DNA of 64,000 bases from Kushneria konosiri. Lineage in GTDB: Bacteria; Pseudomonadota; Gammaproteobacteria; Pseudomonadales; Halomonadaceae. Shown here in pieces: positions 1 to 64,000 of this stretch. Location: positions 496,001 through 560,000 of the forward strand of contig NZ_CP021323.1 in NCBI RefSeq assembly GCF_002155145.1, in the 5' to 3' direction. The position numbers and the translations under genes were made by a program. How positions within the stretch are numbered: position 1 is the first letter of the stretch; each line of letters opens with the position of its first letter. The notes beneath the pieces were generated by a model. It was given only the letters and a program-made list of their open reading frames with translations. It ran no database searches and was not told where the DNA came from.

Positions 1-751
1 GCAGGCGGCGGCAGACAATGACTCATCTCGTGATAATTACCCTTCATTACGTTATCACTACCAATAATCACATTATGGACATCAGTATCTGTCACTTCCT
101 GTTTGATTAACGCATTAGCCTTCATCACTGCGAAAACGCACCGCAAAGGGTTCGAATGGCACAACTCGCATGAGCCAGAGACGTACAAAGGCATGAAGGA
201 TGCTGAATGAAAGACGTGACCGGGGAGGACAACTGGCAGTGTTTTTTACCAGTCAAAGGGGGAAATACAAGGACATTCAAATCCGTCGCTGACCTTTCTG
301 TTTACAAATGAGTGACAATGCGTCCGGCGCCATCGCGCTGACACGTCCTTGCGCCATCTCTCCTGACACCGACATCGACTCAAGGTGCCCTGCTGTCACC
401 GGGAAAGTGCTCCCCGGGCCTCTGCCCTCATGACCATGAGGACAGAGGCCGAGCATGAACGGGATCATTTTCTCACATCCATGCTTCTGCAGACCCGGGT
501 CATGGCAATGACTGCACAAGGTCGCTCGGATACGTCTGCATTCGCGTCCAAAGGACCAGTTGCCTGATCCGGTATACACATTGAATCAGGCCTGCCCGGT
601 TGCACCACGAATTGGCGCAGGCCTATGCTCGCTCCATGGTGATTCATTGACGCCCTGTTCGAGAGCGCCTGCCCGGGTGCACGCATGCCTTGAAGGCGTA
701 CAATGAGATCAAACAGCAGATTCGATTCATCATTCCAACGCGAGGTAGACC
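1..751. other. Intergenic region with no convincing gene
   Basis: No reading frame here has both a plausible start signal and a recognisable protein. The short frames overlap one another on both strands and look like shadows. The left 120 bases are AT-rich. An imperfect inverted repeat lies at 419-448 (listed separately). A TACAAT hexamer at 697-702 could be a -10 element for argC, but I find no good -35 at the right distance. The argC ribosome-binding site (GAGGT) ends the region. Confidence 0.5.
419..448. repeat. Imperfect inverted repeat (hairpin)
   Basis: The arms CCTCTGCCCTCATG and CATGAGGACAGAGG pair over 14 positions with one mismatch and almost no loop. No T-run follows on either strand, so it is not a standard intrinsic terminator. 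It could be an operator, a transcript-end structure of a gene left of the window, or part of an unannotated RNA. Confidence 0.5.
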
Positions 752-1708
752 ATGACATCCAGGGTATTCGTGGATGGCCAGGAAGGCACAACGGGCCTGA
801 GAATTTTTGACTATCTACAGGCACGCGATGACATCGAGCTTCTACGCATCGACAGTGAGCGTCGCAAGGATCGTGATGAGCGTGCGCGCCTGATCAACCA
901 GGCCGATGTCGTCTTTCTCTGCCTGCCGGACGAAGCCTCGCGGGAAGCAGCTTCTCTGGTCGACAATCCCGATACCTGTCTGATTGATGCCAGCACCGCC
1001 TTTCGTACCGACCCCACGTGGACCTATGGCCTGCCGGAACTGACGCCGGGTCAGCGAACACGCATTCGCGAAAGCAAGCGCATTGCCAACGTGGGCTGTC
1101 ACGCCAGCGCCTTCATCATGCTGGTGCGTCCGCTGATCGATGCCGGGCTGCTGCCGCCGGACTACCCCTATTCCGCCTTTTCACTGACCGGCTACAGCGG
1201 TGGTGGCAAAAGGATGATTGCCGACTATGAAGCCGCAACGGATGGATCGCTGGATGCGCCGCGTCCCTACGCGCTGACGCTTGCCCACAAGCATCTGCCG
1301 GAAATGCGCATTCATGGCGGTCTTGATCGTGACCCGGTATTTACCCCGATCGTGGGTCACTTCCTGAAAGGGCTGTCGGTCAACATTCCTCTTCAACGCT
1401 CACACCTGCCCGAGGGCACCAGTGCCGAGGCCATCACCCGCGCCTGGCAGGCGCATTACGAAGGCGCTCCCTTTGTGAACGTCATGTCGGCGCAGGACAG
1501 TGAGGTCCTCGATGGCGGCTTTTTCGATGTCACGGCCTGCAATGACACTAACCGTGTCGATTTATGTGTCTTTGGCAACGAAGAGAGAATGGCACTGGTC
1601 GCCCGCCTGGACAACCTGGGCAAGGGCGCTGCCGGGGCTGCCGTCCAGAACATGAATATTCATCTGGGACTTGAAGAGACTACCGGCCTGACCTGCCGAC
1701 TCGATTGA
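752..1708 (+). CDS. argC: N-acetyl-gamma-glutamyl-phosphate reductase, short type
   Basis: Cytoplasmic NADPH-dependent reductase of arginine biosynthesis, converting N-acetylglutamyl phosphate to the semialdehyde. The 318-residue protein starts with a Rossmann-type segment ([12 protein letters not shown], 7-18) and carries the catalytic Cys in NVGCHAS at about residue 116. A glycine-rich TGYSGGGK segment follows near 146-153. The length fits the less common short ArgC subfamily rather than the roughly 345-residue form typical of many gammaproteobacteria. A GAGGT ribosome-binding site precedes the ATG at about 5 bases. No other arginine gene is adjacent. Subfamily assignment is from memory. 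Confidence 0.92.
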
Positions 1709-1778
1709 CCCCTGCCTCCTGACGCGGGAGCCGTGCGTCAGGAGATCCCCTGCGTTATTGCTGTAACGGATCCTGTCG

Positions 1779-2591
1779 ATGAAAGAGCGCGTCACGCCCT
1801 TCCAGCTGTTTATCCTGGTGCTGTCGATCTATGTGATCAGCGCCATGGCCGCGAGCCTGCTGCTGACGCTACCACCGGAGCTCAACCGGCTGCTGCAGTA
1901 CATGGACTACATTGTCTGCTTTTTCTTTTTCATCGACTTCTGTCAGCGCTTCATGCGCGCCGAAAGCAAGCTGGCCTACATGCGCTGGGGCTGGATTGAC
2001 CTGCTGGCCTGTATCCCGGCGGGCCTTTTTCAGGGCGCACGCATGTTTCGCGTGGTGCAGGTATTGCGCGTGCTGCGGGCGGTCAAATCAATGGAGATGA
2101 TCTGGCGGCTTTTGTTTCGCAATCGCGCCGAAGGCGTGTTCGCCTCGGCCGCCACCGCCACCGTGCTGCTGGTGGCCTTTGGGGCCATCACCATGCTGAT
2201 GGTGGAAAGTCCCAACCCGGCAAGCCCCATCGAGACCGCCGAGGACGCGCTCTGGTGGGCGATCGTGACCGTCACGACCGTGGGGTATGGCGACTACTAT
2301 CCCGTGACAACGCTGGGCCGCGTGGTCGCCGTGCTGTTGATGATTGGCGGCGTAGGTCTTTTCGGCAGCTTTGCCGCCTATATCAGTTCGATTTTCATCG
2401 CCGATGACAGCGAGCGGGAATCCCGCGAGGCACGTGCCCAACGAGACATGACCCGAGCCCTTCATCATCAGATCCGTGAGCTGACCGATGAAGTGCGCGA
2501 GCTGCGAAAGCGGCTGGACCAAATGCACGATGCCCCGACGCGTTCCTCCCTGACGTCCGAAGAGGAAAAACGTCCCGACCGGGATTCATGA
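1779..2591 (+). CDS. Voltage-gated-type potassium channel
   Basis: Inner-membrane ion channel of the VIC superfamily (270 residues). Hydrophobic segments occupy about residues 8-30, 41-56 and 72-85. They are followed by an S4-like helix with regularly spaced arginines (RMFRVVQVLRVLR, 88-100), a segment at 122-142 and the pore. The selectivity filter TVTTVGYGD lies at 164-172 and the last membrane helix at about 181-207. The C-terminus (about 210-260) is charged and heptad-like, consistent with a cytoplasmic coiled coil for tetramerisation. No cyclic-nucleotide or TrkA-N domain is present. It may contribute to K+ balance in an osmotically challenged organism, but that role is inferred. Confidence 0.88.
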   Translation: MKERVTPFQLFILVLSIYVISAMAASLLLTLPPELNRLLQYMDYIVCFFFFIDFCQRFMRAESKLAYMRWGWIDLLACIPAGLFQGARMFRVVQVLRVLRAVKSMEMIWRLLFRNRAEGVFASAATATVLLVAFGAITMLMVESPNPASPIETAEDALWWAIVTVTTVGYGDYYPVTTLGRVVAVLLMIGGVGLFGSFAAYISSIFIADDSERESREARAQRDMTRALHHQIRELTDEVRELRKRLDQMHDAPTRSSLTSEEEKRPDRDS

Positions 2592-2703
2592 TCAACGTCT
2601 TGCGGCAGGGATGAGGCATAACATCGCATTTGCATTACGCTTTATAAAAAGGGCACGACACGCAGCCCTTCTTTCCTACGCAAGCCATGCATGAGGCGAT
2701 GAC

Positions 2704-4302
2704 ATGACCCAGAGCGACCATCAGCATCAACAGGACGGGCAGCAACAAAAGGCGCCCCCACCGGCCGACAACACCACCATGTTCATCTTTGGCGCCAGTG
2801 GCGATCTGGTGAAGCGCCTGCTGGTCCCCTCGCTGTACAACCTGGACCGCGATGGTCTGCTCGATCGCAGTATGAGCATTGTCGGCGTCGATATCGCCGA
2901 GCACGATGACGACAGCTTTCGCGGGCATCTCAAGGACTTTATCGCCGACAAGGCTGCCGACAGGCATGCCGAGGGAGGCGGTCAGGAACTTGACGAGGAC
3001 CACTGGCAGGATTTTGCCCAGCGCCTTCACTATCTACAGGGCGATTTCACTGAATCGGACATTTTTGAGCAGATCAAAAGCCATCTCGGACAGGCTGACA
3101 GCGACAACGCCCTGTTCTACTGCGCCACCGCCCCGCGCTTTTTCGGCGACATCGCCACCGGTCTTGGCAAGGCCGACCTGATGAAGGAAGGCGACAACCG
3201 CTACCGCCGCCTGGTGGTGGAAAAGCCCTTTGGACATGATCTGGAATCGGCGAAAGCGCTCAATGCGCAGCTGCTGGAGGTCATGAAGGAAGAGCAGATC
3301 TATCGGATCGATCACTTTCTGGGCAAGGAGACCGTGCAGAACATTCTGGTCGCCCGCTTTGCCAACGTGCTGTTCGAGCCCTTCTGGAACAATCACTACA
3401 TCGATCATATCCAGATCACGACTGCCGAAACCGTCGGCGTCGAAAAGCGCGGCAATTTTTATGAAAAAAGCGGTGCCATGCGCGACATGGTGCCCAACCA
3501 CCTCTTTCAGCTGCTGGCCATGGTGGCCATCGAGCCGCCGGCCGCCTTCGGCGCCGACGCCCTGCGCAGCGAAAAGGCCAAGGTGCTGGGCGCCCTGCGC
3601 CCCTGGCCCAGAGAAGAAGTACATCACAACTCGGTACGCGGTCAGTACCGTGCCGGCAACGTCAATGACAGCGACGTGGTCGGCTATCGTGATGAGCCCG
3701 ATGTCGCCGAAGACAGCAACACCGAGACCTTTGTCGCCATGAAGATGATGGTCGACAACTGGCGCTGGGTAAACGTGCCCTTCTATCTGCGCACCGGCAA
3801 GCGCCTGAGCGCACGCGATACCGAGATCGCCATCTGCTTCAAGCCGGCACCCTATGCCCAGTTTCGCGGCACTGACGTTGAGCGCATGAACTCCAACTGG
3901 TTGATCATTCAGCTTCAGCCCAATGAAGGCATGTGGTTCGATTTTCAGGCCAAGCGTCCGGGGCCGGAGCTTGAAATGGATACCGTCAAGATGGGCTTTG
4001 CCTACAAGGACTTCTTCGACCTGCCGGCAGCGACCGGCTATGAAACCCTGATCTATGACTGCCTGACGGGCGATCAGATGCTGTTTCAGCGTGTCGATAC
4101 GATCGAGAACAGCTGGCGCGCCGTGCAGCCCTTCCTTGATGCCTGGGCCGAGGACAGCAGCGTCGAGGGCTACGAAGCAGGCTCTGAAGGCCCACAGGGC
4201 GCACATGACCTGCTTGAGCGCGACGGCCGACAGTGGCACAAGATCGGCGAGGTCACCGGCCCGGGGGTCGCACCGGTGCCGGGCAGTTCACGACGAAAAT
4301 AG
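2704..4302 (+). CDS. zwf: Glucose-6-phosphate 1-dehydrogenase
   Basis: Oxidises glucose 6-phosphate to 6-phosphogluconolactone with NAD(P)+, feeding the Entner-Doudoroff and pentose phosphate routes. The nucleotide-binding motif GASGDLVKR is at 30-38, EKPFG at 173-177 and the substrate/catalytic signature RIDHFLGKE at 201-209. At 532 residues it is longer than the usual roughly 490. The extra length is a Gln/His-rich N-terminal tail (first 23 residues) and a longer C-terminus. It is followed after 17 bases by a chorismate mutase gene rather than pgl or edd. The ATG sits just after GATGAC and has only a weak ribosome-binding site. Confidence 0.96.
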   Translation: MTQSDHQHQQDGQQQKAPPPADNTTMFIFGASGDLVKRLLVPSLYNLDRDGLLDRSMSIVGVDIAEHDDDSFRGHLKDFIADKAADRHAEGGGQELDEDHWQDFAQRLHYLQGDFTESDIFEQIKSHLGQADSDNALFYCATAPRFFGDIATGLGKADLMKEGDNRYRRLVVEKPFGHDLESAKALNAQLLEVMKEEQIYRIDHFLGKETVQNILVARFANVLFEPFWNNHYIDHIQITTAETVGVEKRGNFYEKSGAMRDMVPNHLFQLLAMVAIEPPAAFGADALRSEKAKVLGALRPWPREEVHHNSVRGQYRAGNVNDSDVVGYRDEPDVAEDSNTETFVAMKMMVDNWRWVNVPFYLRTGKRLSARDTEIAICFKPAPYAQFRGTDVERMNSNWLIIQLQPNEGMWFDFQAKRPGPELEMDTVKMGFAYKDFFDLPAATGYETLIYDCLTGDQMLFQRVDTIENSWRAVQPFLDAWAEDSSVEGYEAGSEGPQGAHDLLERDGRQWHKIGEVTGPGVAPVPGSSRRK

Positions 4303-4319
4303 TCTCGGGGGAAACCGAC

Positions 4320-4619
4320 ATGAAAAACGTGCAGCCATGCCGTGACCTGGCGGAGGTTCGACAACACATCGACCGCCTGGATCAGGAAATCGTGGCCGCC
4401 ATTGCCGAGCGAGGCGGCTATGTCCACCAGGCGGCAGCCTTCAAGCGCAACGAGCAGGAAGTCAGGGCGCCTCAGCGTGTCGAACAGGTCATCGAAAGGG
4501 TTCGCACAATGGCCGAAGAGCATCAGGCTGACCCGGAGGTGGTCGAGCAGGTGTATCGCGCCATGATCTCGGCCTTCACTGAGGCCGAGATGCACACCCA
4601 CCGAAGCAACAACGACTGA
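4320..4619 (+). CDS. Chorismate mutase, AroQ type (small)
   Basis: A 99-residue all-helical protein of the chorismate mutase type II fold. It should convert chorismate to prephenate for Phe/Tyr synthesis; isochorismate-pyruvate lyase (PchB-like) is the alternative. The N-terminal helix shows the family pattern LAEVRQHIDRLDQEIVAAI (9-27) with the conserved Arg and the following Gly-Tyr-V. The middle holds AAFKRNEQEVRAPQRVEQV with conserved Lys/Arg, and the C-terminal helix contains VYRAMISAF. I chose the ATG at 4320, preceded by CGGGGGAAA. The longer upstream frame overlaps the zwf tail and has Gly/Arg-rich residues unlike the family. It is probably cotranscribed with zwf. Confidence 0.82.
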   Translation: MKNVQPCRDLAEVRQHIDRLDQEIVAAIAERGGYVHQAAAFKRNEQEVRAPQRVEQVIERVRTMAEEHQADPEVVEQVYRAMISAFTEAEMHTHRSNND

Positions 4620-4637
4620 TCGTATCTGTTCAACAGG

Positions 4638-4676
4638 AAGAAAAGACAGGGAGGGCGCCACCGCGCCCTCACTGTC
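4638..4676 (-). terminator. Intrinsic terminator of the epimerase/eut operon
   Basis: The stem GACAG-GAGGGCGC with loop CACC and the matching GCGCCCTC-CTGTC (4645-4676, one bulge per side) reads on the minus strand into TTTTCTTCCT. It sits 67 bases beyond the epimerase stop. On the plus strand no T-run follows, so it mainly serves the minus-strand operon. Confidence 0.7.
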
Positions 4677-4742
4677 TCGTTGGCTCAACGTACCGCTACG
4701 TTCGCAGCCCTTCCAACGAAATAGTTCTGCCGTACGCCAGCG

Positions 4743-5633
4743 CTACCGAGCCAGCTCGTCGCGCCAGGAATGCTGCGGCACAAAACCGACCAGCCGGCGC
4801 GCTTTCTCGTTGCTGTAGAAGGTCTCGAACTCGCCCATCTCGCGTTTGAGCGGCACTTCAGGGTAGAAGCGCTCGATCACCTCGGCCGTCGTCAGGTCCA
4901 CCGATAGATCATCATTGGCGACGTTGAACACCTGATAGCCCAGACCCTCCGTTTTCAGGCAGCAATCAACCATCCGGCCCAGATCGCGGGCGTCGATATA
5001 GGCAAAGATATTCCGGCGGCGCAGTGCCGGGTTCTCCATGAACGCCGGGAATTTCTCGCGATACTCATGGGGCTCGATCACGTTGTTGATGCGAAGGCCA
5101 TAAATGTCGATGCCCGAACGTGCCTGGAAGGAACGAGCGGTGACCTCGTTGACCACCTTGCTCATGGCATAGCTGTCCTGCGGAACGGTGGGATGCTCTT
5201 CGTCCACGGGCAGATACTCGGGCGTCTTCTCGCCATCGGCAAAGCAGATGCCATAGGTGGTTTCACTGGAGGCAAATATCACCCTGGGGATGCCCAGTCT
5301 GGTGGCGGCATCCAGCACGTTATAGGTACTTAACGTGTTGATGCGATACGTTTCGTTGTCCGGCCGATGCAGGATGGCCGGTATGGCCGCAAAATGAACG
5401 ATCGCGTCATAACGCGGCACGCCAGTGCCGGGCTCCAGCTCATCGAGGCCTGCATAGGCCTGACAGGCGTTGAAAACCTGACCTGCATCGGTCAGATCGG
5501 TGATCAGGGTTGGGATGCCGGGCGTGTCGGACGGCGTCCAGTCCAGATTGGTCACCCGGTGGCCCTGGTCGCGAAGATAGGCGGTCGCATGTCGACCGGC
5601 CTTGCCGCTCCCCCCCGTAAACAGAATGCGCAT
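4743..5633 (-). CDS. NAD-dependent epimerase/dehydratase family protein
   Basis: Extended short-chain dehydrogenase of 296 residues. The N-terminal Rossmann motif is GGSGKAGR (7-14), followed by the HFAA segment. The catalytic Ser-Tyr-Lys pattern is visible as SSET and YAMSK. These features match UDP-sugar epimerases and uronate or aldose dehydrogenases; the substrate is not evident. The ATG is preceded by CGGGAG at a good distance. It is the last gene of the minus-strand cluster with eutC, eutB and the aldehyde dehydrogenase, about 100 bases after eutC. Cotranscription suggests a role with those enzymes, but the family does not belong to the known ectoine pathway. Confidence 0.75.
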   Translation of the reverse strand: MRILFTGGSGKAGRHATAYLRDQGHRVTNLDWTPSDTPGIPTLITDLTDAGQVFNACQAYAGLDELEPGTGVPRYDAIVHFAAIPAILHRPDNETYRINTLSTYNVLDAATRLGIPRVIFASSETTYGICFADGEKTPEYLPVDEEHPTVPQDSYAMSKVVNEVTARSFQARSGIDIYGLRINNVIEPHEYREKFPAFMENPALRRRNIFAYIDARDLGRMVDCCLKTEGLGYQVFNVANDDLSVDLTTAEVIERFYPEVPLKREMGEFETFYSNEKARRLVGFVPQHSWRDELAR

Positions 5634-5736
5634 GATGTCTCCCGCTGAATGAAGCTGTCATGACACCCTGGCAAGGCGCGTCCCGAAGCGCCAGTGAGCC
5701 TGGCGCCAACAGGCCGGTTCCCGAACGCTCGGCGCC

Positions 5737-6687
5737 CTATGCCAACAGTCTTTTCAAGGCAAATCCGGCAATCGCCGTGTCCTGCACGCCGGTGCCGGTC
5801 AGATCACACACCGTGATCTGATCACGACCGATACGTGGCGACTGTCCGCTGGCGATCACCTTGCCAAGCTCGACAACCTCAAAGGGAGGTATCTCATCGG
5901 CCCAGGCCTTGAGTTCGCCATTGGTCTCGCTCTGGGTACGGGTATCGGCCACGAACACATCGGCACTCGTCATCACTGACGCGTCCAGTTCGCGTTTTTC
6001 CGGACTGTCCGAGCCCATGGCCGTGACATGCACACCGGCGGGCAAGTGATCGGCATAGAGCAGCGGCGATTTCGACGGCGTGGTGGTGATAATCACATCC
6101 GCCTCGCGACAGGCGCTTTCAATATCACCATGTACATTGACGCAGAGCCCTTCAAAGCGCTCGCGCATTCGCACGGCATACGCCTCGGCGCGGTCGGTAT
6201 CGCGTGCCCAGACATCGACGGTGTCGATATCACGAACCAGCTTGAGTGCAGCGATCTGCAGCTCGGCCTGAACCCCGGCGCCGATGACAGCCGCGCGACG
6301 GCTGTCCTTGCGTGCCAGATGCTTCGCGGCAATGGCCCCGGCCAGCGCGGTGCGAATATCGGTGAGATAGCCCTCGTCAAAGAGCACCGCTTCGACCAGC
6401 CCGGTCCTGGCAGAAAAGACAATCATCAGCCCGTTGAGACTTGGCAAACCCAGCGAGGGGTTATTAAAAAAGCCGGGACTGACCTTGATGGCAAAGCGCT
6501 CGTTGCCGCGAATATGGGCGGTCTTGACGTCGACCTCGCCGTTGGCTTCCTCGATCGCCATGGAGAGAATCGGCGGCTGCACCACCTGCCCCTCACCCAG
6601 CGCACGGAAACCGGCTTCCACGGCCTCAAGCGCTGCCAAATCAAGCTCAACGACGTTTTGAATCTGCGTGCGATGATAAAGCTCCAT
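5737..6687 (-). CDS. eutC: Hydroxyectoine utilisation protein EutC (ornithine cyclodeaminase/mu-crystallin family)
   Basis: A 316-residue NAD(P)-binding protein of the ornithine cyclodeaminase/mu-crystallin family. It shows the family signature LFDEGYLTDIRTALAGAIA and the dinucleotide-binding loop VIGAGVQAELQ. The pairing with a EutB-type dehydratase matches the EutABC branch known to convert hydroxyectoine to ectoine. The symbol here does not mean ethanolamine ammonia-lyase. I chose the ATG at 6687, preceded by GGGAG; an ATG 21 bases upstream at 6708 has no ribosome-binding site. It starts 27 bases after eutB and is surely cotranscribed. EutC versus another family member is judged from context and signature. 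Confidence 0.82.
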   Translation of the reverse strand: MELYHRTQIQNVVELDLAALEAVEAGFRALGEGQVVQPPILSMAIEEANGEVDVKTAHIRGNERFAIKVSPGFFNNPSLGLPSLNGLMIVFSARTGLVEAVLFDEGYLTDIRTALAGAIAAKHLARKDSRRAAVIGAGVQAELQIAALKLVRDIDTVDVWARDTDRAEAYAVRMRERFEGLCVNVHGDIESACREADVIITTTPSKSPLLYADHLPAGVHVTAMGSDSPEKRELDASVMTSADVFVADTRTQSETNGELKAWADEIPPFEVVELGKVIASGQSPRIGRDQITVCDLTGTGVQDTAIAGFALKRLLA

Positions 6688-6714
6688 CCCTGCTCCCGTA
6701 TTCTCCATGAGGGT

Positions 6715-7710
6715 TCATGCGTCAGCCATGTCCCTTGCCCGCTGCCAGGTGGTCATGTCCACACCGTTGCCTGACACGATCAGTGCCACCTTCTCACCGC
6801 GAATGTCGATGGCATGCTCCTCAAGCGCCGCCAGCCCCACGACTGCGGCACCTTCGACCAGCATCTTCTCGACTTCCAGAAAATGCACCATGGCCGAGGC
6901 GATCGCGCGTTCGCTGACCTGGCAGTGGTCGCTCATCACCTCTCGAACCAACGGCCAGGTGCAGCGATTGTCGAGCCCGATGCCACCACCGAGCGAGTCC
7001 GCCAGCGTTTCGACCTCCTCCACCTCGACCGGATGACCGGCGGTCAGACTTTCAATCATTGCCGCCCCATGCATCATGCTCACACCGGTGACCCGCACCT
7101 GCGGATTGATCGCGCGCACGGCACGGCCAATACCTCCCAGCAGGCCACCGCCGGAAAGACCGATCAACACCCGGTCGAGCTCAGGCACATCCTCCATCAG
7201 CTCAAGACCGATGGTGCCCTGTCCGGCCACGATCAACGGATCATCGAAGGGTTCGATCAGCGTCATGCCCTCCTCGCGCACCAGTCGGCGCGCCTCCACG
7301 AAGGCATCATCCTGACTGCGCCCGACCGTGCGTACCTCGGCGCCCAGTGCCTTGATGGCGGCCACCTTGTTGGCCGGCACCAGATTCGAGACACAGATGA
7401 TGGCGCGTGCACCCAGCCGAGAGGCCGCCCAGGCCACCGCCCGGCCGTGATTGCCGGTCGAGGCCGTGGTCACACCGCGCTCAAGCGTCGCCTCATCCAG
7501 TGCCGCGATGGCGTTGAGCGCCCCCCGGAGCTTGAAGGCGCCGCTGGGCTGCAGGGTCTCGAGCTTGAGATGAACCTCGGCCTCGAAGCGCTCGGAAAGC
7601 GCCACGGACTTCACCAGCGGCGTTCTTGCGGCCTGCCCCGCGATTCGGGCACGGGCAAGATAAATATCGTGCAGGGTCACGGCACTGTGGGGGATAGCGC
7701 TGTTGGTCAT
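6715..7710 (-). CDS. eutB: Hydroxyectoine utilisation dehydratase EutB (threonine dehydratase-like, PLP)
   Basis: Fold-type II PLP enzyme of 331 residues. The PLP Lys lies in SGAFKLRG (Lys60). The substrate loop STGNHGRA is at 84-91, the phosphate-binding glycine loop SGGGLLGG at 186-193, and SLGGGIGLDN follows later. The segments GVTTASTGNHGRA and LVPANKVAAIKALGAEVR resemble EutB proteins I recall more than biosynthetic IlvA, and there is no ACT regulatory domain. EutB acts with EutC in converting hydroxyectoine. The ATG at 7710 has CGGGAG upstream; a frame opening at 7755 lacks a start signal. Confidence 0.85.
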   Translation of the reverse strand: MTNSAIPHSAVTLHDIYLARARIAGQAARTPLVKSVALSERFEAEVHLKLETLQPSGAFKLRGALNAIAALDEATLERGVTTASTGNHGRAVAWAASRLGARAIICVSNLVPANKVAAIKALGAEVRTVGRSQDDAFVEARRLVREEGMTLIEPFDDPLIVAGQGTIGLELMEDVPELDRVLIGLSGGGLLGGIGRAVRAINPQVRVTGVSMMHGAAMIESLTAGHPVEVEEVETLADSLGGGIGLDNRCTWPLVREVMSDHCQVSERAIASAMVHFLEVEKMLVEGAAVVGLAALEEHAIDIRGEKVALIVSGNGVDMTTWQRARDMADA

Positions 7711-7811
7711 GACACTCCCGGCAGGTAAAGGGCCCAGGCGCCACGGGTGTTTCACCTGGAAACCGTGTCACCCTGGCGCATGGACCATGACGCTTCAAGC
7801 GTACTCCAGAA

Positions 7812-9278
7812 TCAGCTGCCCGAAGGTCCCGGCATGTTGCCCAGACAGAAGTACTTGGTGTCCAGATACTCCTCCAGCCCCTGGGCACCGCCTTCACGAC
7901 CGAGCCCGGATTGCTTGACCCCGCCAAAGGGAATGGGCGCGCCGGTCATCTTGAGCGTATTGACGCTGACCATGCCGTACTCGAGCCCGCGCATCATTTT
8001 CCAGATGCGCTTGACGTCATTGCTGTAGATATAGGCGGCCAGGCCATATTCAGTGTCGTTGGCCGCGGCCACCACCGCCTCGTCGTCATCGAAGGCACAT
8101 ACGCCCGCCACCGGCGAGAAGGTCTCCTCTCGGAACACTCGCATTTCCGGAGTAATGTCGGCCAGAAGCGTCGGCATGAAAAAGTTGGCGCCCGGCGCCA
8201 TCGACTGATTGCCCGCTACCAGACGAGCGCCACGGTTGACGGCATCATCGACGATGGCCTGCGCCGCCTCGACCGCCCGGCGATGAATCAGCGGGCCGAT
8301 ATCGACTTCCATCATGCCGCTGCCGACGCGCAGCGCCTTCATGTGCACGGCGAAACGCTCCAGAAAGCGATCATAAATGCGCCGGTGCACGAAAATGCGG
8401 TTGGCGGCCAGGCAGTCCTGCCCGGCGGTCTGAAACTTTGCTGCCACCGCCTCACGGGCGGCCTCGTCGACATCCACATCCTCACAGACGATAAAGGGTG
8501 CGTTGCCGCCCAGCTCCAGCGACATGCGCTTGACGGTGCCGGCACTCTGGCGAATCAAAAGCTTGCCGACACGCGTGGAACCGGTAAACGACACCGAGCG
8601 CACCCGGGTATCGGTACACAGCACCTCGGACACGGTGGCAGGCTCGCCGGTCACCACGTTGAAAATGCCCGGCGGGATGCCCGCGCGCTCGGCAAGCTCG
8701 GCGAGCGCCAGCGCCGTAAATGGGGTCTCGTTGGCGGGCTTGACGATCACTGGGCAGCCGGCGGCCAGCGCCGCCCCCGCCTTGCGGGTGATCATCGCCA
8801 GCGGGAAGTTCCAGGGAGTGAGCATCACCGACACCCCCACCGGCTCCTTGAGCGTGCCCAGCATGGCATTGGGAATATGGCTGGGGATGGTCATGCCATA
8901 GGCCCGGCGCGCCTCTTCGGCAAACCACTGAATGAAACTGGCCCCGTAATCCACCTCGCCGCGGGCATCGCGCAGCGGCTTGCCCTGCTCCAGCGTCATC
9001 AAATGGGCCAGATCCTCGCGGTGTTCATGAAGGAGCTGATACCAGCGCTGCAGGAGCCGCCCTCGCTCATCCACCGACAGCGCCCGCCAACCGGCGAAGG
9101 CACGTTCGGCGGCCGTCACGGCGCCGGTGATCTGCTCGGCGTCCAGCAGGGCGCAATATCCGAGTATTTCGCCGTTGGCCGGATCCAGCACCGGCTCATC
9201 GTGATTGCTGCGGCCGGCCGTCCATTGCCCGTCGACATAGGCCAGCTGACGAAAAAGACGTGGATCATTGAGTTGCAT
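7812..9278 (-). CDS. NAD(P)-dependent aldehyde dehydrogenase, succinate-semialdehyde dehydrogenase type
   Basis: Aldehyde dehydrogenase superfamily member of 488 residues. It has the cofactor segment LTPWNFP (153-159), the FTGST motif (231-235), the general base Glu in LELGGN (Glu255) and the catalytic Cys in QTAGQDC (Cys289). The sequence resembles GabD-type succinate-semialdehyde dehydrogenases. In ectoine catabolism a related enzyme (DoeC/Ssd) oxidises aspartate semialdehyde, so the substrate here may be that. The ATG at 9278 follows a textbook AGGAGGTGAC. It is first in the dehydrogenase-eutB-eutC-epimerase series, about 100 bases ahead of eutB. Confidence 0.9.
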   Translation of the reverse strand: MQLNDPRLFRQLAYVDGQWTAGRSNHDEPVLDPANGEILGYCALLDAEQITGAVTAAERAFAGWRALSVDERGRLLQRWYQLLHEHREDLAHLMTLEQGKPLRDARGEVDYGASFIQWFAEEARRAYGMTIPSHIPNAMLGTLKEPVGVSVMLTPWNFPLAMITRKAGAALAAGCPVIVKPANETPFTALALAELAERAGIPPGIFNVVTGEPATVSEVLCTDTRVRSVSFTGSTRVGKLLIRQSAGTVKRMSLELGGNAPFIVCEDVDVDEAAREAVAAKFQTAGQDCLAANRIFVHRRIYDRFLERFAVHMKALRVGSGMMEVDIGPLIHRRAVEAAQAIVDDAVNRGARLVAGNQSMAPGANFFMPTLLADITPEMRVFREETFSPVAGVCAFDDDEAVVAAANDTEYGLAAYIYSNDVKRIWKMMRGLEYGMVSVNTLKMTGAPIPFGGVKQSGLGREGGAQGLEEYLDTKYFCLGNMPGPSGS

Positions 9279-9508
9279 GTCACCTCCTGAACGCCTGAGC
9301 GTCATGGCTGCACATCGTCAAATAAAGCGCCAACAGACCGTGCAGAGAACTGTCGCCATCTGACGGTCAGCGTGACAGATCCAGCCATGATGTTTTTTCT
9401 GTCTCCCCTGCCTGCGGCCGTGATTTTTTTCCTTGTGCATGGTGCAACCTGGTGTTTTTTTGGTCGATGCCGGTGCAGCCCCCGGACGCCCTGGGTATGC
9501 AGATACGG

Positions 9509-9534
9509 CAACGCCGCCCAGAGGGGCGGCGTTG
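9509..9534. terminator. GC-rich hairpin at the end of the ABC transporter operon
   Basis: The arms CAACGCCGCCC and GGGCGGCGTTG form an 11-bp perfect stem with loop AGAG, 29 bases beyond the stop of the binding-protein gene. No clear U-tract follows, so it may stabilise the mRNA end or give partial termination before the eut genes. Confidence 0.45.
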
Positions 9535-9562
9535 TCAGCAGGGCATCAGGATATGGCGCTGC

Positions 9563-10516
9563 CTAGTTGGCGCTCTGCTGGCCACTGTCCATGTGCTCAT
9601 CGACCCACTGACTGGCGACCTGTGCCGGATCAGCCTTGTCGATCTCGACGCGATGGTTCATGTCCTGCAGGTCTTCCGTGGTCAGCACCTCCGAGACGCG
9701 ATTGAGAGACTGGCGTATCTCATCGTTCAAGGCCTCGCTGCGCGCCACGGGCACGATGTTCTGGGCAGGTTCCAGATCCTTGTCATCCTTAAGCGCTACC
9801 CAGTCGTTTTCGGCGATGGCGCCCTGAGAGGAGAACATCCGCGCCACATCGATATCCCCGTTGGCCAGTGCCCCTCGGGTCAGCGGCCCGCCGGCATCGA
9901 GCGAGCGGAAGTTGGCAAATTCGATGTTATAGACCCGCTTGAGCCCGGGAAGACCAACATCGCGCGTGCGCGTTTCCGGCGGCCCGCCCATGGTCAGCTC
10001 ACCGGAGACCGGCGCCAGGTCAGAGAAGGTCTCGAGATGGTATTTGTCCGCCGTTTCCCGCGTCACGACCAGCGCATCGCGATCTTCGGCCGGCGAGGCC
10101 TCCAGCGCCTCGATCCCGTCAGGCAGCACGCTGCGAAGCGCCGCCATGACCTCCTCGTTGTTTCGGGCATCGGCATGCGCCTCGTCCTGATCAAGATAGG
10201 TCATCAAGGCACCGGAATACTCCGGCAGCACATCGATTTCACCGTTGGTCAGGGCCGGAAACACGACTTCGCGCGAGCCCAGGTTGAGGCGGGTGTTAAC
10301 GTTGACGCCGTCATTTCGAAGCACGTCGGCGTAGATATTGGCCAGAATCAGCTGTTCCGGGAAATTGGTCGAGCCGACGGTCACGGTGGCCTGATCGGCG
10401 CCGCCGTCCTGTGCGGTGCTGTTGTCTGCGCTGTCCTCGTCGCCGCCGGAACAACCGGCCAGCACCGCCAGCGTCAGCGCGCCGAGCCCAAGCTTCCATC
10501 CACGATTCATGTTCAT
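9563..10516 (-). CDS. Osmoprotectant ABC transporter substrate-binding lipoprotein (OpuCC/YehZ-like)
   Basis: Periplasmic solute-binding lipoprotein of 317 residues of the quaternary-amine (OpuAC) type. The signal peptide is short and ends in the lipobox LAGC (Cys22), followed by an acidic low-complexity linker. The mature part begins TVTVGSTNFPEQLILANIYA, typical of OpuC/YehZ binding proteins. The start at 10516 has AAAGGGAAC upstream; ATGs at 10531 and 10540 are possible alternatives. It is the last gene of the importer operon, after ATPase and two permeases. The family binds glycine betaine, choline or ectoine; the adjacent eut genes favour an ectoine-like ligand here (inference). Confidence 0.88.
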   Translation of the reverse strand: MNMNRGWKLGLGALTLAVLAGCSGGDEDSADNSTAQDGGADQATVTVGSTNFPEQLILANIYADVLRNDGVNVNTRLNLGSREVVFPALTNGEIDVLPEYSGALMTYLDQDEAHADARNNEEVMAALRSVLPDGIEALEASPAEDRDALVVTRETADKYHLETFSDLAPVSGELTMGGPPETRTRDVGLPGLKRVYNIEFANFRSLDAGGPLTRGALANGDIDVARMFSSQGAIAENDWVALKDDKDLEPAQNIVPVARSEALNDEIRQSLNRVSEVLTTEDLQDMNHRVEIDKADPAQVASQWVDEHMDSGQQSAN

Positions 10517-10617
10517 GTTCCCTTTGGTCATGATGTGCATTCCCTTGTGTTCATCGTTGGCCCATCGATTCTGGCCCAGCCAGGCGCGACGTGCACCTGA
10601 TGATTGCCGTCATCACG

Positions 10618-11292
10618 TTATTGCAGCCCTTTGGCCGTGATCAGCCTTTGAAGACCTGCAAACAAAAGCTCGGTCATGACCGCCAGCACCGCGACCAGAA
10701 TGGCCCCCACCAGCACCTGGGCCAGGTCGCGCACGGCCAGACCATCAATCAGATAGCGCCCAAGGCCACCCAGCCCTACATAGGCCGCAAGTGTGGCCGT
10801 CGACATGACCTGAACCGCCGAGGTGCGAACGCCTGCCATGATCAGCGGCATGGCGATTGGCAGCTCCACCTGCCAGAGCCGCTGCCAACCGGTCATCCCC
10901 AGCGCCATGGCGGCCTGACGCACGGCCGGGTCCACTTCGCGCATGCCGACAAAACTGTTGGTCACCATCGGCGGAATGGCCAGCGCGACCAGCGCCACGA
11001 TCACCGGAATCACGCCATAGCCTGCCAGCAGAAAGACCAGAATGATGACGCCAAAGGCCGGGATGGCGCGCCCGATATTGGAAATATTGATGGCCAGCAG
11101 CCCGCCGCGACCGCTGTGTCCCAGCCCGATGCCGATGGGCAGTGCAATGGCCGCCCCGATCAGCGTCGAGATCAGCACATAGGTCACGTGCTCAACAATA
11201 TGGTCGGGAATACTGCCGGGCCCCTGCCAGTTCACGGGCTGGGCGAAGAAGTTGATCACCCCGGTCATGAGCGTTGTGAAATCATGGTTCAT
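10618..11292 (-). CDS. Osmoprotectant ABC transporter permease (OpuCD/YehY-like)
   Basis: Inner-membrane permease of 224 residues with about five hydrophobic segments. It carries the binding-protein-dependent transport loop, visible around ALGMTGWQRLWQVELPIAMP, which docks with the ATPase. Its ATG at 11292 shares a base with the stop of the preceding permease (TGATG), indicating translational coupling. A frame extending 21 bases further upstream is therefore unlikely to be used. It pairs with the other permease of the same size class, as in OpuCB/OpuCD systems. Confidence 0.88.
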   Translation of the reverse strand: MNHDFTTLMTGVINFFAQPVNWQGPGSIPDHIVEHVTYVLISTLIGAAIALPIGIGLGHSGRGGLLAINISNIGRAIPAFGVIILVFLLAGYGVIPVIVALVALAIPPMVTNSFVGMREVDPAVRQAAMALGMTGWQRLWQVELPIAMPLIMAGVRTSAVQVMSTATLAAYVGLGGLGRYLIDGLAVRDLAQVLVGAILVAVLAVMTELLFAGLQRLITAKGLQ

Positions 11293-11927
11293 CAGCGCAC
11301 TCCCCGCTGCCACGGCGTCAGACAGTAAAGGATGCCCACCAGTGCCAGATCAACGATGACCGCCAGCGCCACCGATAGGACAAAGCCGATAATCAGCGGC
11401 GTGGCAAAGCTCAGGGTAAAGCCGGTAATGAAAAGCTGGCCCAGCCCGCCCTGACCGATCAGCGCCGTGACCGTCACCATGCCGATGATGGTCACCGCCG
11501 CAATACGAATGCCCGCCACAATGACCGGCAGGGCAATGGGCAGCTCCACGGCAAAAAGCCGGCGGGCCGGCGTATAACCCAGTGCCCGTGCCGCCTCACG
11601 GACGATGGGCGACACCCCGCGCAGCCCCTGAACGATATTGCGAAACAGGATCAAAAGCGTATAGAGCGTCAGGCCGATCAGCGAAGTGGCCATCGACAGA
11701 CCGGTAAAGGGCATCAGCAGAATAAACAGCGCCAGCGAAGGAATGGTAAACATTACTCCGGTCACGGCCAGCGATGGGCCGTAAAGCCTGGGCCAGCGTA
11801 CTGCCAGCAGCGCCAGCGGAAAGGCAATCAAAAAGCCGAACAGCAGTGACAGCCCGACCAGCTGAACGTGCTGTAACAGCGCCGCCGTGATCTGATGGCT
11901 GTTGGACGCCACCCATTCCCAGTTCAT
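11292..11927 (-). CDS. Osmoprotectant ABC transporter permease (OpuCB/YehW-like)
   Basis: Inner-membrane permease of 211 residues with several long hydrophobic stretches. It has the EAA-type loop in REAARALGYTPARRLFAVELP. Its ATG overlaps the stop of the ATPase gene by four bases (ATGA), and its own stop overlaps the next permease start, so ATPase, permease and permease form a tightly coupled unit. The two permeases share the loop motif and topology, as expected for a heterodimeric channel. Confidence 0.88.
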   Translation of the reverse strand: MNWEWVASNSHQITAALLQHVQLVGLSLLFGFLIAFPLALLAVRWPRLYGPSLAVTGVMFTIPSLALFILLMPFTGLSMATSLIGLTLYTLLILFRNIVQGLRGVSPIVREAARALGYTPARRLFAVELPIALPVIVAGIRIAAVTIIGMVTVTALIGQGGLGQLFITGFTLSFATPLIIGFVLSVALAVIVDLALVGILYCLTPWQRGVR

Positions 11928-13084
11928 GACAGCCGCCTTCTCAGCTGCAGCTGATCAATGACCCCTAAATAGCGCCCCTGGGCGTTGAGCACGGGCATGA
12001 CCTCACCCGGTGCACTGATCAGGGCGTTGAGTGCGCTGCGCAGGTTGTCATGCACGTAAAGGCGATGACGCCACGGCCTCAAGGCAAGAGAATCGATGCG
12101 CGCCCGATCATCGGCCTGCTTGATCGTTTCCCAGTCCAGCCAGCCCAGCGGCGCACGCTGCTCATCAAGCACCACAATGCCGCTACTGCCGGCCTGTTGC
12201 AGATAGCTGCGTGCCCTCGCCACGATCTCATCACGAGGCGCCGTCAGGCCGGCATCCAGTTCCAGACTGTCCAGACGCTCCAGTGCCAGACGACGCAGCT
12301 CGCGGTCGGCACCGATAAAATCGACCACGAAATCGCTGGCCGGCGCCGAAAGAATGTGTGCGGGCGTATCGAACTGGGCCAGCTGTCCACCCTGAGCGAA
12401 GATCGCCACCCGATCGCCGAGTTTCATCGCCTCGTCGATGTCGTGGGTCACCATCACGATGGTCTTCTGGACCCGCCGCTGCAGGCTTAAAAACTCCTCC
12501 TGCAGATGAGTACGCACGATGGGATCGACCGCCGCAAAGGGCTCATCCATCAAAAGAATCGGTGGGTCGGCCGCCAGTGCCCGCGCAAGCCCCACACGCT
12601 GCTGTTGCCCACCGGAGAGCTGATGCGGATAGCGAGAGACAAGCGCATCATCCAGGCCAACCAGCTCGACCAGCTCTGCAACGCGCTCGCGAATGCGCCT
12701 TTTGTCCCAGCCCAGAAGGCGGGGTACGACGGCGATGTTGTCGGCAATCGTTTTATGGGGAAAGAGCCCCGAATGCTGCATCACATAGCCGATCTGGCGC
12801 CGCAGTCGGGTCGCATCCACCGACATCACATCCCGATCACCGATCAGAAGCCGTCCATCACTCAGCGTTTCCAGCCGATTGATCATGCGAAGCGTGGTGG
12901 TCTTGCCACAGCCTGAAGGGCCGACCAGCACGGTCAGCTCCCCGGCCGGCAGGGTCAGATCCAGTGATTCGACGGCGACCGTGCCGTCGCCATAGCGCTT
13001 GGTCACACCTTCAAACACGATCGCACTGCTGTCGTGTGTATCACGATCTTCTGCGCTGGCGCGTTGGCGATGATCGTCCGTCAA
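11924..13084 (-). CDS. Osmoprotectant ABC transporter ATPase with CBS domains (OpuCA-like)
   Basis: Cytoplasmic ATPase of 386 residues. Walker A is GPSGCGKTT (55-63), the signature LSGGQ is at 156-160 and Walker B ILLMDEP is at 176-182. The C-terminal third (about 255-386) has two CBS-like halves, ending GVMPVLNAQGRYLGVIDQ in style. CBS domains in this family sense ionic strength. The start codon is TTG at 13084, preceded by AGGAGG at 8 bases; no ATG lies nearby in frame. The gene follows the cupin gene by 62 bases. Confidence 0.92.
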   Translation of the reverse strand: MTDDHRQRASAEDRDTHDSSAIVFEGVTKRYGDGTVAVESLDLTLPAGELTVLVGPSGCGKTTTLRMINRLETLSDGRLLIGDRDVMSVDATRLRRQIGYVMQHSGLFPHKTIADNIAVVPRLLGWDKRRIRERVAELVELVGLDDALVSRYPHQLSGGQQQRVGLARALAADPPILLMDEPFAAVDPIVRTHLQEEFLSLQRRVQKTIVMVTHDIDEAMKLGDRVAIFAQGGQLAQFDTPAHILSAPASDFVVDFIGADRELRRLALERLDSLELDAGLTAPRDEIVARARSYLQQAGSSGIVVLDEQRAPLGWLDWETIKQADDRARIDSLALRPWRHRLYVHDNLRSALNALISAPGEVMPVLNAQGRYLGVIDQLQLRRRLS

Positions 13085-13146
13085 CGGCGTATCCTCCTGG
13101 AATGAACCAGCGCTGCCTCGGGGCGGCAGCGCGCTATCAATGGGCG

Positions 13147-13650
13147 TCAGACCCAGTCGCTGACCACACCACCAGCCTCACCCGCCACGGGGTCCAGCGT
13201 CGGCCGCGGCACCGACTCGATGCGCTGGCGTACATCAGGGGTATTGTCACCGCGGCGGCAGATATCCCAGTCCCCCTGCCCGAGTGGATACCCGGCGGTC
13301 AGGGCAAAATCATTGCTGGCGCTGATGCGACAGTGGCCGGTACCCGCGGGCAAGACGATCACGTCACCGGCGCTGACCTCAATGTCTTCGCCCTGTTCGC
13401 CGCCCAGACGAAGCGTCGCGGCACCGTCATAAACGCCCAGCACTTCGTGAGCTGTACTGTGAAAATGATGATAATCAAACACGCCGCCACGCCACTGAAC
13501 GGGCCAGTCATTTTTTTCAAACAGCGCCTCGAGCGTCTCTACCAGTGACCGTCCGTCATCAGCGGTCAAACCACGATAGAGCAGCGCAGGATAGCGGCTG
13601 TTGGGAATACTGCCATCGTCCTGAAACAAAAGGGTCTGAGGCTTTTTCAT
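13147..13650 (-). CDS. Cupin domain protein, YjlB-like
   Basis: A single-cupin protein of 167 residues. Metal-binding pattern residues are His61, His62, His64 and Glu69 in HHFHSTAHE, with the second cupin motif GDVIVLPAGTGH providing His106. It resembles the small YjlB-type cupins; no enzymatic role is established that I know of. It is not the ectoine synthase EctC, whose sequence differs. It lies upstream of the OpuC-like importer on the same strand and may be the first gene of that operon. Confidence 0.72.
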   Translation of the reverse strand: MKKPQTLLFQDDGSIPNSRYPALLYRGLTADDGRSLVETLEALFEKNDWPVQWRGGVFDYHHFHSTAHEVLGVYDGAATLRLGGEQGEDIEVSAGDVIVLPAGTGHCRISASNDFALTAGYPLGQGDWDICRRGDNTPDVRQRIESVPRPTLDPVAGEAGGVVSDWV

Positions 13651-13831
13651 TCGAATCTCTAGGGGATTGTGATGTCGACATCGCGCCAGTATCAGTACAG
13701 CAGGGATTCTATGCTATTTCGACGATTTTGATTTCTGGGGCTGGTAAAAGAGCAAAACAGACAAACTTGCTACATTTAAAAAAAATAAAGTATTGCCTAC
13801 CATCCGTTCTTTTTTCAGAGCTTGCCCGTTC

Positions 13832-14947
13832 ATGCGCATATGTTTTCTTTTACGCAATATCTCCCTTCCTTCCGGCATAGAGCGTGTCACTTCGGTTGTC
13901 GCCAACCGGCTTGCAGAAAAGGGGGTGGATGTCTCGATCGTAAGCCTGTGGGGAGGACTGGAGCCCTTTTACGACAAGCATGAAGCCGTAAAACTTTATC
14001 AGTTATTTCCAGAGCAAGTGACTGAAAAAAACAGAGTCGTTGCCCTAGGCAAACGTCTGGGCCGCTTTCCTGCTGCTTCCCATAAGTTACGCAAGCTTCT
14101 TAAAAAATACCCTCAGGATATTCTGATCGATACAGATTACCTTCTAGGACAGGTAGCGCTTCCGGCACTGGTGGGCCTTGGCGTGAAGCACATCCATTGG
14201 GAACATTTCCATTTCAATCTTGATCTGGACAAGCCGCATAAATTGCTGGGTCGTCGCCTTCTGGCACGCCGTACCAGCGCCATCGTCACGCTGACCGAGC
14301 GGGATGTTGGTTACTGGCAGGAGGGAGCACGCCCTGGCGGACCGGTCATGGCCATTCATAATCCGGTGCCCTTTGAGCGACCGGATGTGCAATATGACCC
14401 TGATACCCGCGTCGTACTGGCCGTAGGGAGGCTCAATCGACAAAAGGGATTCGATCATCTTCTTGAGGCCTGGGCAAAGGTTCGAATCGATTCCGAAGAT
14501 AATGCATCACCATGGCAGCTGGTAGTGCTTGGCAGCGGTGAGGAAGAAGCCGCATTAAAAAAACAGTGCCAGGAACTTGAGATTGCGCATAGCGTTACCT
14601 TCGTACCAGCCACAAGAGATGTAGAGAGCTATTACCGCAAGGCCTCCATGCTGGCCATGAGCTCTCGTTATGAAGGCTTTGGCATGGTTTTGCTGGAGGC
14701 ACAGACATATCGGCTACCCATTGTGGCCTTCGATTGCGACGTCGGTCCCGCCGAAGTCATTACACATGAGAAAAACGGGCTACTGGTTTCTCCGGGCGAC
14801 ATCAAGGATTTCAGTGCGCAGCTTCAAAAGCTCATGGACGATCGGGACATGCGCTGCCACTTTTCATCGAAAACCGACGAATCCGTTGACCGCTTCATGC
14901 CGGATCCCATCGCGGATCGCTGGATCGATCTTTTCAGGAGTCTTTAA
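13832..14947 (+). CDS. Glycosyltransferase family 4 protein
   Basis: A 371-residue GT-B fold retaining glycosyltransferase. The N-terminal segment CFLLRNISLPSGIERVTSVV holds the acceptor-side glycine/serine loop. The C-terminal donor domain has AVGRLNRQKGFDHLLEA and the nucleotide-sugar E-x7-E pattern in SSRYEGFGMVLLEAQ. It is soluble and presumably membrane-associated, acting in lipopolysaccharide or exopolysaccharide assembly; donor and acceptor are unknown. The ATG at 13832 (MRICF) fits the family start but has a weak ribosome-binding site. The gene stands alone. The upstream 150 bases and the first third of the gene are distinctly AT-rich with more Lys/Ile codons than the neighbours, suggesting acquisition. 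Confidence 0.85.
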   Translation: MRICFLLRNISLPSGIERVTSVVANRLAEKGVDVSIVSLWGGLEPFYDKHEAVKLYQLFPEQVTEKNRVVALGKRLGRFPAASHKLRKLLKKYPQDILIDTDYLLGQVALPALVGLGVKHIHWEHFHFNLDLDKPHKLLGRRLLARRTSAIVTLTERDVGYWQEGARPGGPVMAIHNPVPFERPDVQYDPDTRVVLAVGRLNRQKGFDHLLEAWAKVRIDSEDNASPWQLVVLGSGEEEAALKKQCQELEIAHSVTFVPATRDVESYYRKASMLAMSSRYEGFGMVLLEAQTYRLPIVAFDCDVGPAEVITHEKNGLLVSPGDIKDFSAQLQKLMDDRDMRCHFSSKTDESVDRFMPDPIADRWIDLFRSL

Positions 14948-14978
14948 CGGCCAGATTGCCCGGCAGAAACCATACGGC

Positions 14979-15695
14979 TCAGCGAGAGCGCTCGGTGCGG
15001 TGACAGGCATGGACGGCGCGCTGGAGGCGTCCCAGGTAGCTGTCCTCGATCCCCAGGTCGCGCAGCCCTGCGACCGTGTTGTCGAGATACTCAAGGCAGC
15101 TCCCCAGCACGCCGCTGGCTCTGGACAGTCGACCCACGATATCGGCATCCGAAAGCCCGGGCAGATAGCGTGGGTGATCAGGGTTGGCGATAAAGGCAAT
15201 CCCGGGCAACTCGCCCTCCTCGGTGGCCAGCGTCACCCAGCGCGGCATATAGGCACCGGTCAGCATCTCGCGCCGCCAGACCAGCAGGAGCTCATGGGCC
15301 AGATGCTGCTCCTTGATGCGCAGCGCCATGCCTTCACTGTCCCCACCGGGCACCAGCGCCAGCATCAGCCCGGGGCACTCGGGCGTGCCGCGCCCGTGCT
15401 CCAGATTCAGACAGAAATCACGGTGATAGCCCTCAAGGCGCACGCGCCGACGCTCTTCGATCTCGATGCATGGATTCCACACCAGCGAGCCATAGGCGAA
15501 CAGATACACACCATCAATCTGCTCGGCACAGGGCGGGCGATGTGCCAGCATTTCGTTGATCGAGTCGCGAAAGGCCTCGTTGGACAGCAGCGCCTCCTGA
15601 GGATGGTGCCGCTCGTAGTGGACTCGCAGACGATCGGCTTCAAGCACTTCGCGCGTCATGGCCAGCGGTCTTTCATCATCCGGCTGTTCGTTCAT
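14979..15695 (-). CDS. Gamma-glutamylcyclotransferase, ChaC-like
   Basis: Probable glutathione-specific gamma-glutamylcyclotransferase (238 residues), releasing 5-oxoproline and Cys-Gly from glutathione. The signature YGSLVWNP lies at 68-75, followed by the conserved GYHRDFCL. A catalytic Glu candidate is in DSEGMALRI (Glu121). The start at 15695 has GAGGG upstream; the longer frame to 15761 lacks one. It is convergent with the glycosyltransferase gene and on the same strand as rutG, with no clear operon partner. Confidence 0.88.
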   Translation of the reverse strand: MNEQPDDERPLAMTREVLEADRLRVHYERHHPQEALLSNEAFRDSINEMLAHRPPCAEQIDGVYLFAYGSLVWNPCIEIEERRRVRLEGYHRDFCLNLEHGRGTPECPGLMLALVPGGDSEGMALRIKEQHLAHELLLVWRREMLTGAYMPRWVTLATEEGELPGIAFIANPDHPRYLPGLSDADIVGRLSRASGVLGSCLEYLDNTVAGLRDLGIEDSYLGRLQRAVHACHRTERSR

Positions 15696-15823
15696 GCAGC
15701 GCCCTCGCTTGTGACAGTCATCTCCAAGACTAACGTGAACGGCCTCTGAAAACGAAAGCATCGATTGTGATAACGCAGGCGCCCTGCCATGCCGAGCGCA
15801 GGGCAGGAACCGCCGGCCAGCAG

Positions 15824-17137
15824 TCAGTGGCCGCCTTCCAGCGTCCTGCGCGCCGTGCCGCGACGCAGGATGGCATGCAGGATGACCGCCCCAAAGGTGG
15901 CGGTGCCAATGCCGTCAAGCGTGAACTGGCCAAGACTCAGAGAGAAGTTGCCGGCACCCAGTACCAGTGTCACCGCTACTACGATCAGGTTGGCGTTATC
16001 TCCCAGATCCACGTTGTTTTCGATCCAGATGCGCGCACCAGCCACCGCAATCAGGCCAAAAACGACGATCGAGGTGCCGGCCAGCACCGGCCCGGGGATG
16101 GTATGGATCACCGCCCCAAAGCGGGGCGAAAACCCCAGCAGGATCGCAAAGCCGGCGGCTGCCACGAAAATCAGCGTTGAGTAGACCCGGGTGACCGCCA
16201 TAACGCCGATATTTTCGGCATAGGTCGTGACACCGGTACCGCCGGTCGACCCGGACAGCATGGTGGCCAGGCCATCGCCCAGAAAGGCGCGCCCGATATA
16301 TGGGTCCAGGTTGCGCTGGGTCATCGCCCCGACCGCCTTGATGTGGCCCAGATTTTCGGCGACCAGAATCACCGCCACCGGCGCGATCAATACCATCGCA
16401 TGGGCGCTGAACTCAGGGGTCGTAAAGGTCGGCAGACCAAACCAGGCCGCCTGCGAGATGACAGAAAAGTCGATTGGCGTGCCCCAGCCCAGACCGTTGG
16501 TGACCACGGCATAGATGATATAGGCCGCCACCAGCCCAACCAGGATCAACAGTCGCTGCAGCATGCCGCGGGTGAATACCGCTGCCAGCCCGACGCAGAG
16601 GATGGTTACCAGCGCCATGATGCTGTCAAAGGAGGAATCGGCCACACTCGATACCGCCACCGGGGCCAGATTGAGTCCAATGGTCATGACGATCGCCCCG
16701 GTGACTACCGGTGGCAACAGCACCTCGATCCAGCGAGTCCCCAGCGCCATGACCACAAGACCCACCACGGCATAGATCGCGCCGCAGGCAATGATGCCGC
16801 CCAGCGCCAGAGCGATATTGGGGTTGGCGCCACTACCGGCGTACCCGGTCGCTGCAATCACCACGCCGATAAAGGCAAAGCTCGAGCCCAGATAGCTCGG
16901 CACACGCCCGCCCACGATCACAAAAAACAGCAGCGTGCCGATACCGGACATCAAAATGGCCAGATTGGCATCAAAGCCCATCAATAAAGGCGCCAGCACC
17001 GTCGAGCCGAACATGGCCACCGCATGCTGAACGCCCATGACCAGTGTCTGCCCGGCGCTCAGGCGCTCATCGGGCGCGACCAGTCCGCCCCTGCCGGCGT
17101 CGGCCAGTTGCCAGCGTGGAAACCAGGATTGTGCCAT
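15824..17137 (-). CDS. rutG: Pyrimidine permease RutG
   Basis: Nucleobase:cation symporter-2 family permease of 437 residues with about 14 hydrophobic segments. It matches remembered E. coli RutG closely at the N-terminus (VAPDERL, GVQHAVAMFG). Other matches are LMSGIGTLLFFVI, GGRVPSYLGSS and AENLGHIKAV, the last carrying the conserved substrate-binding Glu. RutG imports uracil. The rutA-F degradation genes are not nearby. The gene is transcribed away from rutR across a 295-base divergent region, and its ATG at 17137 begins MAQSWFPRWQL as in RutG. Confidence 0.92.
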   Translation of the reverse strand: MAQSWFPRWQLADAGRGGLVAPDERLSAGQTLVMGVQHAVAMFGSTVLAPLLMGFDANLAILMSGIGTLLFFVIVGGRVPSYLGSSFAFIGVVIAATGYAGSGANPNIALALGGIIACGAIYAVVGLVVMALGTRWIEVLLPPVVTGAIVMTIGLNLAPVAVSSVADSSFDSIMALVTILCVGLAAVFTRGMLQRLLILVGLVAAYIIYAVVTNGLGWGTPIDFSVISQAAWFGLPTFTTPEFSAHAMVLIAPVAVILVAENLGHIKAVGAMTQRNLDPYIGRAFLGDGLATMLSGSTGGTGVTTYAENIGVMAVTRVYSTLIFVAAAGFAILLGFSPRFGAVIHTIPGPVLAGTSIVVFGLIAVAGARIWIENNVDLGDNANLIVVAVTLVLGAGNFSLSLGQFTLDGIGTATFGAVILHAILRRGTARRTLEGGH

Positions 17138-17265
17138 GTCTTGTCTACTCCAGCCTTGTCATTGGATGCCCTTTGGCGCGCATTCTATCGTCCCGGGCGA
17201 TCGGATGCTCATCCATGGTGGGTCATCCTCTCCCTCTGGCATGACATACCGGCAGGAATATTTCC

Positions 17266-17283
17266 GGACCGGAGGTCATGACC
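17266..17283. promoter_or_regulatory. Candidate RutR operator between rutG and rutR
   Basis: The segment reads GGACCGGAGGTCATGACC. It contains GACC-NNN-GGTC, close to the RutR core GACCA-NN-TGGTC but one base short in the spacer. It is followed by the perfect palindrome GGTCATGACC (17274-17283). It lies in the only intergenic region shared by rutG and rutR. The spacing mismatch keeps this tentative. Confidence 0.28.
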
Positions 17284-17432
17284 GACAGGTTTTTGCAGGC
17301 AATCACGGCGAAGTAACCACTGCAGAAGACTCGAGCGCCCTTTAAATAACGGTATATAAAAGAGTCGTGATTGTCCTGCTGCGAAAGCCTCCGATGACAA
17401 CCTCTGATATCGTAGGTCGTCCAAAGGGGATA

Positions 17433-18107
17433 ATGAATGACGCATCAATGAGCAATGATCAGACCCGTTTCAAGACAGAGCCTGCTGGTGGCCGGCGCAG
17501 TCGTGGCATCGAACAACGCCGCGCCAGGATGCGCGACGCGGCGCTGCACTTTTTTTCACGCTTTGGCCTGCATGGCACCAGCCTTGATCAGGTGGCCGAG
17601 CGAGCCGGCGTTTCCAAGACCAACCTGATCTATCACTATCCCACCAAGGAAGCGCTTTATACCGCGGTACTCAGTGACATGCTCGATCTCTGGATCGCGC
17701 CTTTTCAGGCCCTCCAGCCGGATGCCGATGCCCAACCCGCCATTCGCCACTATATCCGCCTCAAGCTGGAACTCTCGCGCGATCACGCCGAGGCCTCGCG
17801 GCTTTACTGTCTGGAGATGGTGCAGGGCGCACCGCACCTGGGCGACCTGTTAAAGGGCAATCTGCAGGTGCTGATCGATGAAAAGGCACGGGTGATCGAG
17901 CGGTGGATCGAGCGTGGCGATATCACGCCGGTCAATCCGTGGCATCTGTTTTACATGCTATGGGCCACTACCCAGCACTACGCCGACTTTGCCGTGCAGA
18001 TTGAGGCCATTTCCGGGAGCACCCTTGAAAATCCGGACTTTCTGGAAACGGCTGTCAGCAATGTTCAAACCATCGTCATGGCTGGTCTTATGCCCCGCCA
18101 GGGCTGA
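17433..18107 (+). CDS. rutR: TetR-family transcriptional regulator RutR
   Basis: A 224-residue TetR-family repressor. The helix-turn-helix region reads LDQVAERAGVSKTNLIYHYPTKEALY, almost the RutR signature. The C-terminal ligand domain retains LKLELSRDHAEASRLYCLEM and LWATTQHYADFA as I recall them in E. coli RutR, which binds uracil. I chose the ATG at 17433 with AAAGGGG just upstream; the frame opens further up at a GTG (17367) and an ATG (17394) with poorer signals. Compared with E. coli it has a longer charged N-terminal tail. It presumably controls rutG and possibly pyrimidine genes elsewhere. Confidence 0.9.
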   Translation: MNDASMSNDQTRFKTEPAGGRRSRGIEQRRARMRDAALHFFSRFGLHGTSLDQVAERAGVSKTNLIYHYPTKEALYTAVLSDMLDLWIAPFQALQPDADAQPAIRHYIRLKLELSRDHAEASRLYCLEMVQGAPHLGDLLKGNLQVLIDEKARVIERWIERGDITPVNPWHLFYMLWATTQHYADFAVQIEAISGSTLENPDFLETAVSNVQTIVMAGLMPRQG

Positions 18108-18215
18108 CTGATCCCGATACGTTGTCCGACAGTCGCGCTCGTCCTGAACTACGCTTGAGACATCGGGCTGTCGGCGGGACGCCGGCGCCCTCTCAACGCA
18201 TGACAGGGAGTCGAT

Positions 18216-19412
18216 ATGCAACGCCATGATTATCTGATCATCGGAGGCGGCATGGTGGCCGCCAACGCCGTTAACGGTATTCGCGAGCACGATAAAACGG
18301 GCAGCATCGCCATTCTGGGTGCCGAACCCGACGGCCCGGTCACACGCCCCGCGCTTTCCAAGAAGCTCTGGACCGATCCGGAGTTCACTTATGACAAGAT
18401 CTGGATGACACCGGAAAAGGATGAGAACACCACGCTCTATACCGACATGCGTGTAGAACGCATTGATCGTGATGAGAAAACCGTCACCACAGCCTCGGGG
18501 GAAGTGCACGGCTACGGCAGGCTGTTGCTGGCCACCGGCGGTGCGCCCGTGACGCTTGATGATCTACCTGCCGGTGATCGCGTGCTCTATTTTCGAACCG
18601 TGCGCGACTACGATCGCCTGCGCGAGCTCTCGGGCGGCCAGCGCCATATCGTGGTGGTCGGCGGCAGCTATATCGGCACCGAAATTGCCGCAGCGCTGGT
18701 GCAAAACGATACCCAGGTCACGCTGGTCTATCCCGAGGAAGTGCTGGGCGGCAAGATGTTTCCGCCGTCGCTGGCCAGTCGCTATCACCAGACCTATCTG
18801 GATCAAGGCGTCAAGCTGCTGGGCAGTCGCAGCGTCGAAGGTGGCCGGGTCAACGGCGATCACGTCACCCTGACACTGGATGATGACAGCACGCTGGAAG
18901 CCGACGCGGTGGTCTTCGGGCTGGGCGTGACGCCCAATGTCAAAATTGCAGAAAACGCCGGCCTTGATGTGGATGGCGGAGTGGTCGTCAACGAGCGGTT
19001 ACAGACCACGGATGAGCATATCTTCGCTGCCGGCGACGTGGCCTGCTATCCGGACCGCATTCTGGGTCGCCGACGCATCGAACACGTCGATCACGCCAAC
19101 CAGTCCGGGATCACTGTGGGTCATATCATGGCCGGCAGCGATGAGACCTACGACCACACGCCCTATTTCTACTCCACCGTGTTCGACATGGCCTACAAGG
19201 CCGTCGGCACACTCGACAGCTCACTCGAAACCATCGAGGACTGGGCCACACCTCAGGAGCAGGGCGTGGTGTATTACCTCGATAACGGCAGGGTTCAGGG
19301 GGTATTGCAGCTCAACATGGACCCGGACAAGCTCGATGAGGCCCGCCAGGTACTGGCCGATACCTCGGAGCAGAGTGAAGAGACGCTGATCGGGCGTATC
19401 GAGATCGATTGA
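18216..19412 (+). CDS. FAD-dependent NAD(P)H oxidoreductase (ferredoxin/rubredoxin reductase type)
   Basis: A 398-residue pyridine-nucleotide-disulphide-fold flavoprotein. The FAD-binding glycine motif is at residues 8-13 (IIGGGM), the NAD(P)H-binding motif VVVGGSYIGTE at 147-157, and the second FAD motif is IFAAGDVA. The sequence resembles reductases of ferredoxin/rubredoxin systems and AIF-type proteins, with an extra C-terminal domain of about 90 residues. No redox-active CxxC is visible. No ferredoxin or oxygenase partner is adjacent, so its electron acceptor is unknown. A terminator follows the stop. Confidence 0.82.
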   Translation: MQRHDYLIIGGGMVAANAVNGIREHDKTGSIAILGAEPDGPVTRPALSKKLWTDPEFTYDKIWMTPEKDENTTLYTDMRVERIDRDEKTVTTASGEVHGYGRLLLATGGAPVTLDDLPAGDRVLYFRTVRDYDRLRELSGGQRHIVVVGGSYIGTEIAAALVQNDTQVTLVYPEEVLGGKMFPPSLASRYHQTYLDQGVKLLGSRSVEGGRVNGDHVTLTLDDDSTLEADAVVFGLGVTPNVKIAENAGLDVDGGVVVNERLQTTDEHIFAAGDVACYPDRILGRRRIEHVDHANQSGITVGHIMAGSDETYDHTPYFYSTVFDMAYKAVGTLDSSLETIEDWATPQEQGVVYYLDNGRVQGVLQLNMDPDKLDEARQVLADTSEQSEETLIGRIEID

Positions 19413-19437
19413 TCGATGATGACGGCCAATCGTTCAT

Positions 19438-19475
19438 AAAAAACGGGCGCCCCGCTAACGGGGCGCCCGTTTTCA
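19438..19475. terminator. Bidirectional intrinsic terminator
   Basis: A 13-bp perfect stem, AAACGGGCGCCCC (19441-19453) with GGGGCGCCCGTTT (19460-19472), is flanked by A-rich sequence on the left and T-rich on the right. It can stop transcription from the plus-strand oxidoreductase and from the minus-strand small gene. Confidence 0.88.
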
Positions 19476-19493
19476 AAAGACCTGCCGAATGTC

Positions 19494-19748
19494 TTAAATG
19501 CTGAGGCGGCTGTCTTCGAGCTTTGAAATCACCAGCTTCGAGCGGCGCTCGATCTCCTCGAGCATGCCGGCACACTCATCGGACATGCCACTATCGCGGA
19601 TCTCGGCCAGCGCCAGCAGCGCCTTGAGCTGGCTGCTGGTCTCCAGCGCCTTGTTCTGATCACCGTCGTTGTTGCCCATGACATGATCTTCCAGTTCACG
19701 CATATGATTGTTGGCCTGATCCAGAATATTGCGTTCCAGCCTGATCAT
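19494..19748 (-). CDS. Small helical protein, unknown function
   Basis: An 84-residue charged protein beginning MIRLERNILDQ, with HMRELEDHV and EEIERRSKLVISKLEDS. It looks entirely alpha-helical and may form a coiled coil or two-helix hairpin; there is no signal peptide or membrane segment. I do not recognise a family. The ATG at 19748 has AAGGG upstream; the frame extends to 19772 with a poorer start. It lies alone between two terminators, on the same strand as but downstream of gltD. Confidence 0.6.
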   Translation of the reverse strand: MIRLERNILDQANNHMRELEDHVMGNNDGDQNKALETSSQLKALLALAEIRDSGMSDECAGMLEEIERRSKLVISKLEDSRLSI

Positions 19749-19853
19749 GTTCTTTACCCTTGTTTGATTCATTGCGATGTATTGCGAGGGGCGCCACTGT
19801 ATAGATTCAACGGCGCATATACCACCGACATGGGGGCAACCCCGGCCGAATTC

Positions 19854-19890
19854 AAAATAAAAGGGGGCGCCGGCACGCGCCGACGCCCCC
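19854..19890 (-). terminator. Intrinsic terminator of gltBD
   Basis: On the minus strand the stem GGGGGCG...CGCCCCC (19863-19890) with a GC-rich loop leads into TTTTATTTT (19854-19862). It lies just past the gltD stop at 19908, as expected for the end of the gltB-gltD transcript. Confidence 0.85.
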
Positions 19891-19907
19891 AGGCTGCCGG
19901 GCCCTGA

Positions 19908-21350
<1,443 letters not shown>

Positions 21351-21357
21351 TCACTCC

Positions 21358-25818
<4,461 letters not shown>

Positions 25819-26279
25819 GCCTCTCCGTAAACGCTAAAAAGCGAAGCATCAAGAAATTGACACGGTTGTAATGGGTCTAAAAGAAGGATACTCTGCCCGG
25901 TTATTTTTATTTCAGACAGCGCCTCTTGAGCGCCCGAGGTGGGAAAAGAGCTGCTTCGAGCATACGATAGACGGCCTTGCAGGCAAACCCCCCTGGCACC
26001 TTCCAGTTTTCAAAAAAACGGCTCAATTTCGAAGGGTTACACGCTTCCCACAATAAAAAAGGCTGTTTTCTCAAGACCTTAGGCCTGCACCCCAATAGCG
26101 CTTCAATCCGTTCGACGCCCTATAAAAGTGCGCGCCCACCCATGCCGTTTGTGCATAAGCCATGCCTTTTTTGATTTCACTCCGATTCAGAATCCATCGT
26201 CTCTTGAGCGCCACTGGCCCGGAAGAAAACTTCCGGGCCAGTGGCATCTCGGCGGGAACATCAATCCCTGTCAGGCGCC
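25819..26279. other. Gene-free 461-base spacer upstream of gltB
   Basis: No convincing gene is present; the short frames lack start signals and family features. The gltB-proximal part is AT-rich on the minus strand and should hold the gltBD promoter, though no single hexamer pair is compelling. The right end carries the citrate-transporter hairpin at 26211-26244. The 12-mer CTCTTGAGCGCC occurs twice (near 25923 and 26200), which may be chance. Confidence 0.45.
26211..26244. terminator. Strong hairpin after the citrate transporter gene
   Basis: A perfect 14-bp stem, CCACTGGCCCGGAA (26211-26224) with TTCCGGGCCAGTGG (26231-26244), has a six-base loop. It is 35 bases beyond the transporter stop on the minus strand. 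No proper U-run follows, so termination strength is uncertain. Confidence 0.55.
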
Positions 26280-27647
26280 TCAATACAGGCCGAAGAGATA
26301 ACCTACAAACATCATGATGAGGCTGAACCCCCAGAGATAGAGAAAGGCGTAGCGGATGTAGCGACCCATCTCCAGCCCGGCCAGGCCCAGCGCCAGCCAA
26401 AGCGCCGGTGAAAACGGGCTGATGAAGGTCCCAACGATACTGCCGATCGACATGGCATGAGCGACTGCAATCGAATCTATCGCGGCGCTGGCCGTAATCT
26501 GCTGAATGACCGGTAACAGTGCAAAGTAATAGGCATCGGTACTGGTCAGAAGCTCCAGCGGTACCCCCATGGTGCCGACCAGAATATGCAGCACGCTCAC
26601 GGCCTGCCCTGGCAGAATCTGCGTCACATCCAGCGCGATCGATTCCAGCATGCCGGTGCCATTGAGAATGCCCAGAAAGGCGCCGGCAGCCGCAATGATC
26701 GCGCCCATGTTGAACGCCTGTGGCGCATGCTGCGTGATCACGCGCGACTGCGCCGAAAGACTTGGATAATTGAGCAACAGCGCCACGGACAGCGCGATCA
26801 TGAAGATGTAGGCCGGTGCCATCAGACCCAGCGCCAGCGAGATGACCGTGACCAGCGTCAATGCTGCATTGAACCAGTAAAAGCGCGGCATGCCCTCATG
26901 AGTTCCCGAGGACGAAGCCTGCTCGTTATGATCAGACGCCTTTTCAGTGGTAGCCGTGCCCCCGGAGGCAATGTCGGTACTGCTGCCTGGCAGATAATGA
27001 CGCGCGATGGCAGCTTCTACCCCACCGACCGCCTGAATCTGGCGCTTTTCACGCAACCCGAGCAGCGCAGCACCAATGACCGCCAGCATCACCCCAATCA
27101 GCTGCACCGGGATCAGTCCATGCCAGAGTTCATCAGGAGAGATATCGGTTACGGCCGCGGCACGACCGATCGGGCCGCCCCAGGGCACCATATTCAGAAT
27201 CCCCATACTGGTCGCCATCAGGGTCAGCATCAGATAAGGGTTCATGCCCAGTCGGCGATAAAGCGGAATCAGCGCCGGCAGAACGATCAAAAAGGTCGCG
27301 GCACCAGCTCCATCCAGATGCACACAGGCCGCCACCAGTGCCGTCATGACCGCCACGGCCACCACATTGCCGCGCGTCAGCGTTACCATGGCCGAAATCA
27401 GGGGATCAAAGAGGCCTCGCTCTTTCATGATCGAGAAAAAGAGAATGGCAAACATGAACATGAAGGCAACGCCTGCCACCTTGTTCACACCCTGCTGAAA
27501 GAACTCCGAAATCTCGCTGATACCAAAACCGGCCAGCAACGCACCGATAAAGGGAATGGCGCTGAGTGCGATGATCGGGATGACCTTCTCAAACAGCAAA
27601 AGGATCACGATGGTGATAATGATGGCAAGGCCTATGAAGGTCAGCAC
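26280..27647 (-). CDS. CitMHS-family citrate transporter
   Basis: An integral membrane symporter of 455 residues with about 11-12 hydrophobic segments. Conserved family segments include HLDGAGAATFLIVLPALIPLY and MGILNMVPWGGPIGRAA. These match the CitMHS family, which imports citrate, often complexed with Mg2+ or Ca2+, with protons. A charged cytoplasmic loop lies at about 215-250. It stands between aroB and gltB, where relatives usually carry no transporter. No CitST-like two-component regulator is adjacent. Confidence 0.88.
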   Translation of the reverse strand: MLTFIGLAIIITIVILLLFEKVIPIIALSAIPFIGALLAGFGISEISEFFQQGVNKVAGVAFMFMFAILFFSIMKERGLFDPLISAMVTLTRGNVVAVAVMTALVAACVHLDGAGAATFLIVLPALIPLYRRLGMNPYLMLTLMATSMGILNMVPWGGPIGRAAAVTDISPDELWHGLIPVQLIGVMLAVIGAALLGLREKRQIQAVGGVEAAIARHYLPGSSTDIASGGTATTEKASDHNEQASSSGTHEGMPRFYWFNAALTLVTVISLALGLMAPAYIFMIALSVALLLNYPSLSAQSRVITQHAPQAFNMGAIIAAAGAFLGILNGTGMLESIALDVTQILPGQAVSVLHILVGTMGVPLELLTSTDAYYFALLPVIQQITASAAIDSIAVAHAMSIGSIVGTFISPFSPALWLALGLAGLEMGRYIRYAFLYLWGFSLIMMFVGYLFGLY

Positions 27648-27996
27648 CTCTACTCTCCTGCGCTTGTTGTCATGAAGGGACTACCGGCAAAGGCCGGCAG
27701 GCAAGCATCGGGCGAGCGTAGGGGGCAACACGGGGACAAGGCAAAGCTTACACAATTGAAAGAAAAGGATTTTTCAGTCGACCCCCAACATAACAATAAG
27801 ACCTTGGTATCAGGCATTATCGACTTAACAGGAATCATTATTATTTGAAGCGGGGTTTGGAGAGCGAGCCTTTCAGAAATGAAAGACTTCATCGATGTAG
27901 CGATACTACTAAAGTTGAGTCAAAAAAATGGCCGGTGCACCATCGCACCGGCCATGAATCAGGGCCGACTCTTTACATCAGGAAAAACGCATCCAC
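27648..27996. other. Intergenic region between the citrate transporter and aroB
   Basis: No gene seen. The transporter-proximal half should contain its promoter and ribosome-binding site on the minus strand. The AT-rich stretch at about 27750-27850 is the likeliest promoter area. The other end holds the aroKB terminator at 27922-27955. Confidence 0.4.
27922..27955 (-). terminator. Intrinsic terminator of the pil-aroK-aroB operon
   Basis: On the minus strand the 11-bp stem ATGGCCGGTGC/GCACCGGCCAT (27928-27955) with a six-base loop runs directly into TTTTTTT (27922-27928). It lies 42 bases beyond the aroB stop. Confidence 0.88.
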
Positions 27997-29079
27997 CTAT
28001 TGTCTTTCCCAGTCTGCCAGCAGGTCATGAACCTGCCCTTCGTCGACCTCATCGGTAATACAGGCGTCGCCAAAGGCCTTTAACAGCACCAGCCGCAGGC
28101 GTGCATCCGTCACCTTCTTGTCCAGATGCATCAACTCCAGAAAACGCTCGGCGCTGACGCTGGCCGGCGCATGGCGCGGCAGGCCGGCCGCCTCGAGCAG
28201 CATTGCCACGCGCTTGACGGCGGCCTCATCAAGCCAGCCCAGTCGATGCGACAGGGCTGTGGCCATCATCATGCCGGTACCCACCGCCTCGCCATGCAGC
28301 CAGTTTCCGTAGCCCATTGCCGTTTCTATTGCGTGACCGAAGGTGTGGCCCAGATTGAGATAGGCTCGTACACCCTGCTCGGTCTCGTCCTCCACCACGA
28401 TCTCGGCCTTGACGGAGCAGCTTTTGAGGATCGCCTCGGTCAGGAGTGCAGCGTCCAGCGAGCGTAGACCGGTCATATTGGTTTCAAGCCAGGTCATGAA
28501 GGCCTCATCGCGGATCAGGCCGTACTTGATGACCTCGGCAAGCCCGGCGGTCAGCTCACGTGCCGGCAGGGTCTTGAGCGTATCGGTGTCCACAATGACC
28601 GCGCGCGGCTGATGAAAGGCGCCAATCATGTTTTTGCCACGGGGATGATTCACACCGGTCTTGCCGCCGACCGAGGAGTCCACCTGCGCCAGCAGCGTGG
28701 TCGGAATCTGGATAAAGGCGATGCCACGCTGATAGCAGGCAGCGGCAAACCCCGTCATGTCGCCGGTCACGCCGCCGCCCAGTGCGATCAGGGTAGCGCG
28801 CCGGTTGAAACCGGCCGCCAGCAGGGCGTCCCAGATCCGTTCGACGTGCTCGAGATTCTTGGTCGCTTCACCATCGGGCAGCACCACTTCATGCACGTCA
28901 TGACCCGCGAGGGTCGCCTTCAAGCGCTCAAGATACAGCGGCGCCACAACCTCGTTGGTCACGATCATGACCTGGCGCCCGGCAAGATGTGGCGTCAAAA
29001 GCGAGGCATCGTCCAGAAGACCCGGGCCGACATGAATGGGATAGTGACGATCCGGCAATTCCACCGTGAGGGTCTGCAT
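27997..29079 (-). CDS. aroB: 3-dehydroquinate synthase
   Basis: A 360-residue NAD+- and metal-dependent enzyme of the shikimate pathway, converting DAHP to 3-dehydroquinate. Visible landmarks are [29 protein letters not shown] (NAD binding), [19 protein letters not shown] and [12 protein letters not shown] with metal-binding His residues. The ATG at 29079 (MQTLTVEL) matches the family length of about 360; another ATG at 29088 is possible. It follows aroK by 66 bases in the usual pilMNOPQ-aroK-aroB arrangement. Confidence 0.96.
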
Positions 29080-29145
29080 CTGCGACATCCATTGATCCGT
29101 AAAGAGATGATGGCGGTGTCTCGCACCGCCGCTGACGGGCATTGA

Positions 29146-29715
29146 CTAGAGCGAGTAGCCTGACAGGTCAGTGCAACAGCCACGCGCGGCGCTGCTCGCA
29201 TAGCGTCGGGTGCGCCGGCGAATCTCGGCCACCACCGAGCGTGGGCTGCGCCGGTCGGTACTGACAATCAGGGTGGCGGTATCGCGGTAAAGCGGGTCAC
29301 GCAGCTCCAGCAGTTCGCGCAGGCGCTGCTCGGGATTCTCGCACTGCAACAGCGGACGATTGCGGTCACGCGCCGTGCGTTTGAGCTGCTGCTCGATGGT
29401 GGTGGACAGGTATATGACCACGCCCCGCTCGCGCAGCAGGCGCCGATTGGTCGGGTGCATGACCGCCCCGCCACCGGTGGCCAGCACGATGCCCTGATAG
29501 CGGGTAATTTCATCAATGACCTGAGCTTCGCGAAGACGAAACCCGGCCTCACCCTCGACATCAAATATCCAGGGAATATTGCAGCCACAGCGCTTTTCGA
29601 TAACGTGGTCGCTATCAAAAAAGTCGCGGTGCAGCTCGGCCGCCAGCGTGCGACCGATGGTACTTTTACCGGTCCCCATGGGGCCGATCAGAAACAGATT
29701 GGGTAAAGCCTGCAT
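29146..29715 (-). CDS. aroK: Shikimate kinase
   Basis: Phosphorylates shikimate with ATP. The P-loop GPMGTGKS is at 11-18, the shikimate-binding DSD...R segment lies at about 34-60 ([10 protein letters not shown]) and the GGGAV loop is near 80. The lid Arg is in RDRNRPLL. At 189 residues it is somewhat longer than E. coli AroK (173) because of a basic C-terminal tail. Its ATG shares one base with the pilQ stop (TAATG), showing translational coupling with the pilus operon. Confidence 0.95.
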
Positions 29716-31880
29716 TAGCGCACCGTCAGGGTGTCCTCAAGGATCCTTGGCGTAATGAACACCAGCAATTCTACCTTTTCATTGGACTGCTCGGTATAGC
29801 GAAACAGTCGACCAAGGCCCGGCAGGTCACCAAGGAAAGGAGTCTTGTACAGATTGTTGACCTGCTCGGTAGAGAGGATACCGCCAAGTACGACCGTTTC
29901 ACCATCATTGACCAGCACCTGGGTCTGAATTTGATTGGTATCGATGGCCGGCACACCGTTGTACTGATTGCTGGAGACGTCGTCATTGTTGACGATCAGA
30001 TCCATGATGATGCGATTGTCGGGCGTGATCTGAGGTGTGACTTCCAGCGACAGCACCGCCTCCTTGAACTGCACGGTGGTGCCGGTCAGGGTGTTGTCGC
30101 CGCCCTGCTGATAGGGAATTTCCTGCCCCTGCTTGATCAGGGCCGGGTGCTGATTGGCCGTGATCACCTTGGGCTGGGAAATTGTCTGGCTCTTGCCCTC
30201 GGACTCCAGCGCATTGAGTTCCAGGTCCAGCAGCACATCTCCCGAGAGATAGCCAAAGCTGAAGCCGGTGGTAGGCGCTACGGCGTTACCCAGATCCACA
30301 CTCAGCCCACCGTTGGCCGCCAACCCATTGGAGGCACCGTTCAGATTGATGCCGCTTGACGGCGTGCCCGGTCGTGACAGCCCCCATCGCACGCCCAGCT
30401 GATTGACCACCCGGTCGCGGGCGATCACGATGCGCGCCTCGATCTGTACCTGGCGCACCGGTACATCCAGATGATCGATGGTGCGACGAATCTCCTCGAT
30501 ACGCTCGCGGGTGTCCTGCACCAGCAGCGTGTTGGTGCGTTCATCCACTGACACGTGTCCACGCTCGGACAACAGTCCGAGCCCCTGCTCTCCACGCAAA
30601 AGTGCCGCCATGTTGACCGCCTTGGCATAGCGCATCTGCAGATAGTCGGTGGTCAGCGCCTCGTTGGCCGACATTCCCTGATCGGCCTGAGCGACACGCT
30701 GCGCCATACCGGAAAGCTCCTCGGCGGGCGCCACCAGCAAAACGTTGCCGCTGCGCCGACTGGCAAGGCCACGGGTCTGGAGAATCAGATCAAGCGCCTG
30801 ATCCCACGGTACCTGGCGCAGGTTGATCGTCACGTTGCCACTGACGCTGTCACTGACCACCAGATTGAGCCCGACCTCATCGGCCAGAATCGACAGCACC
30901 GTACGCACATCGATGTCCTCGAAATTCAGCGAGATGCGCTTGCCATCAAAGGGAAACTGCGACTGCAGGCGACCGGCAGCGGCAGAGCCGGCCGGCGACA
31001 CCCGGATCACGGCCTCGCTTCCTCGCTGGGTGGCCATCGCCACCGCCCCAGGCGCCATGGCCAGCGTCAGTACCACATCCTCACCCGACTGCGAAGGCGT
31101 CACGCGGGACACGGGGGTTGCAAAATCGCTGACATCCATGATGCGCTGCCACTGCGGCGTCAGCCGCACGCCCGACAGGCGTACGCGAGCCTGATCGCCC
31201 TGTACGTCCAGCTGGGGCGAGATGCCCTGTCGATCCAGCGTCACGATCAGTTCACCGCTGCCCTGACCGGCAGCGCGATAGTCAATGTTGTCGATACGGG
31301 CCCGGGCGTCGCTGCCCGCCGTGGCAGCATCATCATAGCCCCGAGCCGTCGCACCACCGGCCCGAACCGCGGCAATGCGCTGCAACAGATCGCCGTTCCG
31401 GGCGTCGTTGCTGCCTGAGTTGCGATCGCCGAGTCTGACCTCCAGCACATTGCCGGCGGCGGAGAGCTGCCACCCTACCGGGCGCGCCATGGCCAGAGTG
31501 ACGCGCAGTCGATCGCCGGAAACGCGCGCCTCGGCGGCATCGACATTGGCACTGGCCAGCGGCACGCGCGAGGACGACAGCCGACTGCCGGCACCGTCGA
31601 AATCCAGCATCAGCCGCTGTGGGGCGCTCAGCATCGTGGACTGAGGCACATTGACCGGACCATCAAAGACCAGCTGAACGAGCTCTCCCGAGCCTGTCTG
31701 TCGAGAGGTGATATCGGTCAGAGAAGCCGCATTAGCAAGCACCGCCCCCACAAACAGTACAAGGCCTGCCACGAAGGCCGCAGCGTTACGCCATCGTCTG
31801 TACCGATGGCTCGAAACGATCGTGGCACATGGGCCGGACAACGGCCGACCGCGATAACCATGATGACCCGTTGGTGTCAT
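29715..31880 (-). CDS. pilQ: Type IV pilus secretin PilQ
   Basis: Outer-membrane secretin of 721 residues through which the pilus passes. It has a long positively charged N-region and a signal peptide whose hydrophobic core is near residues 35-50. One or two AMIN domains lie at about 55-300, a secretin N0/N1 part at 320-480 ([21 protein letters not shown]) and the secretin core at 480-715. The core includes [22 protein letters not shown] and a terminal LVFITPRIL. The start overlaps the pilP stop by four bases (ATGA). Confidence 0.95.
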
Positions 31881-32407
31881 GAGTTTGCTCCCAGCGTCAA
31901 CGTGCGGCTGACTTCACTGAAACCGCCGCGTCCATCCGGCGCCAGCTCTGTAATCTCGATATGGTCACTGCCTATGCGAGTGACCCGTCCACTGTTTTCA
32001 CCAATATGTTCCCGGTATCCCAGGCGTACGACCCGGCCTTCCGGCGTGCGGATCAGCGCAATCGTGCGCGCGCCCACACTCAGGGTGCCGACCAGTCTCA
32101 GGGACTCCAGCGCATAGCGTTCCAGCGGTTCGCGCGCGCGCTCGGGGTCCGGACTGACGCTGCCTGGGGATGGCGACGCTGCAGGTGCTGCAACCACCAT
32201 GCCCGGTGCGCTGGCGAAGGGGCTGCGACGCCCGCCGGCATCATAATGCAGGGGTTGATAGGCCGGCTGTTCGGGCAGCGCATCCAGATGACCGACCGGG
32301 CGATTGCGCAGCGTCTCGAGCTCGGCATCCAGCTGCGCCGTGTCATTGCGCTCACAGCCCCAGAGCGCGAGGCAAAGCGTCATCACTACAAGAGGCGCGG
32401 CGTTCAT
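31877..32407 (-). CDS. pilP: Type IV pilus assembly lipoprotein PilP
   Basis: Inner-membrane lipoprotein of 176 residues that links PilNO to the PilQ secretin. The signal peptide ends in the lipobox LWGC (Cys18). A Pro-rich flexible stretch follows and then the beta-domain, with LESLRLVGTLSVGARTIALI. It overlaps both pilQ and pilO by four bases. Confidence 0.93.
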   Translation of the reverse strand: MNAAPLVVMTLCLALWGCERNDTAQLDAELETLRNRPVGHLDALPEQPAYQPLHYDAGGRRSPFASAPGMVVAAPAASPSPGSVSPDPERAREPLERYALESLRLVGTLSVGARTIALIRTPEGRVVRLGYREHIGENSGRVTRIGSDHIEITELAPDGRGGFSEVSRTLTLGANS

Positions 32408-33060
32408 GGCGCCACCGCCTTTGACGAGGCACCTTCGGCCTGACCGGGTTCATAGCGATAGGTTTCGGCCTGCAGCGACAGCACCAGCGCATCATTGGCC
32501 TCGCCGGTCGTGGGCACCAGGGTAAAATCGTGCAACGTCACGATGCGCGGCAACTCCGCCACGTGAGAAATAAAGGCGGCCAGACGGTGGTAATCGCCGC
32601 GTACCTGAATTTCCAGTGGCTGGGTAATATAAAAAGGATGCGATTCGGGCGAGGCCAGTCGAATGAAATCGATGTCGAGCTGCTGGCGACGGGCAGCGTC
32701 GCTGATGTCATCCAGCAGCGCCGGCACTTCACTGTCCGTGGGCAGCATGCTCAAGAGCGTCCCCATGCGAACATCCAGCTCCTGCATACGCTGTTCCAGC
32801 AGCGGCAGATTGGCCGCCTGAAAGGCACGCGTGGCGTACTGCGATTTCAGCGTCTCGACCTGCGCACGCGCCTCATCCACCGCTTGCGCGACCGGGGCTG
32901 CCAGATACCACTGCGCCCCGAACGCCACAAACAGGGTCACCAGCACGCAGAACAGCACGCGCAAAAGCCAGGGCCAGCTGCCGCCCTCTTCCAGACTCAG
33001 CTCGGTCAGGCGTACCTGACGCAGCCGCTGCCATTCAAGACGCCAGTCGATACGTCTCAT
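32404..33060 (-). CDS. pilO: Type IV pilus inner-membrane protein PilO
   Basis: A 218-residue bitopic protein. It has a short cytoplasmic segment, one membrane helix at about 31-53, a coiled-coil region (AVDEARAQVETLKSQYATR) and a periplasmic ferredoxin-like domain with IQVRGDYHRLAAFISHVAELPRI-type sequence. It heterodimerises with PilN and overlaps its gene by four bases. Confidence 0.93.
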   Translation of the reverse strand: MRRIDWRLEWQRLRQVRLTELSLEEGGSWPWLLRVLFCVLVTLFVAFGAQWYLAAPVAQAVDEARAQVETLKSQYATRAFQAANLPLLEQRMQELDVRMGTLLSMLPTDSEVPALLDDISDAARRQQLDIDFIRLASPESHPFYITQPLEIQVRGDYHRLAAFISHVAELPRIVTLHDFTLVPTTGEANDALVLSLQAETYRYEPGQAEGASSKAVAP

Positions 33061-33662
33061 GGCAACGCCTCCGAACTCGCTGGCACCTCATGCAGGGGGT
33101 GTTCCGGCACCTGCAGGTTAAAGCGCCGACGGTTCGAGCGTTCATCCTCGGCACGCACATCAAGCAGCAGGGGCTCTCCCAGGACCGGCGCACCCGAGAG
33201 CGCCCGCATCTGGTCGGACACCTGACGATTGGTCGTGGCCAGGCCACTGATCTCGAGCTGACCATCATGGCGATTGACCCGGTCATAAACCACGCCATCG
33301 CTCAGGGTATCGGTCAACGCCTGAAAAAGCGCCACGGTCTGGGAGCGGGAGAACTGCAGCTGACGAATCAGCTCGATGCGCCCCTGCATCTGATGACGCT
33401 TGTCCTCCAGCAAATGTCCCTGGGTAATGTCCTGCTCGAGGTGCTCGGTGCGCTGCTGAATATAAGCGATGTCATCATTAATGCGATCAAGCTGGTACTG
33501 CTGCCAGGACTGACATAAAAATCCGATGCACAGCCCGAGTATCACGCTGAGTACAAGCCAGAGATGAAACCGGCGGGTACGACGCTCACGCGCTTGCTCA
33601 CGCCAGGGCAGCAGGTTGATATCGATCCGGACATCGCCGGGCCTTTCAATGACCGTGCTCAT
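33057..33662 (-). CDS. pilN: Type IV pilus inner-membrane protein PilN
   Basis: A 201-residue bitopic protein with the PilM-binding N-terminal motif INLLPWREQARERRTR (14-29), a membrane helix at about 30-50, a coiled coil and a periplasmic domain. The INLLPWR box fits into the PilM groove in characterised systems. It overlaps pilM and pilO by four bases each. Confidence 0.94.
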   Translation of the reverse strand: MSTVIERPGDVRIDINLLPWREQARERRTRRFHLWLVLSVILGLCIGFLCQSWQQYQLDRINDDIAYIQQRTEHLEQDITQGHLLEDKRHQMQGRIELIRQLQFSRSQTVALFQALTDTLSDGVVYDRVNRHDGQLEISGLATTNRQVSDQMRALSGAPVLGEPLLLDVRAEDERSNRRRFNLQVPEHPLHEVPASSEALP

Positions 33663-34714
33663 GACAGTGACCTCATGGCCAGCCCGCAGGCGGTCATCAT
33701 GGCAGGGGCATCCATGGACAGTCGGACGTGATCGATCCCGCTGCCAATGCGCATGCTGGCAAACGGGTTGGCAGGGATCACCTCGAGCCGACTCTCCTCG
33801 GCCAGACGCTCGGCCAGACCTTCGATAACGCTGGAACCGCCGGCAAGGATCAGGTGCTCGATTTCACAGGCACCGGCTGTGGTGTAGTAAAGCTTCAGCG
33901 AGCGCATGATCTGCTGCACCAGTGACTCGCGAAAGGGATGCAAAACGGCAGAACGATAGTCCGGCAGATCGCCGGCCTTCTTGGCACGCCCGGCCTCCTC
34001 AAAGGTGAGGCGATAGTGCTGACGAATCTGGTCGGTCAGCTGGCGACCGCCCATGACATTATCGCGGGTATGCACAATGCGTCCCCGATGGACAATGTTA
34101 AAGGCGGTCATGCTGGCGCCGATATCCACCAGTGCACTGCCCCGGTCGGGATGATGGGCAATGCCGGACAGCAGATAGCGCGTGGCGCGCTCCATGGCGA
34201 ACATTTCGACATCCACCACCGCAGGCTCGAGCCCCACCTGCTCCAGTACATCGGTCAGCAGCTGCATGTCCTGACGTCGGCAGGCCACCAGCAGGATATC
34301 CTGCTGATCGTTATAGCGGGGGTTGAGGCCCAGACGCTGAAAGTCGAGCGTCACCTCATTGAACGGAAACGGAATATGCTTGTCCGACTCCATGGCAATA
34401 CGCTGGCTGATGTCATCATCATCAAATGACACCGGCATGCTCAGCACCTTGGTAATGACGGCGCCGGTAGGGAGAGCCACCACGGCACGGCGCGTCCGGG
34501 GGCCGGCATGATCCATGGCACGCGACAGCGCCATGACCACCTGATCCATGTCACGAATGCGGCGCTCGACCACGGCGCGATCCACCAGCGGGCGCACGGC
34601 CCAGGAGGCCACCCGCCAATGATCACTTTGACGCTCCAGCTCGAGCAGCTTGACGGTGGCAGAGGTAATATCCACGCCGATCAACCCCTGTGTCGCACGT
34701 CCAAAACCCAGCAC
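33659..34714 (-). CDS. pilM: Type IV pilus actin-like ATPase PilM
   Basis: A 351-residue cytoplasmic actin-fold protein that anchors PilN at the inner membrane. It has the phosphate-binding segment GVDITSATVKLLEL near the start, SALVDIGASMTAFNIV in the middle and LILAGGSSVIEGLAERL near the end. I chose the GTG at 34714: TGGAGGACTGAC precedes it and the protein then has the family length. The frame remains open to an ATG at 34804, but the extra 30 residues are not typical. First gene of the pilMNOPQ operon, divergent from mrcA. Confidence 0.94.
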   Translation of the reverse strand: MLGFGRATQGLIGVDITSATVKLLELERQSDHWRVASWAVRPLVDRAVVERRIRDMDQVVMALSRAMDHAGPRTRRAVVALPTGAVITKVLSMPVSFDDDDISQRIAMESDKHIPFPFNEVTLDFQRLGLNPRYNDQQDILLVACRRQDMQLLTDVLEQVGLEPAVVDVEMFAMERATRYLLSGIAHHPDRGSALVDIGASMTAFNIVHRGRIVHTRDNVMGGRQLTDQIRQHYRLTFEEAGRAKKAGDLPDYRSAVLHPFRESLVQQIMRSLKLYYTTAGACEIEHLILAGGSSVIEGLAERLAEESRLEVIPANPFASMRIGSGIDHVRLSMDAPAMMTACGLAMRSLS

Positions 34715-34992
34715 GTCAGTCCTCCAGCCAGTGGCCCGTCTTTTGACGTTGTTTATAACGTGTTCAGGATCACTCTGATGACACAAATAACGGGGTTTAC
34801 GCACGCTTTAAACGGTTTTAAAAGCATGCACTCTGTGCTCGACTACCCATTAACGCTGGTCGCCCTGGCGCCGGCTACTTATAATGCCCGGCTTGCTAGT
34901 GCCATATTTCAGCGCGGTCTTCGGCAACGACGCCAGACGGTCACCGATACCCTGCGCACTCAAGCCCGCCTCATCGACGGAACACGTGTTAC

Positions 34993-37524
34993 ATGACGTT
35001 CATCAAGCGCCTGGTTTTTCATCTCTTCTTCCTGCTGCTTGCCATAACGGCGGGCATTGCACTTTCTGTAGCTGGCGCTGCGCTCTACTTCGCCCCCAGC
35101 CTGCCCGACGTTCATCAGCTGCAGGACTATCAGCTCGAGATGCCGCTGCGGGTCTATACCCGCGACGACAAGCTCATCGGCGAGTTCGGCGCCCAGCGCC
35201 GTCAGCTGGTCAAGGGAGATGAGATTCCGCAGAACTTCATCAATGCCCTGCTGGCCGCCGAAGATGCCGGCTTCTATCAACACCCGGGCGTGGACCCGCG
35301 CGGTTTGCTGCGTGCCGCACTCGAGCTGGGCACCAGCGGCCGCATTCGCTCTGGCGGCAGCACCATTACCATGCAGGTGGCCCGTAACTACCTGCTCACC
35401 CTGGATCAGACCTTTACCCGCAAGATTCGCGAGATCCTGCTGTCGCTGCAGATGGAACAGATCCTGTCCAAGCAGCAGATCCTTGAGCTCTATGTCAACA
35501 AGATCTATCTGGGCCAGGGCGCCTATGGTGTGGGGGCTGCCGCCGAAGCCTATTTCGACAAGCCGCTCAACGAGCTGAGCCTGCCGGAGCTTGCCACCAT
35601 CGCCGGCCTGCCCAAGGCACCGTCAAGCCTGAATCCAATCAGCAACCCCCAGCGCTCGCTGATTCGCCGCAACTGGGTGCTGCTGCGCATGCATCAGCTC
35701 GACATGATCGACCAGCAGGCCTATCAGAACGCCGTCCAAGCCCCGATCGAAACCAGGCGCCATCATGCCCAGCCTGATGTCCAGGCCCCCTGGGTGGCCG
35801 AAATGGCGCGCCAGTACGCGCTGGAACGCTTTGGCGATGAGGCCTATACGGGCAATTACCGCATCGTCACGACCCTTGACAGCAAGATGCAGGAAGCGGC
35901 TCGCAATGCGCTGGTCAATGGTCTGGTGGACTATGACACCCGTCATGGCTGGCGTGGCGCCGAGCAGAGCGATATTCCGGCCAGTCTGTCCGAGGCTCAG
36001 GACAACACCGACCGGGCCGGGCTGGAGGAAGAACTTTCAGAATCACCGGAAGTCGAAAGCACCGCCCGCGAGGCGGCGGCGCGCAGCAAGGCGTCGGTTC
36101 CGGGCGTCGACGGCGATGTCAGCAACTGGCAGCGCGTGCTGGATGCCACCCCGCGTCTGGGCCCGCTGCAGCCGGCCATCGTGATCAACACCAATGGTCG
36201 CACCATGCGCGTGCTCAATGACGATGACGAGGTTATTACCATTGAGTGGCCGGGCCTTGAATGGGCGGCACGCTACCTGAGCCCACGTGGCAGGGCCGCG
36301 GCCCCCAACAGTGCCGGACAGATCGCCAAACGCGGTGATCTGGTGCGCATCATGGAGCGCACCCGCGGCGACGGCTGGCGCCTGGCACAGATGCCCCAGG
36401 CCGAAGGTGCTCTGGTCTCGCTGGACCCGCAGACCGGCGCCCTGAGAGCCCTGCAGGGCGGTTTCAGCTTTGCCAACAGCAAGTTCAATCGCGTCACCCA
36501 GGCCCGTCGCCAGCCCGGCTCCAATTTCAAGCCGTTCATCTATCTGGCCGCGCTTGAAAATGGCATGACCCCGGCCACCATCGTCAACGATGCGCCGATC
36601 GTTCAGGCCGGTGTTGGTAATCAGGATGCCTGGCGCCCGGAGAACTCCGAGCGCAGCTTTGGCGGCCCGACCCGACTGCGCGTGGGGCTTTACCGCTCAC
36701 TCAACCTGGTGACCATTCGCACCCTGCAGTCGGTCGGCCTGGACAACACCATCGACTTTCTGGTCAATATGGGCTTTGAACGCAAGCGCCTGCCGCACGG
36801 CCTGTCGCTGGCGCTGGGGACAGCCGAGCTGACCCCGCTGGAAATTGCCCGCGGTTATGCCGAGATCGCCAACGGCGGCTTTCGCATCAAGCCGTGGTTT
36901 ATCGAGCGCGTAAGCCAGGGCGAGGATGGCCCCAACCTGCTTGAAGAGACCAATCCGCCGGCCGCCTGTCGCGAGTGTGATCCGATGGACGCCACTGTCA
37001 CCATTGATGATCGCACCTACCCGATCGCCGAACGTGTGGCCTCGCCGGACTCGGTCTACATGCTGCGCACCATGATGCGTGATGTAATCGAGCGCGGTAC
37101 CGGTCGCGCCGCACTGTCGCTCAATCGCGGTGATATCGCCGGCAAGACCGGTACCACCAACGATCAGCGTGACGCCTGGTTCTCGGGGTTCAACAACAAC
37201 GTCGTGACCAGCGTCTGGGTCGGCAAGGACAGCAACGAGACCATTGCCGAGTATGGCGCTCAGGCCGCTCTGCCCATCTGGAAGGACTATATGGGCACCG
37301 TCCTCAAGGGGACGCCCGAAGCCGCGCCCAGTGCGCCTGACGACATCGTGACCGTGCGCATTGACCCGGATACGGGTAAACGCCTGCACGATGAAGACAG
37401 CGGCGGCATTACCGAAATCTTCCGGAAGGATAATCTGCCGCCCTATCAGCCGCGCTCGATTCGCCCTGAGCTTGAATCGGAAAGCGGTTCTCAGGGAACA
37501 GGCAGTTACGACGCCATTTTCTGA
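34993..37524 (+). CDS. mrcA: Penicillin-binding protein 1A (bifunctional transglycosylase/transpeptidase)
   Basis: Class A PBP of 843 residues that polymerises and cross-links peptidoglycan. An N-terminal membrane anchor lies at about 8-33. The GT51 domain has the catalytic Glu90 in LLAAEDAGFYQHPGVD and GGSTITMQVARN. A PBP1A-type OB-like insert follows. The transpeptidase domain has the nucleophile Ser510 in GSNFK, the SLN triad at 569-571 and Lys718 in KTGTT. Divergence from pilM is the standard pseudomonad/halomonad arrangement. Confidence 0.96.
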   Translation: MTFIKRLVFHLFFLLLAITAGIALSVAGAALYFAPSLPDVHQLQDYQLEMPLRVYTRDDKLIGEFGAQRRQLVKGDEIPQNFINALLAAEDAGFYQHPGVDPRGLLRAALELGTSGRIRSGGSTITMQVARNYLLTLDQTFTRKIREILLSLQMEQILSKQQILELYVNKIYLGQGAYGVGAAAEAYFDKPLNELSLPELATIAGLPKAPSSLNPISNPQRSLIRRNWVLLRMHQLDMIDQQAYQNAVQAPIETRRHHAQPDVQAPWVAEMARQYALERFGDEAYTGNYRIVTTLDSKMQEAARNALVNGLVDYDTRHGWRGAEQSDIPASLSEAQDNTDRAGLEEELSESPEVESTAREAAARSKASVPGVDGDVSNWQRVLDATPRLGPLQPAIVINTNGRTMRVLNDDDEVITIEWPGLEWAARYLSPRGRAAAPNSAGQIAKRGDLVRIMERTRGDGWRLAQMPQAEGALVSLDPQTGALRALQGGFSFANSKFNRVTQARRQPGSNFKPFIYLAALENGMTPATIVNDAPIVQAGVGNQDAWRPENSERSFGGPTRLRVGLYRSLNLVTIRTLQSVGLDNTIDFLVNMGFERKRLPHGLSLALGTAELTPLEIARGYAEIANGGFRIKPWFIERVSQGEDGPNLLEETNPPAACRECDPMDATVTIDDRTYPIAERVASPDSVYMLRTMMRDVIERGTGRAALSLNRGDIAGKTGTTNDQRDAWFSGFNNNVVTSVWVGKDSNETIAEYGAQAALPIWKDYMGTVLKGTPEAAPSAPDDIVTVRIDPDTGKRLHDEDSGGITEIFRKDNLPPYQPRSIRPELESESGSQGTGSYDAIF

Positions 37525-37536
37525 TCACCCTCATCT

Positions 37537-37569
37537 ACCTGTCCGGGCGCCCTGCCCGGACAGGTCTTT
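37537..37569 (+). terminator. Intrinsic terminator after mrcA
   Basis: A perfect 12-bp stem, ACCTGTCCGGGC (37537-37548) with GCCCGGACAGGT (37554-37565), has a five-base loop and is followed by CTTTAAAT. It starts 13 bases past the mrcA stop; the U-tract is short. Confidence 0.7.
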
Positions 37570-37586
37570 AAATCGCAACGATATCC

Positions 37587-38429
37587 ATGACCATGAACCT
37601 ACCCGTTCACGCCAACAGCACCATCACGACCGCATTTGACATGGCAACCCTGCCTCACCGGCACCGGGCCTGTCGTCGAAGCCTCGGCGTTCTTGTGCTG
37701 GCCGTCATTGCATTGGGCTGGTATGACAGTGCCAGGGCTGCCGATTCGCTGTTTTATGCACCGCCGCCTCCAGGCGATGATGCCGTGCCCTTTTCAGGGG
37801 CCATCGAGCTTGGCTACACGGCGCTGTCCGGCAATACCAATACCGAAACCCTGCTCGGCAAGGGCCGTATTACCTGGTACGACCAGGCCTGGACGCACAC
37901 CACCCGCGCCGAGGTGAAAAACGTCAAGGACAGCGAAAACACCACTGCCGAGCAGTATCTGTTCAGCCAGCGTGAGCGCTACTCGCTTGGAGATTCTCCC
38001 AACTATCTGTTCGGGCTGGCACGTTACGAGAAGGAACGTTTTTCGGGCTACGACAATCAGTTCACGACCATCATCGGCTATGGCCGTCAGATCTTTGACA
38101 CCGACCTTCAGGCCCTGTCGCTGGAAGCCGGCCCCGGCTATCGCTTCGACGATTACGAAAGCGGCGGCAGCCGACACATGCTGCTGGGCTACCTGGCCGC
38201 CGACTATTCGATATCGATTTCCGATACCGCAAGCCTTATCCAGCAATTTTCGGTGGAAGGTGCAGAGGACAATGTCACCCTTCGCTCCTACTCCGCCATT
38301 TCGGTGGCCATCAATTCAAGCCTGTCGCTTCGGGTATCCCACGACATCAAAAGCAACTCCAATCCGCCGCGTGAAGCGGATGCCCATACCGATCGCACGA
38401 CAGCTGCCTCGGTGGTTTACAACTTCTAA
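37587..38429 (+). CDS. DUF481 outer-membrane beta-barrel protein (copy 1)
   Basis: A predicted outer-membrane protein of 280 residues. A basic N-region (HRHRACRRS) precedes a hydrophobic core and a cleavage-like site at DSARA/AD. The mature part alternates aromatic and polar residues as in beta-strands and ends VVYNF with a terminal Phe suited to BAM recognition. GYTALSGNTNTETLLGKGRI is the typical DUF481 opening. An in-frame ATG at 37641 would give a more usual signal peptide; neither start has a strong ribosome-binding site. Function is unknown; the family is often called salt-induced outer-membrane protein. A paralogue follows directly. Confidence 0.82.
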   Translation: MTMNLPVHANSTITTAFDMATLPHRHRACRRSLGVLVLAVIALGWYDSARAADSLFYAPPPPGDDAVPFSGAIELGYTALSGNTNTETLLGKGRITWYDQAWTHTTRAEVKNVKDSENTTAEQYLFSQRERYSLGDSPNYLFGLARYEKERFSGYDNQFTTIIGYGRQIFDTDLQALSLEAGPGYRFDDYESGGSRHMLLGYLAADYSISISDTASLIQQFSVEGAEDNVTLRSYSAISVAINSSLSLRVSHDIKSNSNPPREADAHTDRTTAASVVYNF

Positions 38430-38620
38430 CGACGTTCAACGTTTTGGCCAACGAAGACATCATGCCTCACAAAACGTGACCCCAAACCTCGTGTAGCCCC
38501 CACACCTTCCGGGCAAACTGCCCTCGCGCGGCGGCAATGCTTCAGACCGCGCCATGCCCCGGAGCAAGACCATCACTGCTGCTATCGCAGCGTATCGGTA
38601 TTCAAGAGATCTGCATCATC

Positions 38621-39403
38621 ATGGGTTTACGCTATACACGTTTTTTTGTGCCATTCATCCCTTTTCTCGTCACGATGACACCAGCCGGACAAACTCTGGC
38701 CGCCGACAACGAAAACTTTGCCGGCTACTCAACGCTTGAAAGCGCTCAACAGGCCGATGATGACTTTGATGGAGAGTACGCGCTGGGCTATACGAAACTC
38801 TCCGGCAACAGCAACAGTTCCAGCCTGCGCACCCATGCCGACCTGACCTGGTATAACGGCCCCTGGTCGTGGAATTTCTATGCCGGCATCAACAGCGCCA
38901 GCGATGAGGACGACACCTCGGCCGAAAACTATAACCTTGGCGGGCGCACGCGCTATGACCTTGACGAAGACAACTATCTCTTCGGTCTGGCACGCTGGCG
39001 CAAGGATCGCTTCGCCGGTTATAACTCCCAGAGCACACTGGCCGGCGGGTATGGCCGCCAGCTGCTCAGTGGGCCGCCCCAGTCACTCTCGGTCGAGGCC
39101 GGACCCGGTGTGCGCCGCGACAGCTACACCGATAGCGACGAAAAGAAATATCGGGCGCTGGCCTATGGAGGACTAAACTATCGCTGGCAGGTCTCGGATA
39201 CCGCCACCTTTGGTCAGGATCTAGTCATGGAAGCCACCGGACTCAATCTGATCATGCGCTCCCAGACCTCGATGACGGTATCCATCAACGACGCCCTGGC
39301 GATGCGTCTGTCCTACGATGTCGACTTCAATGACGACCCGCCTGAAGACGCCCAGCACAAGACCGATACCACCACGGCCGTGTCGGTGGTCTATGACCTC
39401 TGA
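38621..39403 (+). CDS. DUF481 outer-membrane beta-barrel protein (copy 2)
   Basis: A 260-residue paralogue of the preceding gene. It has a signal peptide (FVPFIPFLVTMTPAG... cut near TLAADN) and the shared landmarks GYTKLSGNSNSSSLR, NYLFGLARWRKDRFAGY and a C-terminal VSVVYDL, so the last residue is Leu rather than Phe. I chose the ATG at 38621 because the sequence upstream does not resemble a signal peptide. The genes are 190 bases apart and end in a shared bidirectional terminator. Confidence 0.82.
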   Translation: MGLRYTRFFVPFIPFLVTMTPAGQTLAADNENFAGYSTLESAQQADDDFDGEYALGYTKLSGNSNSSSLRTHADLTWYNGPWSWNFYAGINSASDEDDTSAENYNLGGRTRYDLDEDNYLFGLARWRKDRFAGYNSQSTLAGGYGRQLLSGPPQSLSVEAGPGVRRDSYTDSDEKKYRALAYGGLNYRWQVSDTATFGQDLVMEATGLNLIMRSQTSMTVSINDALAMRLSYDVDFNDDPPEDAQHKTDTTTAVSVVYDL

Positions 39404-39427
39404 CACGGTGCCATGAAACCTGCATGA

Positions 39428-39460
39428 AAAAACCCCGTCACCATGGGTGACGGGGTTTTT
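39428..39460. terminator. Bidirectional intrinsic terminator
   Basis: A 15-bp perfect stem, AAAAACCCCGTCACC with GGTGACGGGGTTTTT and a three-base loop, has A-runs and T-runs at its ends so works in both directions. It sits between the convergent DUF481 gene and malic enzyme gene. Confidence 0.92.
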
Positions 39461-39483
39461 GCGTGAAGTGATCCCGCGGCTGG

Positions 39484-40755
39484 TCAGCTGCCGTAGACAT
39501 CCTCAACGCTGGTCAGCGGGTAATGCGACGGATAAGCCTTCGTGGCCACACCAGAATCGACTGCCGCCTGCGCCACGGCGGAGGAGACGCGATCCAGCAG
39601 ACGCGAATCCAGCGGTGTGGGGATGATATAGCCACGACCGAACTCGAGGGCATCAAGCTCATAGGCCGTCAGGACTTCCTGCGTGACCGGCTCGCGGGCA
39701 AGATCCTTGAGTGCGTGAACGGCAGCGACCTTCATCTCTTCATTGATTTCACGTGCCCGCACATCCAGCGCACCGCGGAAGATGAAGGGAAAGCCCAATA
39801 CGTTATTGACCTGATTGGGATAATCCGACCGTCCGGTGGCCATGATCACATCATCACGCGTGGCATGCGCCGTGTCGGGATGAATTTCCGGGTCAGGGTT
39901 GGAGCAGGCAAACACGACGGGGTTGGCCGCCATTTTCTGAAGCTGCTCGGCGGTAAACAGATTGGGGCCGGAGAGCCCGATAAAGACATCGGCGCCGTCG
40001 ATGGCATCATCCAGGCTGCGCTCGGAGGTAGTGGCGGCGTAGCGCGCCTTGAACTCGTTGAGATCCTCACGACCATCATGAATCACGCCCTTGCTGTCGA
40101 GCATGCGAATGTTGTTACGCACAGCGCCACAGGCGATCAGCAGATCCATGCAGGCGATCGCTGCAGAGCCTGCGCCCAGACATACGATGCGGGCATCCTT
40201 CAGCGTTTTTCCAGCAATATCAAGGGCATTGAGAAGCCCCGCAGCCGTCACGATGGCCGTGCCGTGCTGATCATCATGAAAGACCGGGATATCGCATCGC
40301 GCCTTGAGTTCACGCTCGATCTGGAAACACTCGGGCGCCTTGATGTCCTCGAGATTGATCCCGCCCCAACTGCAGGCGATATTGGCCACGGTCTCGATAA
40401 AGGCATTGGGATCAGCGTTGTCGACTTCAATATCGATGGCATTGATCCCGGCAAAGCGCTTGAACAGCACGCCCTTGCCTTCCATGACCGGCTTGCTGGC
40501 CAGCGCCCCCAGATTGCCCAGCCCCAGAATGGCGCTGCCGTTGGAGATCACGGCCACCAGATTGCCCTTGCCGGTATAGCGGTAGGCGGTTTCGGGGTCG
40601 CGGGCGATTTCACGCACCGGCTCGGCCACGCCCGGGCTATAGGCCATGGCGAGATGCTTCGAGGAGGTTGTGGGCTTGGTCAACTCGATGCTGAGCTTGC
40701 CCGGAATTGGATAAGCGTGATAGTCCAGCGCTGCCTGTTTCTTGTCCTGAGACAT
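39484..40755 (-). CDS. Malic enzyme (oxaloacetate-decarboxylating malate dehydrogenase), short form
   Basis: Converts malate to pyruvate and CO2 with NAD(P)+. The 423-residue protein has the N-terminal MAYSPGVAEPV segment (37-47), the metal/substrate segment DDQHGTA (161-167) and the cofactor motif GAGSAA (194-199). Unlike E. coli MaeB it lacks the C-terminal phosphotransacetylase-like domain. NAD versus NADP preference cannot be read with confidence. The ATG at 40755 (MSQDKKQ) fits the family; the frame extends to 40785. It is divergent from priA. Confidence 0.93.
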   Translation of the reverse strand: MSQDKKQAALDYHAYPIPGKLSIELTKPTTSSKHLAMAYSPGVAEPVREIARDPETAYRYTGKGNLVAVISNGSAILGLGNLGALASKPVMEGKGVLFKRFAGINAIDIEVDNADPNAFIETVANIACSWGGINLEDIKAPECFQIERELKARCDIPVFHDDQHGTAIVTAAGLLNALDIAGKTLKDARIVCLGAGSAAIACMDLLIACGAVRNNIRMLDSKGVIHDGREDLNEFKARYAATTSERSLDDAIDGADVFIGLSGPNLFTAEQLQKMAANPVVFACSNPDPEIHPDTAHATRDDVIMATGRSDYPNQVNNVLGFPFIFRGALDVRAREINEEMKVAAVHALKDLAREPVTQEVLTAYELDALEFGRGYIIPTPLDSRLLDRVSSAVAQAAVDSGVATKAYPSHYPLTSVEDVYGS

Positions 40756-40987
40756 GTCGTTACTCGATCGAAAATCAATTATCAATTCGGCGAAGCGTAA
40801 CGAAAAATATCTGCCGCTACAAGCCGACTACCCCGCCATAACAGGGGATACACGAGCACTACAAGCCGGCACGTCCGCCCTGATGTCACGGCCGGCGCCG
40901 AGAACGTGCTACCCTGCCGCAGCCCGCAGAATGTCCCTCGGCAGTCGGGCAGAATCATTCCCTTTTGATTTCTGGAGCCAACCCATC

Positions 40988-43222
40988 GTGTCCACGTCCG
41001 GGCCTGACCGCGTGATTCTGGCGGTGGCCGTGCCGTCGCCACTCAAGCGGGCATTTGATTACCTGCCAGGCCCCGATGCTCCCGAGCAGGGCTGGGTCGC
41101 AGGCGTGCGTGTACGCGTCCCCTTTGGACGACGGTCAGTCATCGGTGTGGTCATCGACATTCGCCACCAAAGTGACGTGCCTGCCAATCGCTTGCGCCCC
41201 ATTGAAGCCCTGATTGATCGAACCCCCCTGCCTGAAGACTGGCTGTGGCTGTGCCGCTTTGCTGCCCGCTACTATCAGTATTCGCTGGGTGAGACCCTCA
41301 GCAGTGCCCTGCCGGCGCTACTGCGTCAGGGACGCCCACTGGCCGCACGCACTCAAGCGCGCTGGTTCATCACCGAAGCAGGCCGGACACCGGGGGAGAC
41401 TCTCGCACGTGCCCCCCGCCAGGCCGAGCTGCTGGCCGCCATTGCTCAGCATCCGCGGGGGCTGGTGGCCTCGGCCATCTCGGCGCTTGGCTTCAACCGG
41501 CCTCAGCTTCAGGCGCTGAAGGACAAGGGGTTGATCGACTGCCGCGAGGAGAATCTGGCAGCGCCTGCAAGCGCAGGCTCGCCCAAAACGCTGGCCGAGC
41601 CCACGCTGCCGCTTAACCGGGAACAGGCTGGCGTGCTGGCCGAACTGCATCAGGACCTGGACCGGTTTCGGGTCTCGCTTTTGCACGGTGTCACCGGCAG
41701 CGGCAAGACCGAGGTCTACCTGCAACTGATCGAGTCGGTGCTGGATCGCGGGCGTCAGGCGCTGGTGCTGGTCCCCGAGATCGGTCTCACGCCGCAGACC
41801 CTGTCGCGCTTTCGAAAGCGCTTTAACGCCCCGGTCATTGCCCTGCACTCCGGACTCAATGACAGTGAACGTCTCGACAGCTGGGAGGCTGCGCGTTCAG
41901 GTCGCGCCGCAGTGCTGATCGGTACCCGCTCGGCGGTCTTTACGCCGCTGGCCTCTCCTGGCGTCATCATCGTGGATGAAGAGCACGATGGCTCCTTCAA
42001 GCAGCAGGACAGCCTGCGCTATCACGCCCGCGATCTGGCGATTGCTCGCGCCCAGCGTGACGGCGTTCCGATCGTGCTGGGCAGTGCCACCCCATCGCTT
42101 GAAAGTCTTGCCCGGGCCCGCGACGGCCACTACCGCCACCTGCGGCTCAACACCCGTGCCGGCAATGCCGCACCGGCCGCCCTGTCGCTGGTGGATCTGC
42201 GCGGCAAGCCTCAGCGCGGTGGCCTCGGGCCACAGGCACTGACGGCCATCAGGGAGCATCTCGAGGCCGGGCGCCAGGTACTGGTGTTCGTCAATCGTCG
42301 CGGGTTTGCGCCCACGTTGACCTGCCATCAGTGCGGCTGGCTGGCCGAATGCCCGCAGTGTGACGCTCGCATGACCCTGCACCGCGATCCGCACCGGCTG
42401 ATCTGCCACCACTGCGAACAGCAACGCGGCGTGCCGGATGCCTGCCCGAAGTGTGGCAGCGCCGATCTCAGGCCACAGGGCGCCGGCACTGAACGCACCG
42501 AAGAGGCGTTGCAGGAAGCCTTCAGCGATACCCGCATCATGCGGATCGATCGTGACAGCACTCGCAGACGCGATGCCCTCGAACAGACGCTGAACGAAAT
42601 TCGGCAGGGCAGCTCATGCCTATTGGTCGGCACCCAGATGCTGGCCAAGGGCCATCACTTCCCGCATGTCACGCTGGTGGTCGTGGTCAATGCCGACGGC
42701 GGACTTTACAGTGCCGACTTTCGTGCGCTCGAGCACTCCGCGCAGCTGCTGACCCAGGTCGCCGGCCGTGCCGGGCGCGCCCAGCACCCCGGGCGGGTAC
42801 TGATTCAGACCCTGCACCCCGAAGACCCGAGCCTTCGGCTACTGGTCGAGGAAGGTTATGACGCTCTGGCCGAAGAGCTTTTGACCGAGCGCCGCCTGGC
42901 CGGCCTGCCCCCCTTTCGCTTCATGGCCCTCATGCGCGGTGAAAGCGCGCGCATGGAGGCGGTGATCGAGCTGTTCGCCCGGGCCGGAGAGGCCATGCGG
43001 GCATGGCTCGACGAACGGGGTCTGGCGGTTCACTGCCTGGGGCCGGTCCCGGCGCCCATGGAGCGACGCCAGAACCGCTATCACGCCCAGCTGCTGCTCA
43101 GCGCCGACCGGCGCAGCGCACTGCATGAAGCCAGCGCCTGGCTGGACGAATGGATGATGCAGCAGGCCGATGCAAGACGCCTGCGCTACAGCATCGATAT
43201 CGATCCGCAGGAGATGTATTGA
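40988..43222 (+). CDS. priA: Primosomal replication helicase PriA
   Basis: A 744-residue 3'-to-5' superfamily 2 helicase that restarts stalled replication forks. The DNA-binding N-domain includes FDYLPG and RVRVPFGRR. Walker A GVTGSGKT is at 234-241 and the DEEH box at 330-333. Eight Cys in four CxxC-type pairs between about 446 and 485 bind two zinc ions, and the helicase C-domain follows. I chose the GTG at 40988 with GGAG upstream, giving the family length; the open frame continues left into the malic enzyme promoter region. Head of the priA-argS-ftsN group. Confidence 0.95.
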   Translation: MSTSGPDRVILAVAVPSPLKRAFDYLPGPDAPEQGWVAGVRVRVPFGRRSVIGVVIDIRHQSDVPANRLRPIEALIDRTPLPEDWLWLCRFAARYYQYSLGETLSSALPALLRQGRPLAARTQARWFITEAGRTPGETLARAPRQAELLAAIAQHPRGLVASAISALGFNRPQLQALKDKGLIDCREENLAAPASAGSPKTLAEPTLPLNREQAGVLAELHQDLDRFRVSLLHGVTGSGKTEVYLQLIESVLDRGRQALVLVPEIGLTPQTLSRFRKRFNAPVIALHSGLNDSERLDSWEAARSGRAAVLIGTRSAVFTPLASPGVIIVDEEHDGSFKQQDSLRYHARDLAIARAQRDGVPIVLGSATPSLESLARARDGHYRHLRLNTRAGNAAPAALSLVDLRGKPQRGGLGPQALTAIREHLEAGRQVLVFVNRRGFAPTLTCHQCGWLAECPQCDARMTLHRDPHRLICHHCEQQRGVPDACPKCGSADLRPQGAGTERTEEALQEAFSDTRIMRIDRDSTRRRDALEQTLNEIRQGSSCLLVGTQMLAKGHHFPHVTLVVVVNADGGLYSADFRALEHSAQLLTQVAGRAGRAQHPGRVLIQTLHPEDPSLRLLVEEGYDALAEELLTERRLAGLPPFRFMALMRGESARMEAVIELFARAGEAMRAWLDERGLAVHCLGPVPAPMERRQNRYHAQLLLSADRRSALHEASAWLDEWMMQQADARRLRYSIDIDPQEMY

Positions 43223-43432
43223 ACCGGTCTTCCCCGCCGCAAGGGGCCTGATACATGCCGGACACAATACCGGTTTTGACACTGCCGACGGTTGAACGAT
43301 AATGGCGGGCGCCAAAGCGCCTGCCCCGTTTGATTCACCCTCAGTGTCAGCGCGGACATTCTGTTTCGGGGCGCGCAGTTCAAGACCTGGCCGAATGCGT
43401 CGGGCCAGCCATCCACGACCATAGATGCCAGC

Positions 43433-45118
43433 ATGAAAGAGACGATTACCCTACTGCTCAATACGGCGCTCGAGGCGCTCAAGGCCGAAGGCGCCCTGCC
43501 CGTTGGCACCCAGCCCGACATCCGTGTCGACGCTGCGCGTGACCGGGCCCACGGCGACTACGCCAGCAACCTGGCCATGATGCTGGCCAAGCCTGCCGGC
43601 ATGAAACCGCGCGATCTGGCCGAGCGTCTGATCGATGCCCTGCCGGCCTCCAGTGCCATCTCAAGGGTCGAGATCGCAGGCCCCGGCTTTATCAACTTTT
43701 TCGTTAACACCAGTGCCGCCGGCGAAGTGCTGTTCGACATTCTCGAAGCCGGTGATGATTTCGGCCGCAACCGCGACGGCGCCGGCCAGAAGGTGCAGGT
43801 CGAGTTTGTCTCGGCCAACCCGACCGGTCCGCTGCACGTGGGGCACGGCCGCGGTGCGGCAGTGGGCGACAGCCTGTGCCGCCTGCTCGAGGCCAACGGC
43901 TTTGAGGTGACCCGCGAGTTCTACTACAACGATGCCGGTGCCCAGATCGACAATCTGGCCCTGTCAGTGGCGGCTCGCATCAAGGGCATAGAGCCCAACG
44001 ATCCGGCCTGGCCGGCCGACGGTTATCGCGGTGAATACATCCAGGACGTGGCACGCGCCTATATGCAGGGCGAGACCGTCACGGCCGACGACCGCCAGGT
44101 CACTGCCGCCGCCAACCCTGATGACATGGACGCCATCCGCGCCTTCGCCGTGGCCTGGCTGCGCCATGAACAGGATCTCGATCTCAAGGCCTTCGGGGTC
44201 GGTTTTGATGTCTTTTTCCTCGAGTCCGACCTTTACGAAAGCGGTAAGGTAGAAGACACCGTAGAGCGTCTGATTCAGGGCGGTCACACCTATGAATCCG
44301 ATGGCGCCCTGTGGCTTCGGACCACGGACTTTGGGGATGACAAGGACCGCGTGATGCGAAAGCGCGAGGGTGGCTACACCTACTTCCTGCCCGATGTCGC
44401 CTATCATCTGGACAAGTGGCAGCGCGGCTTCACCACCGTCATCAACGAACAGGGCGCCGATCACCACTCTACCGTGACGCGCGTGCGCGCCGGGCTGCAG
44501 GCGCTTGACGCCGGCATTCCGAAGGGCTGGCCGGACTACGTGCTGCACCAGATGGTACTGGTCACCCGTTCGGGCCAGGAGGTCAAACTCTCCAAGCGCG
44601 CCGGCAGCTACGTGACCCTGCGCGATCTCATCGATGAAGTCGGCCGCGACGCCACGCGCTATTTTCTGGTATCGCGCGCGGCCACCTCGCAGATGACCTT
44701 TGATATCGATCTGGCCCGCTCGCAGTCCAGCGACAACCCGGTCTATTACGCCCAGTACGCTCATGCCCGTGTGTGCAGCGTCGAGGCGAAGGCCGCCAGT
44801 AACGATCAACCCTTTGATGCCGAACTGGCGCGCGCCTCGCTGCACCTGCTCGAGGATGCTCGCGAGCGCGACCTGATCAATCGCCTGGGCAGCTGGCCCG
44901 AGACGGTGCGTCGCGCCGCCGATCAGCGCGAGCCCCAGCAGATCGCCCTGTATCTGCAGGAGCTCGCCAGCGAATTTCATACCTGTTACAACGCCGTCAA
45001 GGTCATGGTCGATGACGCTGACCTGCGCAACGCGCGACTGGCGCTGGGTCTGGCGGTGCGCCAGGTCATGCGCAACGGCCTCGATCTGCTGGGCGTGTCG
45101 GCCCCCAGGGAGATGTAA
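43433..45118 (+). CDS. argS: Arginyl-tRNA synthetase
   Basis: A class I aminoacyl-tRNA synthetase of 561 residues. The HIGH signature is HVGH at 135-138, and the KMSKS counterpart is [13 protein letters not shown]. An N-terminal Add-1 domain and the C-terminal DALR anticodon-binding domain are present. The last 130 residues are helical and end [13 protein letters not shown], as in other ArgS. ftsN begins immediately after the stop codon (45119), so the two are coupled. Confidence 0.97.
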
Positions 45119-45958
45119 ATGGCACAGCGCCAGAGCAAAAAGGCGCCCTCGGGCAAGGGCGCCACATCACGCAACAAATCAAAATCCGGCGACGGCTTCC
45201 ATATTCCCGGCTGGCTATGGGCACTGGTCGGCATCATTGCAGGCTTTGCGATCGCGCAGTATTTCCACAACGATGCCCCGCCCAAGCGTGACCAGGTGGC
45301 CGCCGTGGTGGCCAAAAAGCGCGCCGACGGCGGCGATCAGCAAAAGGGCAGCGAGTCTGCATCGACAGCCGAGGAAAAGGACCAGATGCCGACGTTCGAG
45401 TTCTATACCCTGCTGCCCGAGTCGGAAGTGATTGCACCGAACGTGGAAGACTACAACTCGGCGCCGCGTCCAGGCACCGAGGGCGCCGTGCTCGAGCAGC
45501 ACGCCAGGCGCATCGCCGGCAGCAACGGCTCCGCTTCGGTCAGCAATCCCGAGGGTAACAAGGCGTCCTCATCACAACAGAGCGCCTCACCCAGCAAGCC
45601 CGAGCCGAAAAGCAGCGCCGACAGCGGTGATGCCATCCAACAGATGGCCTCTCGTCATGAAGCCTCCAGCAGCCGCCAGAGCGCGCCTGCCAAACAGCAG
45701 AGTGCGAGCAGCGCCGGCAACGGCCCCAGCTACATGCTGCAGGCAGCATCGTTCAAGTCACAAAGCGATGCCAACAACATGGCCGGCAAGCTGCGGGACC
45801 TGGGACTGGTCATGCAGGTCACTCAGGTCAAAACGGCTGATAACACGACCTGGTATCGCGTTCAGGCCGGTCCCTACCGGGATTCCGGAGAGCTGGCTCG
45901 TGCTCGTGGGCTGATGCAGACCCGTGGTATCGACCCGATGCAGATCCAGCAGCGCTAG
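45119..45958 (+). CDS. ftsN: Cell division protein FtsN (SPOR domain)
   Basis: A 279-residue bitopic protein. It has a basic cytoplasmic tail, one membrane helix at about residues 37-56 (WLWALVGIIAGFAIAQYF), a long Ser/Gln/Ala-rich periplasmic linker and a C-terminal SPOR domain (about 203-279, YMLQAASFKSQSDANNMAGK) that binds denuded septal glycan. Gene order argS-ftsN-hslVU is that of Pseudomonas and supports FtsN over other SPOR proteins. A terminator follows. Confidence 0.88.
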   Translation: MAQRQSKKAPSGKGATSRNKSKSGDGFHIPGWLWALVGIIAGFAIAQYFHNDAPPKRDQVAAVVAKKRADGGDQQKGSESASTAEEKDQMPTFEFYTLLPESEVIAPNVEDYNSAPRPGTEGAVLEQHARRIAGSNGSASVSNPEGNKASSSQQSASPSKPEPKSSADSGDAIQQMASRHEASSSRQSAPAKQQSASSAGNGPSYMLQAASFKSQSDANNMAGKLRDLGLVMQVTQVKTADNTTWYRVQAGPYRDSGELARARGLMQTRGIDPMQIQQR

Positions 45959-45980
45959 GGCGCGATTCCGCCCGAGCCCG

Positions 45981-46020
45981 GGGCGCCTGTTGCGATGCAG
46001 CAGGCGCCCTTTCCTTTTTT
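45981..46020 (+). terminator. Intrinsic terminator after ftsN
   Basis: The stem GGGCGCCTG (45981-45989) with CAGGCGCCC (46001-46009), with three further inner pairs, is followed by TTTCCTTTTTT. It separates the priA-argS-ftsN transcripts from hslVU. Confidence 0.88.
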
Positions 46021-46121
46021 GAGACCATCTTTCAGAAGCTCTACCTTTCCTCTCCCGCTATCAAACGAGGGCTAATCAACGCCAGCCTGCACACTTCAGA
46101 CAACTTCCCTGGTGGTCATGG

Positions 46122-46150
46122 CTTGATTTGAGCCGCGAGCGCCCGCACTT
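46122..46150 (+). promoter_or_regulatory. Candidate heat-shock (sigma-32-type) promoter of hslVU
   Basis: CTTGATT (46122-46128) resembles the sigma-32 -35 element CTTGAAA. After 13 bases comes CCCGCACTT, a loose match to the -10 element CCCCATNT. It lies about 100 bases before hslV, an operon that is heat-shock-controlled in E. coli. The -10 match is poor. Confidence 0.3.
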
Positions 46151-46251
46151 CATGGGAAAGTTTTCAGCAACGCAGATGAGTTCAGGCGCCTCAAGCGCCG
46201 TTTGCGTTCAAGTCACCAGGTGCATGTCACCAACGCATTGGAGTAGCGCCG

Positions 46252-46773
46252 ATGACCACGATTGTATCGGTTCGCCGCGGCGAACAGGTCGCCCTGGGTG
46301 GCGACGGACAGGTATCGCTGGGCAATACGGTCATGAAGGGGAATGCCAGCAAGGTCCGCCGTTTTTACCGAGGCCAGGTGCTGGCAGGCTTTGCCGGCGG
46401 TACGGCAGATGCCTTTACCCTGTTTGAGCGCTTTGAAGCGCAGCTTGAGAAGTACCAGGGGCATCTGACCAAGGCCGCCGTTGAGCTTGCCAAGGAGTGG
46501 CGCACCGACCGCGCCCTTCGCAAGCTCGAGGCGATGCTGGCCGTGGCCGACCGCAACGCCTCGCTGATCATTACGGGCACCGGCGATGTGCTGGAACCCG
46601 AACACGGCATTATCACCATCGGTTCGGGTGGTCAGTATGCCAATGCCGCCGCTCGGGCACTGGTTCAGAATACCGACCTGTCAGCGCGTGAAATTACCGA
46701 AAAGAGCCTCGCGATTGCGGCAGATATCTGTGTGTACACCAACCACAACGTGACGCTCGAATCACTGGACTGA
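46252..46773 (+). CDS. hslV: ATP-dependent protease proteolytic subunit HslV
   Basis: Threonine protease of the HslUV complex, 173 residues. After removal of Met the sequence begins TTIVSVRR, exposing the catalytic Thr. [22 protein letters not shown] and [17 protein letters not shown] are diagnostic, and [14 protein letters not shown] forms the conserved beta-alpha segment. It forms two stacked hexamers capped by HslU. hslU starts 2 bases after its stop. Confidence 0.97.
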
Positions 46774-46775
46774 TC

Positions 46776-48140
46776 ATGACCGAGACTTCCATGACCGATC
46801 AAAATGCCAACAGCCAACACATGACCCCGCGCGAGATCGTGCATGCGCTGGATCAATACATCATCGGCCAGGCCGATGCCAAACGCGCCGTGGCCATCGC
46901 CCTGCGCAACCGCTGGCGTCGCATGCAGCTTGACGATGCGCTGCGACCCGAGGTCACGCCCAAGAACATCCTGATGATCGGCCCGACCGGGGTGGGCAAG
47001 ACCGAAATCGCCCGCCGTCTGGCCAAACTGGCCAATGCGCCGTTCATCAAGATCGAGGCGACCAAATTCACCGAGGTCGGCTACGTTGGTCGCGATGTTG
47101 AATCGATCATTCGTGATCTGGTGGAAGCCGCGATCAAGCTGGTCCGTGAACAGGCCAAGGCACAGGTCGGCCACAAGGCCGACGACGCTGCAGAGGAGCG
47201 CATTCTTGACGCCCTGCTGCCGCCTGCTCGTGGCAGCGAGTACGACAGTGGCAAGAGCCGTGACAGTGCCACACGTCAGACCTTTCGCAAGCAGCTGCGC
47301 GAAGGCAAGCTCGATGACAAGGAAATCGACATCGAGCTGTCGCCGGCAGGCCAGGGCATGGACTTTCAGGCCCCTCCCGGCATGGAAGACATGGCCAATC
47401 AGCTGTCCAGCATGTTTTCGAACATGGGCAAGCAGAACAAGGAAACGCGTCGCATCACCGTCAAGGAAGCCCTCAAGGTGGTCCGTGACGAGGAAGCCTC
47501 GCGCCTGGTCAACGATGAAGACCTCAAGGCCCGCGCGATCGAGGCCGTCGAGCAAAACGGTATCGTGTTCCTCGATGAGATCGACAAGGTGGCCAAGCGT
47601 GCCGAGTCCGGCAGCGGCGGCGATGTCTCCCGCGAGGGTGTCCAGCGTGACCTGCTGCCGCTGATCGAGGGATCGACGGTCTCTACCAAGCATGGCATGG
47701 TCCATACCGACCACATCCTCTTTATCGCCTCGGGCGCGTTCCACCTCTCCAAGCCCTCGGATCTGATTCCGGAGCTGCAGGGGCGTCTGCCGATTCGCGT
47801 TGAGCTGTCGGCGCTGTCGCCGGGTGAATTCAAGCGCATTCTGACCGAGCCGTCTGCTTCGCTGACGCGCCAGTATGAGGCGCTGATGAAAACCGAAGGG
47901 CTGGACGTTCAATTTACCGATGATGGCATCGAGCGCATCGCGCAGATCGCCTGGCAGGTCAACGAGGGCACCGAAAACATTGGGGCACGTCGCCTGCATA
48001 CGGTCATGGAACGCCTGCTGGAAGAAGCACTGTTTGAAGGTAGCGACATGCAGGGTCCGCTGGTCATTGACGGCGCCTATGTCGATGAGCGTCTGGGGGC
48101 ACTGGCACGCGACGAGGATCTGTCGCGCTACATCCTCTAA
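46776..48140 (+). CDS. hslU: HslUV protease ATPase subunit HslU
   Basis: AAA+ unfoldase of 454 residues that feeds substrates to HslV. The N-terminal [23 protein letters not shown] is followed by Walker A GPTGVGKT (69-76), an intermediate I-domain (about 110-240) and Walker [12 protein letters not shown]. The C-terminal tail LSRYIL docks into HslV. The first ATG at 46776 adds a few residues compared with an ATG at 46791; neither has a strong ribosome-binding site, consistent with coupling to hslV. Confidence 0.97.
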
Positions 48141-48177
48141 ACGTCTTTATCGTTTAACGCCAACAGCGTATCCTGGA

Positions 48178-48209
48178 GGGCGGCCCGTTCATGGGCCGCC
48201 CGTTTTTTT
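48178..48209 (+). terminator. Intrinsic terminator after hslU
   Basis: A nine-bp perfect stem, GGGCGGCCC with GGGCCGCCC and a six-base loop, is followed by GTTTTTTT. It closes the hslVU operon 37 bases past its stop. Confidence 0.92.
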
Positions 48210-48213
48210 AAAA

Positions 48214-48248
48214 GGATGAAGCGCCCTTCCCGCAAGGGCGCTTCATCC
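48214..48248 (+). repeat. Second perfect hairpin directly after the hslU terminator
   Basis: GGATGAAGCGCCCTT (48214-48228) pairs with AAGGGCGCTTCATCC (48234-48248) over 15 bp with a five-base loop. No U-run follows. It lies between the terminator and the next gene, whose ATG is 30 bases on, so it may fold in that gene's 5' leader or act as a backup barrier. Confidence 0.7.
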
Positions 48249-48277
48249 GGTGCTACCTGATATCATGGAGACGTCCC

Positions 48278-48670
48278 ATGAGTGCCCCCATGCCAACCGG
48301 CGTTCACTACCATCAGCGCAGTCGTGAACTGGCGCTGACCTATGACCTCAACGGTGAATCGCAAAGCTTTCGACTCAGTGCCGAAATGCTCAGGGTCTAT
48401 TCACCCTCGGCCGAGGTGCGAGGCCACAGCCCGGAGCAGGCCGTTTTGCAGACCGGCATGAAGTACGTGGGTCTGAAAAACATTACGCCTGTGGGCAATT
48501 ACGCCCTCAAGCTGCACTTCGATGACGGTCATGACAGCGGCCTTTATACCTATGCCTATCTCTGGGAGATGATCGAAAACCGCGATCTGTGGTGGGACGA
48601 CTATCTTCACGAGCTCAAAAAGGCCAATGCCTCACGCGAACCGCTGGGCATCCCGCTGCAGCGTCAATGA
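48278..48670 (+). CDS. DUF971 domain protein (gamma-butyrobetaine hydroxylase-like N-terminal domain)
   Basis: A 130-residue cytoplasmic protein consisting of the DUF971 fold: LALTYDLNGESQSFRLSAEMLRVYSPSAEVRGH and VGNYALKLHFDDGHDSGLYTYAYLWEM. This domain is found alone in many proteobacteria and fused to gamma-butyrobetaine hydroxylase in others; some relatives act in iron-sulphur cluster handling. The same gene sits between hslU and ubiE in pseudomonads. Function here is not established. Confidence 0.85.
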   Translation: MSAPMPTGVHYHQRSRELALTYDLNGESQSFRLSAEMLRVYSPSAEVRGHSPEQAVLQTGMKYVGLKNITPVGNYALKLHFDDGHDSGLYTYAYLWEMIENRDLWWDDYLHELKKANASREPLGIPLQRQ

Positions 48671-48837
48671 TCCGGGCGCCTGATGGGCGTCAGGACAAAT
48701 GACCTCCTGAAAGCTACAATGGCATTCGACCGGCGCGACCCTCCCGACCGGATAGACGGTGCATCGTGCCCAGGGGGCAGGTAGCGCCATTGACGATATC
48801 AGAACACATGACTTGCAAACGCTGACAGGGGAACGCC

Positions 48838-49584
48838 ATGGACAAGCAGACAACGCACTTCGGCTATGAGGAAGTCCCTGTCGAGGATAAGGCCGGACGC
48901 GTCGAGCAGGTCTTCGATAGCGTGGCACGCCGCTATGACATCATGAACGATCTGATGTCGATGGGCATTCATCGCTTCTGGAAGCGTGTGGTGATGGAGC
49001 GTTCAGGCGTACGCCGCGGCCATACCGTACTGGATCTCGCCGGCGGCACCGGCGATCTGACGGCCAAATTCGTGGAGCGCGTCGGCCCCACCGGTCGTGT
49101 GGTACTGGCCGATATCAACGCCTCCATGCTGCAGGTCGGACGTGATCGTCTGATGGATCGTGGCATCGGCGCGCAGGTCGAGATTGTTCAGGCCGACGCC
49201 CAGGCACTGCCCTTCCCTGACAATACCTTTGACTGCATTACCATCGCCTTCGGTCTGCGCAACGTGACCGACAAGGATGCAGCGCTTGCGTCGATGACGC
49301 GCGTGCTCAAGCCGGGCGGACGACTGTTGATTCTGGAATTCTCAAAGCCCGTCAATGCGGTCTTCGAGAAGGTCTACGACCAGTACTCCTTCCATGTTCT
49401 GCCGCGCATCGGCAAGTGGGTGGCCAACGACGCCGACTCCTATCGCTACCTGGCCGAATCGATCCGCATGCACCCCGATCAGCCGACACTCAAGGCCATG
49501 ATGGAAAATGCAGGTCTCGAGCGGGTCGAGTACACCAACATGACCGGCGGTGTTGTGGCACTGCACCGCGGTATCAAGTTCTGA
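48838..49584 (+). CDS. ubiE: Demethylmenaquinone/ubiquinone methyltransferase UbiE
   Basis: S-adenosylmethionine-dependent C-methyltransferase of ubiquinone (and menaquinone) synthesis, 248 residues. The UbiE signature [22 protein letters not shown] is at 25-46, the SAM-binding motif [10 protein letters not shown] at 64-73, and [20 protein letters not shown] follows later. It opens a run of ubiquinone genes (ubiE, ubiJ, ubiB) in the conserved order. Confidence 0.97.
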
Positions 49585-49713
49585 ACGTCCCGCGCGGATG
49601 ATGCCCATCACCTGGCAACATCCGCCGGGCCGCTTTCCCGACAGGGTTAATGGCATGACACACGCGTATTTCATGACTTTTCGTCATTGCATACCTCAAG
49701 GGCAGTTCTGCTG

Positions 49714-50349
49714 ATGTCCTTTATGACCCCCGTACTGCTGGCAGGCGTTGAGAAAACGGTGAATCGTCTGCTGGCGCGCGACCCGGCAGCCCCGTCCCGT
49801 CTCGCGGCCATGGCAGGACAGCGCCTTTTACTGAGACTTGAATCCCCCAGGATCGAAGTCCTGGTGATCTTTCATATTCACGGCCTGACGCTCGCCTCAC
49901 TGCCCGACGGCGAAGACCGGGACGCCGACACCACCATCGAAATCGATGCCGATACGCTGGGCGCCCTGCTGGGCGGCATGCCGATCCAGTCGCTCATGAC
50001 CAGCCACCGGCTGGTCGTGCGTGGCCAGCTCGGTCTTTTGATGCAGGCCCGCGAACTGCTGATGGATCTTGATATCAACTGGGAAGGCGCCTTTGCCGAG
50101 TGGTTTGGCGAGGCGCCGGCACACAGCCTGGCCACCGGACTGCGACGTCTGGGCCATTTTGGCGTGCACTCCTCCAAAAGCCTGGAACAGGATCTGCGCG
50201 AGTACATCCTGGAAGAGGGGCAATGGCTTGCCGGCCGCGGCCGCTTTGATGTCGCCCGTGACCACCTGACCGAACTCGAAATTGCGACGGACCGGCTGGA
50301 AGCCCGGCTTGAACGTCTCAATCGTCGTCTGCGAGGGCACCACTCTTGA
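49714..50349 (+). CDS. ubiJ: Ubiquinone biosynthesis accessory protein UbiJ (SCP2 domain)
   Basis: A 211-residue SCP2-type lipid-binding protein required for aerobic ubiquinone synthesis as part of the Ubi metabolon with UbiK. The SCP2 domain covers about 1-125, with [20 protein letters not shown] helical, charged C-terminal tail (about 160-211) forms a coiled coil. The start at 49714 ([11 protein letters not shown]) is preferred over the upstream frame. It overlaps ubiB by one base (TGATG). Confidence 0.88.
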
Positions 50350-51977
50350 TGACGCTATGGCGCCTGATCCGTATTGCCTGGGTAGTCACCCGCTATCGGC
50401 TCGACAGTCTGATCCCAATGGATCGCCTGCCGGGCTACGCCCGTCTTGTCATGGCCATCGCGCCCATTCGACTGTTTCCGAAAGGCGATAAAACACGCGG
50501 TGAGCGCCTGCGACTGGCACTCGAGGATCTGGGCCCCATTTTCATCAAGTTCGGACAGATGCTCTCGACGCGGCGCGATTTGATGCCACCGGACATCGCC
50601 GTGGAACTCAAGCGACTGCAGGATCAGGTGCCGCCCTTTCACAGCGACACCGCTCGCCAGATCATCGAGGAGGAGCTGGGCGCGCCGGTCGGTGAACTGT
50701 TTGATCACTTCGAAGCCGATTCAATGGCTTCGGCCTCCATTGCGCAGGTCCACGCGGCACGACTTCACAGCGGTGAGGAGGTCGTGATCAAGGTCATTCG
50801 CCCCGGCATCGATAACGTCATGCGCAACGACATTGCGCTTTTGTATACCTTTGCCAGGGTGCTTTTAAGGGTATGGCCGGAGGCCAGGCGCCTGCGTCCG
50901 GTTGAGGTGGTCAAGGACTACGAGTCCACGCTCTTTGATGAGCTTGATCTGCAAAAGGAAGCCGCCAACACCTCTCAGCTCAAACGCAATTTTCAGCACT
51001 CACCGCTGTTGCATGTACCCACCATTTACTGGCCGCTGACGCGCAAGCGGGTCATGACCCAGGAGCGGGTCAGTGGTGTGCCGGTGGCTGATACCGATGC
51101 ACTGGAAGCCCAGGGCGTCGACATGCGCCTGCTGGCCGAGCGCGGCGTGGAAATCTTTTTTACCCAGGTGTTTCGCGACAACTTCTTTCACGCCGACATG
51201 CACCCGGGCAATATCTTCGTGAATGTCAGTAACCCCAGCGACCCCAGCTATATCGCCATCGACTGCGGGATCGTGGGCAGTCTGACCCGAGAGGATCAGG
51301 ACTATCTGGCACGCAATATCATCGCCTTTTTCCGCCAGGACTATTACGAAGTGGCCATGCTCCACATCGAGTCCGGCTGGGTGGGTGAACACACGCGTGC
51401 CAACGAGTTTGCAGCAGCCATCCGCTCGGTCTGTGAGCCCATTCTGGAAAAACCACTCAAGGATATTTCCTTTGGCCAGGTGTTGATGGGGCTTTTCCAG
51501 ACCGCGCAGCGCTTTCACATGGAAGTACAGCCTCAGCTGGTACTACTGCAGAAAACCCTGCTCAATATTGAAGGACTGGGACGTTCTCTCTATCCCGAGC
51601 TTGATCTATGGCATACCGCCAAGCCCTTTCTGGAACGCTGGATGCATGAGCGCGCTGGCCCCAAGGGGTTCTGGGAGGAGCTCAAGCGTCAGGCGCCGGA
51701 TCTGGCCCAGCGCATGCCGCAGCTGCCGGTACTGGCTCATCAGGCCCTCTCCCAGGTCGAGAACGAGCGCAAGCACCGCGAACAGCAGACCGCTGCCTTC
51801 GTGACCCTGCAAAACTCCTTTTCCGGGGTGCGCAAGGGGGCACGGCGGATCAGGATCGGTCTGGTATTGATTGCAGGGGCGCTTGCCTGGCAGCCCATTT
51901 CCCAGTGGGCGTTTCAGCAGCACTGGAGCATACTGGCCGCGGCCGGTATTGGCCTGGTACTGGTCATCTGGCGCTGA
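50349..51977 (+). CDS. ubiB: Ubiquinone biosynthesis kinase-like protein UbiB
   Basis: An ADCK/UbiB-family atypical kinase-ATPase of 542 residues. It has the family KxGQ motif in [14 protein letters not shown], the alanine-rich [12 protein letters not shown] nucleotide loop and the HADMHPGNI catalytic segment. Two membrane helices close the C-terminus (about 498-541). The ATG at 50349 shares its A with the ubiJ stop; a TTG codon one triplet earlier is less likely. Needed for ubiquinone synthesis and acting at the inner membrane. Confidence 0.96.
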
Positions 51978-52073
51978 GCGCCATGGAGAACATCGACAGA
52001 TTGCGGATGGTGATGATATAAGCGCTCACCATCCTGAACACGCCCTGGCATGACACATCAGGAACCCATTTCA

Positions 52074-52412
52074 ATGAGCACCATTCTCGATCAGCTCGAC
52101 CAGAGCCTGGCCAGCCGCCGCCACGGTGACGCGGATACTTCCTACGTCGCCGGCCTTCACCAGCGCGGTCTCAACAAGATTCTGGAAAAGGTGGGTGAAG
52201 AAGCAGTCGAGGCAATCCTTGCTGCCCGTGATGCCGAGCACGGCGATGATGCTGCCAGACAGGCGCTGATCAACGAGACGGCCGATCTATGGTTTCATTC
52301 GCTGGTCATGCTGTCCCATCTTGGGCTGGATCATCGCGGCGTGCTTGAAGAGCTGGCACGGCGTCAGGGCATTTCCGGACTTGAAGAAAAGGCCTCGCGT
52401 ACCGAGAAGTAA
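52074..52412 (+). CDS. hisE: Phosphoribosyl-ATP pyrophosphatase
   Basis: Second step of histidine synthesis. This is a 112-residue all-helical MazG-like enzyme with [15 protein letters not shown] and [18 protein letters not shown], whose Glu/Asp residues bind Mg2+. It is a stand-alone HisE, not the HisIE fusion. The ATG at 52074 has AGGAA upstream; an ATG at 52050 is the alternative. The hisI gene expected just upstream in pseudomonads is absent here. Confidence 0.95.
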
Positions 52413-52516
52413 CATTTGCTTCTTTTACCTGTCCTACCATTACAATGATGGATGCAGCCACGGGCGGCATCGGATTTACAATGACCGTGTCCGGTCGGAC
52501 ACAATGGAGAGACGTC

Positions 52517-52768
52517 ATGTTGGGTGGTATCAGTATCTGGCAGCTTCTGATCGTTCTGGGCATCATCATCCTGATTTTCGGCACCAAGAAGCTTCGCAAT
52601 CTGGGCGGGGATCTGGGCGGCGCCATCAAGGGCTTCAAGCAGGCCGTCAACGATGACGACGAGGCCGGCAACAAGCCTCAGCAGCGCGTCAAGCATGATG
52701 AACGCCCGGGCCACGAGAGCATCGATAGCCATACGGAAACGCGCGATAAAGAAGACACCCGGAAATAA
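52517..52768 (+). CDS. tatA: Sec-independent protein translocase subunit TatA
   Basis: An 83-residue pore-forming component of the Tat system, with an N-terminal membrane helix ([16 protein letters not shown]), the hinge [21 protein letters not shown] amphipathic helix and a charged tail. The ATG at 52517 is preceded by GGAGAGACGTC and gives the canonical MLGGISIWQ start; the open frame extends left to 52445 without support. It leads the tatABC operon. Confidence 0.96.
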
Positions 52769-52774
52769 TCCGCC

Positions 52775-53293
52775 ATGTTCGATATCAGTTTTCCCGAGCT
52801 GATCGTGGTCGGTGCCATCGCGCTGGTGGTGCTGGGCCCGGAGCGTCTGCCAACGGCAGCCCGTACGGCCGGTCTGTGGCTGGGAAAGATCAAGCGCACG
52901 GTGTCCAGCGTTCAGCAGGAAATCACCTCGCAGCTTGAGGCAGAAGAGCTGCAGCGCAAGATGAAAAGTCAGCAGGACCGCTTCGATCAGGGGCTGAAAA
53001 AGGCACGGGAGGATATCGAAAGTCTGGGCGATGACCCCTCGGCGGCGAGCCGAAAGGTCTCTGACAGGGCGCTTTCAGGCGCCGCCTTGCCGGAGCGCTC
53101 CGAGGAGCAATCTGCGGATGCCGAACCGCTGTCGGATCGCCACGCCAATACCGCCGACCCATCCACTGCCCCGCTCTCGGCTGCCGAAGCCGCTCAGGCC
53201 GAGGCTGCGGCGGGCGAGCGGACAACCTCCGAGACCTCTTCCGGGCAGACATCGGTGTCGGACAGCCATGACAGGGATAAACAGGATCGATGA
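52775..53293 (+). CDS. tatB: Sec-independent protein translocase subunit TatB
   Basis: A 172-residue TatB with the signature [21 protein letters not shown], a Pro-Glu hinge (GPERLP) and an amphipathic helix. A long disordered Ala/Ser/Glu-rich tail fills the second half. It recognises twin-arginine signals together with TatC and starts 6 bases after tatA. Confidence 0.95.
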
Positions 53294-54063
53294 GCCCACA
53301 GGACGATAATCAGTCGCAGACCCCGCTGATCGATCATCTTATTGAACTGCGCTCACGCCTTTTGCGCGCCATGATTGTCATCGTGGTCGCGTTTGCGGCG
53401 CTGTACGCCTTTTCCAATCAGATTTATACCTTCGTGGCCGAGCCGCTCATGGCACTGCTGCCGCCCGGCTCGCAGATGATCGCCACCGAAGTCGCCTCGC
53501 CCTTTCTGGCGCCCTTCAAGCTGACGCTGATCGTATCGCTGTTTCTGGCCATTCCCTTTGTGCTCTATCAGGCCTGGGCCTTTATTGCCCCCGGCCTCTA
53601 TGCCCATGAGAAAAAGCTCGCGCTCCCCCTGCTGGGGTCGAGTGTGTTGCTGTTCTACGGTGGGGCAGCCTTTGCCTATTACGTGGTATTTCCGCTGCTG
53701 TTTCAGTTTTTTACCACGGCAGGGCCAGCAGATGTGCAGGTGATGACCGACATCAACGCCTATCTCTCCTTCGTGCTCAAGCTGTTTCTGGCCTTCGGCA
53801 TTGCCTTCGAGATTCCGGTTGCCACTTTCCTGCTGGTACTGACCGGGGTGACCACGGTTCAGGCGCTGTCCGCCAAGCGGCCCTATGTAGTGATCGGCTG
53901 CTTCATCGTTGGCATGGTGCTCACGCCGCCCGATGTGATCTCACAGACCCTGCTGGCAGGGCCGATGTGGCTGCTGTTCGAGATCGGCATTCTCTTTGCC
54001 CGCCTCATTCGACGACCACGCGGCGGCCGTGATGATGTGGAGATGAGCGATACCGACAGCTGA
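53290..54063 (+). CDS. tatC: Sec-independent protein translocase subunit TatC
   Basis: A 257-residue six-helix membrane protein and the receptor for twin-arginine signals. [18 protein letters not shown] near the N-terminus, the [20 protein letters not shown] segment with the conserved Glu in HEKK, and [12 protein letters not shown] are all family hallmarks. Its ATG overlaps the tatB stop by four bases. PhoX encoded at 58-60 kb carries a twin-arginine signal and is a likely client. Confidence 0.97.
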
Positions 54064-54078
54064 ACGATCCGCCGCGCC

Positions 54079-55907
<1,829 letters not shown>

Positions 55908-55925
55908 CTGTCATCAAACCGTCAT
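55908..55925 (+). promoter_or_regulatory. Pho box upstream of ppk1
   Basis: CTGTCATCAAACCGTCAT consists of two 7-mers (CTGTCAT, CCGTCAT) four bases apart, matching the PhoB direct-repeat consensus at 13 of 14 repeat positions. A CAAACT hexamer ten bases downstream could be the -10. It begins on the base after the hemB stop and ends 71 bases before the ppk1 ATG, so ppk1 can be phosphate-regulated separately from hemB. Confidence 0.72.
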
Positions 55926-55996
55926 GAGCGTTTCTCAAACTGATGAATGCGCCACCTCTTTTCCAGGAGCGCCTGTCATTTTCCGGAGAGTTCTCG

Positions 55997-58192
55997 ATGT
56001 CATCACTGCCCACTACCCCGGCTTCTGAATCATCTGCATCACTCGAGAATGACCCCGCCTCAACGCTGAGAATCAACCATACCCATGCCGGCATTCGCGC
56101 CCGGGCAGCTGCCAATGCGTCGCGCGATCTTGATGATGCCGGCCTCTATTTCAATCGTGAACTGTCGACCCTGAGATTTCACATACGCGTGCTGGAACAG
56201 GCGCTTGATGATACGCATCCCCTGCTCGAGCGGCTCAAGTTTTTGCTGATTTTCTCCTCCAATCTGGATGAGTTCTTCGAGATTCGCGTGGCAGGTCTTA
56301 AAAGGCGGATTGCCTATGGCAATGAAGAGTCGGGGATGGACGGTCACTCAAGCTCCAGCATCTTTCAGGAGATCACAAGCACCGCTCACGAACAGGTCGA
56401 GCGTCAGTACCATATTCTCAATACCCGTCTGATCCCGGCACTGGCCGAGCGTGGTATCCACTTTCTGCGTCGCAACAGCTGGAACAAGTCACAAAGAGAG
56501 TGGGTCAGGACCTATTTTGATGACGAAATCATGCCGGTGGTCAGCCCGATCGGACTGGACCCGTCCCACCCCTTCCCGCGACTGGTCAACAAAAGCCTTA
56601 ATTTCATCGTCGAACTGGAAGGCCGGGACGCTTTCGGGCGTGAAGGCGGCATGGCCATCATTCCGGCGCCCCGCTCCCTGCCCCGGCTGATCAGACTCCC
56701 CCAGGAGCTTGAGCGTGAAGGATGTCAGGAGTATGTGTTTCTCTCCTCGATGATCCATGCCCATGCCGAACAGCTCTTTCCCGGCATGACCGTCCGCGGC
56801 TGCTATCAGTTCCGTCTGACGCGCAATGCCGACCTTGCCATGGACACCGAGGACGTCTCGGATCTGGCCTCGGCGCTTAAAAGCGAGCTGCTGGCCCGAC
56901 GCTATGGCGATGGCGTGCGTCTTGAAGTTGCCAATAACTGCCCGGCACACCTGAGCGATTTTCTACTCAAGCAGTTCAAGCTGGAACAGGAGGATCTCTA
57001 TCTGGTCGACGGGCCGGTCAACCTGAGCCGGCTGATGGCCATGATCGGAGACAGCGAACGCGCGGACCTGCGCTACACCCCTTTCGTACCGGGCCTGCCG
57101 AAAGCCCTTCGCAAGGATGAAAGCCTGTTCGACATGATCAGTCGACAGGACATCCTGCTTTTACACCCCTGGGAATCGTTTGGCGTCATCGAAAACTGGC
57201 TGGCCGAGGCCGCTCGAGACCCGGGCGTTCTGGCAATCAAGCAGACCCTTTATCGCACCGGTTTTGAATCAGGCGTAGTCAGTGCTCTGGTTGATGCCGC
57301 AAGAAGTGGCAAGGAAGTCACGGTGGTGATCGAGCTGCGCGCCCGCTTTGATGAAGCCGACAACATCGCACTGGCCTCCCGGCTTCAGGAGGCCGGCGCC
57401 AACGTGATCTATGGCGTCATGGCCTACAAGACCCACGCCAAGATGCTGCATATTGTGCGTCGCGAAGCCGGCCAGATTCGTCATTACGCCCACATGGGCA
57501 CCGGCAACTACCATTCAAAGACTGCAAAGCTCTATACCGATTACAGCCTTCTGACGGCGCGTGAAACGCTTTGCGAAGATGTCCATCACGTGTTTCAGCA
57601 GCTCTCCGGAATGGGTGAGCCGCGCCATACCGAACACCTGCTGCACGCGCCCTTTACACTGCACCGGCGGCTGGTAGAGCTGATTGATCGTGAAACCGCA
57701 CACGCGCGCAAGGGTCGCAAGGCGATGCTGACCGTCAAGTGCAACTCCCTGACCGAGCCAAAACTGATCCAGGCGCTGTACCGCGCGTCCCAGGCCGGTG
57801 TCCTATGTCAGCTGATCATCCGGGGCACCTGCTGTCTACGCCCGGGGGTTCCGGGCATCTCGGACAACATTACGGTGCGCTCGGTGGTGGGTCGCTTTCT
57901 GGAACATACCCGCGTCTTTCACTTTCACAACGCCGGCAAATCCGAGACCTGGTGTTCCAGCGCCGATTTCATGGAGCGCAACATGTTTCAACGGGTCGAG
58001 ACCTGCTTCCCTCTGCTGGATCGCAAGATTGCACAGCGGGTCAGAAAGGATCTCGATACCTACATGCTGGACAACTGTCAGAGCTGGACGCTGCAACCGG
58101 ACGGGCATTATGAAAAACGCTGCCCGGGCAAGGATGAAGCGGCCATCAGCGCGCAGGAAACGCTGCTCTATGCCTATGCCGCGCGACCCTGA
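55997..58192 (+). CDS. ppk1: Polyphosphate kinase 1
   Basis: Makes long-chain polyphosphate from ATP, peripherally on the inner membrane. The 731-residue protein has the N-domain YFNRELSTLRFHIRVLEQA (51-69), the head domain, and two C-domains. The autophosphorylated His480 is in THAKMLHI and the second essential His637 is in FLEHTRVF. I chose the ATG at 55997, preceded by GGAG; the frame opens earlier at 55943 inside the leader. A Pho box precedes it and the gene converges with phoX. Confidence 0.96.
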   Translation: MSSLPTTPASESSASLENDPASTLRINHTHAGIRARAAANASRDLDDAGLYFNRELSTLRFHIRVLEQALDDTHPLLERLKFLLIFSSNLDEFFEIRVAGLKRRIAYGNEESGMDGHSSSSIFQEITSTAHEQVERQYHILNTRLIPALAERGIHFLRRNSWNKSQREWVRTYFDDEIMPVVSPIGLDPSHPFPRLVNKSLNFIVELEGRDAFGREGGMAIIPAPRSLPRLIRLPQELEREGCQEYVFLSSMIHAHAEQLFPGMTVRGCYQFRLTRNADLAMDTEDVSDLASALKSELLARRYGDGVRLEVANNCPAHLSDFLLKQFKLEQEDLYLVDGPVNLSRLMAMIGDSERADLRYTPFVPGLPKALRKDESLFDMISRQDILLLHPWESFGVIENWLAEAARDPGVLAIKQTLYRTGFESGVVSALVDAARSGKEVTVVIELRARFDEADNIALASRLQEAGANVIYGVMAYKTHAKMLHIVRREAGQIRHYAHMGTGNYHSKTAKLYTDYSLLTARETLCEDVHHVFQQLSGMGEPRHTEHLLHAPFTLHRRLVELIDRETAHARKGRKAMLTVKCNSLTEPKLIQALYRASQAGVLCQLIIRGTCCLRPGVPGISDNITVRSVVGRFLEHTRVFHFHNAGKSETWCSSADFMERNMFQRVETCFPLLDRKIAQRVRKDLDTYMLDNCQSWTLQPDGHYEKRCPGKDEAAISAQETLLYAYAARP

Positions 58193-58218
58193 CAACATCC
58201 TTCAATGCCCATGACAGC

Positions 58219-58250
58219 ACTCGGGCCGCATGAGCGGCCCGAGTCCCTTT
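58219..58250 (+). terminator. Intrinsic terminator between ppk1 and phoX
   Basis: The 11-bp stem ACTCGGGCCGC/GCGGCCCGAGT with loop ATGA is followed by CCCTTTT. It lies 27 bases beyond the ppk1 stop; on the minus strand it is 28 bases beyond the phoX stop but lacks a U-run there. Confidence 0.75.
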
Positions 58251-58271
58251 TCCAGAATGCTCCCCCGGGGG

Positions 58272-60416
58272 TCAGACACCAATCATGCCGCCATCGCGCT
58301 TTTGAATGACCACGGTCGATGAGCGCGGGCGCACCTGCCCCTGTGCTGTTTGCGTGGCATCGTCGGTATCGGCGGCCGGCCAGTTGGCGGGATGCTGAAT
58401 ATTGATAAACAGCGCTGTCCGATCAGGGGTTGCAAAAATCCCGGTGACTTCTGCTTCGTTGGGGCCGATGGCGAAACGCTTGAGCTGCGCCTGATTGCCG
58501 GCATTGATGGCCGGCTGCCCCTTTTCATTCATGGCGCCTGGCACCACGGCGAGTACCTGATCATTGGTCATGTTGGCCACCGCGTTCTCACGACCCTTGT
58601 CCAGCCCGTTATCCGTCTCGATCCAGAGAATTCCCTCGCCATTGTCACGCTCGTCAAACCAGAGACCATCAGGGCTTGCAAAGGCGTTGACGTCGGTCAG
58701 ACCGGAAGGGTTGGTGTCATCCTGCGCATCAGGGCTACCGCCAAAGACGAAAGGCTCCCAGCGCATACGGGTGGGATCATCATGACTCTCCTGCCAGCGG
58801 ATGATATGGCCATAGGTATTGTCCGGGCGTGGATTGGCCGCATTGACCGGTGCCGTGGCATACCCGCTGCCCATGGCAGACACATCATCGCCCTCACCGG
58901 TAAAGCTGGCCGAGCTGTCTTCATCGGTACGTTTTGAGTTATTGGTCAACGTCATGTAGACCATGCCTGACTGCGGATCGACCGTGCCCCATTCCGGACG
59001 GTCCATGGGGGTGGCGCCCATCAGGTCAGCGGCGTCACAGGTGTTGACGATGATGCCGGCCTGATCCTCGAACAGCTCTCCCAGTCGCTGCCCCTTGTGT
59101 TCGCCCTGAGGAATTACGGCATCAACCGTCAGAGGCAGCCACTCTCCCGTACCATCGGCATCGAAACGGGCCACATACAGGGTGCCCTCATCCAGGTAGC
59201 TGGCACCGATGGCCTGGCGGTCATAGGTGTCGCCGGGACGATTGGCATCGCTTTGCTGCCAGTGTTTTTTGGTCACGAACTTGTAGATGTATTCGTTGCG
59301 ACTGTCATGACCGGTATAAAACGTCAGCGGCATGCCTTCGACCACACGGCCGGGCCAGCAGCCCTCATGACGGAAACGTCCCAGCGCCGTGCGCTTGTAG
59401 ATGGTGCTGTCGGGGGCGTAGGGATCAATTTCCACGATGTAGCCGAAACCACGGGCCTCGTTACGATAGTCCCGGGCGGGATCGTCACCCTGTGGCGTGT
59501 TATCGAAACGGCTGAACTCTCCCTGCTCGCCATGCTCGGCACTTTCCCAGCCATAGCGGCCACGCTCGCCATTGATACCCAGACGGGCCTGATCGGCCGT
59601 CAGCTCACCACGATTGATGAATACCTCGGGCCAGTTCTCTTCACAGGTCAGGTAGGTACCCCACGGTGTGTAGCCACTGGCGCAGTTGTTGTTGGTACCG
59701 CGAACATGCGTTCCTTCCGGCGACCAGGCGGTCACCACCCAGGGCGTTCCCGCCACGGGACCCGCCAGCGCCATGGGCGTGGCCGAGGTAATGCGCCGGT
59801 TATGGGCGTCGTCGGCTACGGGTCCCCAATGCCCTTGGTCGTCACGACGCAGGCGGACAATCGCCACGCCGTGGGCGTTGATTTCGGTACGCACCTCATC
59901 GGCCGGACGTGCCCCCTCATCCTTGTGGGTCGGTCCGCCCTGCGGCGCCCAGAGGGCGCTTTGATCGATATATTCGTGATTGATCGCCAACAGGAAATCG
60001 CGTGAGGCGTGCTGCGTATCCAGCGGAAAATGGTACATGCCGTCGTGATGCATGCCCATGGCGCGCGCCTGAAAGGCCGGTGTGACCCGCAGATCCTGCT
60101 GCCAGCGGGCCGCACTACTGTCCAGTGGTGTGCCCCACGGCACCAGAACCTGAGCGGTGTACCCTTCAGGGACCACAATGCCGTCCGTCATGCTGCCCGG
60201 CAGCGATTCAAAGCCCAGCGTCAGCCGGCGCCCGGGCTCGGCACCGGCCTGACGAATGACAGATCCCAGACCGAAATCGGTAAACAGTGTGGCAGCCGCC
60301 AGCCCAAGACTCCCCTGCAACATGCGCCGGCGCGACATGTAGCGGGCCATGACGGAAGAAAAGGGGCGATTATCGCTGTCATTGTGATTGTCGTGATTCT
60401 CGATTTCCTGACTCAT
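58272..60416 (-). CDS. phoX: PhoX-family alkaline phosphatase (DUF839), Tat-exported
   Basis: Calcium/iron-dependent phosphatase of the PhoX family, 714 residues, predicted periplasmic or extracellular. The twin-arginine signal SRRRMLQGSLGLAAATLF is at about 28-45. The mature part has AINHEYID, NCASGYTPWGTYLTCEENWPE, GRFRHEGC and ERDNGEGILWIETDNG-type blade motifs. I chose the ATG at 60416 with GGGAG upstream; the frame continues to 60482, but the Pho box and -10 lie in that extension, so it is not coding. Export would use the TatABC encoded nearby. Confidence 0.9.
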   Translation of the reverse strand: MSQEIENHDNHNDSDNRPFSSVMARYMSRRRMLQGSLGLAAATLFTDFGLGSVIRQAGAEPGRRLTLGFESLPGSMTDGIVVPEGYTAQVLVPWGTPLDSSAARWQQDLRVTPAFQARAMGMHHDGMYHFPLDTQHASRDFLLAINHEYIDQSALWAPQGGPTHKDEGARPADEVRTEINAHGVAIVRLRRDDQGHWGPVADDAHNRRITSATPMALAGPVAGTPWVVTAWSPEGTHVRGTNNNCASGYTPWGTYLTCEENWPEVFINRGELTADQARLGINGERGRYGWESAEHGEQGEFSRFDNTPQGDDPARDYRNEARGFGYIVEIDPYAPDSTIYKRTALGRFRHEGCWPGRVVEGMPLTFYTGHDSRNEYIYKFVTKKHWQQSDANRPGDTYDRQAIGASYLDEGTLYVARFDADGTGEWLPLTVDAVIPQGEHKGQRLGELFEDQAGIIVNTCDAADLMGATPMDRPEWGTVDPQSGMVYMTLTNNSKRTDEDSSASFTGEGDDVSAMGSGYATAPVNAANPRPDNTYGHIIRWQESHDDPTRMRWEPFVFGGSPDAQDDTNPSGLTDVNAFASPDGLWFDERDNGEGILWIETDNGLDKGRENAVANMTNDQVLAVVPGAMNEKGQPAINAGNQAQLKRFAIGPNEAEVTGIFATPDRTALFINIQHPANWPAADTDDATQTAQGQVRPRSSTVVIQKRDGGMIGV

Positions 60417-60448
60417 GCCATCGTCTCCCGTGGATTGATCGATGGCCG

Positions 60449-60482
60449 AGATTACGACGATATCATGACAGGTTTTTGACAC
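60449..60482 (-). promoter_or_regulatory. PhoB-type promoter of phoX (Pho box plus -10)
   Basis: On the minus strand GTGTCAAAAACCTGTCAT (60482-60465) has two PhoB 7-mers (GTGTCAA, CTGTCAT) separated by four bases, matching 12 of 14 repeat positions. Ten bases downstream is TAATCT (60454-60449), a fair -10. The spacing is that of E. coli Pho promoters. The transcript would start about 25 bases before the ATG at 60416. Confidence 0.78.
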
Positions 60483-60531
60483 CCGGGGGGTCGGGGCCGC
60501 TTCAGTACGGCCCGAACAACGGCTGACCGCC

Positions 60532-61626
60532 TTAAACCGACCGCTCGGTCAACCGCTTCGCCACACACCTAATGTGATGCTCGCTGTCCGTCCAGCCCAG
60601 ACAGCCATCGGTGACGGAAACGCCGTAGCGCAGTGCAGCGCCCATGGGCTGCTTGCCTGTTTCCAGATGGCTTTCGAGCATGACGCCGACCAGTGATGAC
60701 ACGCCATTGAGTCGTTGGCGGATGACCTCATCGAGCACCAGAGGCTGTCGAGTGGGGTCCTTGCCACTGTTGGCATGGGAACAGTCCACCATGATGGCGC
60801 CTGAAACGCCCGCTGCACCGAGAGCAAAAGCGGCCTTTTCAACGCTTTGCGCATCGTGATTGGGCCCTTGATGGCCACCGCGCAGCACCAGATGAGTGTC
60901 GGGATTGCCGCGTGAATGCAAAAGTGCCGGGTGACCGTTGTCATCAAACCCCGGATAACGATGGCCGTGGCGACTGGCGCCCATGGCATCGATGGCCACC
61001 TGAATGCCGCCGTCAGTACCGTTTTTGAACCCTGCAGGCATGGGCAGCGCACTGACCATTTCGCGATGAATCTGCGACTCGGTGGTCCGTGCCCCCACCG
61101 CCGCCCAGCTGATGAGATCATCCATGTAGGCACTCAACATGGGCTGAAGCAGCTCGCAGGCAATCGGCAGCCCCAGCGCCGCGATATCCCGCATGAGGCG
61201 GCGCGTACTGGCAAGCCCTTCGGCCATGTTGTCACTGCCATCCAGGTGCGGGTCATACACCAGCCCCTTCCAGCCGACAGTCGTTCTCGGCTTTTCCACG
61301 TAAACCCGCATGACCAGCACCATGCTGTCTGCCACCTCATTGGCGAGTTCTTTCAGACGCCGGGCATAATCCAGCGCGCTGTCGCGGTCATGAATGGAGC
61401 AGGGTCCCATGACAACCAGCAGGCGCGAATCATGGCCATTCAGGATATTGCGGATCGTCTGCCGCTGGTGGGCAATCTGCTCTTTTATGGCAGGTTCCAG
61501 GGCAATGGCCTTTTTGAGCGCGCCGGGTGTCGGCAGGGGCTGGGATACAATGGCGGCATCCGCGTCATCGGTCTGATCGAAGGAATCGGGGTGGGCAGCT
61601 TCAACAGCGTTGAGTAAGGCATTCAT
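60532..61626 (-). CDS. 3-deoxy-7-phosphoheptulonate (DAHP) synthase, class I
   Basis: First step of aromatic biosynthesis, condensing phosphoenolpyruvate with erythrose 4-phosphate. The 364-residue protein is of the AroF/AroG/AroH type. Landmarks are LVVMGPCSIHDRDSALDYA, RVYVEKPRTTVGWKGL with catalytic Arg/Lys, GARTTESQIHREMVSALPMPAGFKNGT and VMLESHLETGKQ. Which aromatic amino acid inhibits it cannot be read safely. It is preceded by a second small frame and by an attenuator with a Tyr/Trp/Phe-rich leader peptide, indicating control by aromatic amino acid supply. Confidence 0.95.
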   Translation of the reverse strand: MNALLNAVEAAHPDSFDQTDDADAAIVSQPLPTPGALKKAIALEPAIKEQIAHQRQTIRNILNGHDSRLLVVMGPCSIHDRDSALDYARRLKELANEVADSMVLVMRVYVEKPRTTVGWKGLVYDPHLDGSDNMAEGLASTRRLMRDIAALGLPIACELLQPMLSAYMDDLISWAAVGARTTESQIHREMVSALPMPAGFKNGTDGGIQVAIDAMGASRHGHRYPGFDDNGHPALLHSRGNPDTHLVLRGGHQGPNHDAQSVEKAAFALGAAGVSGAIMVDCSHANSGKDPTRQPLVLDEVIRQRLNGVSSLVGVMLESHLETGKQPMGAALRYGVSVTDGCLGWTDSEHHIRCVAKRLTERSV

Positions 61627-61643
61627 GACGAGATCTCTATCCT

Positions 61644-61772
61644 TTAACGGCGTAACAAGGGTAAGTGTGGAGCGCCCGTTACTGACACGCCGGCGGTCAG
61701 CGCTCGAAGCGCCGCCAGCGTGCGGTTAAATCGCCAGCCATACGCTGGATGGTTCTGGTCCGTCATGGTCAT
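61644..61772 (-). CDS. Small open reading frame between attenuator and DAHP synthase
   Basis: A 42-codon frame begins with ATG after GGGAGAATCAC, a good ribosome-binding site, and ends 17 bases before the DAHP synthase start. The N-terminal half contains Tyr, Trp and Phe (AYGWRF). The rest is Ala/Leu/Arg-rich and ends LLRR. It lies downstream of the attenuator terminator, so is only transcribed on read-through. It could be a coupling cistron or a second sensing peptide; no family is recognised. Confidence 0.45.
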   Translation of the reverse strand: MTMTDQNHPAYGWRFNRTLAALRALTAGVSVTGAPHLPLLRR

Positions 61773-61816
61773 GTGATTCTCCCTCTGCCTGTGTCCAACG
61801 AGTCGTTTGTCATGAC

Positions 61817-61861
61817 ACAAAAACAAAAAACCCCGGTGGCGTGCTGCCGACCGGGGTTTTT
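61817..61861 (-). terminator. Attenuator terminator upstream of the DAHP synthase gene
   Basis: On the minus strand CCCCGGT (the complement of 61856-61850) pairs with ACCGGGG, extended by five A-U pairs, and runs into TTTTTTGTTTTTG. The loop holds GGCAGCAC and GCACGCC. These are complementary to two upstream segments (61869-61876 and 61887-61894), giving alternative pairings that would prevent the terminator from forming. Confidence 0.8.
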
Positions 61862-61886
61862 GAGGGTGGGCAGCACGGTAGATACC

Positions 61887-61912
61887 GGCACGCCCTGGTA
61901 TTCAGGCGTGCC
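61887..61912 (-). promoter_or_regulatory. Pause/antiterminator-control hairpin at the leader peptide stop
   Basis: GGCACGCC and GGCGTGCC (8 bp) pair around the leader stop codon. The downstream arm (61894-61887) can alternatively pair with GCACGCC in the terminator loop (61844-61838). A ribosome stalled on codons 34-38 would mask the upstream arm and favour the alternative. Confidence 0.65.
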
Positions 61913-62033
61913 CGTTCCTAAACCAATACCAGTAGCCCACTGAATAACCGACTGCGCCAGAGACACGCGCAGACACTGCCAAAGCCTTTTGGGCCAGCAG
62001 AGTCTGAGTGTCATTGGGCGCCAGATGCGACAT
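61902..62033 (-). CDS. Aromatic amino acid leader peptide of the DAHP synthase attenuator
   Basis: A 43-residue peptide too short for standard gene calling. It starts at ATG 62033 with CAGGA nine bases upstream and ends GYSVGYWYWFRNGHA. Codons 34-38 (61934-61920) are TAC TGG TAT TGG TTT, with another Tyr at 30. Its last two sense codons form part of a stem (61905-61912) that pairs with 61887-61894. This is the architecture of a ribosome-stalling attenuator responding to Tyr/Trp/Phe-tRNA charging. The coding assignment rests on the codon run, start signal and downstream hairpins. Confidence 0.8.
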   Translation of the reverse strand: MSHLAPNDTQTLLAQKALAVSARVSGAVGYSVGYWYWFRNGHA

Positions 62034-62117
62034 GCAGGGTTATCCTGATCAAAAATTCCGAAACACCATGAGAGCCCCTGCCCTCATGATCGATCATCCG
62101 AGACTAGCATGACTGAC

Positions 62118-62243
62118 TCAGATGAGAAACTCCTTCCAGATAAACAGTGCCGGCAATGCCGCTGCCAGCGATATTACCACCACACCGGCCACCATACCGA
62201 CCAGCAATGCACGATCCTTTAGTAACGTCGACGGCGATATCAT
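62118..62243 (-). CDS. Small single-span membrane protein, unknown
   Basis: A 41-residue frame starting at ATG 62243 after AGGTGG. One hydrophobic helix (LLVGMVAGVVVISLAAALPALFI) is flanked by Lys/Asp/Arg on the N-side and WKEF on the C-side. The frame continues upstream to a TTG at 62318 with no good signal. It lies 82 bases after folM on the same strand and upstream of the DAHP synthase leader. No family is recognised. Confidence 0.42.
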   Translation of the reverse strand: MISPSTLLKDRALLVGMVAGVVVISLAAALPALFIWKEFLI

Positions 62244-62325
62244 GATGCCACCTGTCACGGTTGTTGAAACAACATTGTCTTGAACATCGTGGTTGTTGTC
62301 TGGCGAGTTGTTCGCCAATATCAGT

Positions 62326-63036
62326 TCACTTCACATGACGTCCGCCGTCAACAGGCAATGTGATGCCTGTGACGAAAGCACTATCGAGCAGATAGCGCAC
62401 CCCCTGCCAGATCACCATCGGTCCGGGAACGGCAGGCAGGGCTGATTTGCTGTTGAGGTGCGCCAGATAGTCATCGCCGTCGCCTGCGTTGAGCATGATA
62501 CCTGCCGGTGCAATGGCATTGACCTTGATGTCGGGCGCAAACCTTCCGGCCATCGACAGGGTCAGATTTTCAAGGCCTGCCTTGGTGGCGGCATAGGCCA
62601 TATGTCTTTGAGAACCGTGTGCGGCGCTGTAGTCAGTGATGTGAATGATGTCACGCATCGGCTCGGGACAGGCCATCAAAAGCGCCCGGGCATGTAGATT
62701 GATGAGGTAGGGGGCCTGCATGTGCACCTGAAACATCAGGGCAAAGTCTTCTCCGCAAGCGCCACCTTCGTCGTGCTGCCAGTGCGAGGCATTGTGGATA
62801 ATGGCCCTTAGTGCATGGGTATGCGATTTCAGTCGGGCAATGAACTCGAGGATCGAGGCCTCGCTTGAGAAGTCGGCATACAGCGCCGTGATGCCACGTT
62901 TTCGCAGTGCCTCGATGGCCGGACGTTCCCGGCGATAGGTGATGATGACCGGATGACCATCATCATGGAGGCGTTCGGCGCAGTAGCGGCCCAGTCGCTG
63001 ACCGCCGCCGGTGATCAGGATGGGCGACTGACTCAT
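62326..63036 (-). CDS. folM: Dihydromonapterin reductase FolM
   Basis: A short-chain dehydrogenase of 236 residues. The pteridine-reductase-like NADPH motif ILITGGGQRLG is at 6-16. LRAIIHNASHW and the catalytic YAATK (MAYAATKAGLENLTLS) follow, and it ends FVTGITLPVDGGRHVK. These match remembered E. coli FolM, which reduces dihydromonapterin (and dihydrofolate weakly). It overlaps the flavin reductase gene by four bases. Confidence 0.92.
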   Translation of the reverse strand: MSQSPILITGGGQRLGRYCAERLHDDGHPVIITYRRERPAIEALRKRGITALYADFSSEASILEFIARLKSHTHALRAIIHNASHWQHDEGGACGEDFALMFQVHMQAPYLINLHARALLMACPEPMRDIIHITDYSAAHGSQRHMAYAATKAGLENLTLSMAGRFAPDIKVNAIAPAGIMLNAGDGDDYLAHLNSKSALPAVPGPMVIWQGVRYLLDSAFVTGITLPVDGGRHVK

Positions 63037-63770
63037 GACCCGTCGTCCTGCCCCTTGAGGCGGGGCGCATAGCTGAAGACATCGGAAAATATCCGTTTGG
63101 CCATCGGCTCGATCCGGGCGAGCGTGTCCACCACGGCATACACCATGCCGGGCGAGCCGGCAATGAAGATGCTCGCCTCGTCGGCACGATGAACCCGGTC
63201 ATGCAGGGCGTTATCGATGCGCTCGACCACCCCGTCAAAGTCGTCTTCTCCGGGCAGCTCCACCACCGGGGTGAAGCTGAAATGTTCGTTTTGTTCGGCC
63301 CACTGACGTGCCTGCCACTCCATGTAGAGTTCGCTGCGCGCGCGTGCTGCCCACCAGAGATGAATGGGGCGCTCGGGGTGCAGGGCAAGCGAGGCCTCGA
63401 TGATCGATTTCATCTGCGCAAAGCCCGTTCCGGCCGCAATCAACAGCAGCGGGCGCGGATCATCGAGCTCGAGCACGGACTCTCCACCGGCCAGTGAGAC
63501 CTCGATATCGGCCCCCACGTGGAGCTGCCTGAACAGTGCACGGGCGTTATCGCTTTCAGCGATATACTGGACATGAAGCTCCAGAATGCCGTCTCCGTTG
63601 GGCGCATTGGCGATGGAAAACGGCAGATGATTGCCCTGCACAATCAGCATCAGATACTGACCGGGAGCAAACAGAATCTGTTGCGGGTCACCACGCAGGA
63701 AAAGGCGATAGACATCGGCCGATAGCGTTTCCATGGTCTCGACCGTGCAGGTCAGCGTCCTGGCAGACAT
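63033..63770 (-). CDS. NAD(P)H-flavin reductase (Fre/LuxG-like)
   Basis: A 245-residue ferredoxin-reductase-fold flavin reductase. The flavin-binding segment LPFSIANAP (RxYS-like) and the NAD(P)H-binding LLIAAGTGFAQMKSIIEASL followed by HLWWAARARSELY are visible. The start at 63770 (MSARTLTC) has AAGGA upstream; the frame stays open to 63893 but overlaps ubiD there. Adjacency to ubiD parallels E. coli fre-ubiD. It may supply reduced FMN for UbiD/UbiX chemistry (inference). Confidence 0.87.
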   Translation of the reverse strand: MSARTLTCTVETMETLSADVYRLFLRGDPQQILFAPGQYLMLIVQGNHLPFSIANAPNGDGILELHVQYIAESDNARALFRQLHVGADIEVSLAGGESVLELDDPRPLLLIAAGTGFAQMKSIIEASLALHPERPIHLWWAARARSELYMEWQARQWAEQNEHFSFTPVVELPGEDDFDGVVERIDNALHDRVHRADEASIFIAGSPGMVYAVVDTLARIEPMAKRIFSDVFSYAPRLKGQDDGS

Positions 63771-63837
63771 GGTGCTTCCTTCAATCAATGGATATGCAGC
63801 AATGCATTGTGTCAGTAACTCCCGAGCCATGAAGGGC

Positions 63838-64000
63838 TCAGGTATTGATGCCGTAGGTGTCCCAGCGCTCGTCCACCCGGCTCTTGATCTCATCGCTCAT
63901 GACAATGGGCGTGCCCCATTCACGCTGGGTTTCGCCCGGCCACTTGGTAGTGGCGTCCAGCCCCATCTTGGAGCCCAGGCCGCTGACCGGTGAGGCAAAG
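63838..64000 (-). CDS. ubiD: 4-hydroxy-3-polyprenylbenzoate decarboxylase UbiD, 3' end only
   Basis: The window edge cuts this gene. The 53 visible C-terminal residues include [18 protein letters not shown] and [21 protein letters not shown], typical of UbiD. It decarboxylates the polyprenylbenzoate intermediate of ubiquinone using prenylated FMN. The stop is at 63838; the flavin reductase starts 67 bases later. Confidence 0.9.

Follow-up and report, generated by a model that had tools for sequence, protein, structure and literature searches.

Evidence for ribosome-mediated attenuation of DAHP synthase by an aromatic-codon leader, with a second leader-like reading frame, in Kushneria konosiri and its relatives

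Introduction

DAHP synthase (3-deoxy-7-phosphoheptulonate synthase) governs the flow into the aromatic pathway, and the control known for its genes in E. coli is by repressors and by feedback inhibition. The nearest functional precedent for control by a leader peptide is AroR-aroF of Corynebacterium glutamicum, in which a leader with Phe-Tyr-Phe precedes the DAHP synthase gene and stalling is reported to raise transcription (PMC4046766; PMC11802643, citing Neshat et al. 2014). AroR contains a Tyr codon yet is reported to be unresponsive to Tyr, responding to Phe (PMC11802643). The enterobacterial trp, pheA, his and ilvGMEDA attenuators combine a short ORF rich in the amino acids of the pathway with a leader hairpin, an antiterminator and a terminator with a U-tract, and leaders that read several amino acids, such as those of ilvGMEDA and thrL, are already known. 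DAHP synthase is not mentioned in a genome-wide attenuator survey (PMC2965389), and the literature that we searched yielded no paper on a leader of DAHP synthase in Pseudomonas or Halomonas.

The window analysed here is a 64,000-nucleotide stretch of the Kushneria konosiri genome (contig NZ_CP021323.1), and all positions given are those of the window. A sequence-only reading had proposed that it holds an attenuator of DAHP synthase with a Tyr-Trp-Tyr-Trp-Phe leader, and had set this against classical attenuators that sense one amino acid; leaders for several amino acids are not new, as ilvGMEDA, thrL and AroR show. Like AroR, the Kushneria locus has an aromatic-codon leader peptide in front of a DAHP synthase gene. 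However, AroR is actinobacterial and carries Phe-Tyr-Phe without Trp, whereas the Kushneria leader mixes Trp with Tyr and Phe, and a second leader-like ORF is not mentioned in the relevant passages on AroR (PMC4046766, PMC11802643); only the papers were compared. Relative to the enterobacterial attenuators, the Kushneria element meets their testable structural criteria but is located at the aromatic entry step, reads as a Tyr/Trp/Phe mix and has a second leader-like ORF behind it. The kind of system is known, AroR being the precedent for attenuation of DAHP synthase, and what is new is the presence of Trp with Tyr and Phe, the taxonomic range and the second leader.

Results

The presumed regulated gene encodes a class I DAHP synthase on the minus strand at 60532..61626 (NF009395, E 2.4e-147; TIGR00034, E 2.7e-129; PF00793), and the leader stretch, 62033..61817 on the same strand, is found ~190 bases upstream of its start codon. 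Leader ORF 1 (MSHLAPNDTQTLLAQKALAVSARVSGAVGYSVGYWYWFRNGHA; 61902..62033, minus) comprises 43 codons from the ATG at 62033 to the TGA at 61904-61902, with an SD-like AGGA at 62046-62043 (minus). The peptide ends GYWYWFRNGHA (C-terminal end ..GYSVGYWYWFRNGHA), and the putative regulatory codons TAC TGG TAT TGG TTT occupy 61934-61920 (minus). A translatable short ORF with a ribosome-binding site and clustered codons for amino acids of the pathway, as required of a ribosome-mediated attenuator, is present. The second DAHP synthase gene of the K. konosiri genome has no comparable aromatic leader.

A leader hairpin (segments 1:2; 61887..61912, minus) forms over the stop codon of ORF 1, pairing GGCACGCC (61912-61905) with GGCGTGCC (61894-61887) over 8 bp. 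Between the ORF and the structural gene lies an intrinsic terminator (61828..61859, minus) with arms AAACCCCGGT (61859-61850) and ACCGGGGTTT (61837-61828) and a U-tract at 61825..61830 (minus), which is interrupted in some relatives. The terminator loop, 61848-61840, is at the same time the 3' strand of an antiterminator whose 5' strand is CGTGCTGCC (61869..61877, minus), with an 8-bp helix between GTGCTGCC (61876-61869) and GGCAGCAC (61848-61841). Antiterminator and terminator exclude each other, the covarying helix using both the loop and the stem of the terminator. A 7-bp alternative helix joins GGCGTGC (61894-61888) to GCACGCC (61844-61838). The leader stretch folds better than 200 of 200 dinucleotide shuffles (z -4.9). 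A simple consensus terminator scan did not list the window's terminator because the loop exceeds the 3-8 bases which the scan permits. The sequence-only reading had described the 43-codon frame with its aromatic run, the 8-bp hairpin at the stop codon, the terminator with a U-run and two segments complementary to the terminator loop; all of these held, but only the 8-bp segment is backed beyond the genus. It had overlooked a second ORF, described below.

Upstream regions of DAHP synthase, at most 900 bases long, were taken from 90 Halomonadaceae loci and from a further sample of named Pseudomonas, Stutzerimonas and Halopseudomonas and additional Halomonadaceae genomes. An aromatic leader ORF upstream of DAHP synthase was listed in 90/90 Halomonadaceae and 49/49 Pseudomonas-type loci. 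A strict automated test, demanding an aromatic ORF that holds Y, W and F plus a terminator, was met by 109 of 139 loci (60/90 Halomonadaceae, 49/49 Pseudomonas-type), by none of 139 reverse strands and by none of 417 shuffles; among loci L129-L139, mostly from other phyla, none of 11 had such a leader. Among the strict misses inspected by eye, the majority show a strong terminator hairpin whose U-tract is interrupted, for example GGGGGTTCTTGCG. A covariance model trained on the leaders of Halomonadaceae and Pseudomonas matched upstream of DAHP synthase at E 1e-5 or better in further families that had not been used in building it. There the leaders end FFWWFGYGFYFSQ.. (family f20), GWWFTYFKS (family f40) and FYFGYWFSRSRA; the f20 leaders and the f40 leader (WWFTYF) are separate runs, each with all three aromatic residues. 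Three matches weaker than ~1e-5 were examined (L241-L243), and none adjoined an aromatic leader and DAHP synthase.

The aromatic codons vary in number between relatives, but Tyr, Trp and Phe are all kept. The six closest relatives have GYWF in place of YWYWF, with leaders that end GYWFRDRHA; other Halomonadaceae endings include GYWYWFSAGVP, YGYWFSHGVP, FWSYWFSAGVP and FWYGYFMIGVP, and Pseudomonas-type endings include YFGYWFSHWRA and YFYGYWFSQ. The sequence-only reading had stated that it would be refuted if peptide or stems were not conserved in close relatives; both are conserved, and it was not refuted. The Phe codon that follows TGG is TTT in 108 of 109 leaders, whereas TTT makes up 12 of the 273 Phe codons of DAHP synthase genes, a bias that fits regulatory codons.

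Terminator, antiterminator and leader hairpin covary across relatives. The antiterminator strands are GUGCUGCC:GGCAGCAC here and GGGUUGCC:GGCAACCC in most relatives, and the paired changes read CGUGCUGCC:GGCAGCACG in the window's genus, CGGGCUGCC:GGCAGCCCG in locus L019 and CGGGUUGCC:GGCAACCCG in most halomonads. The 8-bp helix is thereby kept with compensatory changes; for the 7-bp helix, supporting evidence is confined to the genus. In an alignment-free comparison of 117 loci, namely those with both a terminator and, 5' of it, a segment that can base-pair with the terminator loop, the antiterminator helix had a mean score of 19.3 vs 11.5 in shuffles. In a 43-sequence alignment, 94.2% of terminator and antiterminator cells were paired, with 35 doubly changed cells vs 8.9 in shuffles, and every slid control was much lower. 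The leader hairpin of the other halomonads was 98.5% paired with 20 doubly changed cells vs 6.9 in shuffles; its first arm falls in different alignment columns in the window's genus. As a caveat, the rows of the covariation alignment were picked from loci where the terminator had already been found.

When the nascent RNA was folded at equilibrium, the picture was mixed. In Pseudomonas the antiterminator rose from 0.17 in the free RNA to 0.63 once a ribosome was placed on the Phe codon. The states were not separated in the window copy (0.92 free, 0.91 stalled) or in halomonads overall (0.69 free, 0.64 stalled), so that for these copies the switching step is inferred, relying on analogy and on unmodelled kinetics.

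None of the Rfam amino-acid operon leaders (Trp, Phe and others) gave a covariance-model match up to E 5. A check of the Rfam leader families, also suggested by the sequence-only reading, yielded only a weak relative of P15 (RF00627), an end-to-end alignment of 28.8 bits at 61830..61941 (minus). No other site in the K. konosiri genome matches P15 better, but the score falls below the gathering cut-off of 70 bits, which 17 named loci do meet. These 17 Pseudomonas-type hits (among L060-L120) all cover the end of ORF 1 and the terminator, and the window's element shares with them its position directly upstream of DAHP synthase. Rfam differs from our reading in typing P15 as an sRNA gene rather than a leader. 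We take Livny 2006 to be the probable source of P15; its position upstream of DAHP synthase was reportedly noted earlier, with function unknown. The simplest reading, and a likely one, is that P15 in Pseudomonas represents the leader transcript of DAHP synthase after termination.

Between the terminator and the gene we found a second leader-like reading frame, ORF 2 (MTMTDQNHPAYGWRFNRTLAALRALTAGVSVTGAPHLPLLRR; 61644..61772, minus), with a good ribosome-binding site (SD GGAG) and with Tyr, Trp and Phe codons. The window copy reads MTMTDQNHPAYGWRFN.., and relatives in Halomonadaceae and Pseudomonas read ..YYGYWRFSDARSVQ-ATSDR..LGG.. and MNTTYYRYYRNSDWRFS..; no Pfam or NCBIfam family was assigned to ORF 2. 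In halomonads its stop codon is within ~45 bases of the gene start or overlaps the start. At 61727..61736 (minus) lies the near-invariant TGGCGATTTA, which holds the Trp-Arg-Phe codons TGG-CGA-TTT-A (CGA in 120/121 and TTT in 120/121). In the aligned sets TTT is followed by A without exception, including cases in which the next codon specifies another amino acid, indicating a constraint on bases or codons beyond the peptide. A 12-mer of ORF 2, TGGCGATTTARC, occurs twice in the genome, the other copy being inside an unrelated gene that resembles an extracellular substrate-binding protein. A perfect complement of TGGCGATTTAGC, which might have marked an sRNA partner, was not found elsewhere in the genome. 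As a side observation on both leaders, TTT is almost always followed by A (TGGTTTA at 61925-61919, TGGCGATTTA at 61736-61727, both minus), and this A persists even where the next amino acid differs.

ORF 2 contains a hairpin, S1, with arms GCACGCTGGCGG (61712..61723, minus) and CCGCCGGCGTGT (61685..61696, minus), found by a per-sequence search and supported by covariation. In most loci, 12-18 bases separate TGG from the S1 hairpin that follows (score 20.0 vs 13.9). S1 was good in 111 loci, and in these the bases of its loop pair with a stretch immediately beyond the hairpin in the geometry of an H-type pseudoknot; this candidate helix S2 scored 17.1 vs 10.1 in shuffles and was above the null in 111/111. 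In the window the S2 arms found by the per-sequence search are GAGCGCT within the S1 loop (61699..61705, minus) and GGCGCTC (61670..61676, minus), and S2 competes with a local hairpin, GCGCUUCGAGCGC. H-type pseudoknots occur in mRNA leaders and at frameshift sites. The ORF 2 element shares their order (S1, L1, S2, L2, S1', L3, S2') and usual lengths (typically S1 7-12 bp, L1 6-9, S2 5-8 bp, L2 0-2, L3 5-11), but is set apart by its location within a leader ORF with Tyr, Trp and Phe codons that precedes DAHP synthase. In a 45-sequence alignment, S1 and S2 were 92.7% paired, 12 of 15 pairs were changed on both sides, and 62 cells were doubly changed vs 16.7; these rows were pre-filtered for a recognisable S2. 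RNAalifold on raw ORF 2 alignments gave nearly no covariation, because the helices are pseudoknotted and shifted between lineages; the per-sequence search recovered them.

The short Pseudomonas form of ORF 2 is without the pseudoknot. Salinicola-type loci (L025, L032, L141-L143, L154, L156, L157, L160) keep leader 1 and have no ORF 2, which shows that the two modules are separable. Rfam has no entry for the ORF 2 element. A model of it, run on a class-wide sample of 274 genomes, hit the two Halomonadaceae genomes once each and no other genome.

Discussion

Aromatic codons are conserved, terminator and antiterminator covary, and the element keeps a constant position upstream of DAHP synthase. 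On these grounds the stretch very likely acts as a ribosome-mediated attenuator of DAHP synthase transcription, responsive to the supply of aromatic aminoacyl-tRNAs, as the sequence-only reading had proposed; its amino-acid responses are inferred, there being no expression data. According to this model, a shortage of charged Tyr-, Trp- or Phe-tRNA would stall the leading ribosome on TAC TGG TAT TGG TTT, which would prevent the leader hairpin (61912-61887) from forming. GUGCUGCC (61876-61869) would then pair with GGCAGCAC in the later terminator loop, and RNA polymerase would read into the gene. With a good supply the ribosome would reach the stop codon, the antiterminator would be disfavoured, and the terminator (61859-61825) would stop transcription. 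The parts, their conservation and their covariation are shown; the stalling, its direction and the counting of all three amino acids are inferred.

The alternative that survives best is a leader that responds chiefly to a single aromatic amino acid, such as Trp or Phe through the TGG-TTT core, with the remaining codons as filler or structural elements. This remains possible. TGG and TTT are the only near-invariant codons, the Pseudomonas GGGTAT is also constrained by pairing with ATACCC in the P15 fold, and the Corynebacterium AroR responds to Phe but not to Tyr (PMC11802643). Against it, Tyr codons are retained in nearly every leader though their number and order vary, and the f20-family leader, FFWWFGYGFYFSQ, is a different run that again has all three aromatics. 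The claim of the sequence-only reading that all three aromatic end products are read remains inferred; the Tyr codon of AroR is reportedly without effect (PMC11802643).

Regarding ORF 2, it is likely that this frame with its conserved hairpin or pseudoknot adds a second aromatic-dependent step, although the readout is not established. Our best guess is that ribosomes would meet the structure while decoding Trp-CGA-TTT, with a pause that would depend on charged tRNA; such a pause would tune the gene after the terminator, in a direction that is unknown. One may also entertain a bolder reading, for and against which we see equal weight: two tandem aromatic-tRNA sensors on one DAHP synthase mRNA in Halomonadaceae and Pseudomonas, in which the Tyr/Trp-CGA-TTT codons of ORF 2 would stall the ribosome against the pseudoknot and act, past the terminator, on translation or elongation.

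It is unlikely that ORF 2 instead masks the DAHP synthase ribosome-binding site, in an ermC-like translational attenuation. The Trp-Arg-Phe stretch of 18 short-type Pseudomonas ORF 2s is able to pair immediately 5' of the gene start codon (mean -13.1 vs -9.3 kcal/mol), but no pairing is clearly above chance in halomonads, in the window's genus or in long-type Pseudomonas. Save for that one contact, masking was no better than in shuffles and was rejected.

We regard as very unlikely the view that the terminated 5' transcript is itself the product, a trans-acting sRNA in the sense of P15, with the ORF incidental. Rfam types the Pseudomonas counterpart as an sRNA gene, and a terminated leader would appear as a small RNA; against this, the aromatic codons of the ORF persist across families with differing RNA sequence, and the element is located upstream of DAHP synthase. 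Nor does it seem at all probable that the terminator is merely the 3' end of an upstream unit, with the gene served by its own promoter downstream. A small ORF (62318..62118) does lie upstream on the same strand, and a consensus scan recognised no sigma-70-like promoter either upstream of leader 1 or between terminator and gene, but this view leaves the aromatic ORF, the covarying antiterminator and the TTT codon bias unexplained. A frameshifting cassette in ORF 2 giving an N-terminally extended DAHP synthase has in its favour the distance of 12-18 nt from TGG to the hairpin or pseudoknot in most loci, which is the usual spacing behind a slippery site, and a gene mostly in another frame than ORF 2, but the fusion was tested, not supported and is very improbable, as only 18/131 loci keep the gene frame open upstream beyond the site, the -1 frame hits a stop at once in most loci and the site is not a standard slippery heptamer.

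If the preferred reading of leader 1 as an aromatic attenuator is correct, several Pseudomonadales families appear to sense the supply of charged aromatic tRNA directly at DAHP synthase. The unexplained Rfam sRNA P15 thereby gains a probable function, and its entry could be re-annotated as a leader. In engineering Pseudomonas or Halomonas for aromatic products, the leader would act as a hidden brake.

Two minor features were seen just upstream of leader 1. A perfect palindrome, ATGATCGATCAT, at 62097-62086 (minus), is almost retained in the closest relatives and could possibly be an operator. The small ORF at 62118-62318 (minus), directly upstream of leader 1, has one hydrophobic stretch (..LLVGMVAGVVVISLAAALPALFIWKEFLI), and several halomonads have comparable small membrane-like ORFs near this place.
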